This document shows positions 1-61,459 of a DNA stretch of 61,459 nt, piece after piece; position 1 is the stretch's first letter, and every line of letters begins with the position of its first letter. The stretch lies in the NCBI GenBank assembly GCA_902561155.1, contig CACEOY010000007.1:1-61459 (forward strand). Direction: 5' to 3'. The DNA is from an uncultured Pelagibacteraceae bacterium. Lineage in GTDB: Bacteria; Pseudomonadota; Alphaproteobacteria; Pelagibacterales; Pelagibacteraceae. The position numbers and the translations under genes were made by a program. The notes under the pieces are model-generated. The model was not told the origin of the DNA and did no database searches. It saw only the letters and a list, made by a program, of their open reading frames with translations.

Positions 1-332
1 TCCTCAAACAATTCTTTTTTTTGTGTTTTATTTACTACATAAGATCCAGCTCTTATACTTAATGGAGCCGCTGAAAGTATTGAAGATTTATCGACACCCC
101 CATCTACGAAAGCCACAGTTTTATCTTTGTTATTTGTCCAAAACTCATTAGGAATATAGTCCAAGTCTACGATATGATTACCATGTTTTAACAATTTATA
201 TATTGTATTAGCAACATTATTAGTTACCTTTAAAAAATTGTCTTGAACCTGAGGACTTGCAACAATAGCCTTATTCATAAAATTGATATAGAGGTTAGAA
301 TTGTTTTTGATAGATTGATAAAAATCTTTCAT
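1..332 (-). CDS. NurA-like nuclease, partial (C-terminus off the left edge)
   Basis: Only 110 N-terminal residues are visible. The ATG shares its first base with the stop codon of the small gene upstream (TAATG), so the two are translationally coupled. Residues 72-79 (TVAFVDGG) followed by IRAGSYVV at 93-100 resemble the first block of NurA nucleases, where the Asp of a (V)DG motif binds the catalytic metal. NurA enzymes trim DNA ends, usually with the HerA helicase. The remaining NurA motifs would lie outside the window, so the call rests on one motif plus the neighbouring RmuC and exonuclease I genes. An unrelated protein with a similar short motif is possible. Confidence 0.45.
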   Translation of the reverse strand, partial: MKDFYQSIKNNSNLYINFMNKAIVASPQVQDNFLKVTNNVANTIYKLLKHGNHIVDLDYIPNEFWTNNKDKTVAFVDGGVDKSSILSAAPLSIRAGSYVVNKTQKKELFE

Positions 333-577
333 TAATTTATAAGCTCCCCGTTAGTGTATCTGACTTTTCTTAAATTATAGCTTCTTGAGATAATTAATTT
401 CTTTTTAAACATTACTTTGTATAATCTTGATATTCTTTTACAGTATTTGGATGCTAGATATTTGTTACTAAAAGATTTTTGATGGACCTTAATCTTTTTT
501 TTAGCTCCTGAAGATACGTTTAGAAAGGAAGAAGAAATGGAGTGTGAAAAGAAAACGTATCTTCTAGAGCCGTACAT
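332..577 (-). CDS. Small basic protein of unknown function, 81 aa
   Basis: I do not recognise this protein. An open frame extends further upstream to 703, but the ATG at 577 is preferred because it follows a strong Shine-Dalgarno sequence (AGGAGGT at 583-589) with 5-6 nt spacing. The product is rich in Lys, Arg and Ser and has no hydrophobic segment, which suggests nucleic-acid binding, but that is a guess from composition. Its stop overlaps the start of the NurA-like gene by one base, so they form one operon, divergent from the HTH/FtsZ-domain gene. Confidence 0.5.
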   Translation of the reverse strand: MYGSRRYVFFSHSISSSFLNVSSGAKKKIKVHQKSFSNKYLASKYCKRISRLYKVMFKKKLIISRSYNLRKVRYTNGELIN

Positions 578-787
578 ATTTAACCTCCTATTTTTATTTT
601 GTTTAATATTCATAATTGGGAAAATAATATTTCTTAACAAATTTACAATCGAAGCGTGTGGTAATCTGATTGCATAGTGCATTATTGTTGAATATGTGGT
701 CAAAAAATCAATAAAATAGCCATTTTTTTTATATACCCTTCAATTTGATAAAATTATTTACTAAAACATTCAAATCGATAATTGAAC

Positions 788-815
788 TTGACATTTTTGA
801 AAAATAACCTATTTA
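788..815 (+). promoter_or_regulatory. Sigma70-type promoter, predicted leaderless start
   Basis: TTGACA (788-793), a 16-nt spacer and TATTTA (810-815) are followed by exactly 7 nt before the ATG at 823. The predicted transcription start therefore falls on or next to the start codon. No Shine-Dalgarno sequence precedes that ATG. Confidence 0.6.
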
Positions 816-822
816 TGAATTT

Positions 823-3102
823 ATGAATAATAAAACCTCAAATGAGGTACTAAAAGCAAAAGAAGAGAGAATTACGATTAAATGGTTAAAGAAACCTCCT
901 AAATCTAAGACCCTAGGAGAAAGACCTGACTTATTAGACATCAAAATTTCAAGAATTTTATCATCAAAAAAAACCACAAATAAACAAGGAAAAAACAGAA
1001 GAAGCTTCTATCAAAACGATGCAGAGGTACAATTATTTTATATAGATAGAAAAAATAATAAAAATCTTGATTATTTAATGAAAGGTAGAAATCTTAATAG
1101 TTATTTGAGAAACCAGAATATTGTTCCAGAGGATTATTCTGACGAGAGATACGATAAAGCGCTCAAAAACTACAGAGCCAAACAGATTATGGATGCTGAA
1201 AAATATTGCGATTATAAAAGGGTTATTTTTGGCGAACCAAGTGCGGTATTAACGGAAACATTAAGAAAAATTAGGGGATTTGGTCGTAATAGACAATTTT
1301 TATCCGAATGGGAAAATGCTTTCTTATTTAACATTACCGATCATATAAATTTGGTAGAAAAAAAAATAGAAGACTCAAGGTCAAATAGAGAAAGAATTGG
1401 AGAAGAAATTCCTTATGGAATTTATAATCAGCAAATGCCGGATGAAATTCTACTTTCTAAAATTAAATTATCCGAAGAGTCTTTTGAAACAATAAGCAAA
1501 AGAACTGGAGTTCCGATAACAATGGTTTACAGGCACACAAAAGGTGAAGCGCCAATAGATAGAGACTATGCAATTAAATATGCAAAATACTTTGGAATGG
1601 ATCCTTCTGAATTGCTTTTCAACGACATAAGTGTTCCTGTAAAAGGTATTGTAAGTTTTGATGGACCAAACATAGGAGAAGTTTTAGATAATTACTCAGA
1701 CGGTGTTTATGAATTTGTAAAGTGCCCGAGAGATGTTTACAGGCCTGATATACAAGCAGTCAGAGTTCACTCCCCTAGATCGTCACTGCACAATCATAAC
1801 TTGTTTTACTATCAAACAACCAACAACACAACTATACCAAACAATCAGCTTTGTGCGTTCATTTTTGGAAATTATAAAACAAATAAAACTTGTATTGGAA
1901 TTTACAACAAAGATGCTGATGGAAAAACTTCAATTAAAAACCCAGATGTGAATACACTTCATAATTTTTTTTCTTCTTTTTATTCAAGTTTGGTTGACAG
2001 AGGACAACCAGTAGAACAAGTGCTTAACCGTAATCTGACTGAATTTAATCATTCAGCTCATTGCAGTATAGGAAGTATGACTTTTGATCACAGAAACTAT
2101 GAAAGAAATTCTGCCTCTATCATTTTACCAATAGTTGCTATAATTAATCCCAAACTCACATTAAAAGATTCTAAAAGAGCTGCAATTATAAAAGAAGAGA
2201 ATGAATGGTATAATTACTCTGTAGCAAAAGATACTATTGCTTTAAATAGGAGTACAGATGCAAAAAAAACTGCAGAAAAAATATTATTCGAACAAGAAAA
2301 AAATAAATATGCTGAGCAAGTTAGAAAGATGGAGAAAATTTTTGAGGATATCTCTAAAGGGTTAAAACATAGTCCATGGAACAGCAAAGCATTTGAAGAT
2401 TTTGAAGTACCTGCGTGGTTAGAAAAATCTGATTTAACAGATCGTAAATTTGATTTAAAGAATAAAAATTATGAAATTAAGGCCTCAAAGAAAAATAAAA
2501 ATCCTAATATACCTAGATGGCTCATAGAAGTTGATCCTCAAGATATTCCAGTGTCCATAGAGGAATTTTTGGTGAAGGGAAATGAGGCTGATCGTTTAGA
2601 TTTTTTTTCAAAAGACTCTTTAAAAGTTAAAACTGGAGTAGCAGAAGGTGAAAATAGAGCCAAAGAGGCTGCAGAAATTGCTTTAAAAAACCTCAATTTA
2701 TCAAAATCAACAGATGTTTTGATTGTTGTAACCGGAGGCAATAATTTTAGATTAGAAGAGGCAGATGAAGTAGTGAACACAATTAGAAAAGAAATGAGCC
2801 CAGAAGCAGATGTCATTTTTGGGGCAATTTTAGATGAGAATATGGAAAATAAAATTAGAGTTGCGGTTATGAGTGTGTCAGAGGGAAAACTAAAAGACGA
2901 AGTTCTTGTCAGAAATGCAGTAAGTAATTTCTTTTGTTATAGAGAATATGGGCTAAGAAAAGAAGCTTTAAGAATGGCGTTAGGATCACCAGCTTTAAAT
3001 AATGTTCACAGAGAAAAAGCTATCGAAAGAATATCGAAAAAAATCCCAGAGGTTCTAAATTATGATAAATCAGAAATATTTCCAATAAGGAGAGCGAGTT
3101 GA
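823..3102 (+). CDS. HTH / LexA-S24-like / FtsZ C-terminal domain fusion protein
   Basis: A 759-aa protein of unrecognised overall family. Residues 1-205 are unassigned and charged. Residues ~209-268 form an XRE-type helix-turn-helix (TISKRTGVPITMVYRHTKG). Residues ~270-380 match the S24/LexA sensor fold (VPVKGIVSF, AVRVHS, LFYY), but the usual GDSM serine and downstream catalytic lysine are not evident, so self-cleavage is doubtful. Residues ~475-520 look like a coiled coil. Residues ~603-688 match the FtsZ C-terminal domain closely: GVAEGENRAKEAAE, VVTGG, FGAILDENM and IRVAVMS all align with canonical FtsZ, preceded by a T7-loop-like LDFFSKD. The GTPase domain and its tubulin signature are absent. 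It is the first gene of an operon with the AlpA-like gene, rmuC and exoI. Function is unknown; a regulator contacting the division machinery is inference. Confidence 0.75.
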   Translation: MNNKTSNEVLKAKEERITIKWLKKPPKSKTLGERPDLLDIKISRILSSKKTTNKQGKNRRSFYQNDAEVQLFYIDRKNNKNLDYLMKGRNLNSYLRNQNIVPEDYSDERYDKALKNYRAKQIMDAEKYCDYKRVIFGEPSAVLTETLRKIRGFGRNRQFLSEWENAFLFNITDHINLVEKKIEDSRSNRERIGEEIPYGIYNQQMPDEILLSKIKLSEESFETISKRTGVPITMVYRHTKGEAPIDRDYAIKYAKYFGMDPSELLFNDISVPVKGIVSFDGPNIGEVLDNYSDGVYEFVKCPRDVYRPDIQAVRVHSPRSSLHNHNLFYYQTTNNTTIPNNQLCAFIFGNYKTNKTCIGIYNKDADGKTSIKNPDVNTLHNFFSSFYSSLVDRGQPVEQVLNRNLTEFNHSAHCSIGSMTFDHRNYERNSASIILPIVAIINPKLTLKDSKRAAIIKEENEWYNYSVAKDTIALNRSTDAKKTAEKILFEQEKNKYAEQVRKMEKIFEDISKGLKHSPWNSKAFEDFEVPAWLEKSDLTDRKFDLKNKNYEIKASKKNKNPNIPRWLIEVDPQDIPVSIEEFLVKGNEADRLDFFSKDSLKVKTGVAEGENRAKEAAEIALKNLNLSKSTDVLIVVTGGNNFRLEEADEVVNTIRKEMSPEADVIFGAILDENMENKIRVAVMSVSEGKLKDEVLVRNAVSNFFCYREYGLRKEALRMALGSPALNNVHREKAIERISKKIPEVLNYDKSEIFPIRRAS

Positions 3103-3467
3103 AAAATAACAGATTAGATAAAAATCAATTTATTTGTAGACAACAAGTAGCTATTGAATTTCATTTGCCTGTTAGATTTCTAGAAGAATGTGCAAGAAAA
3201 ACTAGAGAAACAGGTATTTTGGAAGGCCCAATATTTTATAGGTTTGGTAATACAATAAAATATAGAGTCCAGCACATTGAAGAATACATAGCTAAAAATG
3301 AAATTAACGAAAACACCGCAAAAGGCTTGGATAAAATGTGTGAAAAAAGTAAACAGATATGTAAAAAGTATTCTTTAGCAAAAAAATGTAAAAAGTCACC
3401 ACATATTACACAAAAACACCATAATAGTGTCGAAGTGGTTGAATTTAAGAAAAAAAAGATTAATTAA
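3099..3467 (+). CDS. Small AlpA/excisionase-like HTH protein
   Basis: A 122-aa basic protein. The start is a TTG overlapping the TGA of the previous gene (TTGA), behind a good ribosome-binding site AAGGAGA at 3088-3094, so translation is coupled. Residues 10-65 follow the winged-helix pattern of AlpA/Xis-type proteins: QQVAIEFHLP, a recognition-helix region, then GPIFYRFGNTIKYRV and a helix HIEEYIAKN. This is the usual 'xxP.F.R.G..IRY...DIEAWI' layout. The C-terminal third is Lys-rich with four Cys and several His, possibly a small metal site. It probably binds DNA. The partner and target are unknown; autoregulation of the operon is plausible. Confidence 0.55.
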   Translation: MKNNRLDKNQFICRQQVAIEFHLPVRFLEECARKTRETGILEGPIFYRFGNTIKYRVQHIEEYIAKNEINENTAKGLDKMCEKSKQICKKYSLAKKCKKSPHITQKHHNSVEVVEFKKKKIN

Positions 3468-3472
3468 AACTT

Positions 3473-4549
3473 ATGACAAATCAAATTTTTATACTTTTAA
3501 ATTCTGTAACAATCATATTGTTGGGAATCATGATTTTTATAGGTTTCAGATATGTAAATAGCCAAAAGCAAAAAGAACTTTTAAATGAGCAATATAAAAA
3601 AAATGAGGCGGAAAAACTTACTGATTTCAAAAAAACTGTCACAGATAAATTAGAAGGAGTTACAAATTCATATAATACCTTTTCTAATGAAATAACAAAA
3701 AATATATCATCCTCTTTCTCCAAATATGAAGAAAATGCTAAAAACTTTCATAGATCAGTTGAGAAGATGTATCAAAGCCAGGATGATTTAACTAAAATAT
3801 TTTCAAACGTAAAAAAATTTGGTACTGCTGGTGAACTTACGCTCGGTTCGCTGTTAAGTGATTTACTTTCACCTTCTCAATTTGTTCCAAATGCACATAT
3901 AAAAAAAGATGAGTCTAAGCACGTTGAATTTGCAATCAAAATGCCTAAAAGCGGTATTTTAGTGCCGATTGACTCATACTTTCCAGCTGCTGTTCTTGAG
4001 AGAATTAGAGATGCTGATGAAGAAAAAGATAAAGAAAAATCTGCAAAAGCCAGAAATGATTTGGCAACCGAGGTAAATAAAAAGGCTGAGAAAATTAAGG
4101 AAAAGTATATTTTTCCTCCAAAAACTTCAGCTTTCGGCGTAGTTTATTTTCCGACTGAAAATTTATTTTACGAAGTTTGTAGTCATCGAGATAAAAAAAC
4201 TAAAGAACCATTAATACAATCACTATATCGTAAACACAATATTATGGCTTTAGGACCTACTACAATATCAATCTGGCTGCAGTGTCTTCACTGGAATTAT
4301 GAAAATTATCAAATTGGCTCTAGAAGCAGACAAATTTATGAAGATCTTCAATCTTTAAGATTTGGATTTTCTGAACATTTAAAATTATTACAATCGGCCT
4401 GGAAAGACTCAAAGCAGTCTTTAGATAAAATAGAAAAAGCAGGGAAGTCCGCAGACTCTATTAGCACCACACTTGAAAATGTTAAAGAACCGGAAACATT
4501 AGATATAGCTCCTGAGAAAAATCCTAATAACTTAAAAGTTTTAAAATAA
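3473..4549 (+). CDS. rmuC: RmuC-family DNA recombination protein
   Basis: A 358-aa protein. It has an N-terminal transmembrane helix (residues ~5-27), a coiled-coil stretch (~30-120), then the RmuC core: GTAGELTLGSLLSDLL, VPIDSYFP (the conserved VDSKFP-like block of the nuclease-fold core), PPKTSAFGVVYFPTE and FYEVCSHRD. RmuC is a predicted nuclease that limits DNA rearrangements such as inversions at repeats. It lies 5 nt after the AlpA-like gene and overlaps exoI by one base, so it is probably co-transcribed with both. The C-terminal 60 residues are helical and low in complexity. Confidence 0.85.
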   Translation: MTNQIFILLNSVTIILLGIMIFIGFRYVNSQKQKELLNEQYKKNEAEKLTDFKKTVTDKLEGVTNSYNTFSNEITKNISSSFSKYEENAKNFHRSVEKMYQSQDDLTKIFSNVKKFGTAGELTLGSLLSDLLSPSQFVPNAHIKKDESKHVEFAIKMPKSGILVPIDSYFPAAVLERIRDADEEKDKEKSAKARNDLATEVNKKAEKIKEKYIFPPKTSAFGVVYFPTENLFYEVCSHRDKKTKEPLIQSLYRKHNIMALGPTTISIWLQCLHWNYENYQIGSRSRQIYEDLQSLRFGFSEHLKLLQSAWKDSKQSLDKIEKAGKSADSISTTLENVKEPETLDIAPEKNPNNLKVLK

Positions 4550-5967
4550 TGGCCAACTTCGTTTTCTACGATCTAGAGACATCGGATAGCTCTTTGAATT
4601 TTTCTCAAGTGCTAGAGGCTAGCTTTATAATTTGTAATGATAATTTAGATGAAGTTAAAAGAGCCTCTTTTTTTTCTAGAATAAATAAAACACAAATTCC
4701 ACATCCAGGTGCTTTATTGACAAATGGCATAAGCATCAAAAGATTAAAAGAAACAAATTTGTCTGAATATGAGATGGTAAAACAAATTTTCAAATTTTTT
4801 GAAAATTCAGGAAAATTAATTTTTATGGGTTGGAACTCATCAAATTTTGACCGTAATATTTGTAGAGCTACCTTTTGGAGAAGTTTGGAGCGACCTTATT
4901 TAATGAATACAAATGGAAACTCAGAAGCTGATCTCTTAAATATAGCTAGAGCATCACATTTATATTATCCTGGTGTTATTAAGACAGGCACAACTAAAAA
5001 AAACAATCCTGAATTTAAACTGACAAGTATTTCAAAAGCTAATGATATTAAACACGATTTTAAACATTCAGCGGAATCAGATACACTTGCCACGCTTTTA
5101 ACAGCTCGTTTAATAAAACAAAAAGCTCCTGTATTATGGGAGTCCTCATTTTTAACAACTAGCAAAAACGATGTCTTATCTATTTTAAAAAAAGAATTGA
5201 TGTGTATTTCTACAGAAAACTATGGAGGGGGGCCCAAAGGTCACTTAGTAACCTATATTTCGCAACATCCTGTTTATGGCTATCCTCTTGCAATAGACTT
5301 ACGCCATGATGTTGATACTTTTTTTGATATAAACACAGATCAATTAAGAGACCTACTTAAATCAAAGCCTAAGCCAATAAGAACAATAAAGCATTCAGCT
5401 CATCCAATTATAATGAACCCTTCATTTATTAAAAATATTGAACCTTATAACGCAATTGGTATGGAAAAATTAATCGAGAGAGCCAAAAAAATAAAAGAAA
5501 ATAAAAATCTTGCTGAAAGATTATCTATTATTAAAAAGGAAGAGGTGGAAGAAAAAAATCAAAGCAATCAGCTTGATAAATATGTTGAGGAGACTATTTA
5601 TAAAGGCGGATTTCCAAACGCAAAAGATAATTTAAATATTCAAAAATTTAATCAAGCAAATAATTGGAACGATAAATTAAAATTAAAAGATACTTTCGAA
5701 GATGAAAGATACAGCTATCTTGCGAATAGGTTAATTTTTGAAAATAATCCTGAAATTTTAAGTAAAAGCGACTACAAAAAAATACATTCTCATTTTGCAG
5801 AAAGTTTTTTAGCTACTGAAAAAAAACCTTTTACAACTATACCTGGTGCTTTTAAAGCTGTAGATGACTTAAGAAACGAACATTCTAAAGATGAAAAAAA
5901 ATTGTCTCAATTAGAAGAAATCAACAGTTATTTACAAGAACTTCAAAAATTTTACGAAGCCGCTTAA
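4549..5967 (+). CDS. sbcB: Exonuclease I (SbcB/ExoI-like)
   Basis: A 472-aa protein, the same length class as E. coli exonuclease I. The N-terminal DEDDh exonuclease domain shows YDLET (Exo I motif, D and E), IPHPGALLTNGIS (matching the PQPGAVLITGI block typical of ExoI), GWNSSNFDRN (Exo II) and HSAESDTLATLL (Exo III with His and Asp). The C-terminal SH3-like and helical regions are present but diverged. ExoI degrades single-stranded DNA 3'-5' in mismatch repair and recombination. The ATG overlaps the last base of the rmuC stop (TAATG). It is the last gene of the probable operon. Confidence 0.85.
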   Translation: MANFVFYDLETSDSSLNFSQVLEASFIICNDNLDEVKRASFFSRINKTQIPHPGALLTNGISIKRLKETNLSEYEMVKQIFKFFENSGKLIFMGWNSSNFDRNICRATFWRSLERPYLMNTNGNSEADLLNIARASHLYYPGVIKTGTTKKNNPEFKLTSISKANDIKHDFKHSAESDTLATLLTARLIKQKAPVLWESSFLTTSKNDVLSILKKELMCISTENYGGGPKGHLVTYISQHPVYGYPLAIDLRHDVDTFFDINTDQLRDLLKSKPKPIRTIKHSAHPIIMNPSFIKNIEPYNAIGMEKLIERAKKIKENKNLAERLSIIKKEEVEEKNQSNQLDKYVEETIYKGGFPNAKDNLNIQKFNQANNWNDKLKLKDTFEDERYSYLANRLIFENNPEILSKSDYKKIHSHFAESFLATEKKPFTTIPGAFKAVDDLRNEHSKDEKKLSQLEEINSYLQELQKFYEAA

Positions 5968-6019
5968 GAAATACAAAATCAACAGTTGACTTTAAAAAAA
6001 AAATAATTAATTAGAACAT

Positions 6020-6340
6020 ATGCCTACAAAACCAGTTACAGATAATTCTTTTGAAAGTGATGTCATAAAATCTGACAAACCAATCATAGTTGATTTTTGG
6101 GCAGAGTGGTGCGGACCTTGTAAACAAATAGGTCCTGCTTTGGAAGAAATTTCAGATGAAATGAAAGACAAAGTAGTTATTGCAAAACACAATATAGACC
6201 AAGAACCAAACACACCAACAAAGTACGGTATTCGAGGAATTCCTACAATGCTACTATTCAAAGGTGGAGAGCTTAAAGCGACTAAAGTAGGAGCAACTAC
6301 AAAAAATAATATTCTCGACTGGATTAAAGAAAATATTTAA
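6020..6340 (+). CDS. trxA: Thioredoxin
   Basis: A 106-aa protein with the thioredoxin active site WCGPC (C31, C34), the preceding VDFWAEW strand and the cis-proline motif GIPT. This is the full family length. It reduces cytosolic disulfides, including those of ribonucleotide reductase. TTGACT (5986) and TTAATT (6007) could form a weak promoter whose -10 box lies 7 nt before the ATG. Its TAA overlaps the folC stop on the other strand (shared TTAA), leaving no room for a terminator. In Rhizobiales trxA is likewise next to folC-accD-trpAB. Confidence 0.95.
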   Translation: MPTKPVTDNSFESDVIKSDKPIIVDFWAEWCGPCKQIGPALEEISDEMKDKVVIAKHNIDQEPNTPTKYGIRGIPTMLLFKGGELKATKVGATTKNNILDWIKENI

Positions 6341-7602
6341 TTTTTGTTTAAGACGTTTCCGCATTGATAGAGAGAACCAAATATACATATAACTTTTCTT
6401 TCTTTATTTGATATTTTTTTAAGAACACTATCAAAGTTTTTTATCGATAGTGCATCTATTTTATTTTTTTTTGCTATCTTTTCTAAAACTTTTGGAGATA
6501 AAGAATTTTTTTCTCCAATGATTGGGACAGTGTAAATCTTTTTGAACACTCCTTTGAACTGTTTTATAAAATTCGAAGGATCTTTATTTTTCATCATAGA
6601 CCAAATTCCATATTTGGGTATCTTTATAGACTTTAAATAATTAGACAAATTCTTTCCACTAATTTCAGAATGACAACCATCTATCAAAAGCTTCTCTTTA
6701 GGATAAAGTTTTTTTATTAATTTACCAGTAGTAATATATTGAATTCTCCCTTCAAACTTTAATTTTGGTAATGCTTTAGAGATTACTTTTTTACTTATAC
6801 CTATATCTAATGCAATCTTTATTGCCAATGTAATGTTGCTAAATAATCCTTTAGAATAAATATTTCTTGTTTTTAATGGAATAAAATTTTTTCTATCCTT
6901 ATAAAAAAAATTTTTCTTTTTTTTGATTAATTTCCATTCATTAGAATAAATTTTTCTACTTAGGTTTCTTTTTAAAATTGACTTAATTTTTTTTTCGTTT
7001 GCTAGCCTTTGTTTACCAACATATATTTGAGTAAAATTACTTAAAAATCCTACCTTTTGAAGAATAATTTCACTAATTGTTTTTTTCTTAACAAAATTTA
7101 AATGTTGTTTATTTATGTTCACCACAGCCTGAATTAGAGGAAAATCAAAAACATTTGTTGAATCTTTGGCAAATAATGCTCCTGCCTCTATAAGATTATA
7201 ATCGTTGTTATATTTTGATGCGTTTAAAATAAAAACTAAAGTGAGAACTTCAAAAATTGTTAATTGAATTTTCAATTTTTCAATTTCATTAATTGTTTTT
7301 TTTATTTCATTGTGGGAAAGATAATTATTTCCCATCCAAAATCTTTCTCTAATGTCTTTCAAGCTAGGAGAAATATATGCCGCAGAAGTTTGCTTATTCT
7401 CTTCTATAAAATATTTTAATGTGTTTAAAACGGAATATTTTCCATCGGATCCAATTATATTAATTACATTTTTTAATTTTTTTTCTGGGTTTCCAAGTTT
7501 ATTAAGTGCTGTCTTAATTCTTTTAAGATTAAAGTTAACAGTCTTTTTAAATTGTTTTTTTTTAGCTAGCAGATTGTAGAGACTTATCGATTGTGATGAC
7601 AT
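6337..7602 (-). CDS. folC: Folylpolyglutamate synthase / dihydrofolate synthase
   Basis: A 421-aa Mur-ligase-family enzyme that ligates glutamate to (dihydro)folate. It shows the N-terminal ATP-binding region, SPSLKDIRERFWMG (the substrate-binding SPHL..xxER.. block) and the C-terminal PDGCHSEISG-like region (LLIDGCHSEISG). The P-loop, normally GTNGKGS, reads GSDGKYS at residues 51-57, with the Lys kept. The gene starts 41 nt inside accD in another frame and is the last of the minus-strand run. Placement next to accD and trxA is the standard alphaproteobacterial order. The family call is firm; catalytic competence with the altered P-loop is unproven. Confidence 0.85.
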   Translation of the reverse strand: MSSQSISLYNLLAKKKQFKKTVNFNLKRIKTALNKLGNPEKKLKNVINIIGSDGKYSVLNTLKYFIEENKQTSAAYISPSLKDIRERFWMGNNYLSHNEIKKTINEIEKLKIQLTIFEVLTLVFILNASKYNNDYNLIEAGALFAKDSTNVFDFPLIQAVVNINKQHLNFVKKKTISEIILQKVGFLSNFTQIYVGKQRLANEKKIKSILKRNLSRKIYSNEWKLIKKKKNFFYKDRKNFIPLKTRNIYSKGLFSNITLAIKIALDIGISKKVISKALPKLKFEGRIQYITTGKLIKKLYPKEKLLIDGCHSEISGKNLSNYLKSIKIPKYGIWSMMKNKDPSNFIKQFKGVFKKIYTVPIIGEKNSLSPKVLEKIAKKNKIDALSIKNFDSVLKKISNKERKVICIFGSLYQCGNVLNKN

Positions 7603-8482
7603 TTGTAGTCTCTTTTTTAGCTTGAGTCTCTGACTTTTTCAACATAACACTTAGCAAGGTTCCTATTGTCGAATTTAGGTATTTTCTCTCGACTACTAGA
7701 TCTATCCCTCCGTGATCTTTCACGTACTCTGCAGTTTGAAACTCTTCAGGTAAAGTTTCCCTTACAGTGTCTTGAATTACTCTTCGTCCAGCAAATCCTA
7801 TTGTAGCTTTTGGTTCTGCTATCAAAATATCACCCAGCATTCCCCAAGAAGCTGTCACTCCTCCTGTTGTAGGATCTGTTAATACCACAATGTATGGTAG
7901 ATTATTTTTTTTTAACTCATTTATAGCGAGTGTAGTTCTAGTCATTTGCATTAATGCAATCGATGACTCCATCATTCTTTGACCACCACTACAACTAAAA
8001 AAAACAAGAGGAGTTTTATTATTTATCGCGTGTTGAACACCAGTTATAAAAGCCTCTCCCGAAGCTGCTCCGAAAGATCCACCAATGAATCTAAAATCTT
8101 GGGCACCCGCAGTGACGTCAATATTTTTTACCTTGCCTTTTGCAATTAAAATAGCATCATTCTGACCAGTCTTTTTTCTAGCATCACGTAATCTATCTTT
8201 ATATTTCTTATTATCTACAAATTGCAAAGGATCATCAATAGGAAGAGGCGTGTCTATTATTTCGAACTCCCCTTTATCAAAAAATAATTTAAATCTGTCT
8301 TTACATGAAAGTTTATGGTGAGCTCCACATTTTGTACAACAATAAAAATTTGATTTAAAATCTTCTTTGTAAATTAAATTTTTACATTCACAAGAAATCC
8401 AAAGAGTTTCTTCTGAATAAGAAGTTTTCTTTTTAAATAATGACTTAATTTTTGGTTTAATAAACTTAGTTATCCAGTTCAT
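7562..8482 (-). CDS. accD: Acetyl-CoA carboxylase carboxyltransferase subunit beta
   Basis: A 306-aa protein with the N-terminal four-cysteine zinc ribbon (CEC near residue 31 and CTKCG near 50) and the crotonase-fold carboxyltransferase core: GGSFGAASGEAFI, SGGQRMMES, TDPTTGGVTASW and GFAGRRVI. It transfers CO2 from carboxybiotin to acetyl-CoA together with AccA, which is encoded separately at 32.7 kb. The ATG overlaps the trpA stop by 4 nt. The trpA-accD-folC linkage is conserved in Alphaproteobacteria. Confidence 0.95.
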   Translation of the reverse strand: MNWITKFIKPKIKSLFKKKTSYSEETLWISCECKNLIYKEDFKSNFYCCTKCGAHHKLSCKDRFKLFFDKGEFEIIDTPLPIDDPLQFVDNKKYKDRLRDARKKTGQNDAILIAKGKVKNIDVTAGAQDFRFIGGSFGAASGEAFITGVQHAINNKTPLVFFSCSGGQRMMESSIALMQMTRTTLAINELKKNNLPYIVVLTDPTTGGVTASWGMLGDILIAEPKATIGFAGRRVIQDTVRETLPEEFQTAEYVKDHGGIDLVVERKYLNSTIGTLLSVMLKKSETQAKKETTNVITIDKSLQSAS

Positions 8483-9279
8483 ATAATTTTCTTTTTCAAC
8501 TTATATACCATTTTATTCAGTACTTTGGCAGTATTTAGGCGTTTTTTTATAGAATTCGTTATAGTTTTACATAATTGACTGCCAACTACAAGCCCATCAG
8601 CTTTTTTTAGAGCAGATACAGTTTTATCAGTAATACCAAATCCTATAACTATATTTTTACTACGATTAATACTTTTTATTTTGTTATAATTTTGAAGAAT
8701 TTTTTTGGGAGAAACTTTAAGCTTTCCACCGGTAGTTGATAGCATAGAAATATAATAAATCATGCTATGCGAGTCTCTTATAATTTTTTTCATTCTATCA
8801 TCTGATGTAGTAGGAGAGATTAGCTGAATAAAGTCAATAGATTTTTTTTTACATTTTGTTGCGAATTTTTTATTTTCTGGATATGGAAGGTCAACTATGA
8901 TGAGACCATCAACACCAGAATCTTTACAGTTTTTTAAAAAAATGTTTTCACCACTTTGATAAATTAAATTAAAATATCCCATTAAAATTAAAGGCTTATC
9001 AGGATTAGAATTTTTAAATTTCTTTACGATTTGAAAAACATCCTTTAGTTTTATCCCATTTTTTAAAGCTCTATGAGAACTTTCTTGAATTTGTCCACCA
9101 TCAGCAATTGGCGTGTTGTGTGGAAAACCAAGTTCTAGAATATCTGCATTTTTCGAAATAGCATTTAATATTTTAAGTGAATTATTTTTAGTATTGTCTC
9201 CTGCAACTGTATAAGTGAGCAAAGCTGCTCTTTTCTCCCTTTTACAATTTATAAAAGTTCTAGCAATATTAGAATTCAT
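8479..9279 (-). CDS. trpA: Tryptophan synthase alpha chain
   Basis: A 266-aa TIM-barrel protein that releases indole from indole-3-glycerol phosphate. The catalytic residues are in place: Glu in LELGFP and Asp in PIADGGQIQ. Other family blocks are LMGYFN, GLIIVDLPYPE, LISPTTSDDRM, YYISMLSTTGGK and the phosphate-binding GFGITDK and DGLVVGS. It overlaps trpB and accD by 4 nt each. Unlike TrpB next to it, this subunit looks catalytically ordinary. Confidence 0.95.
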   Translation of the reverse strand: MNSNIARTFINCKREKRAALLTYTVAGDNTKNNSLKILNAISKNADILELGFPHNTPIADGGQIQESSHRALKNGIKLKDVFQIVKKFKNSNPDKPLILMGYFNLIYQSGENIFLKNCKDSGVDGLIIVDLPYPENKKFATKCKKKSIDFIQLISPTTSDDRMKKIIRDSHSMIYYISMLSTTGGKLKVSPKKILQNYNKIKSINRSKNIVIGFGITDKTVSALKKADGLVVGSQLCKTITNSIKKRLNTAKVLNKMVYKLKKKII

Positions 9280-10502
9280 CTTTGATACGACCCTAATTTT
9301 TGCTTAATAATATCTTTATCTTTAATGCTATCTCCACAAGAATTTACAACTATAATTTCTGATGATTTCAATTTAGGAGCAAGTCGGATCGCCTCGTGAA
9401 ACGCATGGGATGGTTCTAAAGAGGGAGATATGTTTTCTAATTCAGAAACCAATTGATAAGCTTTTAATGCTTCCTCATCATTTGCAGATGTATATCTTGC
9501 TCTTTTTGCATCTTTTAAAAAACAATGCAAAGGTGATATTCCAGGATAATCTAAACCAGCAGAAATAGACTCTGTCGATCCTATTTGCCCCTCTTTGTTT
9601 TGAATAACATATTGCGCGGCTCCGTGTAAAATTCCAATTTTTGATCCGTTTGTTAATGGAGCGGCATGAAGATTACTATTTTTTGGGCCGCCAGCTTCAA
9701 CACCAACGAACTCAGCATCTGTATCCATAAATTCGTTCCAAAATCCTATTGCTGAACTTCCGCCGCCCACACAATTAAGAAGCTTTATTTTTCTTGGAAT
9801 TTTTCCAAATTCCTCCTTAACTTGGTTATAAAGTTCTCTAGATATCTGAGCGGTGCTCCATGCACAAATTTTAATGAATATGTTTGGACCAACTGTTGAA
9901 CCTACACACATGTGTGTAGTATCGCAATTGGAAACCCAATACCTCATACATTCGCTGACTGCATCCACTAAAGTTTGACTTCCAGTTGTTACAGGCACAA
10001 TTGTTGCTCCATTTTTTTTTATTGCTTCAACATTTGGCCTTTGTCTTTTAATGTCTTTTGCACCCATAAAAATTTTGCATTTAAGACCAAATTTTTTAGC
10101 TGCCATAGACAACATTTTTCCGGCGTATCCTGCTCCTGTGTCACCTACTATAAATTTTTTCCCTGCCTTTTTTGCGATAAGACAGTGCACTGTAGCATTA
10201 TATATTTTATGGGCTCCACCATTAGCTTCAGATACTACTTTTGCATAAATTTGGGCGCCTTTGAGATAATCTGTTAGATTTTCTAATTTAATAAATGGAG
10301 TGGGCGAACCAACATATGATTTAAAATATTTATCTCTTTCTTTTAAGAATTTTTTGTCTTTTCTTAATTTTGCAAATAGTTTTGTAAGATCATCTATTGG
10401 TTTTTTAAGTGTTTCTGGTACAAAATTCCCACCAAATTTCCCGCCATACATGAAATTTTTATCATGTTGGTCTATAAGCAATTTACCTTTTTTAATTTTC
10501 AT
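9276..10502 (-). CDS. trpB: Tryptophan synthase beta chain, divergent active site
   Basis: A 408-aa fold-type II PLP enzyme; it should join indole and serine. The TrpB scaffold is clear: FGGNFVPETL, YVGSPTPF, GAHKI with Schiff-base Lys K99, RQRPNVEAIK, GGGSSAIGF, SISAGLDYPG and LEPSHA. Several normally invariant positions differ. The KRED-LNHT stretch is replaced by KVVSEANG. The catalytic Glu (E109 in Salmonella) is D121, Q114 is Y126, H115 is A127, GPHP is GPNI, and the PLP-nitrogen ligand S377 is C389. Offsets between the two numberings are constant, which supports the alignment. It sits between trpF and trpA, so a role with TrpA is likely, but altered chemistry cannot be excluded. Confidence 0.85.
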   Translation of the reverse strand: MKIKKGKLLIDQHDKNFMYGGKFGGNFVPETLKKPIDDLTKLFAKLRKDKKFLKERDKYFKSYVGSPTPFIKLENLTDYLKGAQIYAKVVSEANGGAHKIYNATVHCLIAKKAGKKFIVGDTGAGYAGKMLSMAAKKFGLKCKIFMGAKDIKRQRPNVEAIKKNGATIVPVTTGSQTLVDAVSECMRYWVSNCDTTHMCVGSTVGPNIFIKICAWSTAQISRELYNQVKEEFGKIPRKIKLLNCVGGGSSAIGFWNEFMDTDAEFVGVEAGGPKNSNLHAAPLTNGSKIGILHGAAQYVIQNKEGQIGSTESISAGLDYPGISPLHCFLKDAKRARYTSANDEEALKAYQLVSELENISPSLEPSHAFHEAIRLAPKLKSSEIIVVNSCGDSIKDKDIIKQKLGSYQR

Positions 10503-11109
10503 TATTAATTTTTTTTAAACACTTTACAAATTCTATTATCTTTTGAGTATCTTTTACTTTATTTGTTTCCAAAGCACCAGAGACATCGATGATATCAGCT
10601 AATTTTGATAAATTACCTAATTTATCTTTTGTTATATTGCCTGCTATCATTTTTTCTCCTTTAATTTGGATATCTTTAATCCAACTATGTTTCCAGCTTA
10701 AACTTTTTTCATATCCTGAACTATCCCACAGAATAATATCTGAAGCATCCTCTAGGTTTTTGTAGATTTCAATATCACTTTTACTTTTTACTTGTATTGT
10801 GGCTATAACTTTTTTTTTAAATTCATCTTTTATACTTTTTAAAGACTTATTATCGTACTGACCATATAATTGAAAATAATCTAAATTAAGTTGAGAAAAT
10901 TTTTTTAACTCTTCTAAACTTGGCTGCACCAAAACGCCAACGAATTGAGTATTATTTTTATTTATACTTAAAAGATTTTTGGCTTTTTCATATGAGATAT
11001 ACCTATGACTTTTAGGATAATTCAAAATAAACCCACAAAAATTTACATTATTATTTATGCAAATTTCAACTTCATTAGGATTTGATAGTCCACAAACTTT
11101 TAATTTCAT
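10492..11109 (-). CDS. trpF: Phosphoribosylanthranilate isomerase
   Basis: A 205-aa TIM-barrel enzyme of tryptophan synthesis. The general base Cys is in KVCG (C6), YPKSHRYIS matches the SPRYVS block, FQLYG matches LQLHG, and the general acid Asp is in LWD (D129). The loop after it, usually GGTGKxFDW, is GYEKSLSW, so the glycines are lost. The C-terminal phosphate site reads AGNIT and DVSGALETN. It overlaps trpB by 11 nt and lies 4 nt after pyrF. Identity is well supported by motif order and by context. Confidence 0.88.
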   Translation of the reverse strand: MKLKVCGLSNPNEVEICINNNVNFCGFILNYPKSHRYISYEKAKNLLSINKNNTQFVGVLVQPSLEELKKFSQLNLDYFQLYGQYDNKSLKSIKDEFKKKVIATIQVKSKSDIEIYKNLEDASDIILWDSSGYEKSLSWKHSWIKDIQIKGEKMIAGNITKDKLGNLSKLADIIDVSGALETNKVKDTQKIIEFVKCLKKINNEN

Positions 11110-11113
11110 TAGT

Positions 11114-11806
11114 TTAGTTTAATGATTTTATTAATTTTTTGATATTATTTTTTATATTTCCATTAACCAAACTTCTTCCCATCACGATTGATGTTGCGCC
11201 ACTTTTGAAAGCTTCTTCTGGTGACATTACTCTTTTTTGGTCGTTTGAATTTTCACTTTTAAATCTTATTCCCGGAGTGATAATTTCCATTTTTTTACAA
11301 ACCTTTTTAATAAATTTTATTTCTTGAGCCGAACAAACTATTCCATCTAATTTAGCAGCTTTTGCAAGTAATGCCTGCTTTCGAACTAAATCTTTAATGG
11401 ATTTTGTATGACCCACTTTTTTAATTGAAGAATTAGAAAAACTTGTAAGTACTGTCACACCTAAAATTTTTAATTTTTTATTATATTTTTTTGTTGTTCT
11501 TTTTATAGCTTTTAGCATTTGAAGACCTCCGCTCACATGAACAGTAATGTAAGAAATATTTTTTAAATCTTTAAGTGATTTTATAACAGCGGAACTTGTA
11601 TTTGGTATGTCAAAAATTTTTACATCTAACCATATGTTTTTTACTTTTAATTTTTCTATGAACTTTCTTCCGCTTTTTGAGTAAAAGAACTCTAACCCAA
11701 ATTTATAACCAATTTTGTAATTTTTGGATTTGATCTTTGAATTTTTGATAATTTTTTTTACTACTTGATTACTACTTGTATCGCACGCAATAAAAATGTT
11801 TTTCAT
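11114..11806 (-). CDS. pyrF: Orotidine 5'-phosphate decarboxylase
   Basis: A 230-aa protein of the final UMP-forming step. The catalytic Asp-Lys-Asp array is seen in LDVKIFDIPNT. FIACDTS marks the first strand, GIVCSAQE the substrate loop, and ITPGIRF plus GATSIVMGRSLV the phosphate-binding end. It lies between ihfB and trpF with 2-4 nt gaps. Confidence 0.93.
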   Translation of the reverse strand: MKNIFIACDTSSNQVVKKIIKNSKIKSKNYKIGYKFGLEFFYSKSGRKFIEKLKVKNIWLDVKIFDIPNTSSAVIKSLKDLKNISYITVHVSGGLQMLKAIKRTTKKYNKKLKILGVTVLTSFSNSSIKKVGHTKSIKDLVRKQALLAKAAKLDGIVCSAQEIKFIKKVCKKMEIITPGIRFKSENSNDQKRVMSPEEAFKSGATSIVMGRSLVNGNIKNNIKKLIKSLN

Positions 11807-11808
11807 TA

Positions 11809-12090
11809 TTATTTATTTATTAGTTCTTTAAGTCTTTTACTAGCCCTAAATCTTATCTTATTTCTTTTTGGAACGTATATATTCTCTCCAGTTTTTGGAT
11901 TTCTGGCCTGTTTTTTTTCTTTAATTTCTTTAATGAAGAAAGTTCCTAAAGATCTAATTTCAACAGATTTTTTATTTAATAATGAGTCTATTATTTCTTG
12001 CAAAAAAAGTTCAAATATTTTTTCTAAATCTTTATTATTAATATTAGGATTTTTAATCTTTAATTCTTTAATTATTTTTGGTTTCGACAA
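11809..12090 (-). CDS. ihfB: Integration host factor beta / HU-family DNA-binding protein
   Basis: A 93-aa HU/IHF-fold protein: N-terminal helices, SVEIRSLGTFFIKEI, then the DNA-intercalating arm ARNPKTGENIYVPKRNKIRFRAS with the key RNPKTG proline tip. IHF bends DNA in replication, recombination and transcription. It directly follows rpsA with no gap, as in other proteobacteria, where rpsA-ihfB linkage is typical, hence the beta assignment. Confidence 0.9.
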   Translation of the reverse strand: MSKPKIIKELKIKNPNINNKDLEKIFELFLQEIIDSLLNKKSVEIRSLGTFFIKEIKEKKQARNPKTGENIYVPKRNKIRFRASKRLKELINK

Positions 12091-13821
12091 TTACTTATCT
12101 TTTTTTTTGGTACTTTTTCTCCCTAAAGCTTTTTCAAATATACCTTTTAAAGTGGCACCAGATTTAGTTGCACCTTCACCAAATTTTGCAACAAGACTCT
12201 TTTCTTCATCAATTTGCGCAGCTTTAACACTTAATTTAATTCTTCTCTTTTCTAAATCTAGCTCAGTAATTTTTGCATCTAATGCATTTCCCGGCGAAAA
12301 AACTTCTGGTCTAGCATCAGCCGATGACTTTGCTAAATCAGATTTTCTAATAGAGACTATTATTTTTTTCTCATTATCTACAGATACTTTAACTCCTGTT
12401 TTCATAACCTCATGTATTCTTGTAGTGATAATATCTCCAACTTTTTTATTATTTTCTTTAAACCATTCAAGAGGATCTTTATCTAGAGCTCTTTTTGAAA
12501 ATCTAATTTTTTCGTCTTTTACCTCTATAATTTTTACTTCCATTACATCATTTTTTTTATATTTAGTTAGATACTCTTGTTTCTCATCATAATTTATTTC
12601 CTTGTAGTGAAGCATTCCTACCAAACCAGAGTCTAATTCGCCAAAAATAGCCTTATCTGTAATATTTTTTATTTTGATTTTTACTTTTTGACCAACAGAA
12701 TTTAGCACTTTTGCCCAAGGGTTATCCAGGGTTTCTTTATACGACAAAGAAATTCTTTTTGCGTCCTTATCTATGTTAATTATTTTAACTTTAACATTTT
12801 GAGAAGGTGACAGAACTTTGCTAGGCTGAACATTTCTATTCTGCCACGATAATTCACTATTGTGAATTAAACCTTCTATTCCTTCCTCAAGCTTAACAAA
12901 AACTCCATAGTCCATTAACTTGGTACAAGTTCCTTCATATATTTCACCAATTTTAAATTTTTTATATAAGTTTTCATAAGGATCTTCTGTCAATGCTTTA
13001 ATTGAAGCTGAAACTCTATTGGTAACTTTATCAATTTTTGTAATTTTTACTTTGAGACTTTGGCCAATAGTTACTAAGTCAGATGGCTTTTTTACACGGC
13101 CATATGATAGATCACTTACATGAAGTAAAGCATCAATTCCATCGATATCCAAAAATATTCCCCAATCTGTAGTTGCTTTCACTTTTGCATTTTCAACTAT
13201 GTCTCCTTCTTTTAGGTTTTTTAGAGCCTCTTTTAGTTCAGCATTTTTACTTTTTTCTAAAACAGCTCTTCTGCTAGTACAAACATTTCCTCTTTTTTTA
13301 TCTATACGTGTTGCAACTACTTTGATAGGCGTATTCATTAAATGATCAACTTTTTTTAGAGGTCTAACATCAATTTGTGAAGAAGGCATAAAAGTTGGAA
13401 GGCCGTCAACTGTACATACATAACCACCTTTTACTTTCCCAGTTATAAAACCAGTTACTTCTTCTTGAGTTTCAAAAATTTTCTCCATACGTTTCCAAGC
13501 AACCATTCGCTTTGCCTTTTCTCTTGAGATAACGATTTCACCCTTAAAACTTTCTATTCTTTCTAAATATACCTCAACGGTAGAACCAACTTTTAGTTTG
13601 TCAAATTCCTTATCATGTTTGAATTCTTCAATGGGTATCATGCCTTCCATTTTAGCCTTACAGTCAACTACAACGAAATTTTTAGTTATCTCCGTCACTT
13701 CGGCTTTAATTATTTCATTCTCTTTAAGTTTTCTCTCTTTGAAATCGGCATCAAGTAAAGATTTGAATTCTTTATATTTTGGGTTGGATGTTAGTTGTTT
13801 TTGTTCTTGTTCAGAGGACAT
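12091..13821 (-). CDS. rpsA: 30S ribosomal protein S1
   Basis: A 576-aa protein made of six consecutive S1 RNA-binding repeats spanning roughly residues 35-550. Each shows the G.V....G..V.......GLL/ML.....S pattern, e.g. TDWGIFLDIDGIDALLHVSDLS and MDYGVFVKLEEGIEGLIHNSEL (repeats 3 and 4, the best conserved). S1 recruits structured mRNAs to the ribosome. The C-terminus is a Lys-rich tail. It lies between cmk and ihfB, the classical proteobacterial arrangement. Predicted leaderless mRNAs in this window would not strictly need S1. Confidence 0.95.
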   Translation of the reverse strand: MSSEQEQKQLTSNPKYKEFKSLLDADFKERKLKENEIIKAEVTEITKNFVVVDCKAKMEGMIPIEEFKHDKEFDKLKVGSTVEVYLERIESFKGEIVISREKAKRMVAWKRMEKIFETQEEVTGFITGKVKGGYVCTVDGLPTFMPSSQIDVRPLKKVDHLMNTPIKVVATRIDKKRGNVCTSRRAVLEKSKNAELKEALKNLKEGDIVENAKVKATTDWGIFLDIDGIDALLHVSDLSYGRVKKPSDLVTIGQSLKVKITKIDKVTNRVSASIKALTEDPYENLYKKFKIGEIYEGTCTKLMDYGVFVKLEEGIEGLIHNSELSWQNRNVQPSKVLSPSQNVKVKIINIDKDAKRISLSYKETLDNPWAKVLNSVGQKVKIKIKNITDKAIFGELDSGLVGMLHYKEINYDEKQEYLTKYKKNDVMEVKIIEVKDEKIRFSKRALDKDPLEWFKENNKKVGDIITTRIHEVMKTGVKVSVDNEKKIIVSIRKSDLAKSSADARPEVFSPGNALDAKITELDLEKRRIKLSVKAAQIDEEKSLVAKFGEGATKSGATLKGIFEKALGRKSTKKKDK

Positions 13822-13822
13822 G

Positions 13823-14479
13823 TTAAATATTCATCACTTTTTCTATATGCTTTGTCATTTTTTCAATCATTCTTTTTTTGTTAAGTTTTCCAGTGTGGAT
13901 TTCTAACGCATCTCTATGTTTGAGTAAAGGGCTATGTTTTCTATTTTTATCCCTCATATTTCTTAATTTTATCGACTTTTTAACTTCAGATAACTTTACT
14001 TTATGATTTTTCTTTTTAAGATCTTTAAATCTTCTTTTTGATGCATTCTTTAAATCACAAATAAAAAAAAACTTTATATCTGAAAAAGGTAATATTTCTG
14101 TAGATATGTCTCTACCTTCAATGATGCATTTGTTGTGTTTTTTTGAAAACGAAATTTGAAAAAATTTCAGTATATTTCTAATTTTTTTAATTTTTGCTAT
14201 TTTCGAAGTATGTTCAGATATTAGAGGAGTATTAAGATCTAACATATTTACCTTATTTAAATTTATTTTTTTGAACTTTTTTTTAAGAAATACAATTTGA
14301 TTTTTGGGTTTATTCTTTAGAATCAAATAGCTAGCGTACCTATACAACATTCCAGAAGATAGAAATTTAAGGCCATATTTTTTCGCAATAAGTCTTGCAC
14401 CAGTTGTTTTTCCACTCGCAGCACCACCATCGCAACTAATAATTAAATTCTTATATATTTTTTTTGGCAAAAGACCCAC
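13823..14479 (-). CDS. cmk: Cytidylate kinase
   Basis: A 218-aa P-loop kinase that phosphorylates CMP and dCMP. The Walker A reads GGAASGKTT, followed by the CMP-binding GMLYRYAS (usually GAMYRA). EGRDISTEILP matches the DGRDIGT block and LRNMRDKNRKHSPL matches the RDxxDxxR.xxPL lid. The start is GTG at 14479, with an alternative TTG three codons in. Either choice overlaps the end of aroA. It precedes rpsA by one nucleotide. Confidence 0.93.
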   Translation of the reverse strand: MGLLPKKIYKNLIISCDGGAASGKTTGARLIAKKYGLKFLSSGMLYRYASYLILKNKPKNQIVFLKKKFKKINLNKVNMLDLNTPLISEHTSKIAKIKKIRNILKFFQISFSKKHNKCIIEGRDISTEILPFSDIKFFFICDLKNASKRRFKDLKKKNHKVKLSEVKKSIKLRNMRDKNRKHSPLLKHRDALEIHTGKLNKKRMIEKMTKHIEKVMNI

Positions 14480-15800
14480 CTAACTGTTTTATTATTTTTA
14501 AGAAACTTGGAGAGGAAGTGCCTACAGTTTCAAAATTATTAATTTTAATTTCATATCCTGTAAGCAGACCAAGAATAGCTGCAGACATGCAAATTCTGTG
14601 GTCGCCAAGATCTAAAACTTTTACCTTTTTAATTTCGTTTTTTTTAAAATTTTTACCTTTTATTAATAATTTTCCCTTTTTATAAGAAGAAAATACACCT
14701 ATCTGTTTTAAAATTTTTTGCATTTCTTTAATTCTATCACTTTCTTTGTTTTGTAAATCTGATATCCCAGAAAAAAAGGAGCTCCCTTTAATAAAGGCTG
14801 AAATGATAAATAGAATTGGATATTCATCTGTAGTATTTAAATAATATTTAGCAGATGCATTTATTGGTTTAAGAACACTACTTTTAACAATTATATCTCC
14901 CACTTTTTCATTGTTTATCTTTCTTTTATTAACAAATTTTATTTTAGCTCCACTTTTTTTAAGGAGAGAGTAAAAACCAATTCTGGTTGGATTCAAGCCA
15001 ACATTTGTAATTTTTAAAAATGAATTATTTTTAAGCAAAGTCAAAGCTGTAAAAAAAGCTGCTGATGAAGGATCCCCGGGAACTTTCAAAGAGAAATTTC
15101 CTAAACTTTTTTTTCCAAAAATCTTAATTTTTTTTGTTGGACCATCACTAATATGTATAGACTGTTTATTTTTTTTTAACATATTTTCTGTGTGATCCCT
15201 ACTTTTTAAACTTTCTATTATTTTTGTATTTCCGTAAGAGTTTAAACCCGCAAGAATTACTGCACTCTTTAATTGTGCCGAAGTATCGGATTTGTAAGAT
15301 ATTCCAATAGGAAAATTAGAAGATGAAATACGTAGAGGAAAAAAATACTTATTTTTTGGAAAAAATTCTGCTCCAAATTTATTCATTAAAAGAATTAATT
15401 TTTTCATATTTCTTTTATTAAGCGATTTATCTCCAAAAATTTTTATATTAATATTTGGAGTTGATGCTAAAATTCCAGTTATTAATCTTGCTAGGGTACC
15501 AGAATTTCCAAAATTTAATTTCAATGAGTTTTTAGGTAGATATGAACCCAGTCCCCTTCCAAATATTTTATAAGTTTTATTACCAAGATATAAAATCTTA
15601 ACTTTCAACTTTCGAAGGCAGTTAATTGTAGAGAATACATCCTCAGACTCTAAAACATTTTGCACTGATGAAACTCCTTCACTTATTGATCCTATTAAAA
15701 AAGATCTTATAGAAATTGACTTGTCGCTATCTACAGCAATTTTTTTATCAAAATTATCAATGGGTTTATTTATTACTAAAGAAAATTTTTTTGACACCAT
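14451..15800 (-). CDS. aroA: 3-phosphoshikimate 1-carboxyvinyltransferase (EPSP synthase)
   Basis: A 449-aa enzyme of the shikimate pathway joining PEP and shikimate-3-phosphate. Seen are DSDKSISIRSFL (the DKSI.HR block), NFGNSGTLARLI (NxGTxxR PEP site), SAQLKSAVILAGL (AQxKSxxLLA), SRDHTENML and GDPSSAAFF, then the C-terminal DLGDHRICM with the conserved DHR. Length and motif order match the family. It overlaps lptB by one base and cmk by 29 nt. Confidence 0.95.
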   Translation of the reverse strand: MVSKKFSLVINKPIDNFDKKIAVDSDKSISIRSFLIGSISEGVSSVQNVLESEDVFSTINCLRKLKVKILYLGNKTYKIFGRGLGSYLPKNSLKLNFGNSGTLARLITGILASTPNINIKIFGDKSLNKRNMKKLILLMNKFGAEFFPKNKYFFPLRISSSNFPIGISYKSDTSAQLKSAVILAGLNSYGNTKIIESLKSRDHTENMLKKNKQSIHISDGPTKKIKIFGKKSLGNFSLKVPGDPSSAAFFTALTLLKNNSFLKITNVGLNPTRIGFYSLLKKSGAKIKFVNKRKINNEKVGDIIVKSSVLKPINASAKYYLNTTDEYPILFIISAFIKGSSFFSGISDLQNKESDRIKEMQKILKQIGVFSSYKKGKLLIKGKNFKKNEIKKVKVLDLGDHRICMSAAILGLLTGYEIKINNFETVGTSSPSFLKIIKQLGGSFAKKNI

Positions 15801-16561
15801 TAATTTGATGAATACTGATTACCAAAATAAAGTTGAATAGCTTTTGAAGATTTTAATATCTCACTCGGAGTACCATCAGCAATTATTGACTGTTCACCAA
15901 GTACATATGCTCTGTCAACTATATCAAAAAGATTTCTTACTTGGTGATCGGTTATCAAAATGGAACAGCCATAAGATTGTATTTTCAATATGTATTTTTG
16001 AATATCTTGAACCACAATAGGATCTAAAGCTGCCATTGGTTCATCTAATAAAATTACTTTTGGCTTATTGATCATAATTCTAGCCATCATCAATCTTCTT
16101 ACCTCTCCTCCTGATAAAACATTACTATTTAAAGTTCTTAAGTGTTGAAGATTAAATTCATCCAAAAGTTTTTCAGTTGTTCTTCTTTGCTCTTCAGAAT
16201 TTTTTATTGTTAACTGACAAATTCCTAAAAGATTATTATAAACTGACATATCAAAAACACTTCTTTGTTGGCTTAAATAGCCTAAACCTAAATTTGTTCT
16301 TTCATGTATAGGAATTTCTGAAATATCTTTGTTGTTAATAACTATTTTTCCTTTGTCCGCCATATGTTGACCAATTATAATGTTATATAAAGTAGATTTT
16401 CCAGACCCGTTAGGTCCTAATAATCCCACTATTTCACCAGGATACATCTCCATCGAAATTTTTTTTAAAATCGGTCTTCCGTCAAAAGATTTACTTATAT
16501 CTTTTAATTCAAAAATAGGTTTATTTTTTTTAAATTTTATTATTCTAAAACCCTTTTTCAT
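15800..16561 (-). CDS. lptB: LPS export ABC transporter ATP-binding protein
   Basis: A 253-aa ABC ATPase. It shows Walker A GPNGSGKST, the Q-loop LSQQRSVF, signature LSGGEVRRLMMARI, Walker B VILLDEPMAALDP and the H-loop TDHQV. The Q-loop neighbourhood and GGE (not GGQ) signature are typical of LptB. It powers lipopolysaccharide extraction from the inner membrane with LptF/G and LptC. It overlaps lptC by 4 nt. No lptA lies between them, unlike the usual lptC-lptA-lptB order. Confidence 0.92.
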   Translation of the reverse strand: MKKGFRIIKFKKNKPIFELKDISKSFDGRPILKKISMEMYPGEIVGLLGPNGSGKSTLYNIIIGQHMADKGKIVINNKDISEIPIHERTNLGLGYLSQQRSVFDMSVYNNLLGICQLTIKNSEEQRRTTEKLLDEFNLQHLRTLNSNVLSGGEVRRLMMARIMINKPKVILLDEPMAALDPIVVQDIQKYILKIQSYGCSILITDHQVRNLFDIVDRAYVLGEQSIIADGTPSEILKSSKAIQLYFGNQYSSN

Positions 16562-17145
16562 TTTCTTAAATTTATTTTTACCTGGTTATTATTATTCATC
16601 AAAAAGTCAACTGATTGATCGTCAATATTTAAGTTTAAGATATCTGAAGAAAAATTTCCATCTAAACTTTGGCCAACAACATTACCGTATATATTTATTA
16701 ATCTTTTTAAATTAAAATAATCCAAATTATCAGCAGATATTTGGTTTTCGGCCTGAACCACTTTAACATCTTCTCTAAATTTCATATCGTTGGTTTTATT
16801 ATTATATACACCTTTTTTACCTGAAACTTTTAAAATTGTACCATCTTTAAAATAAAATGAAGCATTCATTCCAACCATATTAACTAGTTCAGGCTTATCT
16901 TTGTTAAATGATGCAATTTGAGATTTTAATAAATACCTATTACCGTTTGCATCTATCCCTTTATACTCTACATTTTCAAAAAAATTGGTTTCGTTCAATT
17001 TTTCAATCTTTTTATTTTCAATTTTAATTTCTTCGGACGATTTATCATTGATATTTCCTTTGTAATAAAAAATATAAAGCAATAGTATAGCAACGGTTAA
17101 TAGTGTTATTTGAATAAATATTAATTTTCTCTTTCTTGGGCTCAT
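16558..17145 (-). CDS. lptC: LPS export periplasmic protein LptC
   Basis: A 195-aa protein with one N-terminal transmembrane helix (residues ~8-28) and a periplasmic beta-jellyroll. It carries LptC-type blocks such as FENVEYKGIDANGNRYLLKS, TILKVSGKKGVYNN and FREDVKVVQAENQISADNL. It should bridge LptB2FG to LptA. Context (kdsD upstream, lptB downstream, 4-nt overlaps) supports the call. The last 30 residues (GNFSSDILNLNIDDQSVDFL) continue the same repeat. OstA/LptA-like repeats share this look, so part of the LptA role here is conceivable but unproven. Confidence 0.82.
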   Translation of the reverse strand: MSPRKRKLIFIQITLLTVAILLLYIFYYKGNINDKSSEEIKIENKKIEKLNETNFFENVEYKGIDANGNRYLLKSQIASFNKDKPELVNMVGMNASFYFKDGTILKVSGKKGVYNNKTNDMKFREDVKVVQAENQISADNLDYFNLKRLINIYGNVVGQSLDGNFSSDILNLNIDDQSVDFLMNNNNQVKINLRK

Positions 17146-18119
17146 TTTATACCAAATTTTAATATAGAATGAATATGGACTATTCCAATTAGTTTCTTAT
17201 TTTTTTTGTTTATATACTTTTCTGAAGTAACAAGAAGACTAGTAATTTTTTTCTTATTCATAATAGCTAAAGCTTTTGAGGCAGTAGAATTTTCTGAAAT
17301 AAAAAATGGATTAGGTGTCATAATTTTTGTTAAATTTTGAGACATTAGATTATATCTTAGACTTCTCCTAGCATCACCGTCGGTTAAAATACCTGCAACA
17401 ATATTTTTTTTCATTACAATAACTAAGCCTAATTTATATTTTGTAATCTTACTTGAAGCCTCTTTAATATTATTAGTTACTTTAATTTTTGGTATTTTTG
17501 AACCTGACACCATTATGTCTTTTACTAGTAAAAGTGTTTGACCGATATTTCCGCCAGGGTGAAATACTTTAAATCTCTCCTTAGAAAATTTAATTTTATT
17601 CATTAATGCCACAGCCAAGCAGTCGCCTAATAACAAAGTAATACTTGTACTTGAAGTGGGCACCATTCCCGTTGGATCTGCCTCTTTTACATTTGGAATT
17701 AAAATTTTTACATCGCTTGCTTTTATTAAAGCACTATCAGGTTTCGACGCAACACCTATTATCTTTATATTAAATCTATTTGCATATTTTAAGATACTTA
17801 TAAGCTCTGTAGTATTTCCTGAATAAGAAAAAACCAAAAGCAAATCTTTCTTATCTATCTGACCAAGATCACCATGATTTGCCTCACTAGGACTTAAGAA
17901 AAAAGAGGAGATACCAACCGACGATAAAGTTGCTGAAACTTTTCTTGCAATTAAACCCGACTTCCCTATCCCGGCACAAATCACCTTACCACGACAATTG
18001 TAAATCAATTCTACTGCCTTAACAAAAGAGCTATTAAACACTTTATTAATTTTTTTTAATTCAGTTATTTGTTTAGCAGCAGATTTTTTTGCTATTTTTA
18101 TATAATTTTTATTACTCAT
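17142..18119 (-). CDS. kdsD: Arabinose-5-phosphate isomerase (KpsF/GutQ family)
   Basis: A 325-aa protein with an N-terminal SIS sugar-isomerase domain (GKVICAGIGKSGLIARK, FLSPSEANHGDLG, FSYSGNTTEL) and two C-terminal CBS domains (residues ~205-325; VAGILTDGDARRSL, KITSLLV). It converts ribulose-5-P to arabinose-5-P for Kdo synthesis. The Kdo genes kdsB and waaA are elsewhere in the window. It overlaps rnd by one base and lptC by 4 nt. Confidence 0.93.
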   Translation of the reverse strand: MSNKNYIKIAKKSAAKQITELKKINKVFNSSFVKAVELIYNCRGKVICAGIGKSGLIARKVSATLSSVGISSFFLSPSEANHGDLGQIDKKDLLLVFSYSGNTTELISILKYANRFNIKIIGVASKPDSALIKASDVKILIPNVKEADPTGMVPTSSTSITLLLGDCLAVALMNKIKFSKERFKVFHPGGNIGQTLLLVKDIMVSGSKIPKIKVTNNIKEASSKITKYKLGLVIVMKKNIVAGILTDGDARRSLRYNLMSQNLTKIMTPNPFFISENSTASKALAIMNKKKITSLLVTSEKYINKKNKKLIGIVHIHSILKFGIK

Positions 18120-18745
18120 TAATGTTCAAAAATGTCAAATTTAAAACCACTCTGATCTAACTCAATTCTTGTATCTAAAAAACTTATACATCTTTTAAAT
18201 AGATCCATTCTATTCTCTCTTACAAGCATCTTTTCTAATTGTGCTTTTATTTTATGTAAATAGATGACATCACCAGCTGCATACTCTAATTGTTTATCGG
18301 TTAACTCATTCAAGTCTTTGTTCCAATCTGAACTACCTTGTCTTTTGTCCAAATTTTTATTGCAAAATTCAAAAACCAGGTTTTTTAAACCGTGTTGATC
18401 GGTATAAGTTCTTACAACTTTTGATGCAATTTTAGTATCAAAAATATTTTTCATTTTACATTTTAAAAAATATTCTAAAGCATTTTTGTCAAATCTTAAG
18501 AAATGACCTATTTTTAAAATTTTTTCATTTTCTAATAAAGAAACTAAGTTTGGTGCTTTATAATTATTTCGATCAGGTTGAATGATATACACTTCACCTT
18601 CCTCGCCGCAAATTTGAATTAAACTTAACTTGTCTCTTTCTGGTATTTTCAGTCCAGTTGCTTCAGTATCAATTGCAATACTTCCTTTAAATGAACTAGC
18701 TATTTTGGGAGTAATGTCGCCTTTTAATCTATGAATTTTTACCAT
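18119..18745 (-). CDS. rnd: Ribonuclease D, short form
   Basis: A 208-aa DEDDy 3'-5' exoribonuclease: IDTEATGL (Asp and Glu), HFLRFDKNALEYF (second Asp motif), and the C-terminal YAAGDVIYLHKI with the Tyr and last Asp. It trims tRNA and other stable RNA 3' ends. The HRDC domains of E. coli RNase D are absent, as in many alphaproteobacterial homologues. It is the first gene of the long minus-strand run, and only 14 nt separate its start from the divergent NDUFA9-like gene. Confidence 0.9.
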   Translation of the reverse strand: MVKIHRLKGDITPKIASSFKGSIAIDTEATGLKIPERDKLSLIQICGEEGEVYIIQPDRNNYKAPNLVSLLENEKILKIGHFLRFDKNALEYFLKCKMKNIFDTKIASKVVRTYTDQHGLKNLVFEFCNKNLDKRQGSSDWNKDLNELTDKQLEYAAGDVIYLHKIKAQLEKMLVRENRMDLFKRCISFLDTRIELDQSGFKFDIFEH

Positions 18746-18750
18746 ATTAT
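18745..18750 (+). promoter_or_regulatory. Putative -10 box of the NDUFA9-like gene
   Basis: TATTAT ends 9 nt before the ATG at 18760. Because rnd starts at 18745 on the other strand, the promoters of both genes must overlap the other gene's first codons. No clear -35 was found. Confidence 0.35.
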
Positions 18751-18759
18751 CTAATTACC

Positions 18760-19707
18760 ATGAACAATTACCCAATAGCAACAATCCTTGGCGGTGGTGG
18801 ATTTATAGGACGATATCTTGTTCGAAATTTGACGAATAAACAGTTTAGATGCATCATTCCTACCAGAAAGGCCTTTCAAAAGGGTTATCTAAAGACACAA
18901 GCTCCTCCAGGATCAGTAGAGTTAATTGATTTTAATTCAAACAATTTTGATAAAATAGAAGACGCAATCAGTAATTCAGATGTAGTTATTAATTTAATAG
19001 GAATATTATTTGAAAACAGAAAGCAAAAATTTACAAAAATTCACTCAGATATCCCGGATATTATTTCAAGATTATGTGAAAAGCATAAAGTAAAAAAATA
19101 TATTCATGTTTCTGCGATAGGAGCTAATAAAGATTCAAAATCTGCGTATCAAAGATCTAAATTTGCTGGAGAACAAAAATCTCTAATGAACTTTAAAAAT
19201 ACCGTAATTATAAGACCAAGTGTTGTATGTGGACCTGAAGATAACTTTACAAATTTATTTTCAAAATTAAGTTTTTCACCAGTAATTCCAATTGTGGGAA
19301 TAGATTATAAATTTCAACCAATAATGGTAACAGATGTAGCTGATGCTATTGTTAAAGCCATACAAGCAAAAAAGAACGAGGGAAAAATTTATGAAATAGG
19401 TGGACCTACAGTAATAAGTTTCGGTGATATGGTAAAATCTATCATGAAAACTATTAATAAAAAAAGATTTGTTATAGAGATGCCTATGGCTATAGCCAAA
19501 TTACAAAGCTCAATTTTAAGCTTATTACCGATCCCACCAGTTTTAACCAGAGATCAATGTGAAATTTTATCGGAAGCTGATAATGTTGTTTCAAATAAAG
19601 AGCTTACAATTAGTGATTTAGAGATAAAGCCAAAAGACGTTGAACAAGCTATGGAAAAATGGTTGTGGCGTTATCGTGATGGAGGGCAATTCGCAAAAGC
19701 AAAATGA
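18760..19707 (+). CDS. Complex I NDUFA9 subunit-like NAD(P)-binding protein
   Basis: A 315-aa atypical short-chain dehydrogenase-fold protein. The Rossmann motif LGGGGFIGRYLVRNL is at residues 10-25, then VINLIGILFENR, HVSAIGAN, and YQRSKFAGE (the YxxxK pair), then IIRPSVVCGPEDNF. These are hallmarks of the NDUFA9 family, conserved between alphaproteobacteria and mitochondria, where it is a complex I accessory subunit binding NADPH. The ATG follows a putative -10 box with almost no leader. The 3' end overlaps the SMR-like gene by 4 nt. Confidence 0.85.
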   Translation: MNNYPIATILGGGGFIGRYLVRNLTNKQFRCIIPTRKAFQKGYLKTQAPPGSVELIDFNSNNFDKIEDAISNSDVVINLIGILFENRKQKFTKIHSDIPDIISRLCEKHKVKKYIHVSAIGANKDSKSAYQRSKFAGEQKSLMNFKNTVIIRPSVVCGPEDNFTNLFSKLSFSPVIPIVGIDYKFQPIMVTDVADAIVKAIQAKKNEGKIYEIGGPTVISFGDMVKSIMKTINKKRFVIEMPMAIAKLQSSILSLLPIPPVLTRDQCEILSEADNVVSNKELTISDLEIKPKDVEQAMEKWLWRYRDGGQFAKAK

Positions 19708-20051
19708 AGAGTTTAAGTTTATTATCAGGGTATATTTTTTTAGTTTTAGCCATTGCTAGCGGGATACTTTCAAACGGTTTTTTAAAAACAACTGCAGGTT
19801 TTACTAAATTTAACCCAACTTTATTTTGCATCTTAAGCATAATTTTTTGTATTTTCTGTTTATCAAAAGCTATGTCAGTTATTCCTGTAGGATTTACTTA
19901 TGCAACTTATGGAGCGCTCACTATCACAGCAGTAACGTTATTTGGTATTTTTAAATACCAACAAACTCCAAACATTTATGGAATACTAGGAATAGGATTT
20001 ATTGTTGTTGGAGTTATTCTCTTAAACACTTTAGGAAAACTTAAATCATGA
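19704..20051 (+). CDS. SMR-family-like small membrane transporter
   Basis: A 115-aa protein with four predicted membrane helices and clear SMR features: FLKTTAGFTKFNP at the end of helix 1, then AMSVIPVGFTYATYGALT in helix 3 (EmrE has A.IPxGxAYAxWxG), and a GxxLIVxGVxLLN-like final helix. EmrE-type transporters need a membrane Glu eight residues before the Lys that ends helix 1. Here that position is Gly20, and the helix 3 Trp is Tyr. A proton-coupled drug/cation antiport mechanism is therefore doubtful. It is co-transcribed with the neighbouring small membrane protein. Confidence 0.75.
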   Translation: MKSLSLLSGYIFLVLAIASGILSNGFLKTTAGFTKFNPTLFCILSIIFCIFCLSKAMSVIPVGFTYATYGALTITAVTLFGIFKYQQTPNIYGILGIGFIVVGVILLNTLGKLKS

Positions 20052-20278
20052 TGACATTATTATTTTTATCGTTAGCTGTAATTATTGCAATCGTTGTTAT
20101 TCTAGTTTCTGCAAAATTCATCAAAGCCGGATTTGATGCTAGAAGTGAAGTTAAAGATCAAATTAGGAATGAAAATATAAGTGAAGATGATGAAGAAATA
20201 CTCGATAAATTAAAAAATGAAAATTTAACACAAGAAGAACTTAAAAAGATTTACGACGATCTTAAGAAAAAGAAATAA
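20048..20278 (+). CDS. Small single-span membrane protein, unknown
   Basis: A 76-aa protein I do not recognise. One N-terminal transmembrane helix (residues ~2-24) is followed by a strongly charged helical tail (EDDEEILDKLKNENLTQEELKK). It overlaps the SMR-like gene by 4 nt (ATGA), so the two are coupled. It ends 6 nt from the convergent PiT-like gene with no terminator between them. Confidence 0.65.
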   Translation: MMTLLFLSLAVIIAIVVILVSAKFIKAGFDARSEVKDQIRNENISEDDEEILDKLKNENLTQEELKKIYDDLKKKK

Positions 20279-20284
20279 TACTTT

Positions 20285-21265
20285 TTAATATAATCCTTTA
20301 GGGATAATGAAATAGTGAATTGCCAAAACTATCGCAACTGAAACACTTAGACCAAAAAACATTTTAACAAAGTCTTTACCAATTAGTGGGAAAACATATT
20401 TAAACTTATAATCTTTGTTCATGGTTGAAATGGCTAGTTCTCTACCACACAAAAGACCTACGAATACCCAAGTTGTTGACATCGGAAGATCATTTAATTC
20501 TTTAAAATAGAATAATACTGCAGCATAAATGACGTTTATTATTGTGGCTGATCTAGCGTATCTTGTACCTGTTTTTTCCAAAACTACCTTTTGTATTGGC
20601 CCACCATGTATATAAAAAATATAAAATAGAAGCGCAGTGAAGTAAGCCATAACAGTTAGCAGCAAAGTAATATCTAATTGTCTTGGCAAGAATACTGCAA
20701 TATTTGCAACATCATGAGATAACCATACCCACCACAACCAACCACTTGTGACCCAGACTGCATTTCTCCAAAACTTTATCCAAAAATCTCCTTTTACCTC
20801 ATCGAGTTTTTCATTAATAAATTTAGAAACCCCAATCCAGCATATGTAAGCCACAGTTGCTGCAATACCATAACCAACTATACTTTTTACCAACATTTTT
20901 TCTAAAACAACTGTTGATGCAAAAGCCGATAAAACCAAAAAAGTCGTTGAGACCGGAATTCCTATTCTTGTGAGCAATAAAAGAATTGCTGGAGCAACTG
21001 CATGATACCACTGAATTTCCTGATAAGGTATTCTAGTTAATCTTCCATAAGAAATGTCACCGTCGTAACTGTACCAACCCCATGCCAGAGCTATTATCAT
21101 TACAGATGAAGCTGAACCTGCTAATATATACCAAGCGAACCATTTTTTCTTAGATGCAATGAATGTTCCAAGTGTTTGAATAGAATCGTTAGCTATTACA
21201 CTGTAGCCTGCTAGTCCGAAACCAACGATTGTATATATTAATGTTAAGTCCATAAGATGACTCAC
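20285..21265 (-). CDS. PiT-family-like inorganic ion (phosphate) permease
   Basis: A 326-aa polytopic membrane protein with about eight to nine helices. Two inverted PiT-type signatures are visible: ANDSIQTLGTF (residues ~25-35) and SHDVANIAVF (~185), the equivalents of the GANDxANxxGT motifs, plus IPVSTTFLV and LPMSTTWVF, matching the conserved STT blocks. PiT carriers co-transport phosphate (or sulfate) with H+ or Na+. The substrate here is not determined. The start is GTG at 21265 or ATG at 21253; neither has a Shine-Dalgarno sequence. A promoter overlapping a dyad lies 60-100 nt upstream. Confidence 0.7.
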   Translation of the reverse strand: MSHLMDLTLIYTIVGFGLAGYSVIANDSIQTLGTFIASKKKWFAWYILAGSASSVMIIALAWGWYSYDGDISYGRLTRIPYQEIQWYHAVAPAILLLLTRIGIPVSTTFLVLSAFASTVVLEKMLVKSIVGYGIAATVAYICWIGVSKFINEKLDEVKGDFWIKFWRNAVWVTSGWLWWVWLSHDVANIAVFLPRQLDITLLLTVMAYFTALLFYIFYIHGGPIQKVVLEKTGTRYARSATIINVIYAAVLFYFKELNDLPMSTTWVFVGLLCGRELAISTMNKDYKFKYVFPLIGKDFVKMFFGLSVSVAIVLAIHYFIIPKGLY

Positions 21266-21322
21266 TTATAGCTTTTTAGAAAATTGTGTCTAGGGGTTAA
21301 ATTTAATTATTTTTTTTTTGTT

Positions 21323-21338
21323 CAGGGTATCGATCCTG
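21323..21338. promoter_or_regulatory. Dyad operator candidate overlapping the PiT-like gene promoter
   Basis: A 16-bp imperfect palindrome with half-sites of the form CAGGnT around a CGAT centre. It begins inside the -10 box (TGTATA on the plus strand, 21337-21342) and covers the predicted transcription start of the minus-strand permease gene, the typical place for a repressor site. Confidence 0.4.
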
Positions 21339-21364
21339 TATAAAAATTTCAAAACTAAAATCAA
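21337..21364 (-). promoter_or_regulatory. Promoter of the PiT-like permease gene
   Basis: On the minus strand TTGATT (21359-21364), a 16-nt spacer and TATACA (21337-21342). The leader to the start codon would be roughly 65-80 nt, unusually long for this window. The rest of the 200-nt gap up to the next gene is AT-rich with nothing else I can assign. Confidence 0.45.
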
Positions 21365-21464
21365 ACTATTTATGTGTTAATAAATTTTTTTTTAAGCTTT
21401 TGAGATAACATTTTATTACAAAAATATTTTATTTTTCACGCATTCATTTCACGGGATTATTTGT

Positions 21465-21689
21465 TTAAAATAATAATTGATAAAACCCAATTATAAATAA
21501 AGGTATTTGCAACCCAAAGTTTGTAAGTATTGCTTTATCTTTCGATAAAAAACCAGCTACAGTCCAGCCTACAACTCCAGCCCCGTGAAACATTATGTTA
21601 ATTGGATACATATTTAAGTTAGTTAATAATATACCTGTTAAGACTAAAAAAGTGCTCAACCATTTAAGGTATTTTTTTATAAAATTCAT
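21465..21689 (-). CDS. Small membrane protein, unknown
   Basis: A 74-aa protein with about three hydrophobic segments (residues ~10-28, 30-48, 54-72) and a short cytoplasmic-type basic N-terminus MNFIKKYLKW. I do not recognise a named family with confidence. It follows gcrA on the same strand by 15 nt and probably shares its transcript. It could be a subunit or regulator of a membrane complex, but nothing in the sequence shows that. Confidence 0.6.
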   Translation of the reverse strand: MNFIKKYLKWLSTFLVLTGILLTNLNMYPINIMFHGAGVVGWTVAGFLSKDKAILTNFGLQIPLFIIGFYQLLF

Positions 21690-21704
21690 ATGGTTAAAAT
21701 ATTA

Positions 21705-22211
21705 TTAACCTGCAGACTTAACTTTTTTCTCAATAAATTCTGGTACTTCATCATCCTTATCCAGAACATCCTCTTTTTGACCTTTAGGTTGAAATGCGTA
21801 TAAAACATGTAATTTGCAATATGGAAAATCTTCTTCTGGTTTTCTACCGCAGAAATAAAAACTTTCCTCATTTGGATGACCTATAGGCCATTTGCATGTG
21901 TCTTCAGACAATTCTTCTAAAGATTTAGGGTTCTCAGGTTCAAAGTTTTTATCAAGTAATATTGATTGAAATTTTTGTTTTCTTGTAAGCGGTTGTTGAG
22001 AAGGTCTTCTTTGAATTTTATTTTGGCCTGAACTAGCTCCTGAAGTATGAGAACTTTTAGAAGGAGCTCTAGCTTCTAAATTTAATCTATGAGCTTTTCC
22101 AATTACCGCATTCCTTGTTGTATCCCCTAACATCTCTGCTATTTGACTAGCAGTATGGCCCTTTTTCCAAAGTTCCTTTAATTTTTGTACTTTTTCGTCA
22201 GTCCAGCTCAT
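21705..22211 (-). CDS. gcrA: GcrA cell-cycle regulator
   Basis: A 168-aa protein. The N-terminal GcrA HTH is intact: MSWTDEKVQKLKELWKKGHTASQIAEMLG, then TRNAVIGKAHRLNL. After a disordered, Ser/Gln-rich linker comes the C-terminal GcrA domain with the Cys/His block CKWPIGHP, FCGR and YCKLH. In Alphaproteobacteria GcrA binds sigma70 and acts at promoters carrying CcrM (GANTC) methylation to time cell-cycle genes. The ATG lies 7 nt after a TATAAG box within a palindromic promoter region, so the mRNA is probably leaderless. Confidence 0.95.
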   Translation of the reverse strand: MSWTDEKVQKLKELWKKGHTASQIAEMLGDTTRNAVIGKAHRLNLEARAPSKSSHTSGASSGQNKIQRRPSQQPLTRKQKFQSILLDKNFEPENPKSLEELSEDTCKWPIGHPNEESFYFCGRKPEEDFPYCKLHVLYAFQPKGQKEDVLDKDDEVPEFIEKKVKSAG

Positions 22212-22218
22212 AATTCAA

Positions 22219-22236
22219 CTTATACTATATATAGTA
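22219..22236 (-). promoter_or_regulatory. gcrA promoter with a 14-bp perfect palindrome
   Basis: On the minus strand TATAAG (22219-22224) sits 7 nt before the gcrA ATG. A 14-bp perfect palindrome, TACTATATATAGTA, covers 22223-22236 and overlaps the -10 box. TTTACT 16 nt further upstream may be the -35. The palindrome could be an operator or simply AT-rich promoter DNA. Confidence 0.45.
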
Positions 22237-22348
22237 GATTAGTAAAATATAATTACAGTATTTAGTGTTTGTAGGGCTTTTTCAAACATAAAAAGCTTAA
22301 AGTCTGAGGGTAAGTAGAGTTTTACACAGTTTTTTCATAATTTAAAGT

Positions 22349-22354
22349 TATAAG
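22349..22354 (+). promoter_or_regulatory. Putative -10 box of the ABC-2 permease gene
   Basis: TATAAG is followed by 7 nt and the ATG at 22362, the same spacing seen for several other genes here. It supports that ATG over the TTG one codon upstream. No good -35 hexamer was found. Confidence 0.4.
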
Positions 22355-22361
22355 ACTATTG

Positions 22362-23174
22362 ATGGTTGAAATATCTGGAAAATATAAAATTGGAACAAGA
22401 AGATTTGGCTCTATAAATTGGATTGGTGCTTGGACACTTTATAAAAAAGAAGTGTTAAGATTTCTTATTGTTTGGATACAAACTTTATTTTCTCCACTCA
22501 TCACATCTCTTTTATTTCTATCAGTATTATCTTTAGCAATTGGTAATGATAGAGGAGACGTATTAGGAGTACCTTTTATTGTTTTTCTTGCGCCTGGCTT
22601 AATAGCGATGCAAATCATTCAACAGGCTTTTTCTCATTCATCATCTTCATTTATGATAGGGAAAATTCAAGGTAATATTGTAGATTTAGTTTATGCTCCT
22701 TTATCTGCTGGTGAAGTTACACTAGCTGTTACTCTTGCCTCAGTTACGAGAAGTGTATTAATTGCGGCTATTTCATTATTAGTATTTTACTTATTTATTG
22801 ATCTTGAAATTAAAAATTTTATAACTTTAATAGCTTTTACTTTACTATCTGCTTTTTCTCTTGGAGCTCTTGGAATTATAGCAGGACTCTGGGCAGAAAA
22901 ATTTGATCATATGGCTACAGTCACAAACTTTATTATTATTCCTTTATCTTTTTTATCTGGCACTTTTTATTCAATTGAGAGACTTCCAGAAATATTGCAA
23001 GTTATAAGTAAAGCAAATCCTTTTTTTTATATGATTGATGGATTTAGATTTAGCTTTTTAGGTCAATCAGATGGCTCTGTTATTTTTGGACTTGTTTATT
23101 TATCCATCTTAAGTTTGCTGATATGGTTTATTGCTTATATTTTGTATAAAAAAGGATATAAAATAAAATCTTAA
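22362..23174 (+). CDS. ABC-2 type transporter permease
   Basis: A 270-aa polytopic membrane protein of the ABC-2 permease family (YadH-like): a cytoplasmic N-terminus with WTLYKKEVLRFL, six hydrophobic segments, the FLAPGLIAMQIIQQAF block, and the family-typical FLSGTFYSIERLPEILQ before ANPFFYMIDGFR. Such permeases export lipids, polysaccharides or drugs with a separate ATPase; none is adjacent here, so the substrate is unknown. The ATG is preferred over the TTG directly before it because of the -10 box spacing. argD follows after 2 nt. Confidence 0.85.
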   Translation: MVEISGKYKIGTRRFGSINWIGAWTLYKKEVLRFLIVWIQTLFSPLITSLLFLSVLSLAIGNDRGDVLGVPFIVFLAPGLIAMQIIQQAFSHSSSSFMIGKIQGNIVDLVYAPLSAGEVTLAVTLASVTRSVLIAAISLLVFYLFIDLEIKNFITLIAFTLLSAFSLGALGIIAGLWAEKFDHMATVTNFIIIPLSFLSGTFYSIERLPEILQVISKANPFFYMIDGFRFSFLGQSDGSVIFGLVYLSILSLLIWFIAYILYKKGYKIKS

Positions 23175-23176
23175 AA

Positions 23177-24343
23177 ATGAGCGCTATTTTAAAAACATAC
23201 AATAGAAAAAAAATATCTTTTAAGAGAGGCAAAGGCTCTTTTCTTTACTCAAATAATGGAAAAAAATATTTAGATTTTGTTCAAGGTATTGCAGTAAATA
23301 GTTTAGGACATAGCCATCCTCATTTGATTAAAGCTGTAAATTCTCAAGTAAAGAAACTTTGGCATGTATCTAATGCCTTTAATATTCCTGAGCAGGAAAA
23401 ACTTGCAAAAAGATTAACTCAGAAAACCTTTGCAAACTTTGTTGCGTTTCAAAATTCAGGAGCAGAAGCGACCGAACTAGCTATTAAAATTGCTAGAAAA
23501 TATTTTCACTCTAAAGGAAAACCAAACAAAAATAGAATACTTTGCATAAATAATAGCTTTCATGGAAGAACTTTGGCTACAATTTTTGCAAGTAATAGTA
23601 AAAAAATGACAGAGGGTTTTGGCCCGAAAGTTGCTGGTTTCGATCACTTTACATTTGGAAATCATAAGGATTTAGAAAAAAAAATTACAAAAAAAACTGC
23701 AGCTATAATGGTTGAAACAATAATGGGTGAGGGCGGAATAAAAGTTATTCCAGATTTTTGCCTAAAGGGTCTTAGAAAACTTTGTAATAAGAAAAAAATA
23801 CTTTTAATTTTAGATGAAGTTCAATGTGGAGTAGGAAGATCAGGTAAATTTTTTGCTTTTGAGTACGCAAACATAAAGCCAGATATAGTACCAATTGCTA
23901 AGGGCATAGGCGGTGGATTTCCAATTGGTGCATGTTTAGTAAACAAAAAAGTTGCGTCTACAATGAAACCAGGTTCTCATGGCACAACATTCGGGGGAAA
24001 TCCTCTAGCTATGAGTGTTGGAAATGCTGTTTTAGACGTAATTTTTAAAAAGAATTTTTTAAAAAATGTCAGAAGTATTAGTAAATATTTCAAAACAAAA
24101 TTAAATATTATTCACATTCAAAATCAAAAAGTTATAAAAGAGGTAAGAGGAACTGGTTTATTACTAGGATTACAGCTCAAAGTAAATCAAGCAAAATTTA
24201 TAGAAAAATTAATGAAAGAAAAATTACTGACGATAAGAGCTGCAGAAAATGTCGTAAGAATATTGCCCCCATTGAACGTATCAAAAAAAGAAATTGATCA
24301 AGCAGTGACAATTATTAATAAAGTATGTAAAAGTTATAAATGA
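23177..24343 (+). CDS. argD: Acetylornithine aminotransferase
   Basis: A 388-aa class III PLP aminotransferase. NSGAEATELAIKIAR and NNSFHGRT bind PLP phosphate and ring, LILDEVQCGVGRSG carries the Asp-Glu pair, and IAKGIGGGFPIGA carries the Schiff-base Lys. TTFGGNPLA closes the phosphate site. It makes N-acetylornithine in arginine synthesis. It overlaps argF by 4 nt, an argD-argF order common in Alphaproteobacteria. It may also serve as succinyldiaminopimelate aminotransferase, as relatives do. Confidence 0.93.
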   Translation: MSAILKTYNRKKISFKRGKGSFLYSNNGKKYLDFVQGIAVNSLGHSHPHLIKAVNSQVKKLWHVSNAFNIPEQEKLAKRLTQKTFANFVAFQNSGAEATELAIKIARKYFHSKGKPNKNRILCINNSFHGRTLATIFASNSKKMTEGFGPKVAGFDHFTFGNHKDLEKKITKKTAAIMVETIMGEGGIKVIPDFCLKGLRKLCNKKKILLILDEVQCGVGRSGKFFAFEYANIKPDIVPIAKGIGGGFPIGACLVNKKVASTMKPGSHGTTFGGNPLAMSVGNAVLDVIFKKNFLKNVRSISKYFKTKLNIIHIQNQKVIKEVRGTGLLLGLQLKVNQAKFIEKLMKEKLLTIRAAENVVRILPPLNVSKKEIDQAVTIINKVCKSYK

Positions 24344-25266
24344 AAAACTTTTTAAATATTGCTGATCATTCTTCTTCTTTACTAAGAAATATAGTCGAAG
24401 AGGCAAAAGAAAGAAAACTCAAAAGAGAAGGTCAGAATAAATCTTCTATAGACGCAGACAAACCCTTAGATGGAAAATCAATGATAATGATTTTTGAAAA
24501 ACCGTCGACAAGAACAAGAATATCTTTTGATTTGGCAATAAAACAATTAGGGGGTTCCTCTATGATTTTAAATCCTGACGGAATACATTATGGCAAAGGA
24601 GATGAAAGTTTAAAAGATACTGCCAGAGTTTTATCTGAATATGCAGATATCCTAATGATAAGAACTTCTTCTCACAAAAATCTTGAAGAATTTTCAAAGT
24701 ACTCAAAGATACCTGTGATTAATGGATTATCGGATCAAAGTCACCCATGTCAGGTTATGTCAGATATTTTAACCTTTGAGGAAAATAACGGAAATATAGA
24801 GGGAAAAACTATCTCATGGATAGGTGATGGCAATAATAACATGTCTAACTCATTTATAGAGGCTGCTGTGAAATTTAAGTTTAATTTAAAAATTGGATGC
24901 CCAAAAAAATACAGTCCTAGTGACAAGATATTAAAATGGGCTTCAAAGAATAAATCTAAAATTTTTGTTACTAAAGATCCAAGAGAAGCTGCAAAAGATG
25001 CAGATTGTATTATGACCGATAAATGGGTTTCTATGAATGATAAAGTAAACAAAAAAGCAAAAAAGAAATCTCTAAAAGACTATCAAGTAAATAAAAACCT
25101 TTTTAAAGCTGCTAAAACTGATTGTATATTTATGCACTGTCTACCTGTTGGTAGAGGCGAAGAAGTTGCTGATGATATTATAGATGGAAATAAATCAGTC
25201 GTTTGGCAACAAGCCTATAATAGAGTTCACGCACAAAAAAGTATTATCAATTGGTGCTTAAATTAA
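24340..25266 (+). CDS. argF: Ornithine carbamoyltransferase
   Basis: A 308-aa enzyme forming citrulline. The carbamoyl-phosphate site STRTR, HPCQ, the ornithine loop TDKWVSMND (usually D.W.SMG) and HCLPVGRGEEV with the catalytic Cys are all present. Lengths and spacings are canonical. Its stop TAA overlaps the stop of the convergent cytochrome gene (shared TTAA). Confidence 0.95.
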   Translation: MKNFLNIADHSSSLLRNIVEEAKERKLKREGQNKSSIDADKPLDGKSMIMIFEKPSTRTRISFDLAIKQLGGSSMILNPDGIHYGKGDESLKDTARVLSEYADILMIRTSSHKNLEEFSKYSKIPVINGLSDQSHPCQVMSDILTFEENNGNIEGKTISWIGDGNNNMSNSFIEAAVKFKFNLKIGCPKKYSPSDKILKWASKNKSKIFVTKDPREAAKDADCIMTDKWVSMNDKVNKKAKKKSLKDYQVNKNLFKAAKTDCIFMHCLPVGRGEEVADDIIDGNKSVVWQQAYNRVHAQKSIINWCLN

Positions 25267-25811
25267 GGTATCGCTTTTGGACTTGCACTCTTCGAATTCA
25301 TATACAAAATAACTGAAGCTCTATCTTTTTCTTTTCTTAATCCCGCGAAAGCCATCTTAGTTCCTTTAATATAAGCTTGCGGTTTAATTAAATAAGAATT
25401 CATTTCTTCAAAAGTCCATTCTTTAGCATAAGCCGTCATAGCTTTTGAATAGTTATAGTCGTCTATTGCTCCAGCTGTTCTACCTATCACTCCCCAAAGA
25501 TTAGGTCCGATTTTATTTTTACCGTCCGCTGCTATCATATGGCAAGCAGAACATTTTTTAAAAACTTTCTCACCATGAGCCACATCGCCCATAGCTAATA
25601 AAGTCTTGATATCTACGGCCTCAACCACTTTTGCAGTTTTAGTGGAAACTTCTTGAGTAGAACCAACATTATCAATTCCCTCAACTTTATAGGCAGACAA
25701 TTTTGGTTTCTCGACATAAAAAAGGACGTCAACTATTTTGCCAATACCTATGACTATTAGTGCTGTAAGCAGTATAGCGGCAATGATTTTATTTATTTCA
25801 AAACTATCCAT
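25263..25811 (-). CDS. Membrane-anchored cytochrome c (CycM-like)
   Basis: A 182-aa protein with an uncleaved N-terminal membrane helix (residues ~8-30), a ~45-residue linker and a class I cytochrome c domain: the heme site CSACH (near residue 90) after VFKKC, GPNLWGVIGR, and KMAFAGL with the distal Met ligand. In Alphaproteobacteria such CycM proteins carry electrons from the bc1 complex to the aa3 oxidase (coxAB at 58-60 kb). No SD is evident upstream. Confidence 0.9.
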   Translation of the reverse strand: MDSFEINKIIAAILLTALIVIGIGKIVDVLFYVEKPKLSAYKVEGIDNVGSTQEVSTKTAKVVEAVDIKTLLAMGDVAHGEKVFKKCSACHMIAADGKNKIGPNLWGVIGRTAGAIDDYNYSKAMTAYAKEWTFEEMNSYLIKPQAYIKGTKMAFAGLRKEKDRASVILYMNSKSASPKAIP

Positions 25812-25903
25812 ATCTTGATAAGTATTTCAAACGTATAACACGAGTTTAAATAAAAAACTCTATATTAAAATACTTTTTTGCGACTTTTTAGCCGCATAAA
25901 TAT

Positions 25904-26647
25904 ATGACTGAAAACGTAATTATTATTCCAACCAGGCTTGAAGCTATAAGATTACCGAACAAGCCTTTAAAAAAAATAAACAATAAAGAAATGATACTTC
26001 ATGTTTATGAGGCTGCAAAGAAAGCAAACATAGGGGAAGTTATAGTTGCATCGCCTAACCAACAAATTTATGAATTAGTAACTTCAGCAAAAGGAATTTG
26101 TGTAAAAACAAGACTCGATCATAAAACTGGTACAGATAGAATATTCGAAGTTTTTGATAAATTTTTAAATAGGAAACCTCAAACGATTATTAATTTACAA
26201 GGAGATATGCCCAATATAGATCCATCTGCTATCAAGATATTATCTAATTATATGAGTAAAAATTTATGTGATATAGCGACACTTGGAAGTAAATTTAAAG
26301 ATAATAAAGAAATTGAAAACATCAACAATGTAAAGGTTGCAACTAAAAATGCTTTATCAGGAGATAAGTTTGATGAAGCAATAGATTTTTTTAGAGATAA
26401 TGAAAATATAAAAGAAAGACATGTCTATCATCACATAGGAATTTATGCCTTTACTAAAGAAGCGTTATTGAGGTATGTAAGTTTAGATAGAACAAAAAAA
26501 GAATTAGATAGAAATTTGGAACAACTTAGAGCACTAGAAAATAATATGAAAATACATATTGGTTATACGCCTTCTTCACCTTTAAGCATAGATACTGAAG
26601 AAGATTTAACAAATGTTCAGGAGATAATGAGGAATGAAAAAAAATAA
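25904..26647 (+). CDS. kdsB: CMP-Kdo synthetase (3-deoxy-manno-octulosonate cytidylyltransferase)
   Basis: A 247-aa nucleotidyltransferase activating Kdo for LPS. It has IIPTRLEAIRLPNKPL (the CTP-binding IPARxxSxRLPxKPL block), GTDRIFEV, NLQGDMPNIDP (NxQGDEPxI, metal site; Glu is Met here), HVYHHIGIYAFTKEAL and TPSSPLSIDTEEDL. Family length is normal. The last 14 nt overlap pheA. The preceding 92-nt gap to the cytochrome gene shows no firm promoter. Confidence 0.92.
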   Translation: MTENVIIIPTRLEAIRLPNKPLKKINNKEMILHVYEAAKKANIGEVIVASPNQQIYELVTSAKGICVKTRLDHKTGTDRIFEVFDKFLNRKPQTIINLQGDMPNIDPSAIKILSNYMSKNLCDIATLGSKFKDNKEIENINNVKVATKNALSGDKFDEAIDFFRDNENIKERHVYHHIGIYAFTKEALLRYVSLDRTKKELDRNLEQLRALENNMKIHIGYTPSSPLSIDTEEDLTNVQEIMRNEKK

Positions 26648-27476
26648 AGTAGCGTTTCAAGGCGAACTTGGAGCCTATTCTCATATTGCAATTAACGAAC
26701 TTTTTGAAAATCCTGAAATTAAAACTTGTGCAACTTTCGAAGAGACGTTTAAAGTAGCATTTGAAAACGTTGACTATAAGATAGTTATACCTTTAGAAAA
26801 TTCATTAGCAGGTAGGGTAGCAGATATTCATTATCTTTTACCAAAATATAAACTACAAATTCACGCAGAACATTTTCAAAAAGTAGAACACAATCTACTC
26901 GTTAAAGAAAGTGCGAAGCTAGAGGATATAAAATATGTACGAAGTCACTCTCAGGCGATAGGACAATGTCAAAAAATAATAATGGAAAAAAAATATAAAA
27001 CAATAATTTCAGCTGATACTGCAGGGTCAGCCAAAGAACTTTCGGACGGAAAAGATAATTCAATAGCAGCAATTGCATCTAAACTTTCGGCTAAAATTTA
27101 TAATCTTAAAATCCTTAAAGAAAATATTGAGGATGAGAAAGGAAATGTAACAAGATTTTTAATCATGGGTAAGAATGTTCAACAACCAGAATACGAAAAA
27201 GGAAAAAAATACATTACAACTTGTATATTTAGATTAAAAAGTGAGCCTGCTGCTCTTTACAAATCATTGGGAGGATTCGCAACCAACCAAGTAAATATGA
27301 CTAAACTTGAGAGTTTTTCTGTAAAAAATACTTTTGCACAAACTAACTTTTATTTAGATTTTGAGGGCCACCTTGAAGAAAAATCTGTTCAAAATGCTAT
27401 GGAAGAACTTGGTTTTCATACAGAAAGCTTAGATATTTTGGGCGTTTATGAAGCTTCTAATTTTAGGCAAAATTAG
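26634..27476 (+). CDS. pheA: Prephenate dehydratase
   Basis: A 280-aa monofunctional enzyme making phenylpyruvate. The PDT domain (residues 1-185) has FQGELGAYSHIA, VIPLENSLAGRV, SHSQAIGQC, DTAGSAKEL and the catalytic GNVTRFLIMG. The C-terminal ACT domain has LKSEPAALYKSLGGFA and TKLESFSV, the alphaproteobacterial variant of the ESRP Phe-binding motif. The start lies inside the end of kdsB in another frame. Confidence 0.93.
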   Translation: MKKNKVAFQGELGAYSHIAINELFENPEIKTCATFEETFKVAFENVDYKIVIPLENSLAGRVADIHYLLPKYKLQIHAEHFQKVEHNLLVKESAKLEDIKYVRSHSQAIGQCQKIIMEKKYKTIISADTAGSAKELSDGKDNSIAAIASKLSAKIYNLKILKENIEDEKGNVTRFLIMGKNVQQPEYEKGKKYITTCIFRLKSEPAALYKSLGGFATNQVNMTKLESFSVKNTFAQTNFYLDFEGHLEEKSVQNAMEELGFHTESLDILGVYEASNFRQN

Positions 27477-27498
27477 TCCACAAAAAAGAATTCTACTC

Positions 27499-27528
27499 TT
27501 GTAGTAATTAAAAATATCTTGATATAAT
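27499..27528 (+). promoter_or_regulatory. Promoter of the SRP RNA
   Basis: TTGTAG (27499-27504), an 18-nt spacer and a consensus TATAAT (27523-27528). The predicted start, about 6 nt downstream, coincides with the 5' end of the SRP RNA stem. Confidence 0.6.
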
Positions 27529-27533
27529 CAATC

Positions 27534-27623
27534 GTGGTGGGCATCAGGTGGATGTTTCATTAACCCGGTCAGGTCTGAAAAGAAGCAGCCGTAGTGAAAA
27601 CTATTCAGGTTGTTGCCTGCCTC
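27534..27623 (+). ncRNA. ffs: Signal recognition particle RNA, small bacterial type
   Basis: The conserved SRP hairpin core GGTCAGGTCTGAAAAG followed by AAGCAGCC (27568-27590) is the Ffh-binding domain. The outer stem closes with GGTGGGCA (27536-27543) pairing to TGCCTGCC (27614-27621), allowing G-U pairs. About 90 nt, typical for the 4.5S class. Its 3' end is only about 6 nt before the dnaX ATG, so the two are probably one transcript, as ffs-dnaX linkage in other bacteria suggests. Confidence 0.92.
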
Positions 27624-27629
27624 TATAAA

Positions 27630-29303
27630 ATGAAACATTATAAAATTTTAGCACTAAAATATAGACCTCAAGAATTTAAAGATTTAATAGGCCAACAGGT
27701 AATGGTTAAAACAATTACCAATGCCATTAAACTTGGAAAAACTCCAAATGCATATCTTCTCACAGGAATAAGAGGTGTTGGTAAAACCACAACCGCAAGA
27801 TTAATTGCTAAAGCGTTAAACTGTACAAAAAACTTTTCTGAGGGAGAAAAATGTAAAAATAATGAAAACTGTCACTGTAAAGAAATTGTTAATTCAAGTC
27901 ATATGGATGTTTTGGAAATGGATGCAGCATCTAAAACTGGAATAGATGACATAAGAGAACTTATAGAAAACTCAAAGTATAGTCCAACTAGCGCAAAATT
28001 TAAAATTTTTATAATTGATGAAGTTCACATGCTCTCTAAGCAGGCGTTTAATGGGTTGCTAAAAACTTTAGAAGAGCCCCCTCCAAGTTTAAAATTTATT
28101 CTTGCTACTACGGAAGTAAAAAAAATTCCCATAACCATACTTTCAAGATGTCAAAGATTTGACTTAAAAAGAGTTGGTATGAGTGAAATATTTAAACATT
28201 TAGAGGAAATAGCAAAAAAAGAAAAAGGAAATATTTCTTCAAAAGCACTGAGAATAATTGCCCAAGTTTCTGAAGGTTCAGTTAGGGATGGTATTTCTTT
28301 ACTAGATAGAGCGATTACTTATCAGAATGTTGTCTCAAAAAATCAAGTAGACGCCGAAGATGTTAGGAGTATGCTGGGATTGGCTGACAAGACTAAAGTT
28401 ATCAAACTCTTACAAGAGATTTTTAAAGGGAATTCAAATAATGCAATTAAAATTTTAAAAGAACTTTTTGAACAAGGTATTGATGCAAAATATTTTTTAA
28501 ATGATATTCTTGAAATACTTAGTTTAATAAATAGAAAGATAAGTCTAGGGTCAATTGAAAACGACAAAATTTTGCCTGAAGAGGAAATAAATTTGATAAA
28601 TGTAATCTCAGAAGGTATTAACGTTAGTGATATAGGTCTTTTTTGGCAACTTACTATAAAAACTATTGAAGATTTAAAAATTATAAATGACGAAGAAGTA
28701 ACATTAGAAATGTATGTTATGCAGTTATTGCACTTAAAGGGAATCAAGACCCCATTAGTAGATGAGACGAGCGAAGTTGCTACTAGCATAGAACAAAAAG
28801 AAAAGAAAGTAACAGAAGAGGAAGAAAATTTTAAAGAAAACAACACACTTAAAACTAAAAGCCAACTTAAAAATACAGATCAAATTAAAACCAATTTGAT
28901 GGAAAGACCAAAACCAACCAATGAAAAATCAATTAAAGCAAAAATTAATTCTTTTGAGGATATTGTAAAATTAGCTAATCAAGAGAATGAAATTGAGTTG
29001 AAATATGATTTAGAAAGAAATGTAAAATTAGTAAACTTTAGAAATGGTACAATTGATATAAGTTTTAATGAAAAACTGAACAAAAACTTTATTAAAATTT
29101 TGACCGAAAAACTTTACAGTTGGACAGGAGAAAGATGGATAATTTCTCTAAATAAAAAAATTGGTGACAAAACATTATTTGAAAAAAAAAATGAGTCAAA
29201 AAACAATCAGATTATTGAAGCAAAAAAAAATGATAATATAAAAAAGTTACTTGACGCATTTGATGACGCAGATTTAATTAATGTACAAAAGGATGATAAT
29301 TGA
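27630..29303 (+). CDS. dnaX: DNA polymerase III gamma/tau subunit
   Basis: A 557-aa AAA+ clamp-loader subunit. It starts ALKYRPQEFKDLIGQ, with Walker A GIRGVGKTT, the zinc module (C near 55, then CKNNENCHC), Walker B IIDEVHML, sensor 1 ATTEVKKIP, SRCQRFD and sensor 2 SEGSVRDGISLLD. After ~370 the sequence becomes Lys/Glu-rich, with a tau-like C-terminal domain (NGTIDISFNEKLNKNF, TGERWIISLN). The open frame extends upstream through a GTG inside the SRP RNA, but the ATG at 27630 matches the family N-terminus. A frameshift-made gamma form is not evident. Overlaps ybaB by 4 nt. Confidence 0.93.
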   Translation: MKHYKILALKYRPQEFKDLIGQQVMVKTITNAIKLGKTPNAYLLTGIRGVGKTTTARLIAKALNCTKNFSEGEKCKNNENCHCKEIVNSSHMDVLEMDAASKTGIDDIRELIENSKYSPTSAKFKIFIIDEVHMLSKQAFNGLLKTLEEPPPSLKFILATTEVKKIPITILSRCQRFDLKRVGMSEIFKHLEEIAKKEKGNISSKALRIIAQVSEGSVRDGISLLDRAITYQNVVSKNQVDAEDVRSMLGLADKTKVIKLLQEIFKGNSNNAIKILKELFEQGIDAKYFLNDILEILSLINRKISLGSIENDKILPEEEINLINVISEGINVSDIGLFWQLTIKTIEDLKIINDEEVTLEMYVMQLLHLKGIKTPLVDETSEVATSIEQKEKKVTEEEENFKENNTLKTKSQLKNTDQIKTNLMERPKPTNEKSIKAKINSFEDIVKLANQENEIELKYDLERNVKLVNFRNGTIDISFNEKLNKNFIKILTEKLYSWTGERWIISLNKKIGDKTLFEKKNESKNNQIIEAKKNDNIKKLLDAFDDADLINVQKDDN

Positions 29304-29623
29304 TGACGGACTTTAATGACATGCTCCAAAGAGCAAAACAAATGCAACAGAAAATGAAAGAAGCTCAGGATGAAATTAAAAACATACAAGTAGAAGGAGT
29401 TTCAGGTGGAAATTTGGTTAAAGTAATTTTAACTGGAGATTATGAACTTAAGTCTATTACTATTAGTGAAAATGCTAAAAAAGAAAGTCAAGAAATTATT
29501 AATGATTTAATAATTGCGGCTTATAACAATGCAAAAGAAAACTTAAAAAAAAAATCATCTGAACAAATATCAAAAATTACAGGAGGTATAAATTTACCTT
29601 TTGATATAAAATTTCCCTCATAA
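29300..29623 (+). CDS. YbaB/EbfC nucleoid-associated protein
   Basis: A 107-aa protein with the N-terminal helix MLQRAKQMQQKMKEAQ, the central VEGVSGGNLVKVILTGDYELKSITI strand block and a C-terminal helix ending LPFDIKFPS. These small dimers bind DNA and are almost always encoded between dnaX and recR, exactly as here, with 4-nt and 1-nt overlaps. Confidence 0.93.
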   Translation: MMTDFNDMLQRAKQMQQKMKEAQDEIKNIQVEGVSGGNLVKVILTGDYELKSITISENAKKESQEIINDLIIAAYNNAKENLKKKSSEQISKITGGINLPFDIKFPS

Positions 29624-30228
29624 TGGATAATAATATTATTGAAATAGAAGAGTTAATTAAACAATTTTCAAAATTACCAGGTTTAGGACCAAAATCTGCA
29701 AAGAGAATTATCTTAAAACTCATTAACAACAAAGATAACATGATTAAACCTCTAACAAAATCTTTGGCCAGTGTTTATAAAAAAGTTGTAAGATGTTCAA
29801 TTTGTGGGAATTTAAAAATAGTTGATAAAACTTGTTTATGCGAAACCGATACCAATTATGATAAAATTTGTATCGTAGAAAACTTAGCAGATATGTGGGT
29901 GATTGATTCTGCAAATATTTATAAAGGTCATTACCACATACTTGGTGGTACTATAAATTCTCAAGATAATTCAGAAAATAAAAATAGTTTAGTTCAATCA
30001 CTAATTAAAAGAGTAAAAAAAAATAATTTAAAGGAAGTGATAATTGCAACAAGTGCTACAATTGAGGGTCAAACTACAGCTCATTATATTGAGGATCTAA
30101 TTAAAAATGACAAAATTAAAATTACAAAACTGGCTCAAGGATTACCTGTTGGGGGAGAAATAGAACAATTAGATGATGGAACACTTTTTTCAGCTTTTAA
30201 AAATAGAGTTCCTGTAACAGATAGTTAA
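29623..30228 (+). CDS. recR: Recombination protein RecR
   Basis: A 201-aa protein: the N-terminal HhH motif (SKLPGLGPKSAKRIILKL), a four-cysteine zinc finger (CSICG and CLC), the Toprim domain (IVENLADMWVID, HILGGTIN) and a C-terminal Walker-B-like ITKLAQGLPVGGEIE. It acts with RecF/RecO to load RecA on gaps. It is the last gene of the SRP RNA-dnaX-ybaB-recR operon, ending one base from the convergent glcB. Confidence 0.95.
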   Translation: MDNNIIEIEELIKQFSKLPGLGPKSAKRIILKLINNKDNMIKPLTKSLASVYKKVVRCSICGNLKIVDKTCLCETDTNYDKICIVENLADMWVIDSANIYKGHYHILGGTINSQDNSENKNSLVQSLIKRVKKNNLKEVIIATSATIEGQTTAHYIEDLIKNDKIKITKLAQGLPVGGEIEQLDDGTLFSAFKNRVPVTDS

Positions 30229-30229
30229 G

Positions 30230-32395
30230 TTAAGCGCTTTTTCTCTCAAGTCTTTTTTGATGCAAAAGGGGTTCTGTATAACCAGATGGCTGAACTCTTC
30301 CTTTAAATACTAAATCACAAGCAGCTGAAAAGGCTATTGAATTTTCAAAGTCATCGGACATTTTTTTATAACTAGATCTTCCACTTCTTTTATAGGCAGG
30401 GTCCTTCTCATTTTGATTATCAACAATAGTAGCCATCTTTTTCATAACTTTCATAACCTGATCTTTTGTACATATTCCGTGATGCAGCCAGTTAGCTATA
30501 TGTTGAGAGGAAATTCTTAAGGTTGCCCTATCTTCCATTAAACCAACATTGTTTATATCTGGTACTTTTGAACAACCTACTCCATGGTCAATCCATCTAA
30601 CAACATATCCAAGTATACCTTGCGCGTTATTTTCTAATTCACGATTAATGTCTTCAACAGACCAATTAGGCCTATCAGCCCTTGGTATTTCTAAAAGTTT
30701 ATCCAAGTTTGTTTTATTTCTAGTTTTAATTTTATCTTGTTCTTTAAAAACATCCACTTTGTGGTAATGCATCGAGTGTAAAGTTGCAGCAGTAGGAGAA
30801 GGAACCCAAGCACAGTTTGCACCTGATTTGGGGTGACCGATTTTCTGCTCCATCATATTTGCCATTTGATCTGGCATTGCCCACATACCTTTACCAATTT
30901 GAGCTTTTCCTGAAAATCCACAGCTCAATCCAATATCAACATTCCAATTCTCATAAGAGTTTAACCAAGTTGATTTTTTCATTTCACCTTTAAAGATCAT
31001 TGGACCTGCTTCAAATGAAGTATGCATTTCATCACCAGTTCGGTCTAAAAATCCAGTATTAATAAAAACAATTCTATTTTTCACCTGTCTAATACATTCT
31101 TTTAAATTAACCGTAGTTCTTCTTTCTTCATCCATTATTCCAACTTTCATAGTAAACTTCTTTAAATCTAATGCTTCTTCTACTTGGCCAAATAATTTAT
31201 CTGTAAAAGCAACCTCCTCTGGACCATGCATTTTAGGTTTTACTATATAGATAGAACCAGTTCTGGAGTTATTTTTATTTTTAAAATCATGCAAAGCACA
31301 CATAGTAGACACAAACGCATCCATAATTCCTTCAGGAATTTCAGAGCCATCTTTTAGTATTATTGCAGGACTGGTCATCAAATGACCTACGTTACGATTA
31401 AGCAACAATGCTCTGCCATGTAATGCTATTTTTTTTCCTTCTTTTGATAAATAAGTTCGGTTTGGATTTAATTTTCTAACAAATTTCTTTCCATTTTTTT
31501 CCATATTTGCAGTTAAGTCTCCTTTCATAAGACCTAACCAGTTCCTGTAACAATTTACTTTATCTTCACCATCAACTGCTGCAACTGAGTCCTCATTATC
31601 TATAATTGTTGATATAGCTGACTCCACTATAAAGTCAGATATATTTGCTTTATCTCCTTTTCCAATTGGACTATCAGGATCTATAATTATATCAAAATGA
31701 AGGTTATTATTTTTTAATAATATGGAAGTTGGAGATGACTTTTCACCATTAAAACCTATAAATTGATTTTCATTTTTTAAGTTAATCTTTTCCTTATTAA
31801 TATTTAAAACTAATTTATTATTTTCAATTTCAATTTTATCTATATTTTTCCAACTATCTTTTTTTAATGAAAAAATTTCATCTAGAAAATTTCTAACATA
31901 TGCTATTACTTTTTGCGCTCGATCTTTATTAAATGAAGTACCCTTTTCGCCAGCAATTACGTCTGTACCATATAGAGAATCATACAAGCTTCCCCAACGA
32001 GCATTAGCTGCATTTAATGCGTATCTAGCATTATCTACTGGAACAACAAGTTGTGGACCTGCAATTTTTGCAATTTCCTCGTCTACATTTGTAGTATCAA
32101 TTTTAAAATTGTCTCCTTCATTCACAATGTAAGAAATCGATTTAAGAAATTGAGTATATTTGTCTTTATCAAATTTTTCTTTAGAGTTACTTAAGTGCCA
32201 GTCGTCGATTTGTTTTTGTATTTTCTCTCTTTTTTCAATAAGTTTTTTGTTTATCGGTGCTAATTCATGAACTACTTTTGCAAATCTTTTCCAGAAATCA
32301 TCTTGTTTTATGTCTGTGCCAGGCAACACCTCTTCATTTATAAAATTAAATAAAGTCTGATTTATTTTTAACTCGTTTTCATTTATAAATTTCAT
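30230..32395 (-). CDS. glcB: Malate synthase G
   Basis: A 721-aa enzyme, full length for isoform G, condensing glyoxylate and acetyl-CoA. Family blocks seen: [86 protein letters not shown] and [14 protein letters not shown]. The ATG lies about 10 nt after a tandem glycine riboswitch and has no Shine-Dalgarno sequence. This places glyoxylate use under glycine control, a known SAR11 feature linked to its glycine/serine requirement. Confidence 0.96.
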
Positions 32396-32404
32396 ATAGC
32401 ACCA

Positions 32405-32552
32405 ATCTTACCCCCATCTGTATCGGTACCTGAGAGATTTACTCCTTCGGTGAGAACTTGTCTCTTTCCAGAATTTTACTTTTACGGTCCTTTTGCCTGA
32501 GAGTTTCCGGGGTGGTTGCTCCTTCGGCGCTACATTTAAGTAGTCTCTCCCG
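32405..32552 (-). promoter_or_regulatory. Tandem glycine riboswitch controlling glcB
   Basis: On the minus strand two glycine aptamers lie back to back. The first (near 32552-32485) contains GCCGAAGGAGCAA and AACTCTCAGGCAAAAGGACCG. The second (near 32480-32405) contains CACCGAAGGAGTAA and ATCTCTCAGGTACCGATACAG. Only about 10 nt separate the second aptamer from the glcB start, and there is no terminator hairpin with a U-run, so control is probably translational or through the aptamer fold itself. Glycine-activated glcB control is known in SAR11. Confidence 0.95.
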
Positions 32553-32558
32553 TTTTTT

Positions 32559-32586
32559 TTAATATTTTCTCCTAGTAAAACTTCAA
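32559..32586 (-). promoter_or_regulatory. Promoter of the riboswitch-glcB transcript
   Basis: On the minus strand TTGAAG (32581-32586), a 16-nt spacer and TATTAA (32559-32564) would start transcription at the CGGGAGAG of the first aptamer. Confidence 0.55.
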
Positions 32587-32659
32587 AGTCAAATGATAAT
32601 TGATCTCAGTTTATTGACAATTTATTGACTTATTTTAATTCTATTACTCAACAAATTAT

Positions 32660-32665
32660 TATAAA
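32660..32665 (+). promoter_or_regulatory. Putative -10 box of accA
   Basis: TATAAA followed by 7 nt and the accA ATG, indicating a leaderless mRNA. Two TTGAC-type hexamers (32614 and 32625) are too far upstream to be its -35. Confidence 0.4.
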
Positions 32666-32672
32666 ATTGTTT

Positions 32673-33776
32673 ATGAAAAATTATCTAGAATTCGAAAAGG
32701 ATATAAAAACTCTTGAAGATGAGATGGAACTTCTCAAAAGTCCTGGTAATGAAAGTATTTCAGAGGTGGACACAAGCAAAATAAAATCAACTCAAGATCA
32801 AATTAACTCAAAATTAAAGAGTATTTACTCTAATCTCAATAGTTGGCAAAAAACCCAAGTCGCTAGACATGAAGATAGACCAAGAGCAAGTTTTTATATA
32901 AAAAAAATATTTAATAATTTTACTCCACTTGCTGGTGACAGATATTTTGGAGATGATCGATCTGTTACAACCGGTTTTGGATTAATTAACGAAAAATCTG
33001 TTTTAGTAATAGGTCAAGAAAAAGGAGAAGATCTAAATACAAGGATCGAAAAAAATTTTGGTATGATGAGCCCAGAAGGTTATAGAAAATGTATCAGATT
33101 AATGAAGTTAGCTGACAGATTTAAAATTCCAATAATTACTTTTATAGATACTCCTGGTGCCTATCCAGGAATAGGTGCTGAACAAAGAGGTCAAGCGTCT
33201 GCTATCGCACATTCGATTGAATGCTGCATGTCACTGAGGTCTCCTAATATCTCAGTAATAATCGGCGAGGGAGGATCTGGTGGTGCAATCGCTCTAGCAT
33301 CCTCAAATAAAGTTATCATGTTGGAAAATTCAATTTATTCTGTAATATCCCCAGAAGGATGTGCTTCTATTTTGTGGAGAGATCCTGGTAAATCATTAGA
33401 GGCCGCAGAAGCAATGAAACTATCAGCACAAGATCTTTTAAATCTAGGAGTTATAGATGATATTATTACAGAGCCTTTAGGAGGCGCACACAGAAATCAA
33501 GATGAAATTGCTCAAAATATAAAAAATACTATTATAGAAAATCTTAATTTTTTTGAAAATATGAGTCCTAATGAAATTTTTGACCATAGAAAAAATAAAT
33601 TCCTTAAAATCGGTAGAGGAGGGGGTTTTGCTAAACCATCTGAAAGTGGAGAAGCTGGATTAGAGTATAAAGAACCAATTTATCTCAAACTCAAAAGAAT
33701 TTTTACTCAAAATAAATATATATTATCAGCTATAGGGCTGGTTATTATTGCCTCAATTGTAGCGCTGCTTAACTAA
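32673..33776 (+). CDS. accA: Acetyl-CoA carboxylase carboxyltransferase subunit alpha, with C-terminal membrane helix
   Basis: A 367-aa protein starting MKNYLEFEKDIKTLE, the normal AccA N-terminus; an upstream in-frame TTG is rejected. Core motifs: RPRASFYI, FGDDRSVTTGFG, GMMSPEGYRKC, FIDTPGAYPGIGAEQRGQ, IGEGGSGGAIAL, SVISPEGCASILWR and GVIDDIITEPLGGAHRN. AccA usually ends near residue 315-320. Here about 50 residues follow, ending in an ~18-residue hydrophobic segment (349-366) that looks like a membrane anchor. AccD is encoded separately at 8 kb. Confidence 0.93.
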   Translation: MKNYLEFEKDIKTLEDEMELLKSPGNESISEVDTSKIKSTQDQINSKLKSIYSNLNSWQKTQVARHEDRPRASFYIKKIFNNFTPLAGDRYFGDDRSVTTGFGLINEKSVLVIGQEKGEDLNTRIEKNFGMMSPEGYRKCIRLMKLADRFKIPIITFIDTPGAYPGIGAEQRGQASAIAHSIECCMSLRSPNISVIIGEGGSGGAIALASSNKVIMLENSIYSVISPEGCASILWRDPGKSLEAAEAMKLSAQDLLNLGVIDDIITEPLGGAHRNQDEIAQNIKNTIIENLNFFENMSPNEIFDHRKNKFLKIGRGGGFAKPSESGEAGLEYKEPIYLKLKRIFTQNKYILSAIGLVIIASIVALLN

Positions 33777-33782
33777 ATATTG

Positions 33783-33805
33783 TTGTAAAATTGCAATTTT
33801 TACAA
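33783..33805. repeat. Inverted repeat downstream of accA
   Basis: A 23-nt near-perfect palindrome (arms TTGTAAAA/TTTTTACAA around TTGCAA) starts 6 nt after the accA stop. It is AT-rich without a following U-run; a weak terminator or a protein site are both possible. Confidence 0.4.
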
Positions 33806-33834
33806 ATAAATAACAATTTAAAGTCAAACAAATC

Positions 33835-33861
33835 TTGACAATTTTAATTTTAATCTATTAA
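33835..33861 (+). promoter_or_regulatory. Promoter of the cold-shock gene
   Basis: A consensus TTGACA (33835-33840), a 15-nt spacer and TATTAA (33856-33861). The predicted transcription start falls on the base of the hairpin that follows. Confidence 0.5.
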
Positions 33862-33868
33862 AGGGGCG

Positions 33869-33890
33869 ATGTTAGTAAATATACTAGCAT
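33869..33890 (+). promoter_or_regulatory. 5'-terminal hairpin in the cold-shock mRNA leader
   Basis: ATGTTAGTA and TACTAGCAT form a 9-bp stem (one G-U) around an AATA loop. It sits at the predicted 5' end of an approximately 50-nt leader. Structured leaders of cold-shock genes often act as temperature sensors or stabilisers; that role here is inference. Confidence 0.45.
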
Positions 33891-33920
33891 TAGTTAAACA
33901 AATAAGGATAAGTAAACACA

Positions 33921-34133
33921 ATGAGTACACTAAAAGGTAAAGTAAAGTGGTTCAATGGTACTAAAGGTTATGGTTTCATTGAAAGAGAAGACAAAGAAAA
34001 AGACGTGTTCGTTCACTCGTCAGCTGTAAGAGAAGCTGGTTTAAAATATTTAAACGAAGGTGATGAATTAACGTTTGAAGTGGAGAGCACGGAAAAAGGT
34101 CCTGCTGCAGTTAAATTGCAGAAAACATCTTAA
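33921..34133 (+). CDS. Cold-shock protein (CspA family)
   Basis: A 70-aa single cold-shock domain with RNP1 KGYGFIE and RNP2 VFVHSSAV, after GKVKWFNGT. It binds single-stranded nucleic acid as an RNA chaperone. AAGGA at 33904 is the likely ribosome-binding site, at a long spacing. Unlike most genes here it has its own leader and isolated position, consistent with high or regulated expression. Confidence 0.95.
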
Positions 34134-34154
34134 TTCTAAATTTTCCAAATCATA

Positions 34155-34196
34155 AATTAGCGGGACTGAAGCTTTTTAGCCAATGTCCCGTTAATT
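34155..34196 (+). terminator. Large hairpin after the cold-shock gene
   Basis: AATTAGCGGGAC (34155-34166) pairs with GTCCCGTTAATT (34185-34196), with an inner GCT/AGC stem. It is the strongest hairpin in this gap and probably marks the 3' end of the csp mRNA, but no U-run follows, so it may act as a 3' stabiliser after exonuclease trimming. Confidence 0.5.
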
Positions 34197-34270
34197 AATC
34201 CTTGAAAAAGACACATTTATTTCTTAAATAGACAAAAATGAATAGAAAAAAAATATACCAAATTTATTCA

Positions 34271-34306
34271 CATTCTCACAGAATGCACGCTAGGCTATTG
34301 CTTAGC
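34271..34306. repeat. Two adjacent small hairpins before tRNA-His
   Basis: CATTCT/AGAATG with a 3-nt loop (34271-34285), then GCTAGGC/GCTTAGC with a TATT loop (34289-34306). They are in otherwise featureless AT-rich DNA between csp and the tRNA. No promoter or ORF is evident; they could belong to a small RNA. Confidence 0.3.
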
Positions 34307-34365
34307 TAAATCATTACATATTTTAAAATACAAATTTATCAATAATTAATATAAAAAGGAATTAT

Positions 34366-34442
34366 GCAGCAGTAGCTCAGTTGGTTAGAGCACTAGTTTG
34401 TGGAACTAGGGGTCGGTGGTTCGAATCCACCCTGCTGTACCA
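34366..34442 (+). tRNA. tRNA-His (GTG anticodon)
   Basis: A complete cloverleaf with an encoded CCA. The acceptor stem GCAGCAG pairs with CTGCTGT, the anticodon is GTG in AGTTTGTGGAACT, and the T-arm contains GGTTCGAATCC. The base before G1 is T, so the usual histidine G-1 is not encoded, and the discriminator is A rather than C. This is the unusual alphaproteobacterial tRNA-His type. It ends 4 nt before the hisS ATG. TATAAA at 34350 is a possible -10 box. Confidence 0.97.
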
Positions 34443-34446
34443 CAAA

Positions 34447-35781
34447 ATGAAGAAAAATAAAAAAAACAAACCCTCAAAAGATCCTCCGTTAGGATTTGTT
34501 GATAGACAAGAAAAAGAATTACTCGTTCGTGATTTTATAATCTCTAATATTAAGGAAGTCATGATTAAGTACGGTTTTCAGTATCTCGAAACCCCAAGTT
34601 TTGAGTATACGGATAGCATTGGAAAATTTCTACCTGACAAAGATAGACCGGATGAAGGTGTTTTTTCATTTCAAGATGAAAAAAATTGGCTTTCTCTTAG
34701 ATATGATTTGACAGCACCACTAGCTAGATATGTTGCAAAAAATTACTTAGAGATTCCAAAACCATTTAAAAGATATCAACTTGGAACAGTATGGAGAAAT
34801 GAGAAACCTGGACCAGGAAGATTTAGAGAATTTTTGCAATTTGATGCAGATTTCGTTGGTACAAAAAGTTTACAAGCTGATGCTGAGTTATGTGTTTTGA
34901 TTTCGGAAATACTTGAGAATTGTGGGTTAAATAAAAAAGAATATATTATTAAAATTTCATCAAGAAAAATTACTGAGGAAATATTCAAAAAAATTAAAAT
35001 AGATAGTGAAGAACAAAAATTAGCAACTCTAAGAGCCCTGGATAAAGTTGATAGACTTGGCTGGGATGGTGTCAAAAAATTGTTAGGAGAAGGTAGAAAA
35101 GATAAATCTGGAGATTTTACTAAAGGAGCAAATTTAAGTTTAAAAAATATAGATTTATTAGAAAAGGAATTAAATAATAACTCACCTGAAACAGAAGATT
35201 TAAAAGAAATATTAAAAATATTTAATGATTACAATTTTAGTAACTTTGAAGTTGATCCCTCTGTAATAAGAGGATTAGAATATTATACGGGTCCAATTTT
35301 CGAAGTGAAATTGAAATTTGATGTAAAAAATAATAAAGGACAGGTCGTACAATTTGGTTCTATAGGCGGCGGTGGAAGGTATGATAACCTTGTAAGTAAT
35401 TTTGGTAATTATGATGCGCCCGCAACTGGTATCTCAATAGGATTAGATAGGTTAGTTTACGCGTTGATGCAAAAAAAAGAATTTAAAGTCAAGCAAACAA
35501 AACCTATTGTTATTTGTATTTTCGAAAAAAGCTCAATGAAAGAATATATTAGCTTACAAACAATTTTAAGATCTGAAGGAATTAGCGTTGAAATTTATCC
35601 CGGGGAAGGAAAGCTAAAAAAACAAATGGAATATGCAAATAAGATAAAATCACCAGCTGTTATTCTTTATGGTGAAAATGAAATCAAAACAGGTAAACCA
35701 ACATTACGAAATCTAGTTTCAGGAAATGAAAAATCAACAACAATTGAAGAGTTAGCCAATGAGATCAAAAAAATTATCTGA
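34447..35781 (+). CDS. hisS: Histidyl-tRNA synthetase
   Basis: A 444-aa class II synthetase. Motif 2 is in QLGTVWRNEKPGPGRFREFLQFDAD, the His-specific loop in RGLEYYTGPIFEV and motif 3 in GISIGLDRL. The C-terminal anticodon domain begins near residue 360. The frame runs back into the tRNA gene, but the ATG 4 nt after the tRNA is the credible start. It has no Shine-Dalgarno sequence. It is probably co-transcribed with tRNA-His, hisZ and hisG. The unusual tRNA-His implies a matching alphaproteobacterial HisRS that does not read G-1:C73. Confidence 0.94.
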   Translation: MKKNKKNKPSKDPPLGFVDRQEKELLVRDFIISNIKEVMIKYGFQYLETPSFEYTDSIGKFLPDKDRPDEGVFSFQDEKNWLSLRYDLTAPLARYVAKNYLEIPKPFKRYQLGTVWRNEKPGPGRFREFLQFDADFVGTKSLQADAELCVLISEILENCGLNKKEYIIKISSRKITEEIFKKIKIDSEEQKLATLRALDKVDRLGWDGVKKLLGEGRKDKSGDFTKGANLSLKNIDLLEKELNNNSPETEDLKEILKIFNDYNFSNFEVDPSVIRGLEYYTGPIFEVKLKFDVKNNKGQVVQFGSIGGGGRYDNLVSNFGNYDAPATGISIGLDRLVYALMQKKEFKVKQTKPIVICIFEKSSMKEYISLQTILRSEGISVEIYPGEGKLKKQMEYANKIKSPAVILYGENEIKTGKPTLRNLVSGNEKSTTIEELANEIKKII

Positions 35782-36796
35782 ACAAATTATAAAAACATTT
35801 AAAAACAATGGATTTGAGTTATCTGAACCAGATGTATTATTAAATTCTGAGTTTATTATTGAAAGATCTGGTGAAAAATTTAGAAGTTCAATGCTTACGT
35901 TTGAGAGTAAGGATGGTAAGATTATGTGTTTAAGACCAGATCTTACAGTAGCATCTTCTCTAAATTATTTACAAAAGAAAACTAAATCAAAAATTTATTA
36001 CTCGGGCCAAGCTTATAGAAGATCAGAGAAGAAGAATTCTGATTTTGTTAATGATCAGTTAGGAATTGAAATTTTCGGATCCAAAAATCAAATACAAGAT
36101 GATTTTAAAGTTATCTCAACAATTTTAAACTCTGCCAAGAAAATTAAAAGTAAAAAAATCCAAATTAAAGTTGGAGATGTAAGTTTATTTAAAAGTTTAA
36201 TTAATTCACTTGATATGCCTGAAAGATGGAAATTAAGATTAATAAGACACTTCTGGAGACCAAGATATTTTGAAGATCTTTTAAAAAGATTGGAGAAAAA
36301 TTCAGATATTGATGCTGAAACTTTTGATACAGATAAGAAACGATTTTATGAAATGAAAAGGATGGACAAAGACAGAGTAATTGCGGGAAGATCGACATTA
36401 GAAATATTAAATAGATTTAATAAAAAAATAAAAGACCCAAGACCATTTAATGAAGGAAAAAAGATTGTTAAAATTATAAGATCTTTTCTTAAAATAAATT
36501 GTGAATTATCTCAATTAGAAAAAAAACTTTTTGAATTTACAAAAAAAAACAATCTTAAAAAAAATATTTTTAATGAATTTAGATCAATTCAAAACTTAAA
36601 AAAACTTAAAGAAGATGTAAATTTTATTTCTAATTTTGGAAGAGATATAGAGTATTACACAGGTATTGTATTTGAAATTTTCACGGGACAGAAAGAATTT
36701 GCAAGAGGTGGAAGATATGATGATTTATTAAAAAGTTTAGGTGCAAAAAAGAATATTCCTGCAGTGGGTGCAGCAATTAATCTTAAAAACATATGA
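35759..36796 (+). CDS. hisZ: ATP phosphoribosyltransferase regulatory subunit
   Basis: A 345-aa HisRS-like paralogue lacking aminoacylation function: it has the class II core (MCLRPDLTV, YYSGQAYRRSE, QLGIEIFG, DIEYYTGIVFEIF, GGRYDDLL) but no anticodon domain. HisZ pairs with the short form of HisG, which is the next gene. The ATG lies inside the end of hisS (23-nt overlap), and the end overlaps hisG by 4 nt. Confidence 0.9.
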   Translation: MRSKKLSEQIIKTFKNNGFELSEPDVLLNSEFIIERSGEKFRSSMLTFESKDGKIMCLRPDLTVASSLNYLQKKTKSKIYYSGQAYRRSEKKNSDFVNDQLGIEIFGSKNQIQDDFKVISTILNSAKKIKSKKIQIKVGDVSLFKSLINSLDMPERWKLRLIRHFWRPRYFEDLLKRLEKNSDIDAETFDTDKKRFYEMKRMDKDRVIAGRSTLEILNRFNKKIKDPRPFNEGKKIVKIIRSFLKINCELSQLEKKLFEFTKKNNLKKNIFNEFRSIQNLKKLKEDVNFISNFGRDIEYYTGIVFEIFTGQKEFARGGRYDDLLKSLGAKKNIPAVGAAINLKNI

Positions 36797-37470
36797 AAAA
36801 CTTAATTACCATAGGTTTACCAAGCAAAGGTCGATTAAAAGATAAAGCAATATCTTTCTTCGAAGATAAGGGTTTTAAAATATTACAAAATAACAAAGAG
36901 AGAAATTATTTTGCAACTATTGAAAATAAACCTAATTTAAAAATAATTTATCTTCATGCTAAGGAAATCATACAAAGGATGGGCGATGGTACTCTAGATC
37001 TTGGAATTTCAGGCTTAGATCTCTTAAATGAGTCTGAAAAAAATTTGCGAGATAAGATTATAATTAAAAATAAACTTAATTTTGGAAAAGCTAATTTAGT
37101 CGTTGCAGTTCCAGATGATTGGATTGATGTCCAAACAATTGCTGATCTTGAGGAAGTATCTTTCGATATTAGATCCAAAAGAAATACAAGGTTAAGAGTA
37201 GCAACAAAATATCCTAACTTAACTAACGATTTCTTGCTTTCTAAAGGAGTAACTCAATATAAGTTGATACCAAGTCTTGGTGCTACTGAAACTTATCCTT
37301 TTATAGGATCTTCGGAAATTATAACAGATATTACATCTACAGGTAAAACTTTGCTTGATAATAATCTTAGGGTACTTAAGGATGGACAGATTTTAAACTC
37401 GACTGCATGTTTATTTGTTGCAAAAAAAAAGGCCGCAAGTTTGCAGCCTTTTTTAAATTCATTGGGTTAA
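36793..37470 (+). CDS. hisG: ATP phosphoribosyltransferase, short form
   Basis: A 225-aa enzyme of the first step of histidine synthesis: ITIGLPSKGRL at the N-terminus, then IQRMGDGTLDLGISGLDLL, and LGATETYPFIGSSEIITDITSTGKTL (PRPP-binding region). The short length lacks the regulatory ACT-like domain and therefore needs HisZ, encoded just upstream. The 3' end of the gene contains a bidirectional terminator. Confidence 0.93.
   Translation: MKNLITIGLPSKGRLKDKAISFFEDKGFKILQNNKERNYFATIENKPNLKIIYLHAKEIIQRMGDGTLDLGISGLDLLNESEKNLRDKIIIKNKLNFGKANLVVAVPDDWIDVQTIADLEEVSFDIRSKRNTRLRVATKYPNLTNDFLLSKGVTQYKLIPSLGATETYPFIGSSEIITDITSTGKTLLDNNLRVLKDGQILNSTACLFVAKKKAASLQPFLNSLG
37422..37454. terminator. Bidirectional terminator inside the hisG 3' end
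   Basis: An A-run, GGC-c-GCAA, a 2-nt loop, TTGC-a-GCC and a T-run form an intrinsic terminator readable from both strands. It is wholly within hisG coding sequence and serves both hisG (+) and the convergent groEL (-), whose stop is 23 nt away. Confidence 0.75.
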
Positions 37471-37476
37471 GCGAAA

Positions 37477-39150
<1,674 letters not shown>

Positions 39151-39155
39151 TTAGA

Positions 39156-39452
39156 TTATTTTTTACCTTTTGAAATTCCCATTATGTCCGACTCTTTCAT
39201 AATGCTATACTCTTTTCCGTCAATTTTCACTTCTGTTCCAGACCATTTTCCGAATAAAACAATATCGCCAACTTTTACATCCATTGGTGTAAGTTTTCCG
39301 TTTTCATTTTTTGATCCTGGACCAACGGCTACAACTTCTCCCTCTTGTGGTTTTTCTTTTGCTGTATCTGGTATTATTATCCCGCCGGCAGTTTTTTCCT
39401 CACTGTCTAGCACTTTAATTAAAACTCGGTCGTGTAAAGGTCTAAATTTCAT
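39156..39452 (-). CDS. groS: Co-chaperonin GroES
   Basis: A 98-aa protein with [10 protein letters not shown] at the N-terminus, the mobile loop around [18 protein letters not shown], and the [10 protein letters not shown] and [16 protein letters not shown] blocks. It caps GroEL rings. It is the first gene of the operon, with GGAG upstream as the ribosome-binding site and a sigma32-type promoter 26-53 nt before the start. Confidence 0.97.
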
Positions 39453-39477
39453 TTTAATCTCCTATTTGTACAAGCTG

Positions 39478-39505
39478 ATATGGTGAGTTTTATTGAAATT
39501 TCAAG
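39478..39505 (-). promoter_or_regulatory. Sigma32 heat-shock promoter of groESL
   Basis: On the minus strand CTTGAAA (39499-39505), a 13-nt spacer and CACCATAT (39478-39485) match the RpoH consensus CTTGAAA-N13-CCCCATnT closely. No CIRCE element was seen, so RpoH control is favoured over HrcA. Confidence 0.8.
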
Positions 39506-39539
39506 AGAAGAAGACATAATTTAGCTAAAAGTCTTGATA

Positions 39540-39568
39540 TTGCTATATTTTATTAACTTTTTTATAAG
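39540..39568 (+). promoter_or_regulatory. Promoter of the HAD-IIA gene and downstream operon
   Basis: TTGCTA (39540-39545), a 17-nt spacer and TATAAG (39563-39568), followed by a short leader with AAAAGGA before the TTG start at 39590. Confidence 0.45.
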
Positions 39569-39589
39569 GTATTAAAAGGACAATTTAAT

Positions 39590-40399
39590 TTGAAAAAACT
39601 AGATCATTTAAAGAACATTTTTAACAATTACGATCATTTCATAATCGATCTTTGGGGAGTAGTCCATAATGGGATTAAGCCTTATGAAGGAGCAATTAAA
39701 ACAATTGAAGAGCTATATAATAACAAAAAAAATTATGTCTTTTTGTCAAATGCCCCCAGGCCAGTTTACGACGTTAGAAAATTTCTAATTGAAAAAATGC
39801 AAATAAATAAAAAATTTTTGAATAATATACTTACATCAGGTGAAGCTGCTATAAATTCAATTAAAAACTTCAGTTACGGTAAACTTTTTTTTCATCTAGG
39901 CCCTGAAAGAGATAGTAAGATTTTTGAAGGTTTGGAAAATCATAAAACAGAGCTAGCTAAATGTGACTATATTTTATGTACAGGTCTCTATGATAGTGAA
40001 ATGGATAAATTAGATTTTTATGAAAAATTACTTGAAAACAGTACAGATAAAAAAATGATCTGTACAAATCCTGATTTAATTGTAGATAGAGGAAATACCC
40101 AAGAATATTGTGCTGGAAGTATAGCTAAATTATTTGAAAAGATAGGAGGAAAAGTAGTTTATTTCGGCAAACCGTATAAAGAAATTTATAATTCAATTTT
40201 AAAAGAAAAAGATAAAGCTTTAGTAATTGGAGATAATTTGAGAACAGATATAAAAGGAGCCAATTTGATTAAACAAGACTCTCTTTTTATAACGAATGGG
40301 ATACATAAAAATGAAATTAAAGGGTTAGATAACTTAAGCAATATTTTAAAAAGATATAATGTTGAAACAAATTTTATACAAGAAAAATTACTCTGGTAA
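39590..40399 (+). CDS. HAD-superfamily IIA hydrolase (TIGR01459-type)
   Basis: A 269-aa phosphatase-like protein. The HAD nucleophile motif is FIIDLWGVVHNG (DxWGVxHxG, characteristic of this alphaproteobacterial subfamily), motif II is VFLSNAPRP and the acidic motif is VIGDNLRTDIKGAN. The start is TTG with AAAAGGA 9 nt upstream. The substrate is unknown; relatives dephosphorylate sugar or nucleotide phosphates. ribF follows after 2 nt. Confidence 0.85.
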   Translation: MKKLDHLKNIFNNYDHFIIDLWGVVHNGIKPYEGAIKTIEELYNNKKNYVFLSNAPRPVYDVRKFLIEKMQINKKFLNNILTSGEAAINSIKNFSYGKLFFHLGPERDSKIFEGLENHKTELAKCDYILCTGLYDSEMDKLDFYEKLLENSTDKKMICTNPDLIVDRGNTQEYCAGSIAKLFEKIGGKVVYFGKPYKEIYNSILKEKDKALVIGDNLRTDIKGANLIKQDSLFITNGIHKNEIKGLDNLSNILKRYNVETNFIQEKLLW

Positions 40400-40401
40400 A
40401 A

Positions 40402-41307
40402 ATGAAAATATTTAAAAGTACATCTATAAGTAATAATTACAAAAATTCTGTAATTGCTGTTGGAAATTTTGATGGAATACATATTGGGCACAAAAAAGTT
40501 TTAAGATCCGCCTATAAAAAAGCAAAAAAAATGAAAAAAAAGTTTGGACTTTTAACTTTTGAACCTGTTCCAGTTATGTTTTTTAATAAAAAAATAATTA
40601 ATCATAGACTTGATATACTACCTCAAAAAATTTCTAATTTAAAAAAAGAAAGATTAGACTTTATTATTATTCAAAAATTTAATAAAAAATTTTCAAAATT
40701 AACTTATAAAGATTTTATTTATAAAATATTATTTCATAAAATTAAATGTAAATATTTATATGTGAGCAAAAACTTTAAATTTGGAAATAAGAGAGAGGGT
40801 GATGTTTCTAAATTAAAGAAATTTGAAAAAAAATTTTTTTATAAAACAATTATAACACCTCCTTTAAAAAAAAGGAAAAAAACTATCTCTTCAACAATAA
40901 TTAGAAAATTATTAAAAAGTGGTGAAGTAAAAAAAGCTAATTACTTACTGAATAGAAAATGGGAAATTATTGGCAAAGTTATTAAAGGTTCTCAAAGAGG
41001 AAGAAAAATTGGATTTCCTACATGTAATATTTTGTTAAAAAAATACATAATACCCAAGTTTGGTGTTTACGCTGTTAATGTAAAAATTAACAATATATCC
41101 AAAAAAGGTATAGCAAACATTGGTTATAGACCAACATTTAATGGAAAAAAACTTTTATTAGAGGTAAATATTTTTGGAATTAAAAAAAACCTATATAATA
41201 AAACTATCAATGTGATATTTAATAAATTTATAAGACCTGAAAAAAAATTTAACAATATAATAGAATTAAAAAATCAAATTAAAAAAGATATAAAACAAGC
41301 AAAATAA
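40402..41307 (+). CDS. ribF: Bifunctional riboflavin kinase / FAD synthetase
   Basis: A 301-aa protein. The N-terminal FMN adenylyltransferase has VGNFDGIHIGHKKVL (HxGH nucleotide-binding motif) and SSTIIRKLLKSG. The C-terminal flavokinase has GRKIGFPTCNI (the G.xxG.PTxN motif), GVYAVNV and IANIGYRPTF. Together they convert riboflavin to FMN and FAD. It is extremely Lys/Ile/Asn-rich, reflecting the AT bias. ileS follows after one base. Confidence 0.93.
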   Translation: MKIFKSTSISNNYKNSVIAVGNFDGIHIGHKKVLRSAYKKAKKMKKKFGLLTFEPVPVMFFNKKIINHRLDILPQKISNLKKERLDFIIIQKFNKKFSKLTYKDFIYKILFHKIKCKYLYVSKNFKFGNKREGDVSKLKKFEKKFFYKTIITPPLKKRKKTISSTIIRKLLKSGEVKKANYLLNRKWEIIGKVIKGSQRGRKIGFPTCNILLKKYIIPKFGVYAVNVKINNISKKGIANIGYRPTFNGKKLLLEVNIFGIKKNLYNKTINVIFNKFIRPEKKFNNIIELKNQIKKDIKQAK

Positions 41308-41308
41308 A

Positions 41309-44035
41309 ATGTCTAAAGAAAGTTTACAACTTCCCAAAACAGCTTTTTCAATGAAAGCAAATTTACCAAATAAAGAGCCAGGTATAATTCAACATTGGGA
41401 AAAAATTGATCTTTATAAAAAGTTAAGAGAAAAATCTAAAGGAAAAGAAAAATTTGTACTTCACGATGGGCCACCATATGCGAATGGTCATATACACATG
41501 GGAACCGCTTTAAATAAAATTTTAAAAGATATGATAACTAGGTTTCATCAAATGAACGGCAAAGACTCTATTTACGTTCCAGGTTGGGATTGCCATGGAC
41601 TCCCGATTGAGTGGAAAATTGAAGAACAGTATAAAAAAAAGAAAAAAAACAAAGATGAAGTACCTATTAAAGATTTTAGGCAAGAGTGTAGAGAGTTCGC
41701 TGAAAGCTGGATCGATGTTCACATTAAAGAGTTCAAAAGATTGGGCGTAGTTGGAGATTTTGATAATTATTATTCTACAATGAGTTATGGAGCAGAAGCT
41801 CAGATAGTTCGGGAATTAGGTAAATTTCTTCTGGATGGAAGTTTGTATCAAGGTTTCAAGCCAGTTCTTTGGTCGACTGTAGAAAAGACCGCATTAGCAG
41901 ACGCAGAAGTGGAATATATGGATCACACGTCAAATACAATATATGTTGGTTTTAAGGTTAAGGAAACGGATAAAGATTTTTTAAAAGATACCAGCATTAT
42001 TATATGGACAACTACACCATGGACAATACCAGCAAATAAAGCTTTAGCCTTTAATAGTAATATTGATTATTCAGTATTAGAAATAGGAAATCTTCAAAAT
42101 TTTAAAGAAAAAAAAATTGTAGTTGCAACAAATCTAATAAAAGAAATCATTAATGTTTGTGAAATTAAAAGTTATAAAGAGTTAAAAAAATTTAAAGGTT
42201 CAGAATTTAAAAATACAATTTGTAGCCATCCATTTTTAAAAATGAAATTTGATTATAACGTTCCTATGTTAGATGCACAATTTGTTAATCTTGAGCAAGG
42301 AACAGGAATTGTCCACTGCGCACCAAGTCACGGCCCAGATGATTTTAATTTGTGTTTAAAAAATAATATTCCTTCTCTTTACACTGTAGATGACTCAGGA
42401 CTTTATACTAAAGAAATTCCTTTTTTTGAAAAGATACATGTTTTCAAAGCTGACAATATCGTAATAGAAAAACTAAAAGAGCAAGAAAAATTATTAAAAA
42501 ATGATAAGCTAAATCATACTTATCCGCACTCTTGGAGATCTAAAGCACCACTAATTTATAGAGCCACACCACAATGGTTTATATCTATGCAGAAAAATGA
42601 TTTAAGAAAAAAAGCAATCAAATCAATAAATGAAACTGACTTTTTTCCTAAGAAAGGAAAAGATAGATTATTGTCCATGATAGAGGGAAGACCAGATTGG
42701 TGTGTTTCAAGGCAAAGAGTATGGGGCGTCCCTTTGCCAATTTTTATAAATAAAAAAACTAAAGAACCTTTAAGAGACCAAAAGGTTATAGATAGAATTG
42801 CAACAATATACGAAAAACAAGGTTCAGATTGTTGGTTTACTGATGATCCGAAAGTTTTTTTAGGAGATAATTATGATCCAAATGATTATGAAAAATTAAA
42901 TGATATAGTTGAGGTATGGTTTGATAGTGGTTCAACACATAGCTTTGTTTTAGAAAAAAGAAAAGATTTAAAATGGCCTGCAGATATGTATTTAGAAGGC
43001 TCTGACCAGCATAGAGGCTGGTTCCATTCATCACTATTAGAGTCATGCGGAACTAGGGGAAAAGCACCTTTTAAAAGTATTCTTTCTCATGGTTTTGTTG
43101 TTGATGGCAAAGGTATGAAAATGTCAAAATCTATGGGAAACGTTATTTCTCCAGAGGACATATTAAAAAACTATGGCGCGGACATTCTTAGAGTGTGGGC
43201 TTCAGCATCTGACTATTCTGAAGATTTAAGAATAGATAAAAATATTTTAATACAGCACGCAGAGTCATATAGAAAAATAAGAAATACCTTTCGATTTATA
43301 CTTGGGAATTTGAAAGATAATTTTGAAAAACAAGATTTTGAAAAAATTAATTTAGCTGAATTCGATGAGTTAGAGAAACATATATTACATAAATTATTTG
43401 TGATAAGTAATTCTGTTTCTGAAAATTTAAAAAGTTATAATTTTCATAAATTATATAAAGAGCTATTAAGTTTTTGCACTCTAGATCTTTCTTCTTTTTA
43501 TTTTGATATAAGAAAAGACGTACTTTATTGTGATGATCTTAATTCCAAAAAAAGAAAAAACTGCGTAACAGTCCTTAATATTATTTTAGAAAGTTTGTTA
43601 AAGTGGTTTGCGCCTATTTTAGTTTTCACAACTGAGGAAATATACAGTTTAATTAATGGTAAAAATGAAAGTATACATGAAAATAATTTCGTAAAGATCC
43701 CCTCAGATTGGAAAAATGATAAACTGGATCAAAAAATGTCAGAGTTATTTAAGATTAAGCAACAAGCAAATATTGCTATAGAGGAAAAAAGAATTAGTAA
43801 AGAAATAGGATCCAGTTTAGAGGCAGAGTTAAAACTTAGCACTAATGATGAAAAATTAGCATTATTAAATAATTTGGATTTAGCAGAGTATTTTATTGTC
43901 TCAAAGGCAGAAAAAAAACTATCTAATAAATACGAAATTGAAATTAGTGTAAATAAAGCTAGTGGAAAAAAATGCGAAAGGTGTTGGAAAATTTTAGAAA
44001 ACAAATGTGGCAGAAAAAATTGTCCAATAAAATAG
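41309..44035 (+). CDS. ileS: Isoleucyl-tRNA synthetase
   Basis: A 908-aa class I synthetase with YANGHIHMGTALNK (HIGH motif), GWDCHGLPIEWK, the CP1 editing domain (TTTPWTIPANKALAF), EGSDQHRGWFHSSLLES and MKMSKSMGN (KMSKS motif). It has a C-terminal zinc ribbon CERCW...C...C that ends the protein directly. This is the full bacterial length. The lspA frame continues in phase after its single TAG. Confidence 0.96.
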   Translation: MSKESLQLPKTAFSMKANLPNKEPGIIQHWEKIDLYKKLREKSKGKEKFVLHDGPPYANGHIHMGTALNKILKDMITRFHQMNGKDSIYVPGWDCHGLPIEWKIEEQYKKKKKNKDEVPIKDFRQECREFAESWIDVHIKEFKRLGVVGDFDNYYSTMSYGAEAQIVRELGKFLLDGSLYQGFKPVLWSTVEKTALADAEVEYMDHTSNTIYVGFKVKETDKDFLKDTSIIIWTTTPWTIPANKALAFNSNIDYSVLEIGNLQNFKEKKIVVATNLIKEIINVCEIKSYKELKKFKGSEFKNTICSHPFLKMKFDYNVPMLDAQFVNLEQGTGIVHCAPSHGPDDFNLCLKNNIPSLYTVDDSGLYTKEIPFFEKIHVFKADNIVIEKLKEQEKLLKNDKLNHTYPHSWRSKAPLIYRATPQWFISMQKNDLRKKAIKSINETDFFPKKGKDRLLSMIEGRPDWCVSRQRVWGVPLPIFINKKTKEPLRDQKVIDRIATIYEKQGSDCWFTDDPKVFLGDNYDPNDYEKLNDIVEVWFDSGSTHSFVLEKRKDLKWPADMYLEGSDQHRGWFHSSLLESCGTRGKAPFKSILSHGFVVDGKGMKMSKSMGNVISPEDILKNYGADILRVWASASDYSEDLRIDKNILIQHAESYRKIRNTFRFILGNLKDNFEKQDFEKINLAEFDELEKHILHKLFVISNSVSENLKSYNFHKLYKELLSFCTLDLSSFYFDIRKDVLYCDDLNSKKRKNCVTVLNIILESLLKWFAPILVFTTEEIYSLINGKNESIHENNFVKIPSDWKNDKLDQKMSELFKIKQQANIAIEEKRISKEIGSSLEAELKLSTNDEKLALLNNLDLAEYFIVSKAEKKLSNKYEIEISVNKASGKKCERCWKILENKCGRKNCPIK

Positions 44036-44104
44036 GAATTAGATACACTGACTAATTTTAATGAAATAAAAAGTAAAATCTTTAAAAAAAAAAATATTTA
44101 CTTT

Positions 44105-44557
44105 TTGTTACTTATATCAATTATTTTTTTTCTAGATAGATATTCAAAAAATTTAATATTAAATCTCTTAGAGAACGAAAAATATTTATTTATTAATAAT
44201 TATTTAAATTTAAATTTAGTTTTTAACACAGGTATAGGTTTTGGACTCTTTAGTTTAAATGCTGGAATATATTACAATATGATATCAGTTTTAATTTTTA
44301 TCATAATAATAATTTTATTTTATTTAATGTTCAAATCCAAAACAAGTGAAAAGATATTTTTTTCCTTTATAATTGGAGGAGCGATAGGAAATTTATATGA
44401 CAGGATCATTTACAAAGCTGTGCCAGACTTTATAGATTTTCATATTAAAGAATTTCATTGGTTCACTTTTAATATAGCTGACATTTTTATATCATTAGGT
44501 ATTATACTCATGATATTAAACGAGTTAATATTTAACAAACAAAAAAATGAAAATTAA
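44105..44557 (+). CDS. lspA: Lipoprotein signal peptidase (start uncertain)
   Basis: A 150-aa aspartic membrane protease with four helices. It has FLDRYSK in helix 1, VFNTGIGFGLF, and the catalytic aspartates in GNLYDRI and FNIADIFI. The TTG at 44105 truncates helix 1. The same frame is open back to the ileS stop at 44035 and reads KIFKKKNIYF immediately upstream, the expected basic N-terminus, but contains no ATG, GTG or other TTG. The true start is probably upstream at a rare codon such as CTG (44048). It cleaves lipoprotein signals such as that of the next gene, which it overlaps. Confidence 0.85.
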   Translation: MLLISIIFFLDRYSKNLILNLLENEKYLFINNYLNLNLVFNTGIGFGLFSLNAGIYYNMISVLIFIIIIILFYLMFKSKTSEKIFFSFIIGGAIGNLYDRIIYKAVPDFIDFHIKEFHWFTFNIADIFISLGIILMILNELIFNKQKNEN

Positions 44558-44837
44558 ATACCTATTATTGTTTATCTTTTTAGTATCATGCGGAGCATTT
44601 AGTGAAGCTGGAAAAGCTTTGAGAAATGAGAAGACAAGAACGACAGATGAATTTTTAATTGAAAAAAGAGGTCCACTATCCCTTCCGCCTAAAATGGGTG
44701 AATTACCGAAACCAAATTCTAGTGGAGAGGCAAAAAAAGAGAATAAAAATGTTTTAGGATCTGTTAGTGAAGGTGTAAAGTCAGATGAAAAATCTGAATT
44801 AGAAAATATATTTCTAGAGGAGATTAGAAAAAACTAA
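44547..44837 (+). CDS. DUF3035-like small lipoprotein
   Basis: A 96-aa predicted lipoprotein: a basic, hydrophobic signal with lipobox LVSC (Cys15), so it is a substrate for the neighbouring LspA. The segment TTDEFLIEKRGPLSLPPKM is typical of DUF3035 proteins (DEFxVxxRxPLxxPP), which include the small BamF-type lipoproteins of Alphaproteobacteria. The rest is polar and disordered. It overlaps lspA by 11 nt and pgi by one base. Confidence 0.7.
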   Translation: MKIKYLLLFIFLVSCGAFSEAGKALRNEKTRTTDEFLIEKRGPLSLPPKMGELPKPNSSGEAKKENKNVLGSVSEGVKSDEKSELENIFLEEIRKN

Positions 44838-46060
44838 TGTCTAGTCAACAGAGTATTAATTTTGAAAGTTTTATTCCAAAAGAAAAATTTAAAACATTTA
44901 ATAATTCAAATAAAAAATCATTTTATAAATCAATAAAAAAAACTCAATTAAGCATCAAAGAAAAAAAAAATGTATTTCATTCATTTTCACAAGATTTTAA
45001 ATTTAACTTTAGTCTCTCAGAGTTGAAAAAGTATAAAAAATTTAAAAGAATTGTAACTATTGGTTTGGGTGGATCAATATTAGGAGCTCAAGCAATTAAT
45101 TTTTTCTTAAAAAAAAAAATTAACAAAGAGTTAATTTTTATAAATAATCTTGAACCAAACCAGCTGAATAAATTAAAAAGAATTAAAAATTTAAAAAATT
45201 CACTTTTTATTATAATATCTAAATCTGGAAATACTATCGAGGTTTTATCAATAATAAATTCCTTAAAAAATAAAGCAAATTTCAATAAGGATAATTCTTT
45301 AGTAATAACTTCAAATAAAAAAAGTCATCTCAGTTCATTTGCTAAAAAGTTTAAGATTAAAATTATTTTCCACAGACATTATATAGGAGGAAGATACTCA
45401 GTTTTTTCAGAAACAGCTTTAGTTCCTTGCTATTTTATGAATATAAATATATCAAAACTAAAAAAAAATATTTTAAATTTTCTTAATAAAAAAAAATCTA
45501 TTTTAATCAATAATTTAAATAACCTTTCAAAGGTGTATAAATCACGAAAAATTCACTCTTTAGTTTTGTTGAATTATTGTGAAGGCTTAGAACACTTTTT
45601 ATTATGGTGCCAACAATTAATTGCTGAAAGTTTAGGTAAAAAGGGAAAAGGGATAATACCACTTATTTCTATAGGACCGCGTGATCATCACAGTCTTCTA
45701 CAGCTTTATCTGGAAGGCCCACAAGATAGTTTTTTTTATATTTTTTCATTAAATAACAAAAATAAATTAAGTAAGAATAAAGGAATTTTCGTTGAAGCAT
45801 TAAATAATAAAGACACCCAAGAAGTGATAGAGAATCAAAAAAAAGCTATGATAACTTTACTTAAAAATAAAAAAATACCTTTCTTGTCAATAGAAATAAA
45901 AAAAAGAAATGAAGAATCACTAGGCGAACTATTTTCTTATTTTATTCTCGAAACGGTATTTATGGGCGAAAATTTGAACATCAATCCTTTTAATCAGCCA
46001 GCAGTTGAACAATTAAAAATATTAACTAAACAAAATTTATTTAAAAAGATCCGAAAATAA
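44837..46060 (+). CDS. pgi: Glucose-6-phosphate isomerase, short form
   Basis: A 407-aa SIS-fold protein, well below the ~550 residues of the E. coli enzyme but with the active-site blocks: VTIGLGGSILGAQA, ISKSGNTIEVLS, GGRYSVFSETALV, IGPRDHHSLLQLYLEGP and NPFNQPAVEQLK with the C-terminal catalytic Lys region. It interconverts glucose-6-P and fructose-6-P. The last 20 nt overlap convergent rsmD. Confidence 0.88.
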   Translation: MSSQQSINFESFIPKEKFKTFNNSNKKSFYKSIKKTQLSIKEKKNVFHSFSQDFKFNFSLSELKKYKKFKRIVTIGLGGSILGAQAINFFLKKKINKELIFINNLEPNQLNKLKRIKNLKNSLFIIISKSGNTIEVLSIINSLKNKANFNKDNSLVITSNKKSHLSSFAKKFKIKIIFHRHYIGGRYSVFSETALVPCYFMNINISKLKKNILNFLNKKKSILINNLNNLSKVYKSRKIHSLVLLNYCEGLEHFLLWCQQLIAESLGKKGKGIIPLISIGPRDHHSLLQLYLEGPQDSFFYIFSLNNKNKLSKNKGIFVEALNNKDTQEVIENQKKAMITLLKNKKIPFLSIEIKKRNEESLGELFSYFILETVFMGENLNINPFNQPAVEQLKILTKQNLFKKIRK

Positions 46061-46601
46061 TTTTAGATCTACCATATTTTTTTTCTAAATCTACTTTTAA
46101 ATAATCATTAAATACTTCTTCACAACTACGCTCTCTATGAATTATTATTTTATGGTTTTTATTAAATATTTTTTTTTCTTTTATTAGAGCAATAACACTC
46201 AGAAAAGATATATCATTATAGGGTGGATCTAAGAATATTAAATCAAATTTATCTTCATAATTAAATTTATTTAAATAATTTTTTGTGTCCTGAGATATTA
46301 TTTTTACTCTTTTCGTTAATTTCAAATTAATAATATTTTTTTTTAAATTTAAAGAGGCCAAAGGGTCTTTCTCAACAAATACAACATTACATAAATATCT
46401 TGATAAACACTCAATTCCAAACGAACCCACTCCTGAGTATAAATCTAAAATATTTGCCTTTTCCAAATTAAATTTTAATTTTTTTCTATGATCAATGATA
46501 TTGAAAATATTTTCTTTAACATAATCCCGAAGCGGACGTGTTTCTGATGAACTAATAAATGATATTTTTTTTCCCTTAAATTTTCCACTTATTATTCTCA
46601 T
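46041..46601 (-). CDS. rsmD: 16S rRNA (guanine-966-N2) methyltransferase
   Basis: A 186-aa SAM-dependent methyltransferase: MRIISGKFKGKKI and TRPLRDYVKENIFNI at the N-terminus, the SAM motif LDLYSGVGSFGIECLSR, VFVEKD, and the catalytic DPPYND. These identify RsmD (YhhF), which methylates G966 of 16S rRNA. It overlaps purD by 4 nt upstream and the end of pgi on the other strand. Confidence 0.9.
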   Translation of the reverse strand: MRIISGKFKGKKISFISSSETRPLRDYVKENIFNIIDHRKKLKFNLEKANILDLYSGVGSFGIECLSRYLCNVVFVEKDPLASLNLKKNIINLKLTKRVKIISQDTKNYLNKFNYEDKFDLIFLDPPYNDISFLSVIALIKEKKIFNKNHKIIIHRERSCEEVFNDYLKVDLEKKYGRSKIIFGSF

Positions 46602-47863
46602 AATTTATCTATAACTCTCCAACCAATATCTTTTCTAAAAAAACCGTTTCTCCAATTTATTTTTTTTATTAATTTAATTATTTTTTTTCTTATTTCAACA
46701 TAGCTCTGACCTTTACTAACAATATTTAAAACTCTTCCTCCTGTAGAATAAATATTTCCATTATTTAACTTAGTTCCAGCGTGAAAAATAAATAAATTTT
46801 TTTTACTTTTAATTTTTTTGATTCTAATAATTTTTCCTTTTTTATAATTACCTGGATATCCTTTTGAGCATAAAACTATCGTCATACACTTTTTTTTTTC
46901 CCATTTTAAATTTAATTTTTTTATTTGATTTTTTAGTGAATAATTTATTATTTTGAATAAATCAGTTTTTAATCTAGGCATAATTACTTGACATTCTGGA
47001 TCTCCCATTCTGACATTATATTCAATCAAATACGGATCTTTATTTTTTATCATCAGACCAACATAAAGAAAGCCTCTATAAAATTGTTTTTTGTCTTTTA
47101 AGGCTTGCAAAGTAGGTTTAACAATTCTTGAAATAATTTTTTTTTCTAAATTTTTATCAATAATCGGTGCTGGTGAGTATGCGCCCATGCCACCAGTATT
47201 TGGACCTTTTTCCCTCTCAAATACTTTTTTATGATCTTGAGCTGTTCCAAAGTTTACAAAACTTTTTTTATCAACAATTAAAAAATAGCTAGCTTCCTCT
47301 CCTTTTAAAAATTCCTCTAACACAACTTTTTTTGAACTCTTGAATTTGCCTTTGAAAATCTTTTTAGAAATTTCAAAAGCTTGTTTTTTTGTTTTGCAAA
47401 TTACTACACCCTTTCCTGCCGCTAAGCCATCTGCCTTTACTACTATTGGTAAATTAAATTTATTTATCGATTTCTTAAATTCTTTCTGATTGTGACAAAC
47501 CTTAAAGTATGCAGTTGGAATATTATATTTTTTACAAATTGATTTCATAAATGCTTTTGAGCCCTCAAGTTGAGACGCATACTTATTAGGGCCAAATACT
47601 TTAACTCTATTTTTTTCAAGAAAATTTACTACTCCTTTAACCAGCGGTTCTTCAGGTCCTACAATTACCATTTTAATTTTGTGAGCTTTAAGAGTTTTGA
47701 GCAGTTTCTTGAAATCAAGAAAGTTTACTTCGAGGTTGGTCGCAACTTGAGCAGTGCCCGCATTTCCTGGTATACAAAAAATTTGATTGATATTTTTAGA
47801 TTCTTTAAGCTTTCTACATAATGCGTCTTCACGACCACCACTACCTATTAAAGCAATATTCAT
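46598..47863 (-). CDS. purD: Phosphoribosylamine-glycine ligase
   Basis: A 421-aa ATP-grasp enzyme of purine synthesis. It has IGSGGREDALCRKL, IVGPEEPLVKGVV, SKAFMKSICKKYNIPTA, VKADGLAAGKGVV (P-loop-like), VLEEFLKGEEASYF, GPNTGGMGAYSPAP and YNVRMGDPECQ. Length and motif order are canonical. It uses glycine as substrate, the amino acid also sensed by the riboswitch at 32.5 kb. Confidence 0.95.
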   Translation of the reverse strand: MNIALIGSGGREDALCRKLKESKNINQIFCIPGNAGTAQVATNLEVNFLDFKKLLKTLKAHKIKMVIVGPEEPLVKGVVNFLEKNRVKVFGPNKYASQLEGSKAFMKSICKKYNIPTAYFKVCHNQKEFKKSINKFNLPIVVKADGLAAGKGVVICKTKKQAFEISKKIFKGKFKSSKKVVLEEFLKGEEASYFLIVDKKSFVNFGTAQDHKKVFEREKGPNTGGMGAYSPAPIIDKNLEKKIISRIVKPTLQALKDKKQFYRGFLYVGLMIKNKDPYLIEYNVRMGDPECQVIMPRLKTDLFKIINYSLKNQIKKLNLKWEKKKCMTIVLCSKGYPGNYKKGKIIRIKKIKSKKNLFIFHAGTKLNNGNIYSTGGRVLNIVSKGQSYVEIRKKIIKLIKKINWRNGFFRKDIGWRVIDKL

Positions 47864-47896
47864 ATTAAAAGATTTGTTATATATATTACTTAAATT

Positions 47897-48088
47897 ATGA
47901 GTGGAATAAAAGCAAAGTTAAAATTTTTAGCTAACACCTTTGAGATAATTGAGAAGGGCGATTACGTTGAGTGTGCTGTTTCAAAAAAAAAAATTCCTCT
48001 CGAAAATTTAAATTACTGGAACGTTGATCTTCAAGAGGCTTATTTTTCACCAGAAGAAGCAAAACAAAGACACGAAAAATTAAAATAA
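47897..48088 (+). CDS. DUF2093 protein
   Basis: A 63-aa protein with AKLKFLANTFEIIEKGDYVECAV, IPLENLNYWNVDLQEAYFSPEEA, the full pattern of alphaproteobacterial DUF2093 (RYLxGxFxVxxxGxxVxCAVTGxxIPLxxLrYWxVxrQEaYxxxExA). Function is unknown. TATTAC 7 nt before the ATG could be a -10 box for a leaderless mRNA. Downstream it converges on the lpxL-like gene. Confidence 0.88.
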   Translation: MSGIKAKLKFLANTFEIIEKGDYVECAVSKKKIPLENLNYWNVDLQEAYFSPEEAKQRHEKLK

Positions 48089-48104
48089 GCCAACTTGATA
48101 AAAA

Positions 48105-48968
48105 TTATTTCCATCTATTATGAGTTAAAATCCATTGACTGGGATCTTTTAATATTAACTTTTCCATAGCTGAGTTAATTTTTTTTGTAATTAACTCTTT
48201 ATCTTTTTTTTCACCATCTGAAATTAAAATTGGATCTAATATTTCCATTTCAAATCTATCATCCTGGGTTCTTGAAATATAGATAGGGACTATATCACAA
48301 TCAAATCGATAAGATAATTGTGCAGGCAATGTGGTTGTGTGCGCACCAGTATTGAAAAAATCTATTCTTGGACCCTCACTTACTCTTTGGTCTACCATTA
48401 AAGCAATACTATAGCCTTTTTTCATGTATTCTAAAGATTCTTTAACTCCATTTAACCCTTTTTTTATCTGATTTTCGCATACAAATTTTTTCCTTAAATA
48501 TTCCATGAATGGATTTAAAAAAATATTATTTAGAGGCCTATAAATTATAGCTAGTTTAGCTTTAGCCTTAATCAGTTCCATAGACATCAACTCATAATTT
48601 GCAAAATGTCCAGATATGAATACTACAGGTTTATTTTTTTTTAATATTTCATCAATAGCTTTTTTATTTTTTATATCAATATGATCCGTTTTTTTTTTGA
48701 AAGTACTAAGGAAAATATACTCTATAAATGTTTTCCCATAGTTAGACCACATTTTACTGACAATTATATCTTTTTCTAAATTACTTATTTTAGGACTGAT
48801 TCTATTCAGATTATTTATTATAATTTTTTTTGATTTAAAAAAATTTCCAACTTTTTTAAAAACAAATGAGAAAATTACTCTACTTAATTTTAGACCAATT
48901 ATTTTACATATAGAATATAAAAGATATATAATTATTGATTGAAGAAAATGAAATATTTTTTTTTTCAT
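48105..48968 (-). CDS. Lipid A biosynthesis acyltransferase (LpxL/HtrB family)
   Basis: A 287-aa protein with an N-terminal membrane helix and the LpxL/LpxM core: FISGHFANYELM contains the catalytic HX4E pair (H, E), followed by AIIYRPLNN, LMVDQR and PAQLSYRF. It adds a secondary acyl chain to Kdo-lipid A at the inner membrane. It overlaps lpxK by 4 nt, within a four-gene lipid A block (msbA-like, waaA, lpxK, lpxL-like). Lauroyl or myristoyl specificity cannot be told. Confidence 0.88.
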   Translation of the reverse strand: MKKKIFHFLQSIIIYLLYSICKIIGLKLSRVIFSFVFKKVGNFFKSKKIIINNLNRISPKISNLEKDIIVSKMWSNYGKTFIEYIFLSTFKKKTDHIDIKNKKAIDEILKKNKPVVFISGHFANYELMSMELIKAKAKLAIIYRPLNNIFLNPFMEYLRKKFVCENQIKKGLNGVKESLEYMKKGYSIALMVDQRVSEGPRIDFFNTGAHTTTLPAQLSYRFDCDIVPIYISRTQDDRFEMEILDPILISDGEKKDKELITKKINSAMEKLILKDPSQWILTHNRWK

Positions 48969-49891
48969 AAATGTTTAAATAATACTTTTTCAAAACTTTT
49001 ATTATTAAAAATTTTCAAATTTACAGATACATAGTTTATTTTTTTGAAAACTGATCGATTAATTCTAAAAAAATCTTTTTCCGTAGTTAATAATATTAAA
49101 TCTTCTTTTTTTGCTTTTAAAATCAATTTTTCAATCTCTTTTTTCGTATAATTATAATGATCTGGAAATGAAATTTCTCGTTTAACTTTTAAACCATTTT
49201 CCCTCAATAAATTAAAAAAGTTTTCAGGACTACCTATCCCTGCAAAAGCTAAGATTTTCTTACCTCTTAATTTTTTTAAGCCTTTAATCATATATTTTGA
49301 CTGATAAATTTCTATATTATTAGATATGGATTTTAATTTTTTTTCAAAAGTAATATTACGTTTTCCGTTAATAACTGCTATTTGACAATGTTTAACATTG
49401 TTTAATCTTTCTCTTAGGGGTCCAGCTGGTAACAGAAAACCATTTCCAATAAGATCTGAACTATTAAAACAAATTATATTTAAATCTTTTATTATTGAAA
49501 CATCTTGAAGACCATCATCCATAACTATAACGTTACTTTTTTGAGACTCTGCTTTGGAAATCGATGAAACTCTTTTCTTTTCATAAAAAAACTTTTTCAC
49601 TTTACTTTTTGTAAAATTTATTTCATCTAAGTGGGAATTGTAATATTTTCTTATAATCGCAGGACTAAAACTTCTTTTTTTTAGTAAGTTATAAATATAA
49701 ATACTTAGAGGGGTTTTACCTGTTCCTCCAATAAAAATGTTACCAACGCAAATAACTGGGATGTTAGATCTAATACCTTTTATAAAGTGTGTTTTAAAAA
49801 TATTAATTATTATTGTAATTAAAGATAACGGAAATAAACATATAGATAAAAAATTTATATCATTCCAAAACTTAGGTTTTTTAAATTTCAT
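48965..49891 (-). CDS. lpxK: Tetraacyldisaccharide 4'-kinase
   Basis: A 308-aa protein. An N-terminal membrane helix precedes the P-loop VGNIFIGGTGKTP. Further blocks are VIVMDDGLQDVSI (the LpxK DDGxQ motif) and LLTTEKDFFR near the C-terminus. It phosphorylates the lipid A precursor. It overlaps waaA and the lpxL-like gene by 4 nt each. Confidence 0.92.
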   Translation of the reverse strand: MKFKKPKFWNDINFLSICLFPLSLITIIINIFKTHFIKGIRSNIPVICVGNIFIGGTGKTPLSIYIYNLLKKRSFSPAIIRKYYNSHLDEINFTKSKVKKFFYEKKRVSSISKAESQKSNVIVMDDGLQDVSIIKDLNIICFNSSDLIGNGFLLPAGPLRERLNNVKHCQIAVINGKRNITFEKKLKSISNNIEIYQSKYMIKGLKKLRGKKILAFAGIGSPENFFNLLRENGLKVKREISFPDHYNYTKKEIEKLILKAKKEDLILLTTEKDFFRINRSVFKKINYVSVNLKIFNNKSFEKVLFKHL

Positions 49892-51153
49892 TTACTTAAT
49901 CTTAAAATCTCTTTTGTTGTTAAATTCAATATTTGTTCCCCATATAAATTTATTTCTTCTATATTTCTTTTATTCTTTACATTTTTATTATTAAAGTCCT
50001 CAATTAAATTTTGAGATAAATCAATTTCATTAGTAATTTCACATGTAATTTTTTTCTTTCTTAAAAATCCATATATTTCTTTAAAGTTGGATACATAAGG
50101 ACCGTGATAAATTTTACATCCACATTTAGCTGGTTCTATTGGATTTTGACCTCCAACTTTTATTAATTTTTCTGATAACGATTTTCCCATAAATATACTT
50201 TCACAATTTTGAAAATAGTTAATCATTTCTCCGATTGAATTAATAATTAAGATTTCTGAGTTTTTAGATATATCCTCAAAATTATTTATTATTTGACTTT
50301 TCAAATTAAAGTCGTTGCTAATTTTATTAATTTCATACGATCGGTTAATGTGGCGAGGAATAATTATTGTAATAATTTTTATACCTTTCTTTTTTAATAA
50401 ATTATGTGTTTTTAAAATTATTTCCTCCTCATCTGGATGAGTGCTTGCTGCACACCAAATATTATGTTTGTTAAAAATGGACTTCAAATTTATATATTCT
50501 TTTTCACTATCTATGCTTGTACAAAATTTTAAATTACCAAAAAATTTAACATTTTTTGCACCTAAAGATTTTAAATTTTTTTCGGACTCCATACTTGATG
50601 AAAGACATAAGTCGTATAAACTAAATAATTTTAATGACAAGAAAGATGCTAATTTCCATCTTTTAAATGTTTTCATTGTAATTCGACCGTTAAGTAATAT
50701 TAAAGGTATTTTTCTTTTAGATATCTCAAACAAGTAATTTGGCCAAATTTCAGAGTCAACGAATATCACTAAATTAGGCTGCCAATGGTTTATAAATTTT
50801 TTAACTAAAAATTGAACATCTAAGGGGAAGAAACGGTGTTGAATATTATTTTCATTGAATTTTTTTCTCTCTATAAGCTGACTGGAACTCAACGTTGTTG
50901 AAGTAAGTAAAATAAATACGTCATTATTATCCTTTGTCAGCTTTGAGATTAAAGGAAATACACTATTTGTTTCACCTATGCTTGCAGCGTGAATCCATAT
51001 AATTTTTTTATTATTTGGAAAATAAGAGTCATTAATTGATATCTTTTCTTTAAATCTTTTTTTATCTTCTTTGTTGAAATATCTTCTAAAAAAAATAATT
51101 AAAGCAAAAACCGGGAACAAAAAAAAAGTTAATATTCTATAGAAAAAAATCAT
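49888..51153 (-). CDS. waaA: 3-deoxy-D-manno-octulosonic acid (Kdo) transferase
   Basis: A 421-aa GT30 glycosyltransferase: an N-terminal membrane anchor, WIHAASIGETNSVFPLI with the catalytic Glu, VDSEIWPNYLFEI, LLNGRITMKTFKRW, WCAASTHPDEEEIIL and GQNPIEPAKCGCKIYHGP. It transfers Kdo to lipid IVA. The donor-forming enzymes KdsD and KdsB are also in this window. Confidence 0.93.
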   Translation of the reverse strand: MIFFYRILTFFLFPVFALIIFFRRYFNKEDKKRFKEKISINDSYFPNNKKIIWIHAASIGETNSVFPLISKLTKDNNDVFILLTSTTLSSSQLIERKKFNENNIQHRFFPLDVQFLVKKFINHWQPNLVIFVDSEIWPNYLFEISKRKIPLILLNGRITMKTFKRWKLASFLSLKLFSLYDLCLSSSMESEKNLKSLGAKNVKFFGNLKFCTSIDSEKEYINLKSIFNKHNIWCAASTHPDEEEIILKTHNLLKKKGIKIITIIIPRHINRSYEINKISNDFNLKSQIINNFEDISKNSEILIINSIGEMINYFQNCESIFMGKSLSEKLIKVGGQNPIEPAKCGCKIYHGPYVSNFKEIYGFLRKKKITCEITNEIDLSQNLIEDFNNKNVKNKRNIEEINLYGEQILNLTTKEILRLSK

Positions 51154-51159
51154 AAATCC

Positions 51160-52902
51160 TTATTTTAATTGTTTTTCATATAGTAATTTATAATAGTCAC
51201 AATTTTTAATTAGCTCTCCGTGAGTACCCGAATCTATTAAATTTCCTTTTTTAATTACAAAAATTTTATCTGCATTATGTATAGTTGATAATCTATGAGC
51301 TATTACAAGCGTTGTTTTATTTTTTGTTAAATTTTTTATAGCGCTTTGAACGACTTCTTCTGACTCCGCGTCCAATGATGAAGTTGCTTCATCCAGAAGA
51401 ATAATTGGGGATTTTTTAAGAATGGCTCTAGCAATTGAAAGTCTTTGTTTTTGACCACCAGAAAGTCTTATGCCATTTTCACCTATTAAAGTATCGTGTT
51501 TTTGAGGCAAATCTTTTATAAATTCGTCAGCTGCAGCAAATTTACAAGATTCAAAAAACTCTTCCTCCGAGGCATCTTTATTGGCATATAAAATATTTTC
51601 TCTAACTGAATTATCAAAAAGTATTACATCTTGGCTAACAAGTGAAATTGATTTTCTTAAAGATTTTAAGTTTACGGACTTAGTGTTTTGCCCATCAATA
51701 TAAATTTCACCATTTTGAGGATCATAAAATCTCGGTAGCAGGTTTATTATTGTGCTTTTACCCGCACCGCTATGACCCACTAATGCAGCCATCTTACCGC
51801 CTACAATATCAATATTAATATCTTTGATCGCTTTATCATTTGAATTTTCATATTTAAAATTTACATTTGAAAATTTTATATTTCCGGTAGATGGTTTTAA
51901 ATCAGGAAGATCTTGATCGTTATTAATTGTAATTGGTTGATCAATTACTTTGTAAATTCTTTTAGCTCCTGCAGCGCCAGAAAAAACCACCATATTAATT
52001 GTAGCTAATGATCGAATAGGTTGATAAGCAAGCATCATTGCAGCTAAAAATGAAAAAAATTGATTAACTTGTAATTCACCAGAGGAAATTAACGATCCTG
52101 AAAAAAATATAAACCCAGCAATCATAAATCCAGTTAATATTTCCATTAATGGTGTTGCTCTAACAATAATTGAAGATATTTTTGCACCTTTATTAACCAT
52201 TTCAAAAATAATATTTTTTGACTTTTGAAATTCGGCTTCTTCTTTTTGATAAATTCTAATCATTTTCGATGCTTTTAAAATTTCAGATAAATGAGCAGTT
52301 AACCTTCCAGAAATCTCCCCAGCCTCGGAAACAGCTTTACCTATTCGTTTACCAAGGGATTTAGCTAACCCTGCTGCTAAAGGCATCATTATCAATGCAA
52401 ACAAGGTAAGCTTCCAGTTTTGATAAAGCATTACACCAACTAAAGCTAATAATGTCATGGAGTCTTTCATTGCATTAAGAATACCAGTGCTACATAAAGA
52501 ATTCACCTGCCCAGCATCAAAATTTATATTTGAAATAAATTTACCCGAATGTTTTTTTTCAATTGTTGCGATATCAGTATTTAAAATATACTTAGCAACT
52601 TTTGTTTGAAGCTCACCTGAAATTTCTTGGCCAGTTTTTATAAGCAAAATTCTTGCTAAGTATAGACAAATACCTTTGGATGAAAACGCTATTATTATTG
52701 CTACAGGAATGACCCATGCAAAAGTTTGATTATTTTCAATAAATATTTTTTTTACAGCTGGATCTAATAACCAGGCAATAGCTGAAGTACTTAGAGAGAC
52801 TATTAAAGACAAAAAAAGTGATAAGAAAATACGATTTAAATATCTATTTATATGATCTTTATAAAGTCTTTTTAAAATAATTTTTAATTCTTCAAATTTC
52901 AT
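51160..52902 (-). CDS. msbA: Lipid A export-type ABC transporter (MsbA-like)
   Basis: A 580-aa half-transporter with a six-helix membrane domain (residues ~15-310) and an ATPase domain with Walker A GHSGAGKST, LVSQDVILFD (Q-loop), signature LSGGQKQR, Walker B IILLDEATSSLD and the H-loop IAHRLST. The position next to waaA-lpxK-lpxL supports lipid A flipping, though the family also exports peptides and drugs, so the substrate is inferred from context. Confidence 0.85.
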   Translation of the reverse strand: MKFEELKIILKRLYKDHINRYLNRIFLSLFLSLIVSLSTSAIAWLLDPAVKKIFIENNQTFAWVIPVAIIIAFSSKGICLYLARILLIKTGQEISGELQTKVAKYILNTDIATIEKKHSGKFISNINFDAGQVNSLCSTGILNAMKDSMTLLALVGVMLYQNWKLTLFALIMMPLAAGLAKSLGKRIGKAVSEAGEISGRLTAHLSEILKASKMIRIYQKEEAEFQKSKNIIFEMVNKGAKISSIIVRATPLMEILTGFMIAGFIFFSGSLISSGELQVNQFFSFLAAMMLAYQPIRSLATINMVVFSGAAGAKRIYKVIDQPITINNDQDLPDLKPSTGNIKFSNVNFKYENSNDKAIKDINIDIVGGKMAALVGHSGAGKSTIINLLPRFYDPQNGEIYIDGQNTKSVNLKSLRKSISLVSQDVILFDNSVRENILYANKDASEEEFFESCKFAAADEFIKDLPQKHDTLIGENGIRLSGGQKQRLSIARAILKKSPIILLDEATSSLDAESEEVVQSAIKNLTKNKTTLVIAHRLSTIHNADKIFVIKKGNLIDSGTHGELIKNCDYYKLLYEKQLK

Positions 52903-52903
52903 T

Positions 52904-53764
52904 TTACAAAGAAAAAGTTAAAAATGTTAAAAATAAATAAAATCCTGAAAAATTATTTACCCTAAATGCTTGCATACATGTCACAGGTTTTTTTTTATTA
53001 AAAATATAAATTTGGTAAAATAAAGTTGCAGAAAAACCAAATAATGGAAATAAAAAGTAAATCGAATTCATATTTGAATAAAAAAATATAAAGAGAATAA
53101 GTAAACTAATCGTGTAACATGAAAAAACAAATTTTTTTAACATTGATTTAAACTTAATTGATGTTGACTTAACTCCTATAATTTCATCATCTATAATGTC
53201 CTGAGCTCCGTAAATAGTGTCATATCCCAATGTCCAAAATATGGCCGCTAAATAAACTAAAAATATCTCTATAGTTAAAAAATCAGTTATAGAGGCCCAA
53301 GCCATTATTATTCCCCAATTAAATGTCAAACCTAAAAAAAGTTGTGGCCAATACGTAATTCTTTTCATGAAAGGATAACTAAAGGCAAGTGTCATAGAGG
53401 CAAGTCCTAAACAAATTGTTAACAAATTAAATTGAATTAATATACAAAATGCTAAACCACAAAGTACAATTATATATATAAATGCTCTTTCAACAGATAT
53501 TAAATTTGCAGCCAATGGTCTGTATCTTGTTCTCCTAACTTTCTTATCTAGCTTTCTATCAACTATATCATTTACAATACATCCAGCACTTCTCATTAAA
53601 ACTGCACCAAAAAAAAATAAAACAATATAAAATAAAAAAGTTTCTATATTTTTATTTAAAGAGTAGGCATAAGCTAATCCCCAACTGCAAGGCCAAAATA
53701 ATAGTAAATAACCTATTGGTCTATTTAATCTGGTCAGATTAATGAATATTTTTAAATCTTTCAT
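52904..53764 (-). CDS. ubiA: 4-hydroxybenzoate polyprenyltransferase
   Basis: A 286-aa membrane prenyltransferase with the first Asp-rich motif NDIVDRKLDKKVRRTRYRPLA and the second, YDTIYGAQDIIDDEIIGVKS, plus GYLLLFWPCSWGLAYA near the N-terminus. It attaches the isoprenoid tail in ubiquinone synthesis. It follows the msbA-like gene's start by one base in opposite reading order, i.e. it is upstream of it on the minus strand. Confidence 0.93.
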   Translation of the reverse strand: MKDLKIFINLTRLNRPIGYLLLFWPCSWGLAYAYSLNKNIETFLFYIVLFFFGAVLMRSAGCIVNDIVDRKLDKKVRRTRYRPLAANLISVERAFIYIIVLCGLAFCILIQFNLLTICLGLASMTLAFSYPFMKRITYWPQLFLGLTFNWGIIMAWASITDFLTIEIFLVYLAAIFWTLGYDTIYGAQDIIDDEIIGVKSTSIKFKSMLKKFVFSCYTISLLILFIFFYSNMNSIYFLFPLFGFSATLFYQIYIFNKKKPVTCMQAFRVNNFSGFYLFLTFLTFSL

Positions 53765-53817
53765 CTAAATATGACTTGTAAATATCAAACGTAATATACA
53801 TAATCAATTTGATTCGT

Positions 53818-54228
53818 ATGGATATTGATTACACAGTAGCAGCTTTGATGTTTCCAGCAATTCCTTTAATGATGACAATGTATAGTAATCGTTTTCACAC
53901 ACTTAGCGCACTTATCAGAAAAATACATGATCAGTATACTTTTGAAAAAAAAATACCCCCTGAATGGGAAAATCAACTTCACGTTCTTAATAAAAGAACT
54001 AACTATTTGAAATACGTAATGGGTTTTTCAGCATTTGGATTTCTTTTTAATATGCTTACAGTTTTGTTACTTTATTTGGATCTAATCTTTTATGCTAGAC
54101 TTAGCTTTGCATTCTGCTGCTTATGTATGATTTGTTCCATTTTTTTATTTTTACAAGAGATTAGACTGTCAAATGAAGCATTAAAATTTCATCTTAGTGA
54201 TATGGACTCTATGAAAAAAGATTTATAA
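53818..54228 (+). CDS. DUF2721 membrane protein
   Basis: A 136-aa protein with helices near residues 8-25, 65-85 and 90-115. FPAIPLMMTMYSNRFHTLSALIRKIHDQ matches the start of DUF2721 proteins (P.ipLl....NRL..L..R.R.L). Function is unknown. An in-frame TTG at 53809 is possible, but the ATG is preferred; TTGTAA (53776) and CATAAT (53799) with 17-nt spacing would start transcription just before it. The end overlaps the convergent DUF1289 gene by 6 nt. Confidence 0.8.
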   Translation: MDIDYTVAALMFPAIPLMMTMYSNRFHTLSALIRKIHDQYTFEKKIPPEWENQLHVLNKRTNYLKYVMGFSAFGFLFNMLTVLLLYLDLIFYARLSFAFCCLCMICSIFLFLQEIRLSNEALKFHLSDMDSMKKDL

Positions 54229-54489
54229 TTTTTTATTTAATAAATTTTTTTTAAAAAGTGAAATTCCATTTCTAATTTTATGATCGTAAGATTCTTTAAA
54301 AGTTTCTAACTGCCATCCTTTCATTCTAGAGATAATAATTTCTAAGTTTTTTGATTTCCAATTATTATCTGTTTTTTCATCCTTCCACAATTTTTTTTCC
54401 TCATCAGTCCTTGCACAACCATAACAATATCCTGTAACAGGATCAGTTTTACATATACTTACACACGGAGAAATTATCTTTTTATTCAT
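54223..54489 (-). CDS. DUF1289 small Cys-rich protein
   Basis: An 88-aa protein whose N-terminal SPCVSICKTDPVTGYCYGCARTDEE is the DUF1289 signature (four conserved Cys, probable Fe-S or zinc site), with W in the following helix. Function is not known. It overlaps the quinone oxidoreductase gene by one base, suggesting co-expression. Confidence 0.88.
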   Translation of the reverse strand: MNKKIISPCVSICKTDPVTGYCYGCARTDEEKKLWKDEKTDNNWKSKNLEIIISRMKGWQLETFKESYDHKIRNGISLFKKNLLNKKL

Positions 54490-55463
54490 TAAGGAATTAA
54501 TATTGCCGGACCTAATAATTTTCTAGCTTCTAAGTCAGCATGCGCTTGTTTAGCTTCTGCTAACTTATATTTTTTTGATATCCTAATTTTTATTTTCCCA
54601 AATTTTATTTTTTCAAATATTGAATCCGCTCCATCTTGAAGCTCTTTTCTATTTGTAAAATATTGTGCTATGGAAGGTCTAGTCAAATAAAGCCCTTTTG
54701 GTTGAATATCTTTTGGAACATTTACAGGGTCCAGAGGTCCAGAAGCGTTTCCAAAACTTATCATCATACCTCTAGTTTTTAGACACTTCAAAGATCCGTA
54801 AAATGTTTTTTTGCCCACACCATCAAATACCGCAGGCACACCATCATTATTTGTAATTTTTAAAACTTCTTTTGCAAAATCTTCTTTAGTATAATTTATA
54901 ACGTGTGAATAACCATTTTCTTCAGCAACCTTTATCTTATCGTCTGATCCTACTGTACCAATTACTTTTGCTCCAACGCTGTTAGCCCATTGAGCAAAAA
55001 TTTGGCCTACACCACCAGCTGCAGCATGAAATAAAACCAACTCACCAGCTTTCAATCGGTAAGTTTTAGTTAATAAATAGTTTGTTGTTAAACCTTTTGT
55101 AATTAAAGTAGCAGCAATTTCGTGAGTGATACCATCTGGAACTTTTATAGCAATTTTTGCGGGAATTATTCTTTGTTGAGCGTAAGCTCCGAGAGGAATA
55201 GAAGCATATGCTATGTTATCTCCTTTATTAAACTCAGTAACATTATTCCCAACTTCATCAACTTTTCCGGCAGCTTCTAATCCAATACCACTTGGAAGCT
55301 TGATAGGGTACAAACCCGATCTATGATATGTATCAATGTAATTTAAACCAATTGCATGATTAGTTACTTTAATTTCATCTGGACCAGGTGAACCTACATT
55401 TACATCTTGAAGTTCTAAAACCTCAGGGCCACCATTTTTTTTCATAATAATTGATTTTGGCAT
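54489..55463 (-). CDS. qor: NADPH:quinone oxidoreductase (zinc-independent MDR family)
   Basis: A 324-aa enzyme: an N-terminal GroES-like domain (LNYIDTYHRSGLYP, GLEAAGKVDEVG) and a Rossmann domain with VLFHAAAGGVGQIFAQWA (the AAxGGVG NADPH motif). No structural-zinc Cys cluster is present, which identifies the quinone reductase branch. It reduces quinones or reactive enals using NADPH. The pirin gene upstream may belong to the same transcript. Confidence 0.88.
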   Translation of the reverse strand: MPKSIIMKKNGGPEVLELQDVNVGSPGPDEIKVTNHAIGLNYIDTYHRSGLYPIKLPSGIGLEAAGKVDEVGNNVTEFNKGDNIAYASIPLGAYAQQRIIPAKIAIKVPDGITHEIAATLITKGLTTNYLLTKTYRLKAGELVLFHAAAGGVGQIFAQWANSVGAKVIGTVGSDDKIKVAEENGYSHVINYTKEDFAKEVLKITNNDGVPAVFDGVGKKTFYGSLKCLKTRGMMISFGNASGPLDPVNVPKDIQPKGLYLTRPSIAQYFTNRKELQDGADSIFEKIKFGKIKIRISKKYKLAEAKQAHADLEARKLLGPAILIP

Positions 55464-55487
55464 GTGAGGAGGAACGTACTTGAACTT

Positions 55488-56330
55488 TTAATATTTAGCA
55501 AATGTTCCGTTATTATAATCTTGTATAGCCTCAAGTATTTCTGCTTTTGTATTCATTACAAAAGGTCCACCTCTAGCGATTGGCTCACCAATTGGCTTAC
55601 CAGCAATAAATAAAAACTCAGAATTTTTTGTTGCCTTAACATTAAGCTTATTACCTCTCTCAAGTAAAATTAAATTGGAGTCAGAAGTTTTCTCATGGTC
55701 CTTATCACCTATTTTCAATTCACCCTTAAGCAAGTATATAAAGCTGTTGTGTCCAACTGGAACTTCACAATTAAATTCTTTACCTTCATTTAAAACTACA
55801 TGAAAATAAATTGGTTCAACATTGTGATTTTTTTCAGGTCCTTCGGCATTCTCATATTTTCCAGCAATTACTTTTACGATTTTGTCATTGTCTTTGTGAG
55901 TTCCAAGTTCTTTTCCTTTTATATAAAGATACTCAGGTTTATTTCTTTTAAGTTTTGCAGGCATGTTAATCCATAGTTGGAAGCCTAGCAACTTACCTTC
56001 TTTCATAGCAGGCATTTCTGAATGTATAATTCCTCTACCAGTTTTCATCCATTGCACATCACCAGATTCCATTAATCCTTTTGCACCAGTGCTGTCCTTG
56101 TGTTCAAACTCACCCTTCAACATGTACGTTACAGTTTCAATACCTCTATGTGGGTGAGGAGGAAATCCAGCTAAATAATCGTCTTTGTTGTCTGAACCAA
56201 ATTCATCCAGCATTAAAAATGGATCTATGTAGTCAGCTTCGGGAGTACCGATACTCCTTTTTAGTTTAACTCCAGCTCCATCTGAAGCGTTTAAGGCTTT
56301 AATTGTTTTTTTAATTTCGATTTGAGACAT
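55488..56330 (-). CDS. Pirin-family protein
   Basis: A 280-aa bicupin. The N-terminal cupin carries the pirin metal site, FPPHPHRGIETVTYML, FEHKDSTG and RGIIHSEMP (His, His, His, Glu). The C-terminal cupin is FIAGKPIGEPIARGGPFVMNT. Bacterial pirins act as quercetin dioxygenase-like or redox regulatory proteins. Neighbouring quinone reductase and CDGSH genes suggest a redox role, by inference. Confidence 0.9.
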   Translation of the reverse strand: MSQIEIKKTIKALNASDGAGVKLKRSIGTPEADYIDPFLMLDEFGSDNKDDYLAGFPPHPHRGIETVTYMLKGEFEHKDSTGAKGLMESGDVQWMKTGRGIIHSEMPAMKEGKLLGFQLWINMPAKLKRNKPEYLYIKGKELGTHKDNDKIVKVIAGKYENAEGPEKNHNVEPIYFHVVLNEGKEFNCEVPVGHNSFIYLLKGELKIGDKDHEKTSDSNLILLERGNKLNVKATKNSEFLFIAGKPIGEPIARGGPFVMNTKAEILEAIQDYNNGTFAKY

Positions 56331-56350
56331 TCCACAAATATATCTAAACT

Positions 56351-57010
56351 TTATACAATATCAAGTAGCTGCGTTAAGTTGCCAATTTCATTTTTTGGAA
56401 GATAATCGAGATTATCAAAATGTGATTTATTTCTATTTACCCAAACAGAATTATATCCGTAGTTTCCACCTCCAGATACATCCCAAGTATTTGCGCTTAG
56501 AAAGACTATTTCATTTGGTTTAATATTATACTTTTTGACTGGAAGATCATAGACTTTAGAATCCGGTTTATATATTTTTACTTCCTCTATAGAAAAAAGA
56601 TCATCAAATAAATTATTCAAATTATTTTTTTTAACCAGTTCCTCAAGAAGCTCAGGAGTTCCATTTGAAAGAATTGCGAGCTTAAATTTTTTTTCTTTAA
56701 GATCTGTCAAAACTTTTTTTACTTCAGGGTATGGTGATAAAATTTTATAAAGAGTTAATAACTCATTTTTCAAACTATTTTCGATATTAAAAACTTTCAT
56801 TGACTTACTTAAACTATCTTCTGTTACTTGCCAAAAATCTTTGTGTTTTTTCATTAAACTTCTTAGCCAAGTATATTCAAGTTGAGTAGTTCTCCAATAA
56901 TTTGCAAAACTTTCCCATTTATCTCCTATTTTACTTTTGCATTTTTCTGCTGCTGAGTTGACGTTGAAAAGAGTACCGTATGCATCAAATACAATGGCTT
57001 TTGGTTTCAT
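56351..57010 (-). CDS. Haloacid dehalogenase type II
   Basis: A 219-aa HAD hydrolase: FDAYGTLFNVNSAAEKC (nucleophile Asp and the dehalogenase-type NV...A block), RTTQLEYTWLRSLM, LSNGTPELLEEL, the Lys in YKPDSKVYDL and FLSANTWDVSGGGNYG (type II: SSNxWDxxGA). It resembles L-2-haloacid dehalogenases, which hydrolyse 2-halo acids such as those common in sea water; the substrate is not proven. It is 3 nt from the CDGSH gene. Confidence 0.87.
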   Translation of the reverse strand: MKPKAIVFDAYGTLFNVNSAAEKCKSKIGDKWESFANYWRTTQLEYTWLRSLMKKHKDFWQVTEDSLSKSMKVFNIENSLKNELLTLYKILSPYPEVKKVLTDLKEKKFKLAILSNGTPELLEELVKKNNLNNLFDDLFSIEEVKIYKPDSKVYDLPVKKYNIKPNEIVFLSANTWDVSGGGNYGYNSVWVNRNKSHFDNLDYLPKNEIGNLTQLLDIV

Positions 57011-57013
57011 ATA

Positions 57014-57253
57014 TTATTTTAAGTTGTGCGATCCATCACACAACGGTTGATCCTTAGTTTGTTTACAAGTACAGAAAAAAACTTTTTTAGATTGTTCAGC
57101 CTTAAAAATAAATGGTGAAAATTCTGTTCCTTTATGTGATCCATCACAAAAAGGCTGCTTTAAACTTTTTCCACATGTGCACCAGAAGTATGATTTTCCC
57201 TCTATCACATCAACCCCTATCGGGTTTTCTCCTGCCCTTAGTGCTTTAGTCAT
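57014..57253 (-). CDS. CDGSH iron-sulfur domain protein
   Basis: A 79-aa protein with two tandem CDGSH [2Fe-2S] motifs: CTCGKSLKQPFCDGSHKG (near 27-45) and CTCKQTKDQPLCDGSH (near 60-76), each with the C-x-C...C...H ligand set. It corresponds to the small MitoNEET-like bacterial proteins that transfer clusters or electrons. It is first in a likely minus-strand group with the dehalogenase-type gene. Confidence 0.9.
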   Translation of the reverse strand: MTKALRAGENPIGVDVIEGKSYFWCTCGKSLKQPFCDGSHKGTEFSPFIFKAEQSKKVFFCTCKQTKDQPLCDGSHNLK

Positions 57254-57304
57254 AAAGTTTATCCTTTTATTAATTCAAATTTGTTTTTAGTATATAAATT
57301 AATA

Positions 57305-58015
57305 ATGAATATTAGATTATATCATCCTTATAGTATAGTTGAAAACTCCACAAATTTATTATCAAAAGAGCACACCCATTATGTTGTAAATGTTATGAGA
57401 TTAAAACGAGGATCTATTATAAATTTTTTTAATATTGAGGGTGAATGGGAAAGTGAAATAGTTTTCTTAGAAAAAGAAAGAGTAGAAGTAAAATTTTTAA
57501 AAAAAGTAAAAGAACCTCAAAAAAAAAATAAAATTGAACTCGCCATCTGTTTAGTTAAAAAAACACCTATGGAAATGATTTTGCAAAAAGCAACAGAACT
57601 TGGTGTAAGTAAGATAATTCCAATAATTTCAGAAAGAACTGAAGTAAAAGAATTAAATTATGATCGAGCAAAAAAAATAATTATTGAGGCCACAGAACAA
57701 TCCAATCAAATGTTTCCACCTGAAATTTTAGAGGCGATAAAATTAAAAGATTTTTTAAAAAATTTAAAAGAAACTACTAAACTTTTATTTGCTGATGTTA
57801 ATTCAAATGATAATTTGAGTGTTGAGAAACTTAAAAATTTTAAATCCTTATGTGTTTTAATTGGTCCAGAGGGTGACTTTTCTCCGCCAGAAAGACAGTT
57901 TATTTTATCATTTTCTAAAGTTGTACCTTTTACAATATCAAAAAATATACTGAGATCAGATACCGCTGCTATAAGCGCTATTTCTCTAGTTAATTTTATC
58001 AATAATTATCCTTAA
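57305..58015 (+). CDS. rsmE: 16S rRNA (uracil-1498-N3) methyltransferase
   Basis: A 236-aa SPOUT-fold enzyme: N-terminal PUA-like part (MNIRLYHPYS, THYVVNVMRLKRGS), IELAICLVKKTPMEMILQKATELGVSKIIP, and the SAM knot LIGPEGDFSPPE followed by ILRSDTAAISAI. The ATG is chosen over an upstream TTG because it matches the family start; TATAAA (57293) lies just before it, so the mRNA may be leaderless. Confidence 0.92.
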   Translation: MNIRLYHPYSIVENSTNLLSKEHTHYVVNVMRLKRGSIINFFNIEGEWESEIVFLEKERVEVKFLKKVKEPQKKNKIELAICLVKKTPMEMILQKATELGVSKIIPIISERTEVKELNYDRAKKIIIEATEQSNQMFPPEILEAIKLKDFLKNLKETTKLLFADVNSNDNLSVEKLKNFKSLCVLIGPEGDFSPPERQFILSFSKVVPFTISKNILRSDTAAISAISLVNFINNYP

Positions 58016-58033
58016 TTGTCGCATTTATTGAAT

Positions 58034-58061
58034 TTGTTAAAGTATTAAAAAGTTGTATAAA
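58034..58061 (+). promoter_or_regulatory. Promoter of the cytochrome oxidase operon
   Basis: TTGTTA (58034-58039), a 16-nt spacer and TATAAA (58056-58061), then 7 nt to the coxB ATG: a leaderless arrangement. Confidence 0.55.
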
Positions 58062-58068
58062 AATTAAA

Positions 58069-60500
<2,432 letters not shown>

Positions 60501-60501
60501 T

Positions 60502-61425
60502 TTGATACAATTAGAAATAAGAGGAAAAAATTTAAAAGGATCTAGTTTTTACATAGACTCATTTTTCAACCTAATGAAGCCTAGAGTAATGTCTTTAGTT
60601 TTATTTACTTGCATGGTCGGATTGGTCATAGCTCCAAAAGAGGTAAGTATTTTAAATTCAATATTTTCTCTAATAGCCGTAGCACTGGGTGCTGGAGCAG
60701 CTGGGACACTTAACATGTGGTATGAATCTGACTTGGACGCCCTGATGTCTAGAACGTGCTTAAGACCTATACCCGCAGGCCAGGTAACTAAAAACCAAGC
60801 TTTTTTGTTTGGAGTATTACTTTCAGTGATTTCAGTAACATTGTTGTATTTCTCATCTAATTTGATGTCCGCAATACTTCTTTTGTTTACAATTTTTTTC
60901 TACTTTTTTATTTACACGGTTTGGCTAAAAAGAAGAACACCTCAAAATATAGTTATTGGAGGTGCAGCAGGCGCTTTACCCCCAGCTATAGGCTGGACTA
61001 TTGCAACAGGCGCTTTGACTATTGAACCTATTGTTTTATTTTTGATTATTTTCTTTTGGACGCCCTCACACTTTTGGGCATTAAGCATATATAAGTCTGA
61101 CGATTATAAAAAGGCAAACATTCCAATGCTACCAAACATATACGGAGTAGGTACAACGAAGAAAAATATTTTTATTTATTCTTTACTAATGTTACCAGTG
61201 ATATCGCTTCCGTATATCTTAAATTTTCTTTCTGCATTCTATTTTTTACCCACACTAGCCTTAACAATTTATTATATATATTTATGCGGAACTCTTTTAA
61301 GATCAAAAAACAAAACTGGCAATAATCTAATAGCTAGAAAAATATTTTTATATTCAATTTTTTATTTGTTTTTCATTTTTTTATTAATATTGCTTGATTA
61401 TTTTATTGTTAATTTTTATGGATAA
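60502..61425 (+). CDS. ctaB: Protoheme IX farnesyltransferase (heme O synthase)
   Basis: A 307-aa UbiA-superfamily membrane enzyme that farnesylates heme b for the aa3 oxidase. Key motifs: LMKPRVMSLVLFT, NMWYESDLDALMSRTCLRPIPAG (first Asp-rich motif), YTVWLKRRTPQNIVIGGAAGALPP and HFWALSIYKSDDYKKANIPMLP (second motif). The start is TTG at 60502, 2 nt after the coxA stop. The end overlaps the following partial gene by 8 nt. Confidence 0.94.
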   Translation: MIQLEIRGKNLKGSSFYIDSFFNLMKPRVMSLVLFTCMVGLVIAPKEVSILNSIFSLIAVALGAGAAGTLNMWYESDLDALMSRTCLRPIPAGQVTKNQAFLFGVLLSVISVTLLYFSSNLMSAILLLFTIFFYFFIYTVWLKRRTPQNIVIGGAAGALPPAIGWTIATGALTIEPIVLFLIIFFWTPSHFWALSIYKSDDYKKANIPMLPNIYGVGTTKKNIFIYSLLMLPVISLPYILNFLSAFYFLPTLALTIYYIYLCGTLLRSKNKTGNNLIARKIFLYSIFYLFFIFLLILLDYFIVNFYG

Positions 61426-61459
61426 AAGAAAAAGAAATATAATTACAGCTGTTTTACTT
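61418..61459 (+). CDS. Partial gene of the cytochrome oxidase operon
   Basis: Only 14 residues are visible before the right edge (MDKRKRNIITAVLL): a basic start followed by a hydrophobic stretch, i.e. an N-terminal membrane anchor. It overlaps the end of ctaB. In alphaproteobacterial cox operons a small assembly protein (CoxF-like) or CtaG/Cox11 usually follows ctaB; which one this is cannot be told. Confidence 0.6.
   Translation, partial: MDKRKRNIITAVLL

Follow-up and report, generated by a model that had tools for sequence, protein, structure and literature searches.

Divergent TrpB of SAR11 Bacteria with Aspartate at the Glu109 Position, and a Candidate Programmed Frameshift in Related trpB Genes

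Introduction

In the ocean, SAR11 bacteria count among the most numerous cells. The window analysed here, a DNA stretch of 61,459 nucleotides, belongs to a SAR11 (Pelagibacterales) genome, available as a draft of 967 kb in 20 contigs and 83% complete; it holds a trpB gene whose product has Asp at the position of Glu109, a residue described as essential to indole activation in tryptophan synthase (PMC9512447). The question raised by this locus is what such a protein does: a sequence-only reading had proposed either a re-engineered active site, with Asp acting as the base, or a shift of substrate.

The trpB Gene and Its Locus

In the window, trpB is a genuine open reading frame on the minus strand, flanked by trpF and trpA (Table 1); the trpF-trpB-trpA operon, which had been described as intact, is indeed so, with overlapping genes. 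Regarding its family, the protein has a PF00291 match in the profile search, a TrpB fold and a trpA neighbour, and it belongs with these traits to the TrpB family in the wide sense. Solved TrpB structures align to it over nearly the full length; its AlphaFold2 model has a mean pLDDT of 94.6 and, among the solved TrpBs, superimposes best on that of Pyrococcus furiosus (Z 65.1, rmsd 1.0 over 383 residues). As for the stricter tests, the score with the trpB profile TIGR00263 is 387.8 bits, 4.7 below the curated cut-off of 392.45 (a protein of type A, as defined below, from the same order passes with 405.3, and an A' protein scores 379.8), and that with the TrpB2 profile TIGR01415 is 98.0 bits, below its cut-off of 518.85. 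With a TIGR00263 score under the cut-off and no Glu109, the window TrpB is by strict tests a member of a divergent clade of the TrpB family, and not a canonical TrpB1.

Table 1. Features of the trp locus in the window, with positions numbered from its first nucleotide
Feature	Position	Strand	Basis
accD (conserved neighbour downstream)	7562..8482	-	profiles, locus comparison
trpA (partner α subunit; E49, D60, T183 kept; Thr for Asp at 56)	8479..9279	-	profiles, alignment
TrpA T56 codon (Asp56 in canonical TrpA)	9112..9114	-	alignment
trpB, type A (divergent tryptophan synthase β subunit, 408 aa)	9276..10502	-	profiles, structure alignment, predicted model
C389 codon (position 377, PLP-nitrogen ligand; Cys ordinary in class)	9336..9338	-	alignment
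V179 codon (Lys167 position, intersubunit contact lost)	9966..9968	-	alignment
A127 codon (His115 position, indole-subsite wall)	10122..10124	-	alignment; His115 role per PMC9512447
D121 codon (catalytic Glu109 position)	10140..10142	-	alignment
K99 codon (Schiff-base Lys87), conserved	10206..10208	-	alignment
Codons 89-95, VVSEANG for REDLLHG (E. coli) / RDELNHT (class controls), before GAHK motif	10218..10238	-	alignment
trpF (phosphoribosylanthranilate isomerase; overlaps trpB start)	10492..11109	-	profiles
pyrF (conserved neighbour upstream of trp genes)	11114..11806	-	profiles, locus comparison

A PF00291 search of the assembled, 83% complete genome revealed no second trpB, canonical or otherwise, a check that the sequence-only reading had itself suggested; the assembly contains two PALP-family genes only, trpB and a cysteine synthase-like gene. 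Regarding the rest of the pathway, trpC occurs in all 27 genomes tested, including that of the window, where trpD adjoins it; trpE and trpG are unseen in this 83% complete genome, and the contig stops about 430 bases past trpD. Some relatives with an intact type A trpB have no trpF at the locus or elsewhere in the draft genome. The TIGR00263 score below the cut-off, the relatives devoid of trpF, the unseen trpE and trpG, an assembly incomplete enough for a second trpB to have been missed, and the loss of about 27-fold of the β activity reported for the Salmonella E109D mutant count against reading the gene as that of a tryptophan synthase β subunit with Asp in place of Glu.

Active-Site Residues

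In the alignment with E. coli TrpB, an offset of +12 places K87 at K99, E109 at D121, H115 at A127 and S377 at C389, as the sequence-only reading had it; the changes at 109 and 115 stand, and the alignment does not restore the canonical residues at either position. The third key substitution claimed there, C389, is present but normal for the class: Cys377 is found in 30/30 class controls; in a second sample that partly overlaps the first, Cys occurs in 18 of the 27 genomes of the class, with Ser in the other 9 and in all 11 of the remaining genomes. Because Cys377 is common in alphaproteobacterial TrpB, C389 is an ordinary residue with no special feature, and the parallel drawn with the Cys of serine dehydratase brings no novelty. 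Glu109 occurs in 30/30 class controls and in 38/38 of a partly overlapping phylum sample. Two segments reported as altered are confirmed: positions 76-83 read KVVSEANG in the window TrpB, KREDLLHG in E. coli and KRDELNHT in the class controls, and positions 193-196 read GPNI instead of GPHP.

These traits are shared by a group of proteins, here called type A, defined as the rows with the motif GDTGAG[YM]AGK in an alignment of 158 full-length TrpB loci, the typing being limited to the loci fetched; it comprises 113 rows for 96 distinct proteins, with the window counted twice, and 31 rows are left at less than 90% identity. A108G, E109D and H115A occur in 113/113 type A rows; since type A is defined by its own motif, the unbiased count is that of the public loci retrieved by similarity search, where GDTGAGYAGK is present in 80/80 (the best 80 of 509 relatives). 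The type A motif also occurs in loci of a family of the same order (f2). Further changes of type A are Q114Y or M, K167V or I, Y186M, N236S and R379D, along with the altered 77-83 and 193-198 segments; A108G, Q114Y, K167V, Y186M, N236S and R379D, like the coupled changes in TrpA, had gone unmentioned in the sequence-only reading.

Of 137 positions that are invariant in the 30 class controls, 54 are changed and 70 are kept, each in at least 95% of type A. Those kept at this level include K87, H86, T110-G113, R141, N145, GGGS232-235, D305 (111/113 rows), E350, C377, G378 and K382-D383; the window TrpB itself has the Schiff-base Lys87, the GGGS phosphate site and the TGAG carboxylate loop of canonical TrpB1. 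The changes are not concentrated in the COMM domain, where 16 of 40 invariant positions (102-189) are changed, against 38 of 97 elsewhere.

As for the roles of these residues in the Salmonella enzyme, Glu109 hydrogen-bonds indole N1 and stabilises the C-C bond transition state, the indole subsite spans Phe306 to His115, Gln114 is bonded to Asn145 and Arg148, and the closed state is stabilised by Arg141-Asp305 (PMC9512447). Read against these roles, the substitutions of type A affect the acid and, facing it, the other wall of the indole subsite, and leave the aminoacrylate machinery and the R141-D305 bridge in place.

The TrpA Partner and Selection

The TrpA proteins of type A loci keep E49, D60 and T183 in 108/108 rows (92 distinct). 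At TrpA position 56, 30/30 controls have Asp and types B and D have Glu, and types A, A' and C carry Thr, Ala or Cys; at TrpB position 167, Lys is shared by the controls and types B and D, and types A, A' and C carry Val, Ile or Leu. These two positions form the contact known as the αD56-βK167 salt bridge. Judging from the aligned residues, in every type the contact is either possible on both sides or missing on both. The TrpB and TrpA trees agree in their clades by type, and in both of them types A and A' form one clade (SH-aLRT 100 each), on a stem that is long, 2.05 and 1.45 changes per column, respectively, in what are quick trees with long-branch warnings.

Type A TrpB is under purifying selection: a comparison of 25 intact type A genes from the genus gives a dN/dS of 0.042 for the first part of the gene and 0.035 for the second, with dS partly saturated (83 saturated pairs of 300 in the first part and 19 in the second).

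Distribution and Exchange of trpBA in the Slot

TrpB matches were found in 37 of 41 relatives, the window genome included, and in 235 of 247 genomes of the order, 6 of the latter only through weak matches to other PALP enzymes; for the class (289 genomes), none of the matches listed outside the order exceeds 46% identity. The named close relatives of the locus are Pelagibacteraceae, including Ca. Pelagibacter ubique HIMB058. Ten genomes lack TrpB, and nine of them also lack TrpA; as each of these is a draft, the locus may merely be missing from the assembly.

Within the order, other pairs also occupy this operon slot: type B, with ESGAGQH (7 loci); type C, with ETGAF or ETGAS (3 loci, one within the window's genus); and type D, with ETGAGAH (3 loci). 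Three loci of family f2 have a canonical TrpB there. Glu109 is retained in types B, C and D. Genus g6 is informative in this regard: when its seven type B loci are compared with a type A locus, also from g6, identity is 49-73% for pyrF and 54-61% for trpF, and falls to 33-36% for trpB and 28-31% for trpA, while a second type A locus gives 73, 75, 91 and 79%, respectively, against the same reference. The fall of trpB and trpA identity beside native pyrF and trpF indicates that trpBA was swapped as one unit, type B pairs with Glu109 having taken its place in g6. Given that Glu109 is kept by the other three types found in this slot, the most economical interpretation is that type A performs their function too, and the comparison of loci suggests a functional equivalence of type A with the Glu109-type trpBA pairs.

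Regarding the origin of these pairs, no source outside SAR11 emerged for types B and C from samples of 299 Pseudomonadota genomes, where the best match listed is only 51% for type B and 38% for type C. No type A relatives were found in viral_contigs, and a viral or plasmid origin of type A was set aside, with 21 phage and 128 plasmid records matching, every one below 60% identity.

Function of Type A TrpB

It is likely that the window gene encodes the β subunit of a tryptophan synthase, the only one detected in the organism, and that this enzyme uses Asp in place of Glu. This reading rests on the residues, their conservation, the pairing with TrpA, the operon, the selection and the predicted fold; from these we infer the chemistry, the role of the Asp and the altered coupling. 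PLP would be bound through K99, and the aminoacrylate would form from serine via the usual T-G-A-G carboxylate loop, the GGGS phosphate site and the E350/G378 neighbourhood. Asp121, replacing Glu109, may then stabilise the charge on indole N1 while the C-C bond forms, in an indole subsite that would be reshaped around the shorter acid by the loss of the His115 side chain opposite 306, by A108G and by the changes at 77-83 and 193-198. TrpA, with E49, D60 and T183 kept, would still cleave indole-glycerol phosphate; as the D56-K167 contact is given up in both subunits, the α-β coupling would have to use other contacts. Of the two proposals of the sequence-only reading, the re-engineered site with Asp for Glu109 is the better supported, given the single assembled copy, the operon, the catalytic TrpA, the purifying selection and the swaps with Glu109-type pairs.

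The other proposal, in which the aminoacrylate still forms but is coupled to a non-indole nucleophile, or another amino-acid donor is used, is unlikely. It draws on the residues that line or activate indole (E109, H115, Q114, Y186 and H195), which changed and were then frozen, and on the Salmonella E109D mutant that Brzovic is said to have described in 1992, which reportedly lost about 27-fold of its β activity and preferred indoline to indole. The present analysis yielded no positive evidence for a substrate shift, though the nucleophile preference may have changed. Against it, the TrpA active site is intact in all 108 rows, so indole should still reach type A TrpB; moreover, the assembled genome has no other trpB, trpC and trpD are retained, and in relatives Glu109-type trpBA pairs can take the same slot.

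Still less probable is that TrpB is a weak or dead catalyst that mainly activates TrpA, with tryptophan imported or made by an enzyme that was not found. The replaced catalytic Glu, the absence of trpF in some relatives and the draft genomes with no trpBA at all would fit such a role; however, the residues for PLP chemistry are kept, dN/dS is low, the eight loci of the order flagged with one TAA have it as their terminal stop only, and the contact lost, D56-K167, is precisely the one that links the subunits. As for the substitutions being an artefact of alignment or sequencing, nothing was found in favour of this explanation, and it is refuted by the recurrence of the motif in the public loci and in family f2, and by the confident model with its structural superposition.

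A Candidate Programmed +1 Frameshift in Relatives

The window's own trpB is intact and without a frameshift, whereas three relatives (G004, G007 and G009) have it split into two pieces that overlap. When 169 genomes of the window's genus were searched with a pattern, 14 proved to carry the frameshift sequence, all of them drafts, 59-86% complete; the site is present in 0 of the genus's 14 genomes that are at least 90% complete and in 0 of the order's 151 such genomes, and a search of 397 genomes of the order gave none outside the window's genus (2 matches, both within it). A further trpB was not detected in the 3 of these 14 genomes that were checked.

In 14/14 loci, the frame breaks straight after the Asp-Thr codons equivalent to 109-110. 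The site consists of GTG GGG GAT ACC, one additional base, which is A in 13 loci and C in the other, and GGC in the +1 frame, followed by GAGYAGKM; the zero frame reaches a stop 6 to 18 codons past the break. The third bases of GTG, GGG, GAT and ACC are invariant in all 14, and linked codons upstream vary synonymously; of 57 relatives with an intact gene, only 2 have GTG, 5 have GGG and 6 have ACC. It should be noted that the search pattern fixed the extra A and GGC GC, with at most 2 mismatches, so that part of the invariance of the site was selected by the search; GTG lay outside the pattern, and the third bases were left free.

The site resembles the programmed +1 site of prfB in having a G-rich, SD-like run, 3 nt, a slip codon, a slow codon and a C (PMC12421855), and differs from it in that the slow codon is Arg AGG or CGG rather than a stop, the gene is trpB, and it occurs in 14 relatives and not in the window. 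In the window's long ORFs, AGG and CGG account for 3.2 and 0.16 per thousand codons, respectively. By reasoning, re-pairing from P-site ACC to CCA is expected to be poor, unlike at the slippery CTTT; the shift point is a putative one. RNA structure downstream of the site was considered as a stimulator and found no support, with z-scores of -0.63, -0.35 and +1.58 in the 3 of 14 loci folded.

In a quick tree built on the downstream part, the frameshift alleles fall into more than one clade; it gives 9 changes over many weak forks, of which the well-supported branches force only 2. Nucleotide positions associated with the frameshift (p<1e-5) all lie within -36 to +17, except +118. In a 60-nt interval on the site, frameshift alleles share an identity of 0.898 with one another and of 0.648 with intact alleles, while in the other intervals these two values differ by at most 0.05. 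On the downstream half, the tests of codons and of association covered 13 of the 14 loci, the one with a longer C-terminal half being left out. As for a donor of the segment, viral_contigs held no exact match to two patterns.

Regarding selection on the two halves, the pair L232/L237 differs by 14 synonymous and 0 other changes, and L235/L245 by 54 synonymous and 8 other; over 8 frameshift pairs picked by hand, dN/dS lies between 0 and 0.10 for the first half and between 0 and 0.08 for the second, most of these values partly predating the frameshift because the alleles recombine. Close frameshift pairs keep both halves, and this favours a translated, recoded gene. Nonetheless, the confinement of the site to drafts, a P-site codon that is not clearly slippery and the recombination of the alleles speak against this reading, and errors or decay do occur in these data, since trpB of G266 is broken at residues 262-264 and in G180, a genome of a single contig, trpA and trpC are fragmented beside a whole trpB. 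The site is therefore regarded as a candidate programmed frameshift. If it is used, the junction peptides EIVGDTGAGYAGK and QIVGDTGAGYAGK would be expected; if it is programmed, the bacterial genes that need recoding would come to include one for a core biosynthetic enzyme. The main text of the frameshift surveys PMC3711429 and PMC10885494 contains no mention of trpB or tryptophan.

With a confidence slightly better than even, the whole may be viewed as follows: the SAR11 tryptophan synthase would have been naturally rebuilt with Asp for Glu109, with neither subunit keeping its side of the α-β contact, and for 14 of the genus's 169 genomes trpB would be translatable only by a programmed +1 frameshift right after Asp-Thr. 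The prfB-like site, with its slow Arg codon, would lie in a segment of some 50 nt with sharp boundaries, which would have been transferred from one trpB background to another in the manner of a small recoding cassette, mobile or co-converted.

Comparison with Known Systems

The existence of a distinct SAR11 trpB cluster is already known: Kagan 2008 (PMC2395257) described SAR11 trpB as a distinct trpB_1 cluster, with one copy and both trp operons in HTCC1062, and concluded that the gene must be functional; by the identity range and gene order reported there, HTCC1062 trpB is presumably of type A. The trpB section of that paper does not deal with active-site residues, co-change in TrpA, trpBA exchange or a frameshift, and in the open-access papers searched no precedent was met for the coupled changes, the exchange of the trpBA pair or the frameshift.

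With the canonical TrpB1 of Salmonella and E. coli, type A has in common the fold, the PLP lysine, the TGAG core, GGGS, R141-D305, E350 and the operon with trpA; it differs in E109D, H115A, A108G, Q114Y, K167V, N236S, R379D and the 77-83 and 193-198 segments. The laboratory E109D mutant of Salmonella is said to carry the same Glu to Asp replacement as a single mutation in an unadapted protein; in SAR11, instead, E109D is fixed alongside some 50 other changes. Enzyme engineers treat the Glu109 site as a key handle, and the natural Asp version, together with several other divergent trpBA pairs found in one chromosomal slot of a single order, provides a ready set of enzymes for testing how an active site and its α-β signalling can be rebuilt.

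Exchange at the trpBA locus

In Pelagibacterales, trpB and trpA have been swapped together, as one pair, within the pyrF-trpF-trpBA-accD locus (L116, L160-L168, L115, L158 and L159 among the trpB loci fetched from relatives). The same slot houses at least three further divergent trpBA pairs, with TrpB of types B, C and D, whose active-site loops differ; among the matches listed from 299 sampled Pseudomonadota genomes, the best reached 51% for type B and 38% for type C.

As for type A, the form with Asp109 and Ala115 carried by the window, the trpB of another family of the order (L019-L031) had 67-68% identity with that of the window, whereas the neighboring accD, pyrF and trpF had only ~24-46%, values barely above those of the same genes against other Alphaproteobacteria; these identities raise the possibility that type A trpB was passed from one SAR11 family to another. 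A second Asp109/Ala115 lineage, type A' (L152 and L113), had 54-55% identity with the TrpB of the window; its two TrpA partners do not cluster together, and each falls instead with the type A TrpA of the family that it comes from.

Regarding gene content, trpF was not detected between pyrF and trpB at six loci (L090, L097, L103, L107, L118 and L119), and it was also not detected in the remainder of the six draft genomes behind them; therefore, the isomerase step may be performed by another enzyme, or it may have been lost. A few Pelagibacterales genomes (L117, L176 and L177) have a second gene besides trpB, putatively TrpB2-like, which in L117 has the motif ETGAGQWG.

Reading frame of trpB

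In one genome (G266, loci L153/L175) the trpB frame is broken at residues 262-264, and in another, assembled as one contig (G180, L260), trpA and trpC are in pieces and trpB is whole; in both cases, a genuine break and an assembly error are possible.

Finally, 14 genomes of the genus of the window (L232-L245) share an inherited +1 frameshift in trpB, located exactly at the catalytic Asp-Thr; the trpB of the window is without it. The frameshift segment spans ~50 nt and is scattered over different trpB backgrounds. This is a candidate programmed frameshift, on a cassette that would be mobile or co-converted, and its site is conserved and similar to that of prfB, the gene known for its programmed +1 frameshift.
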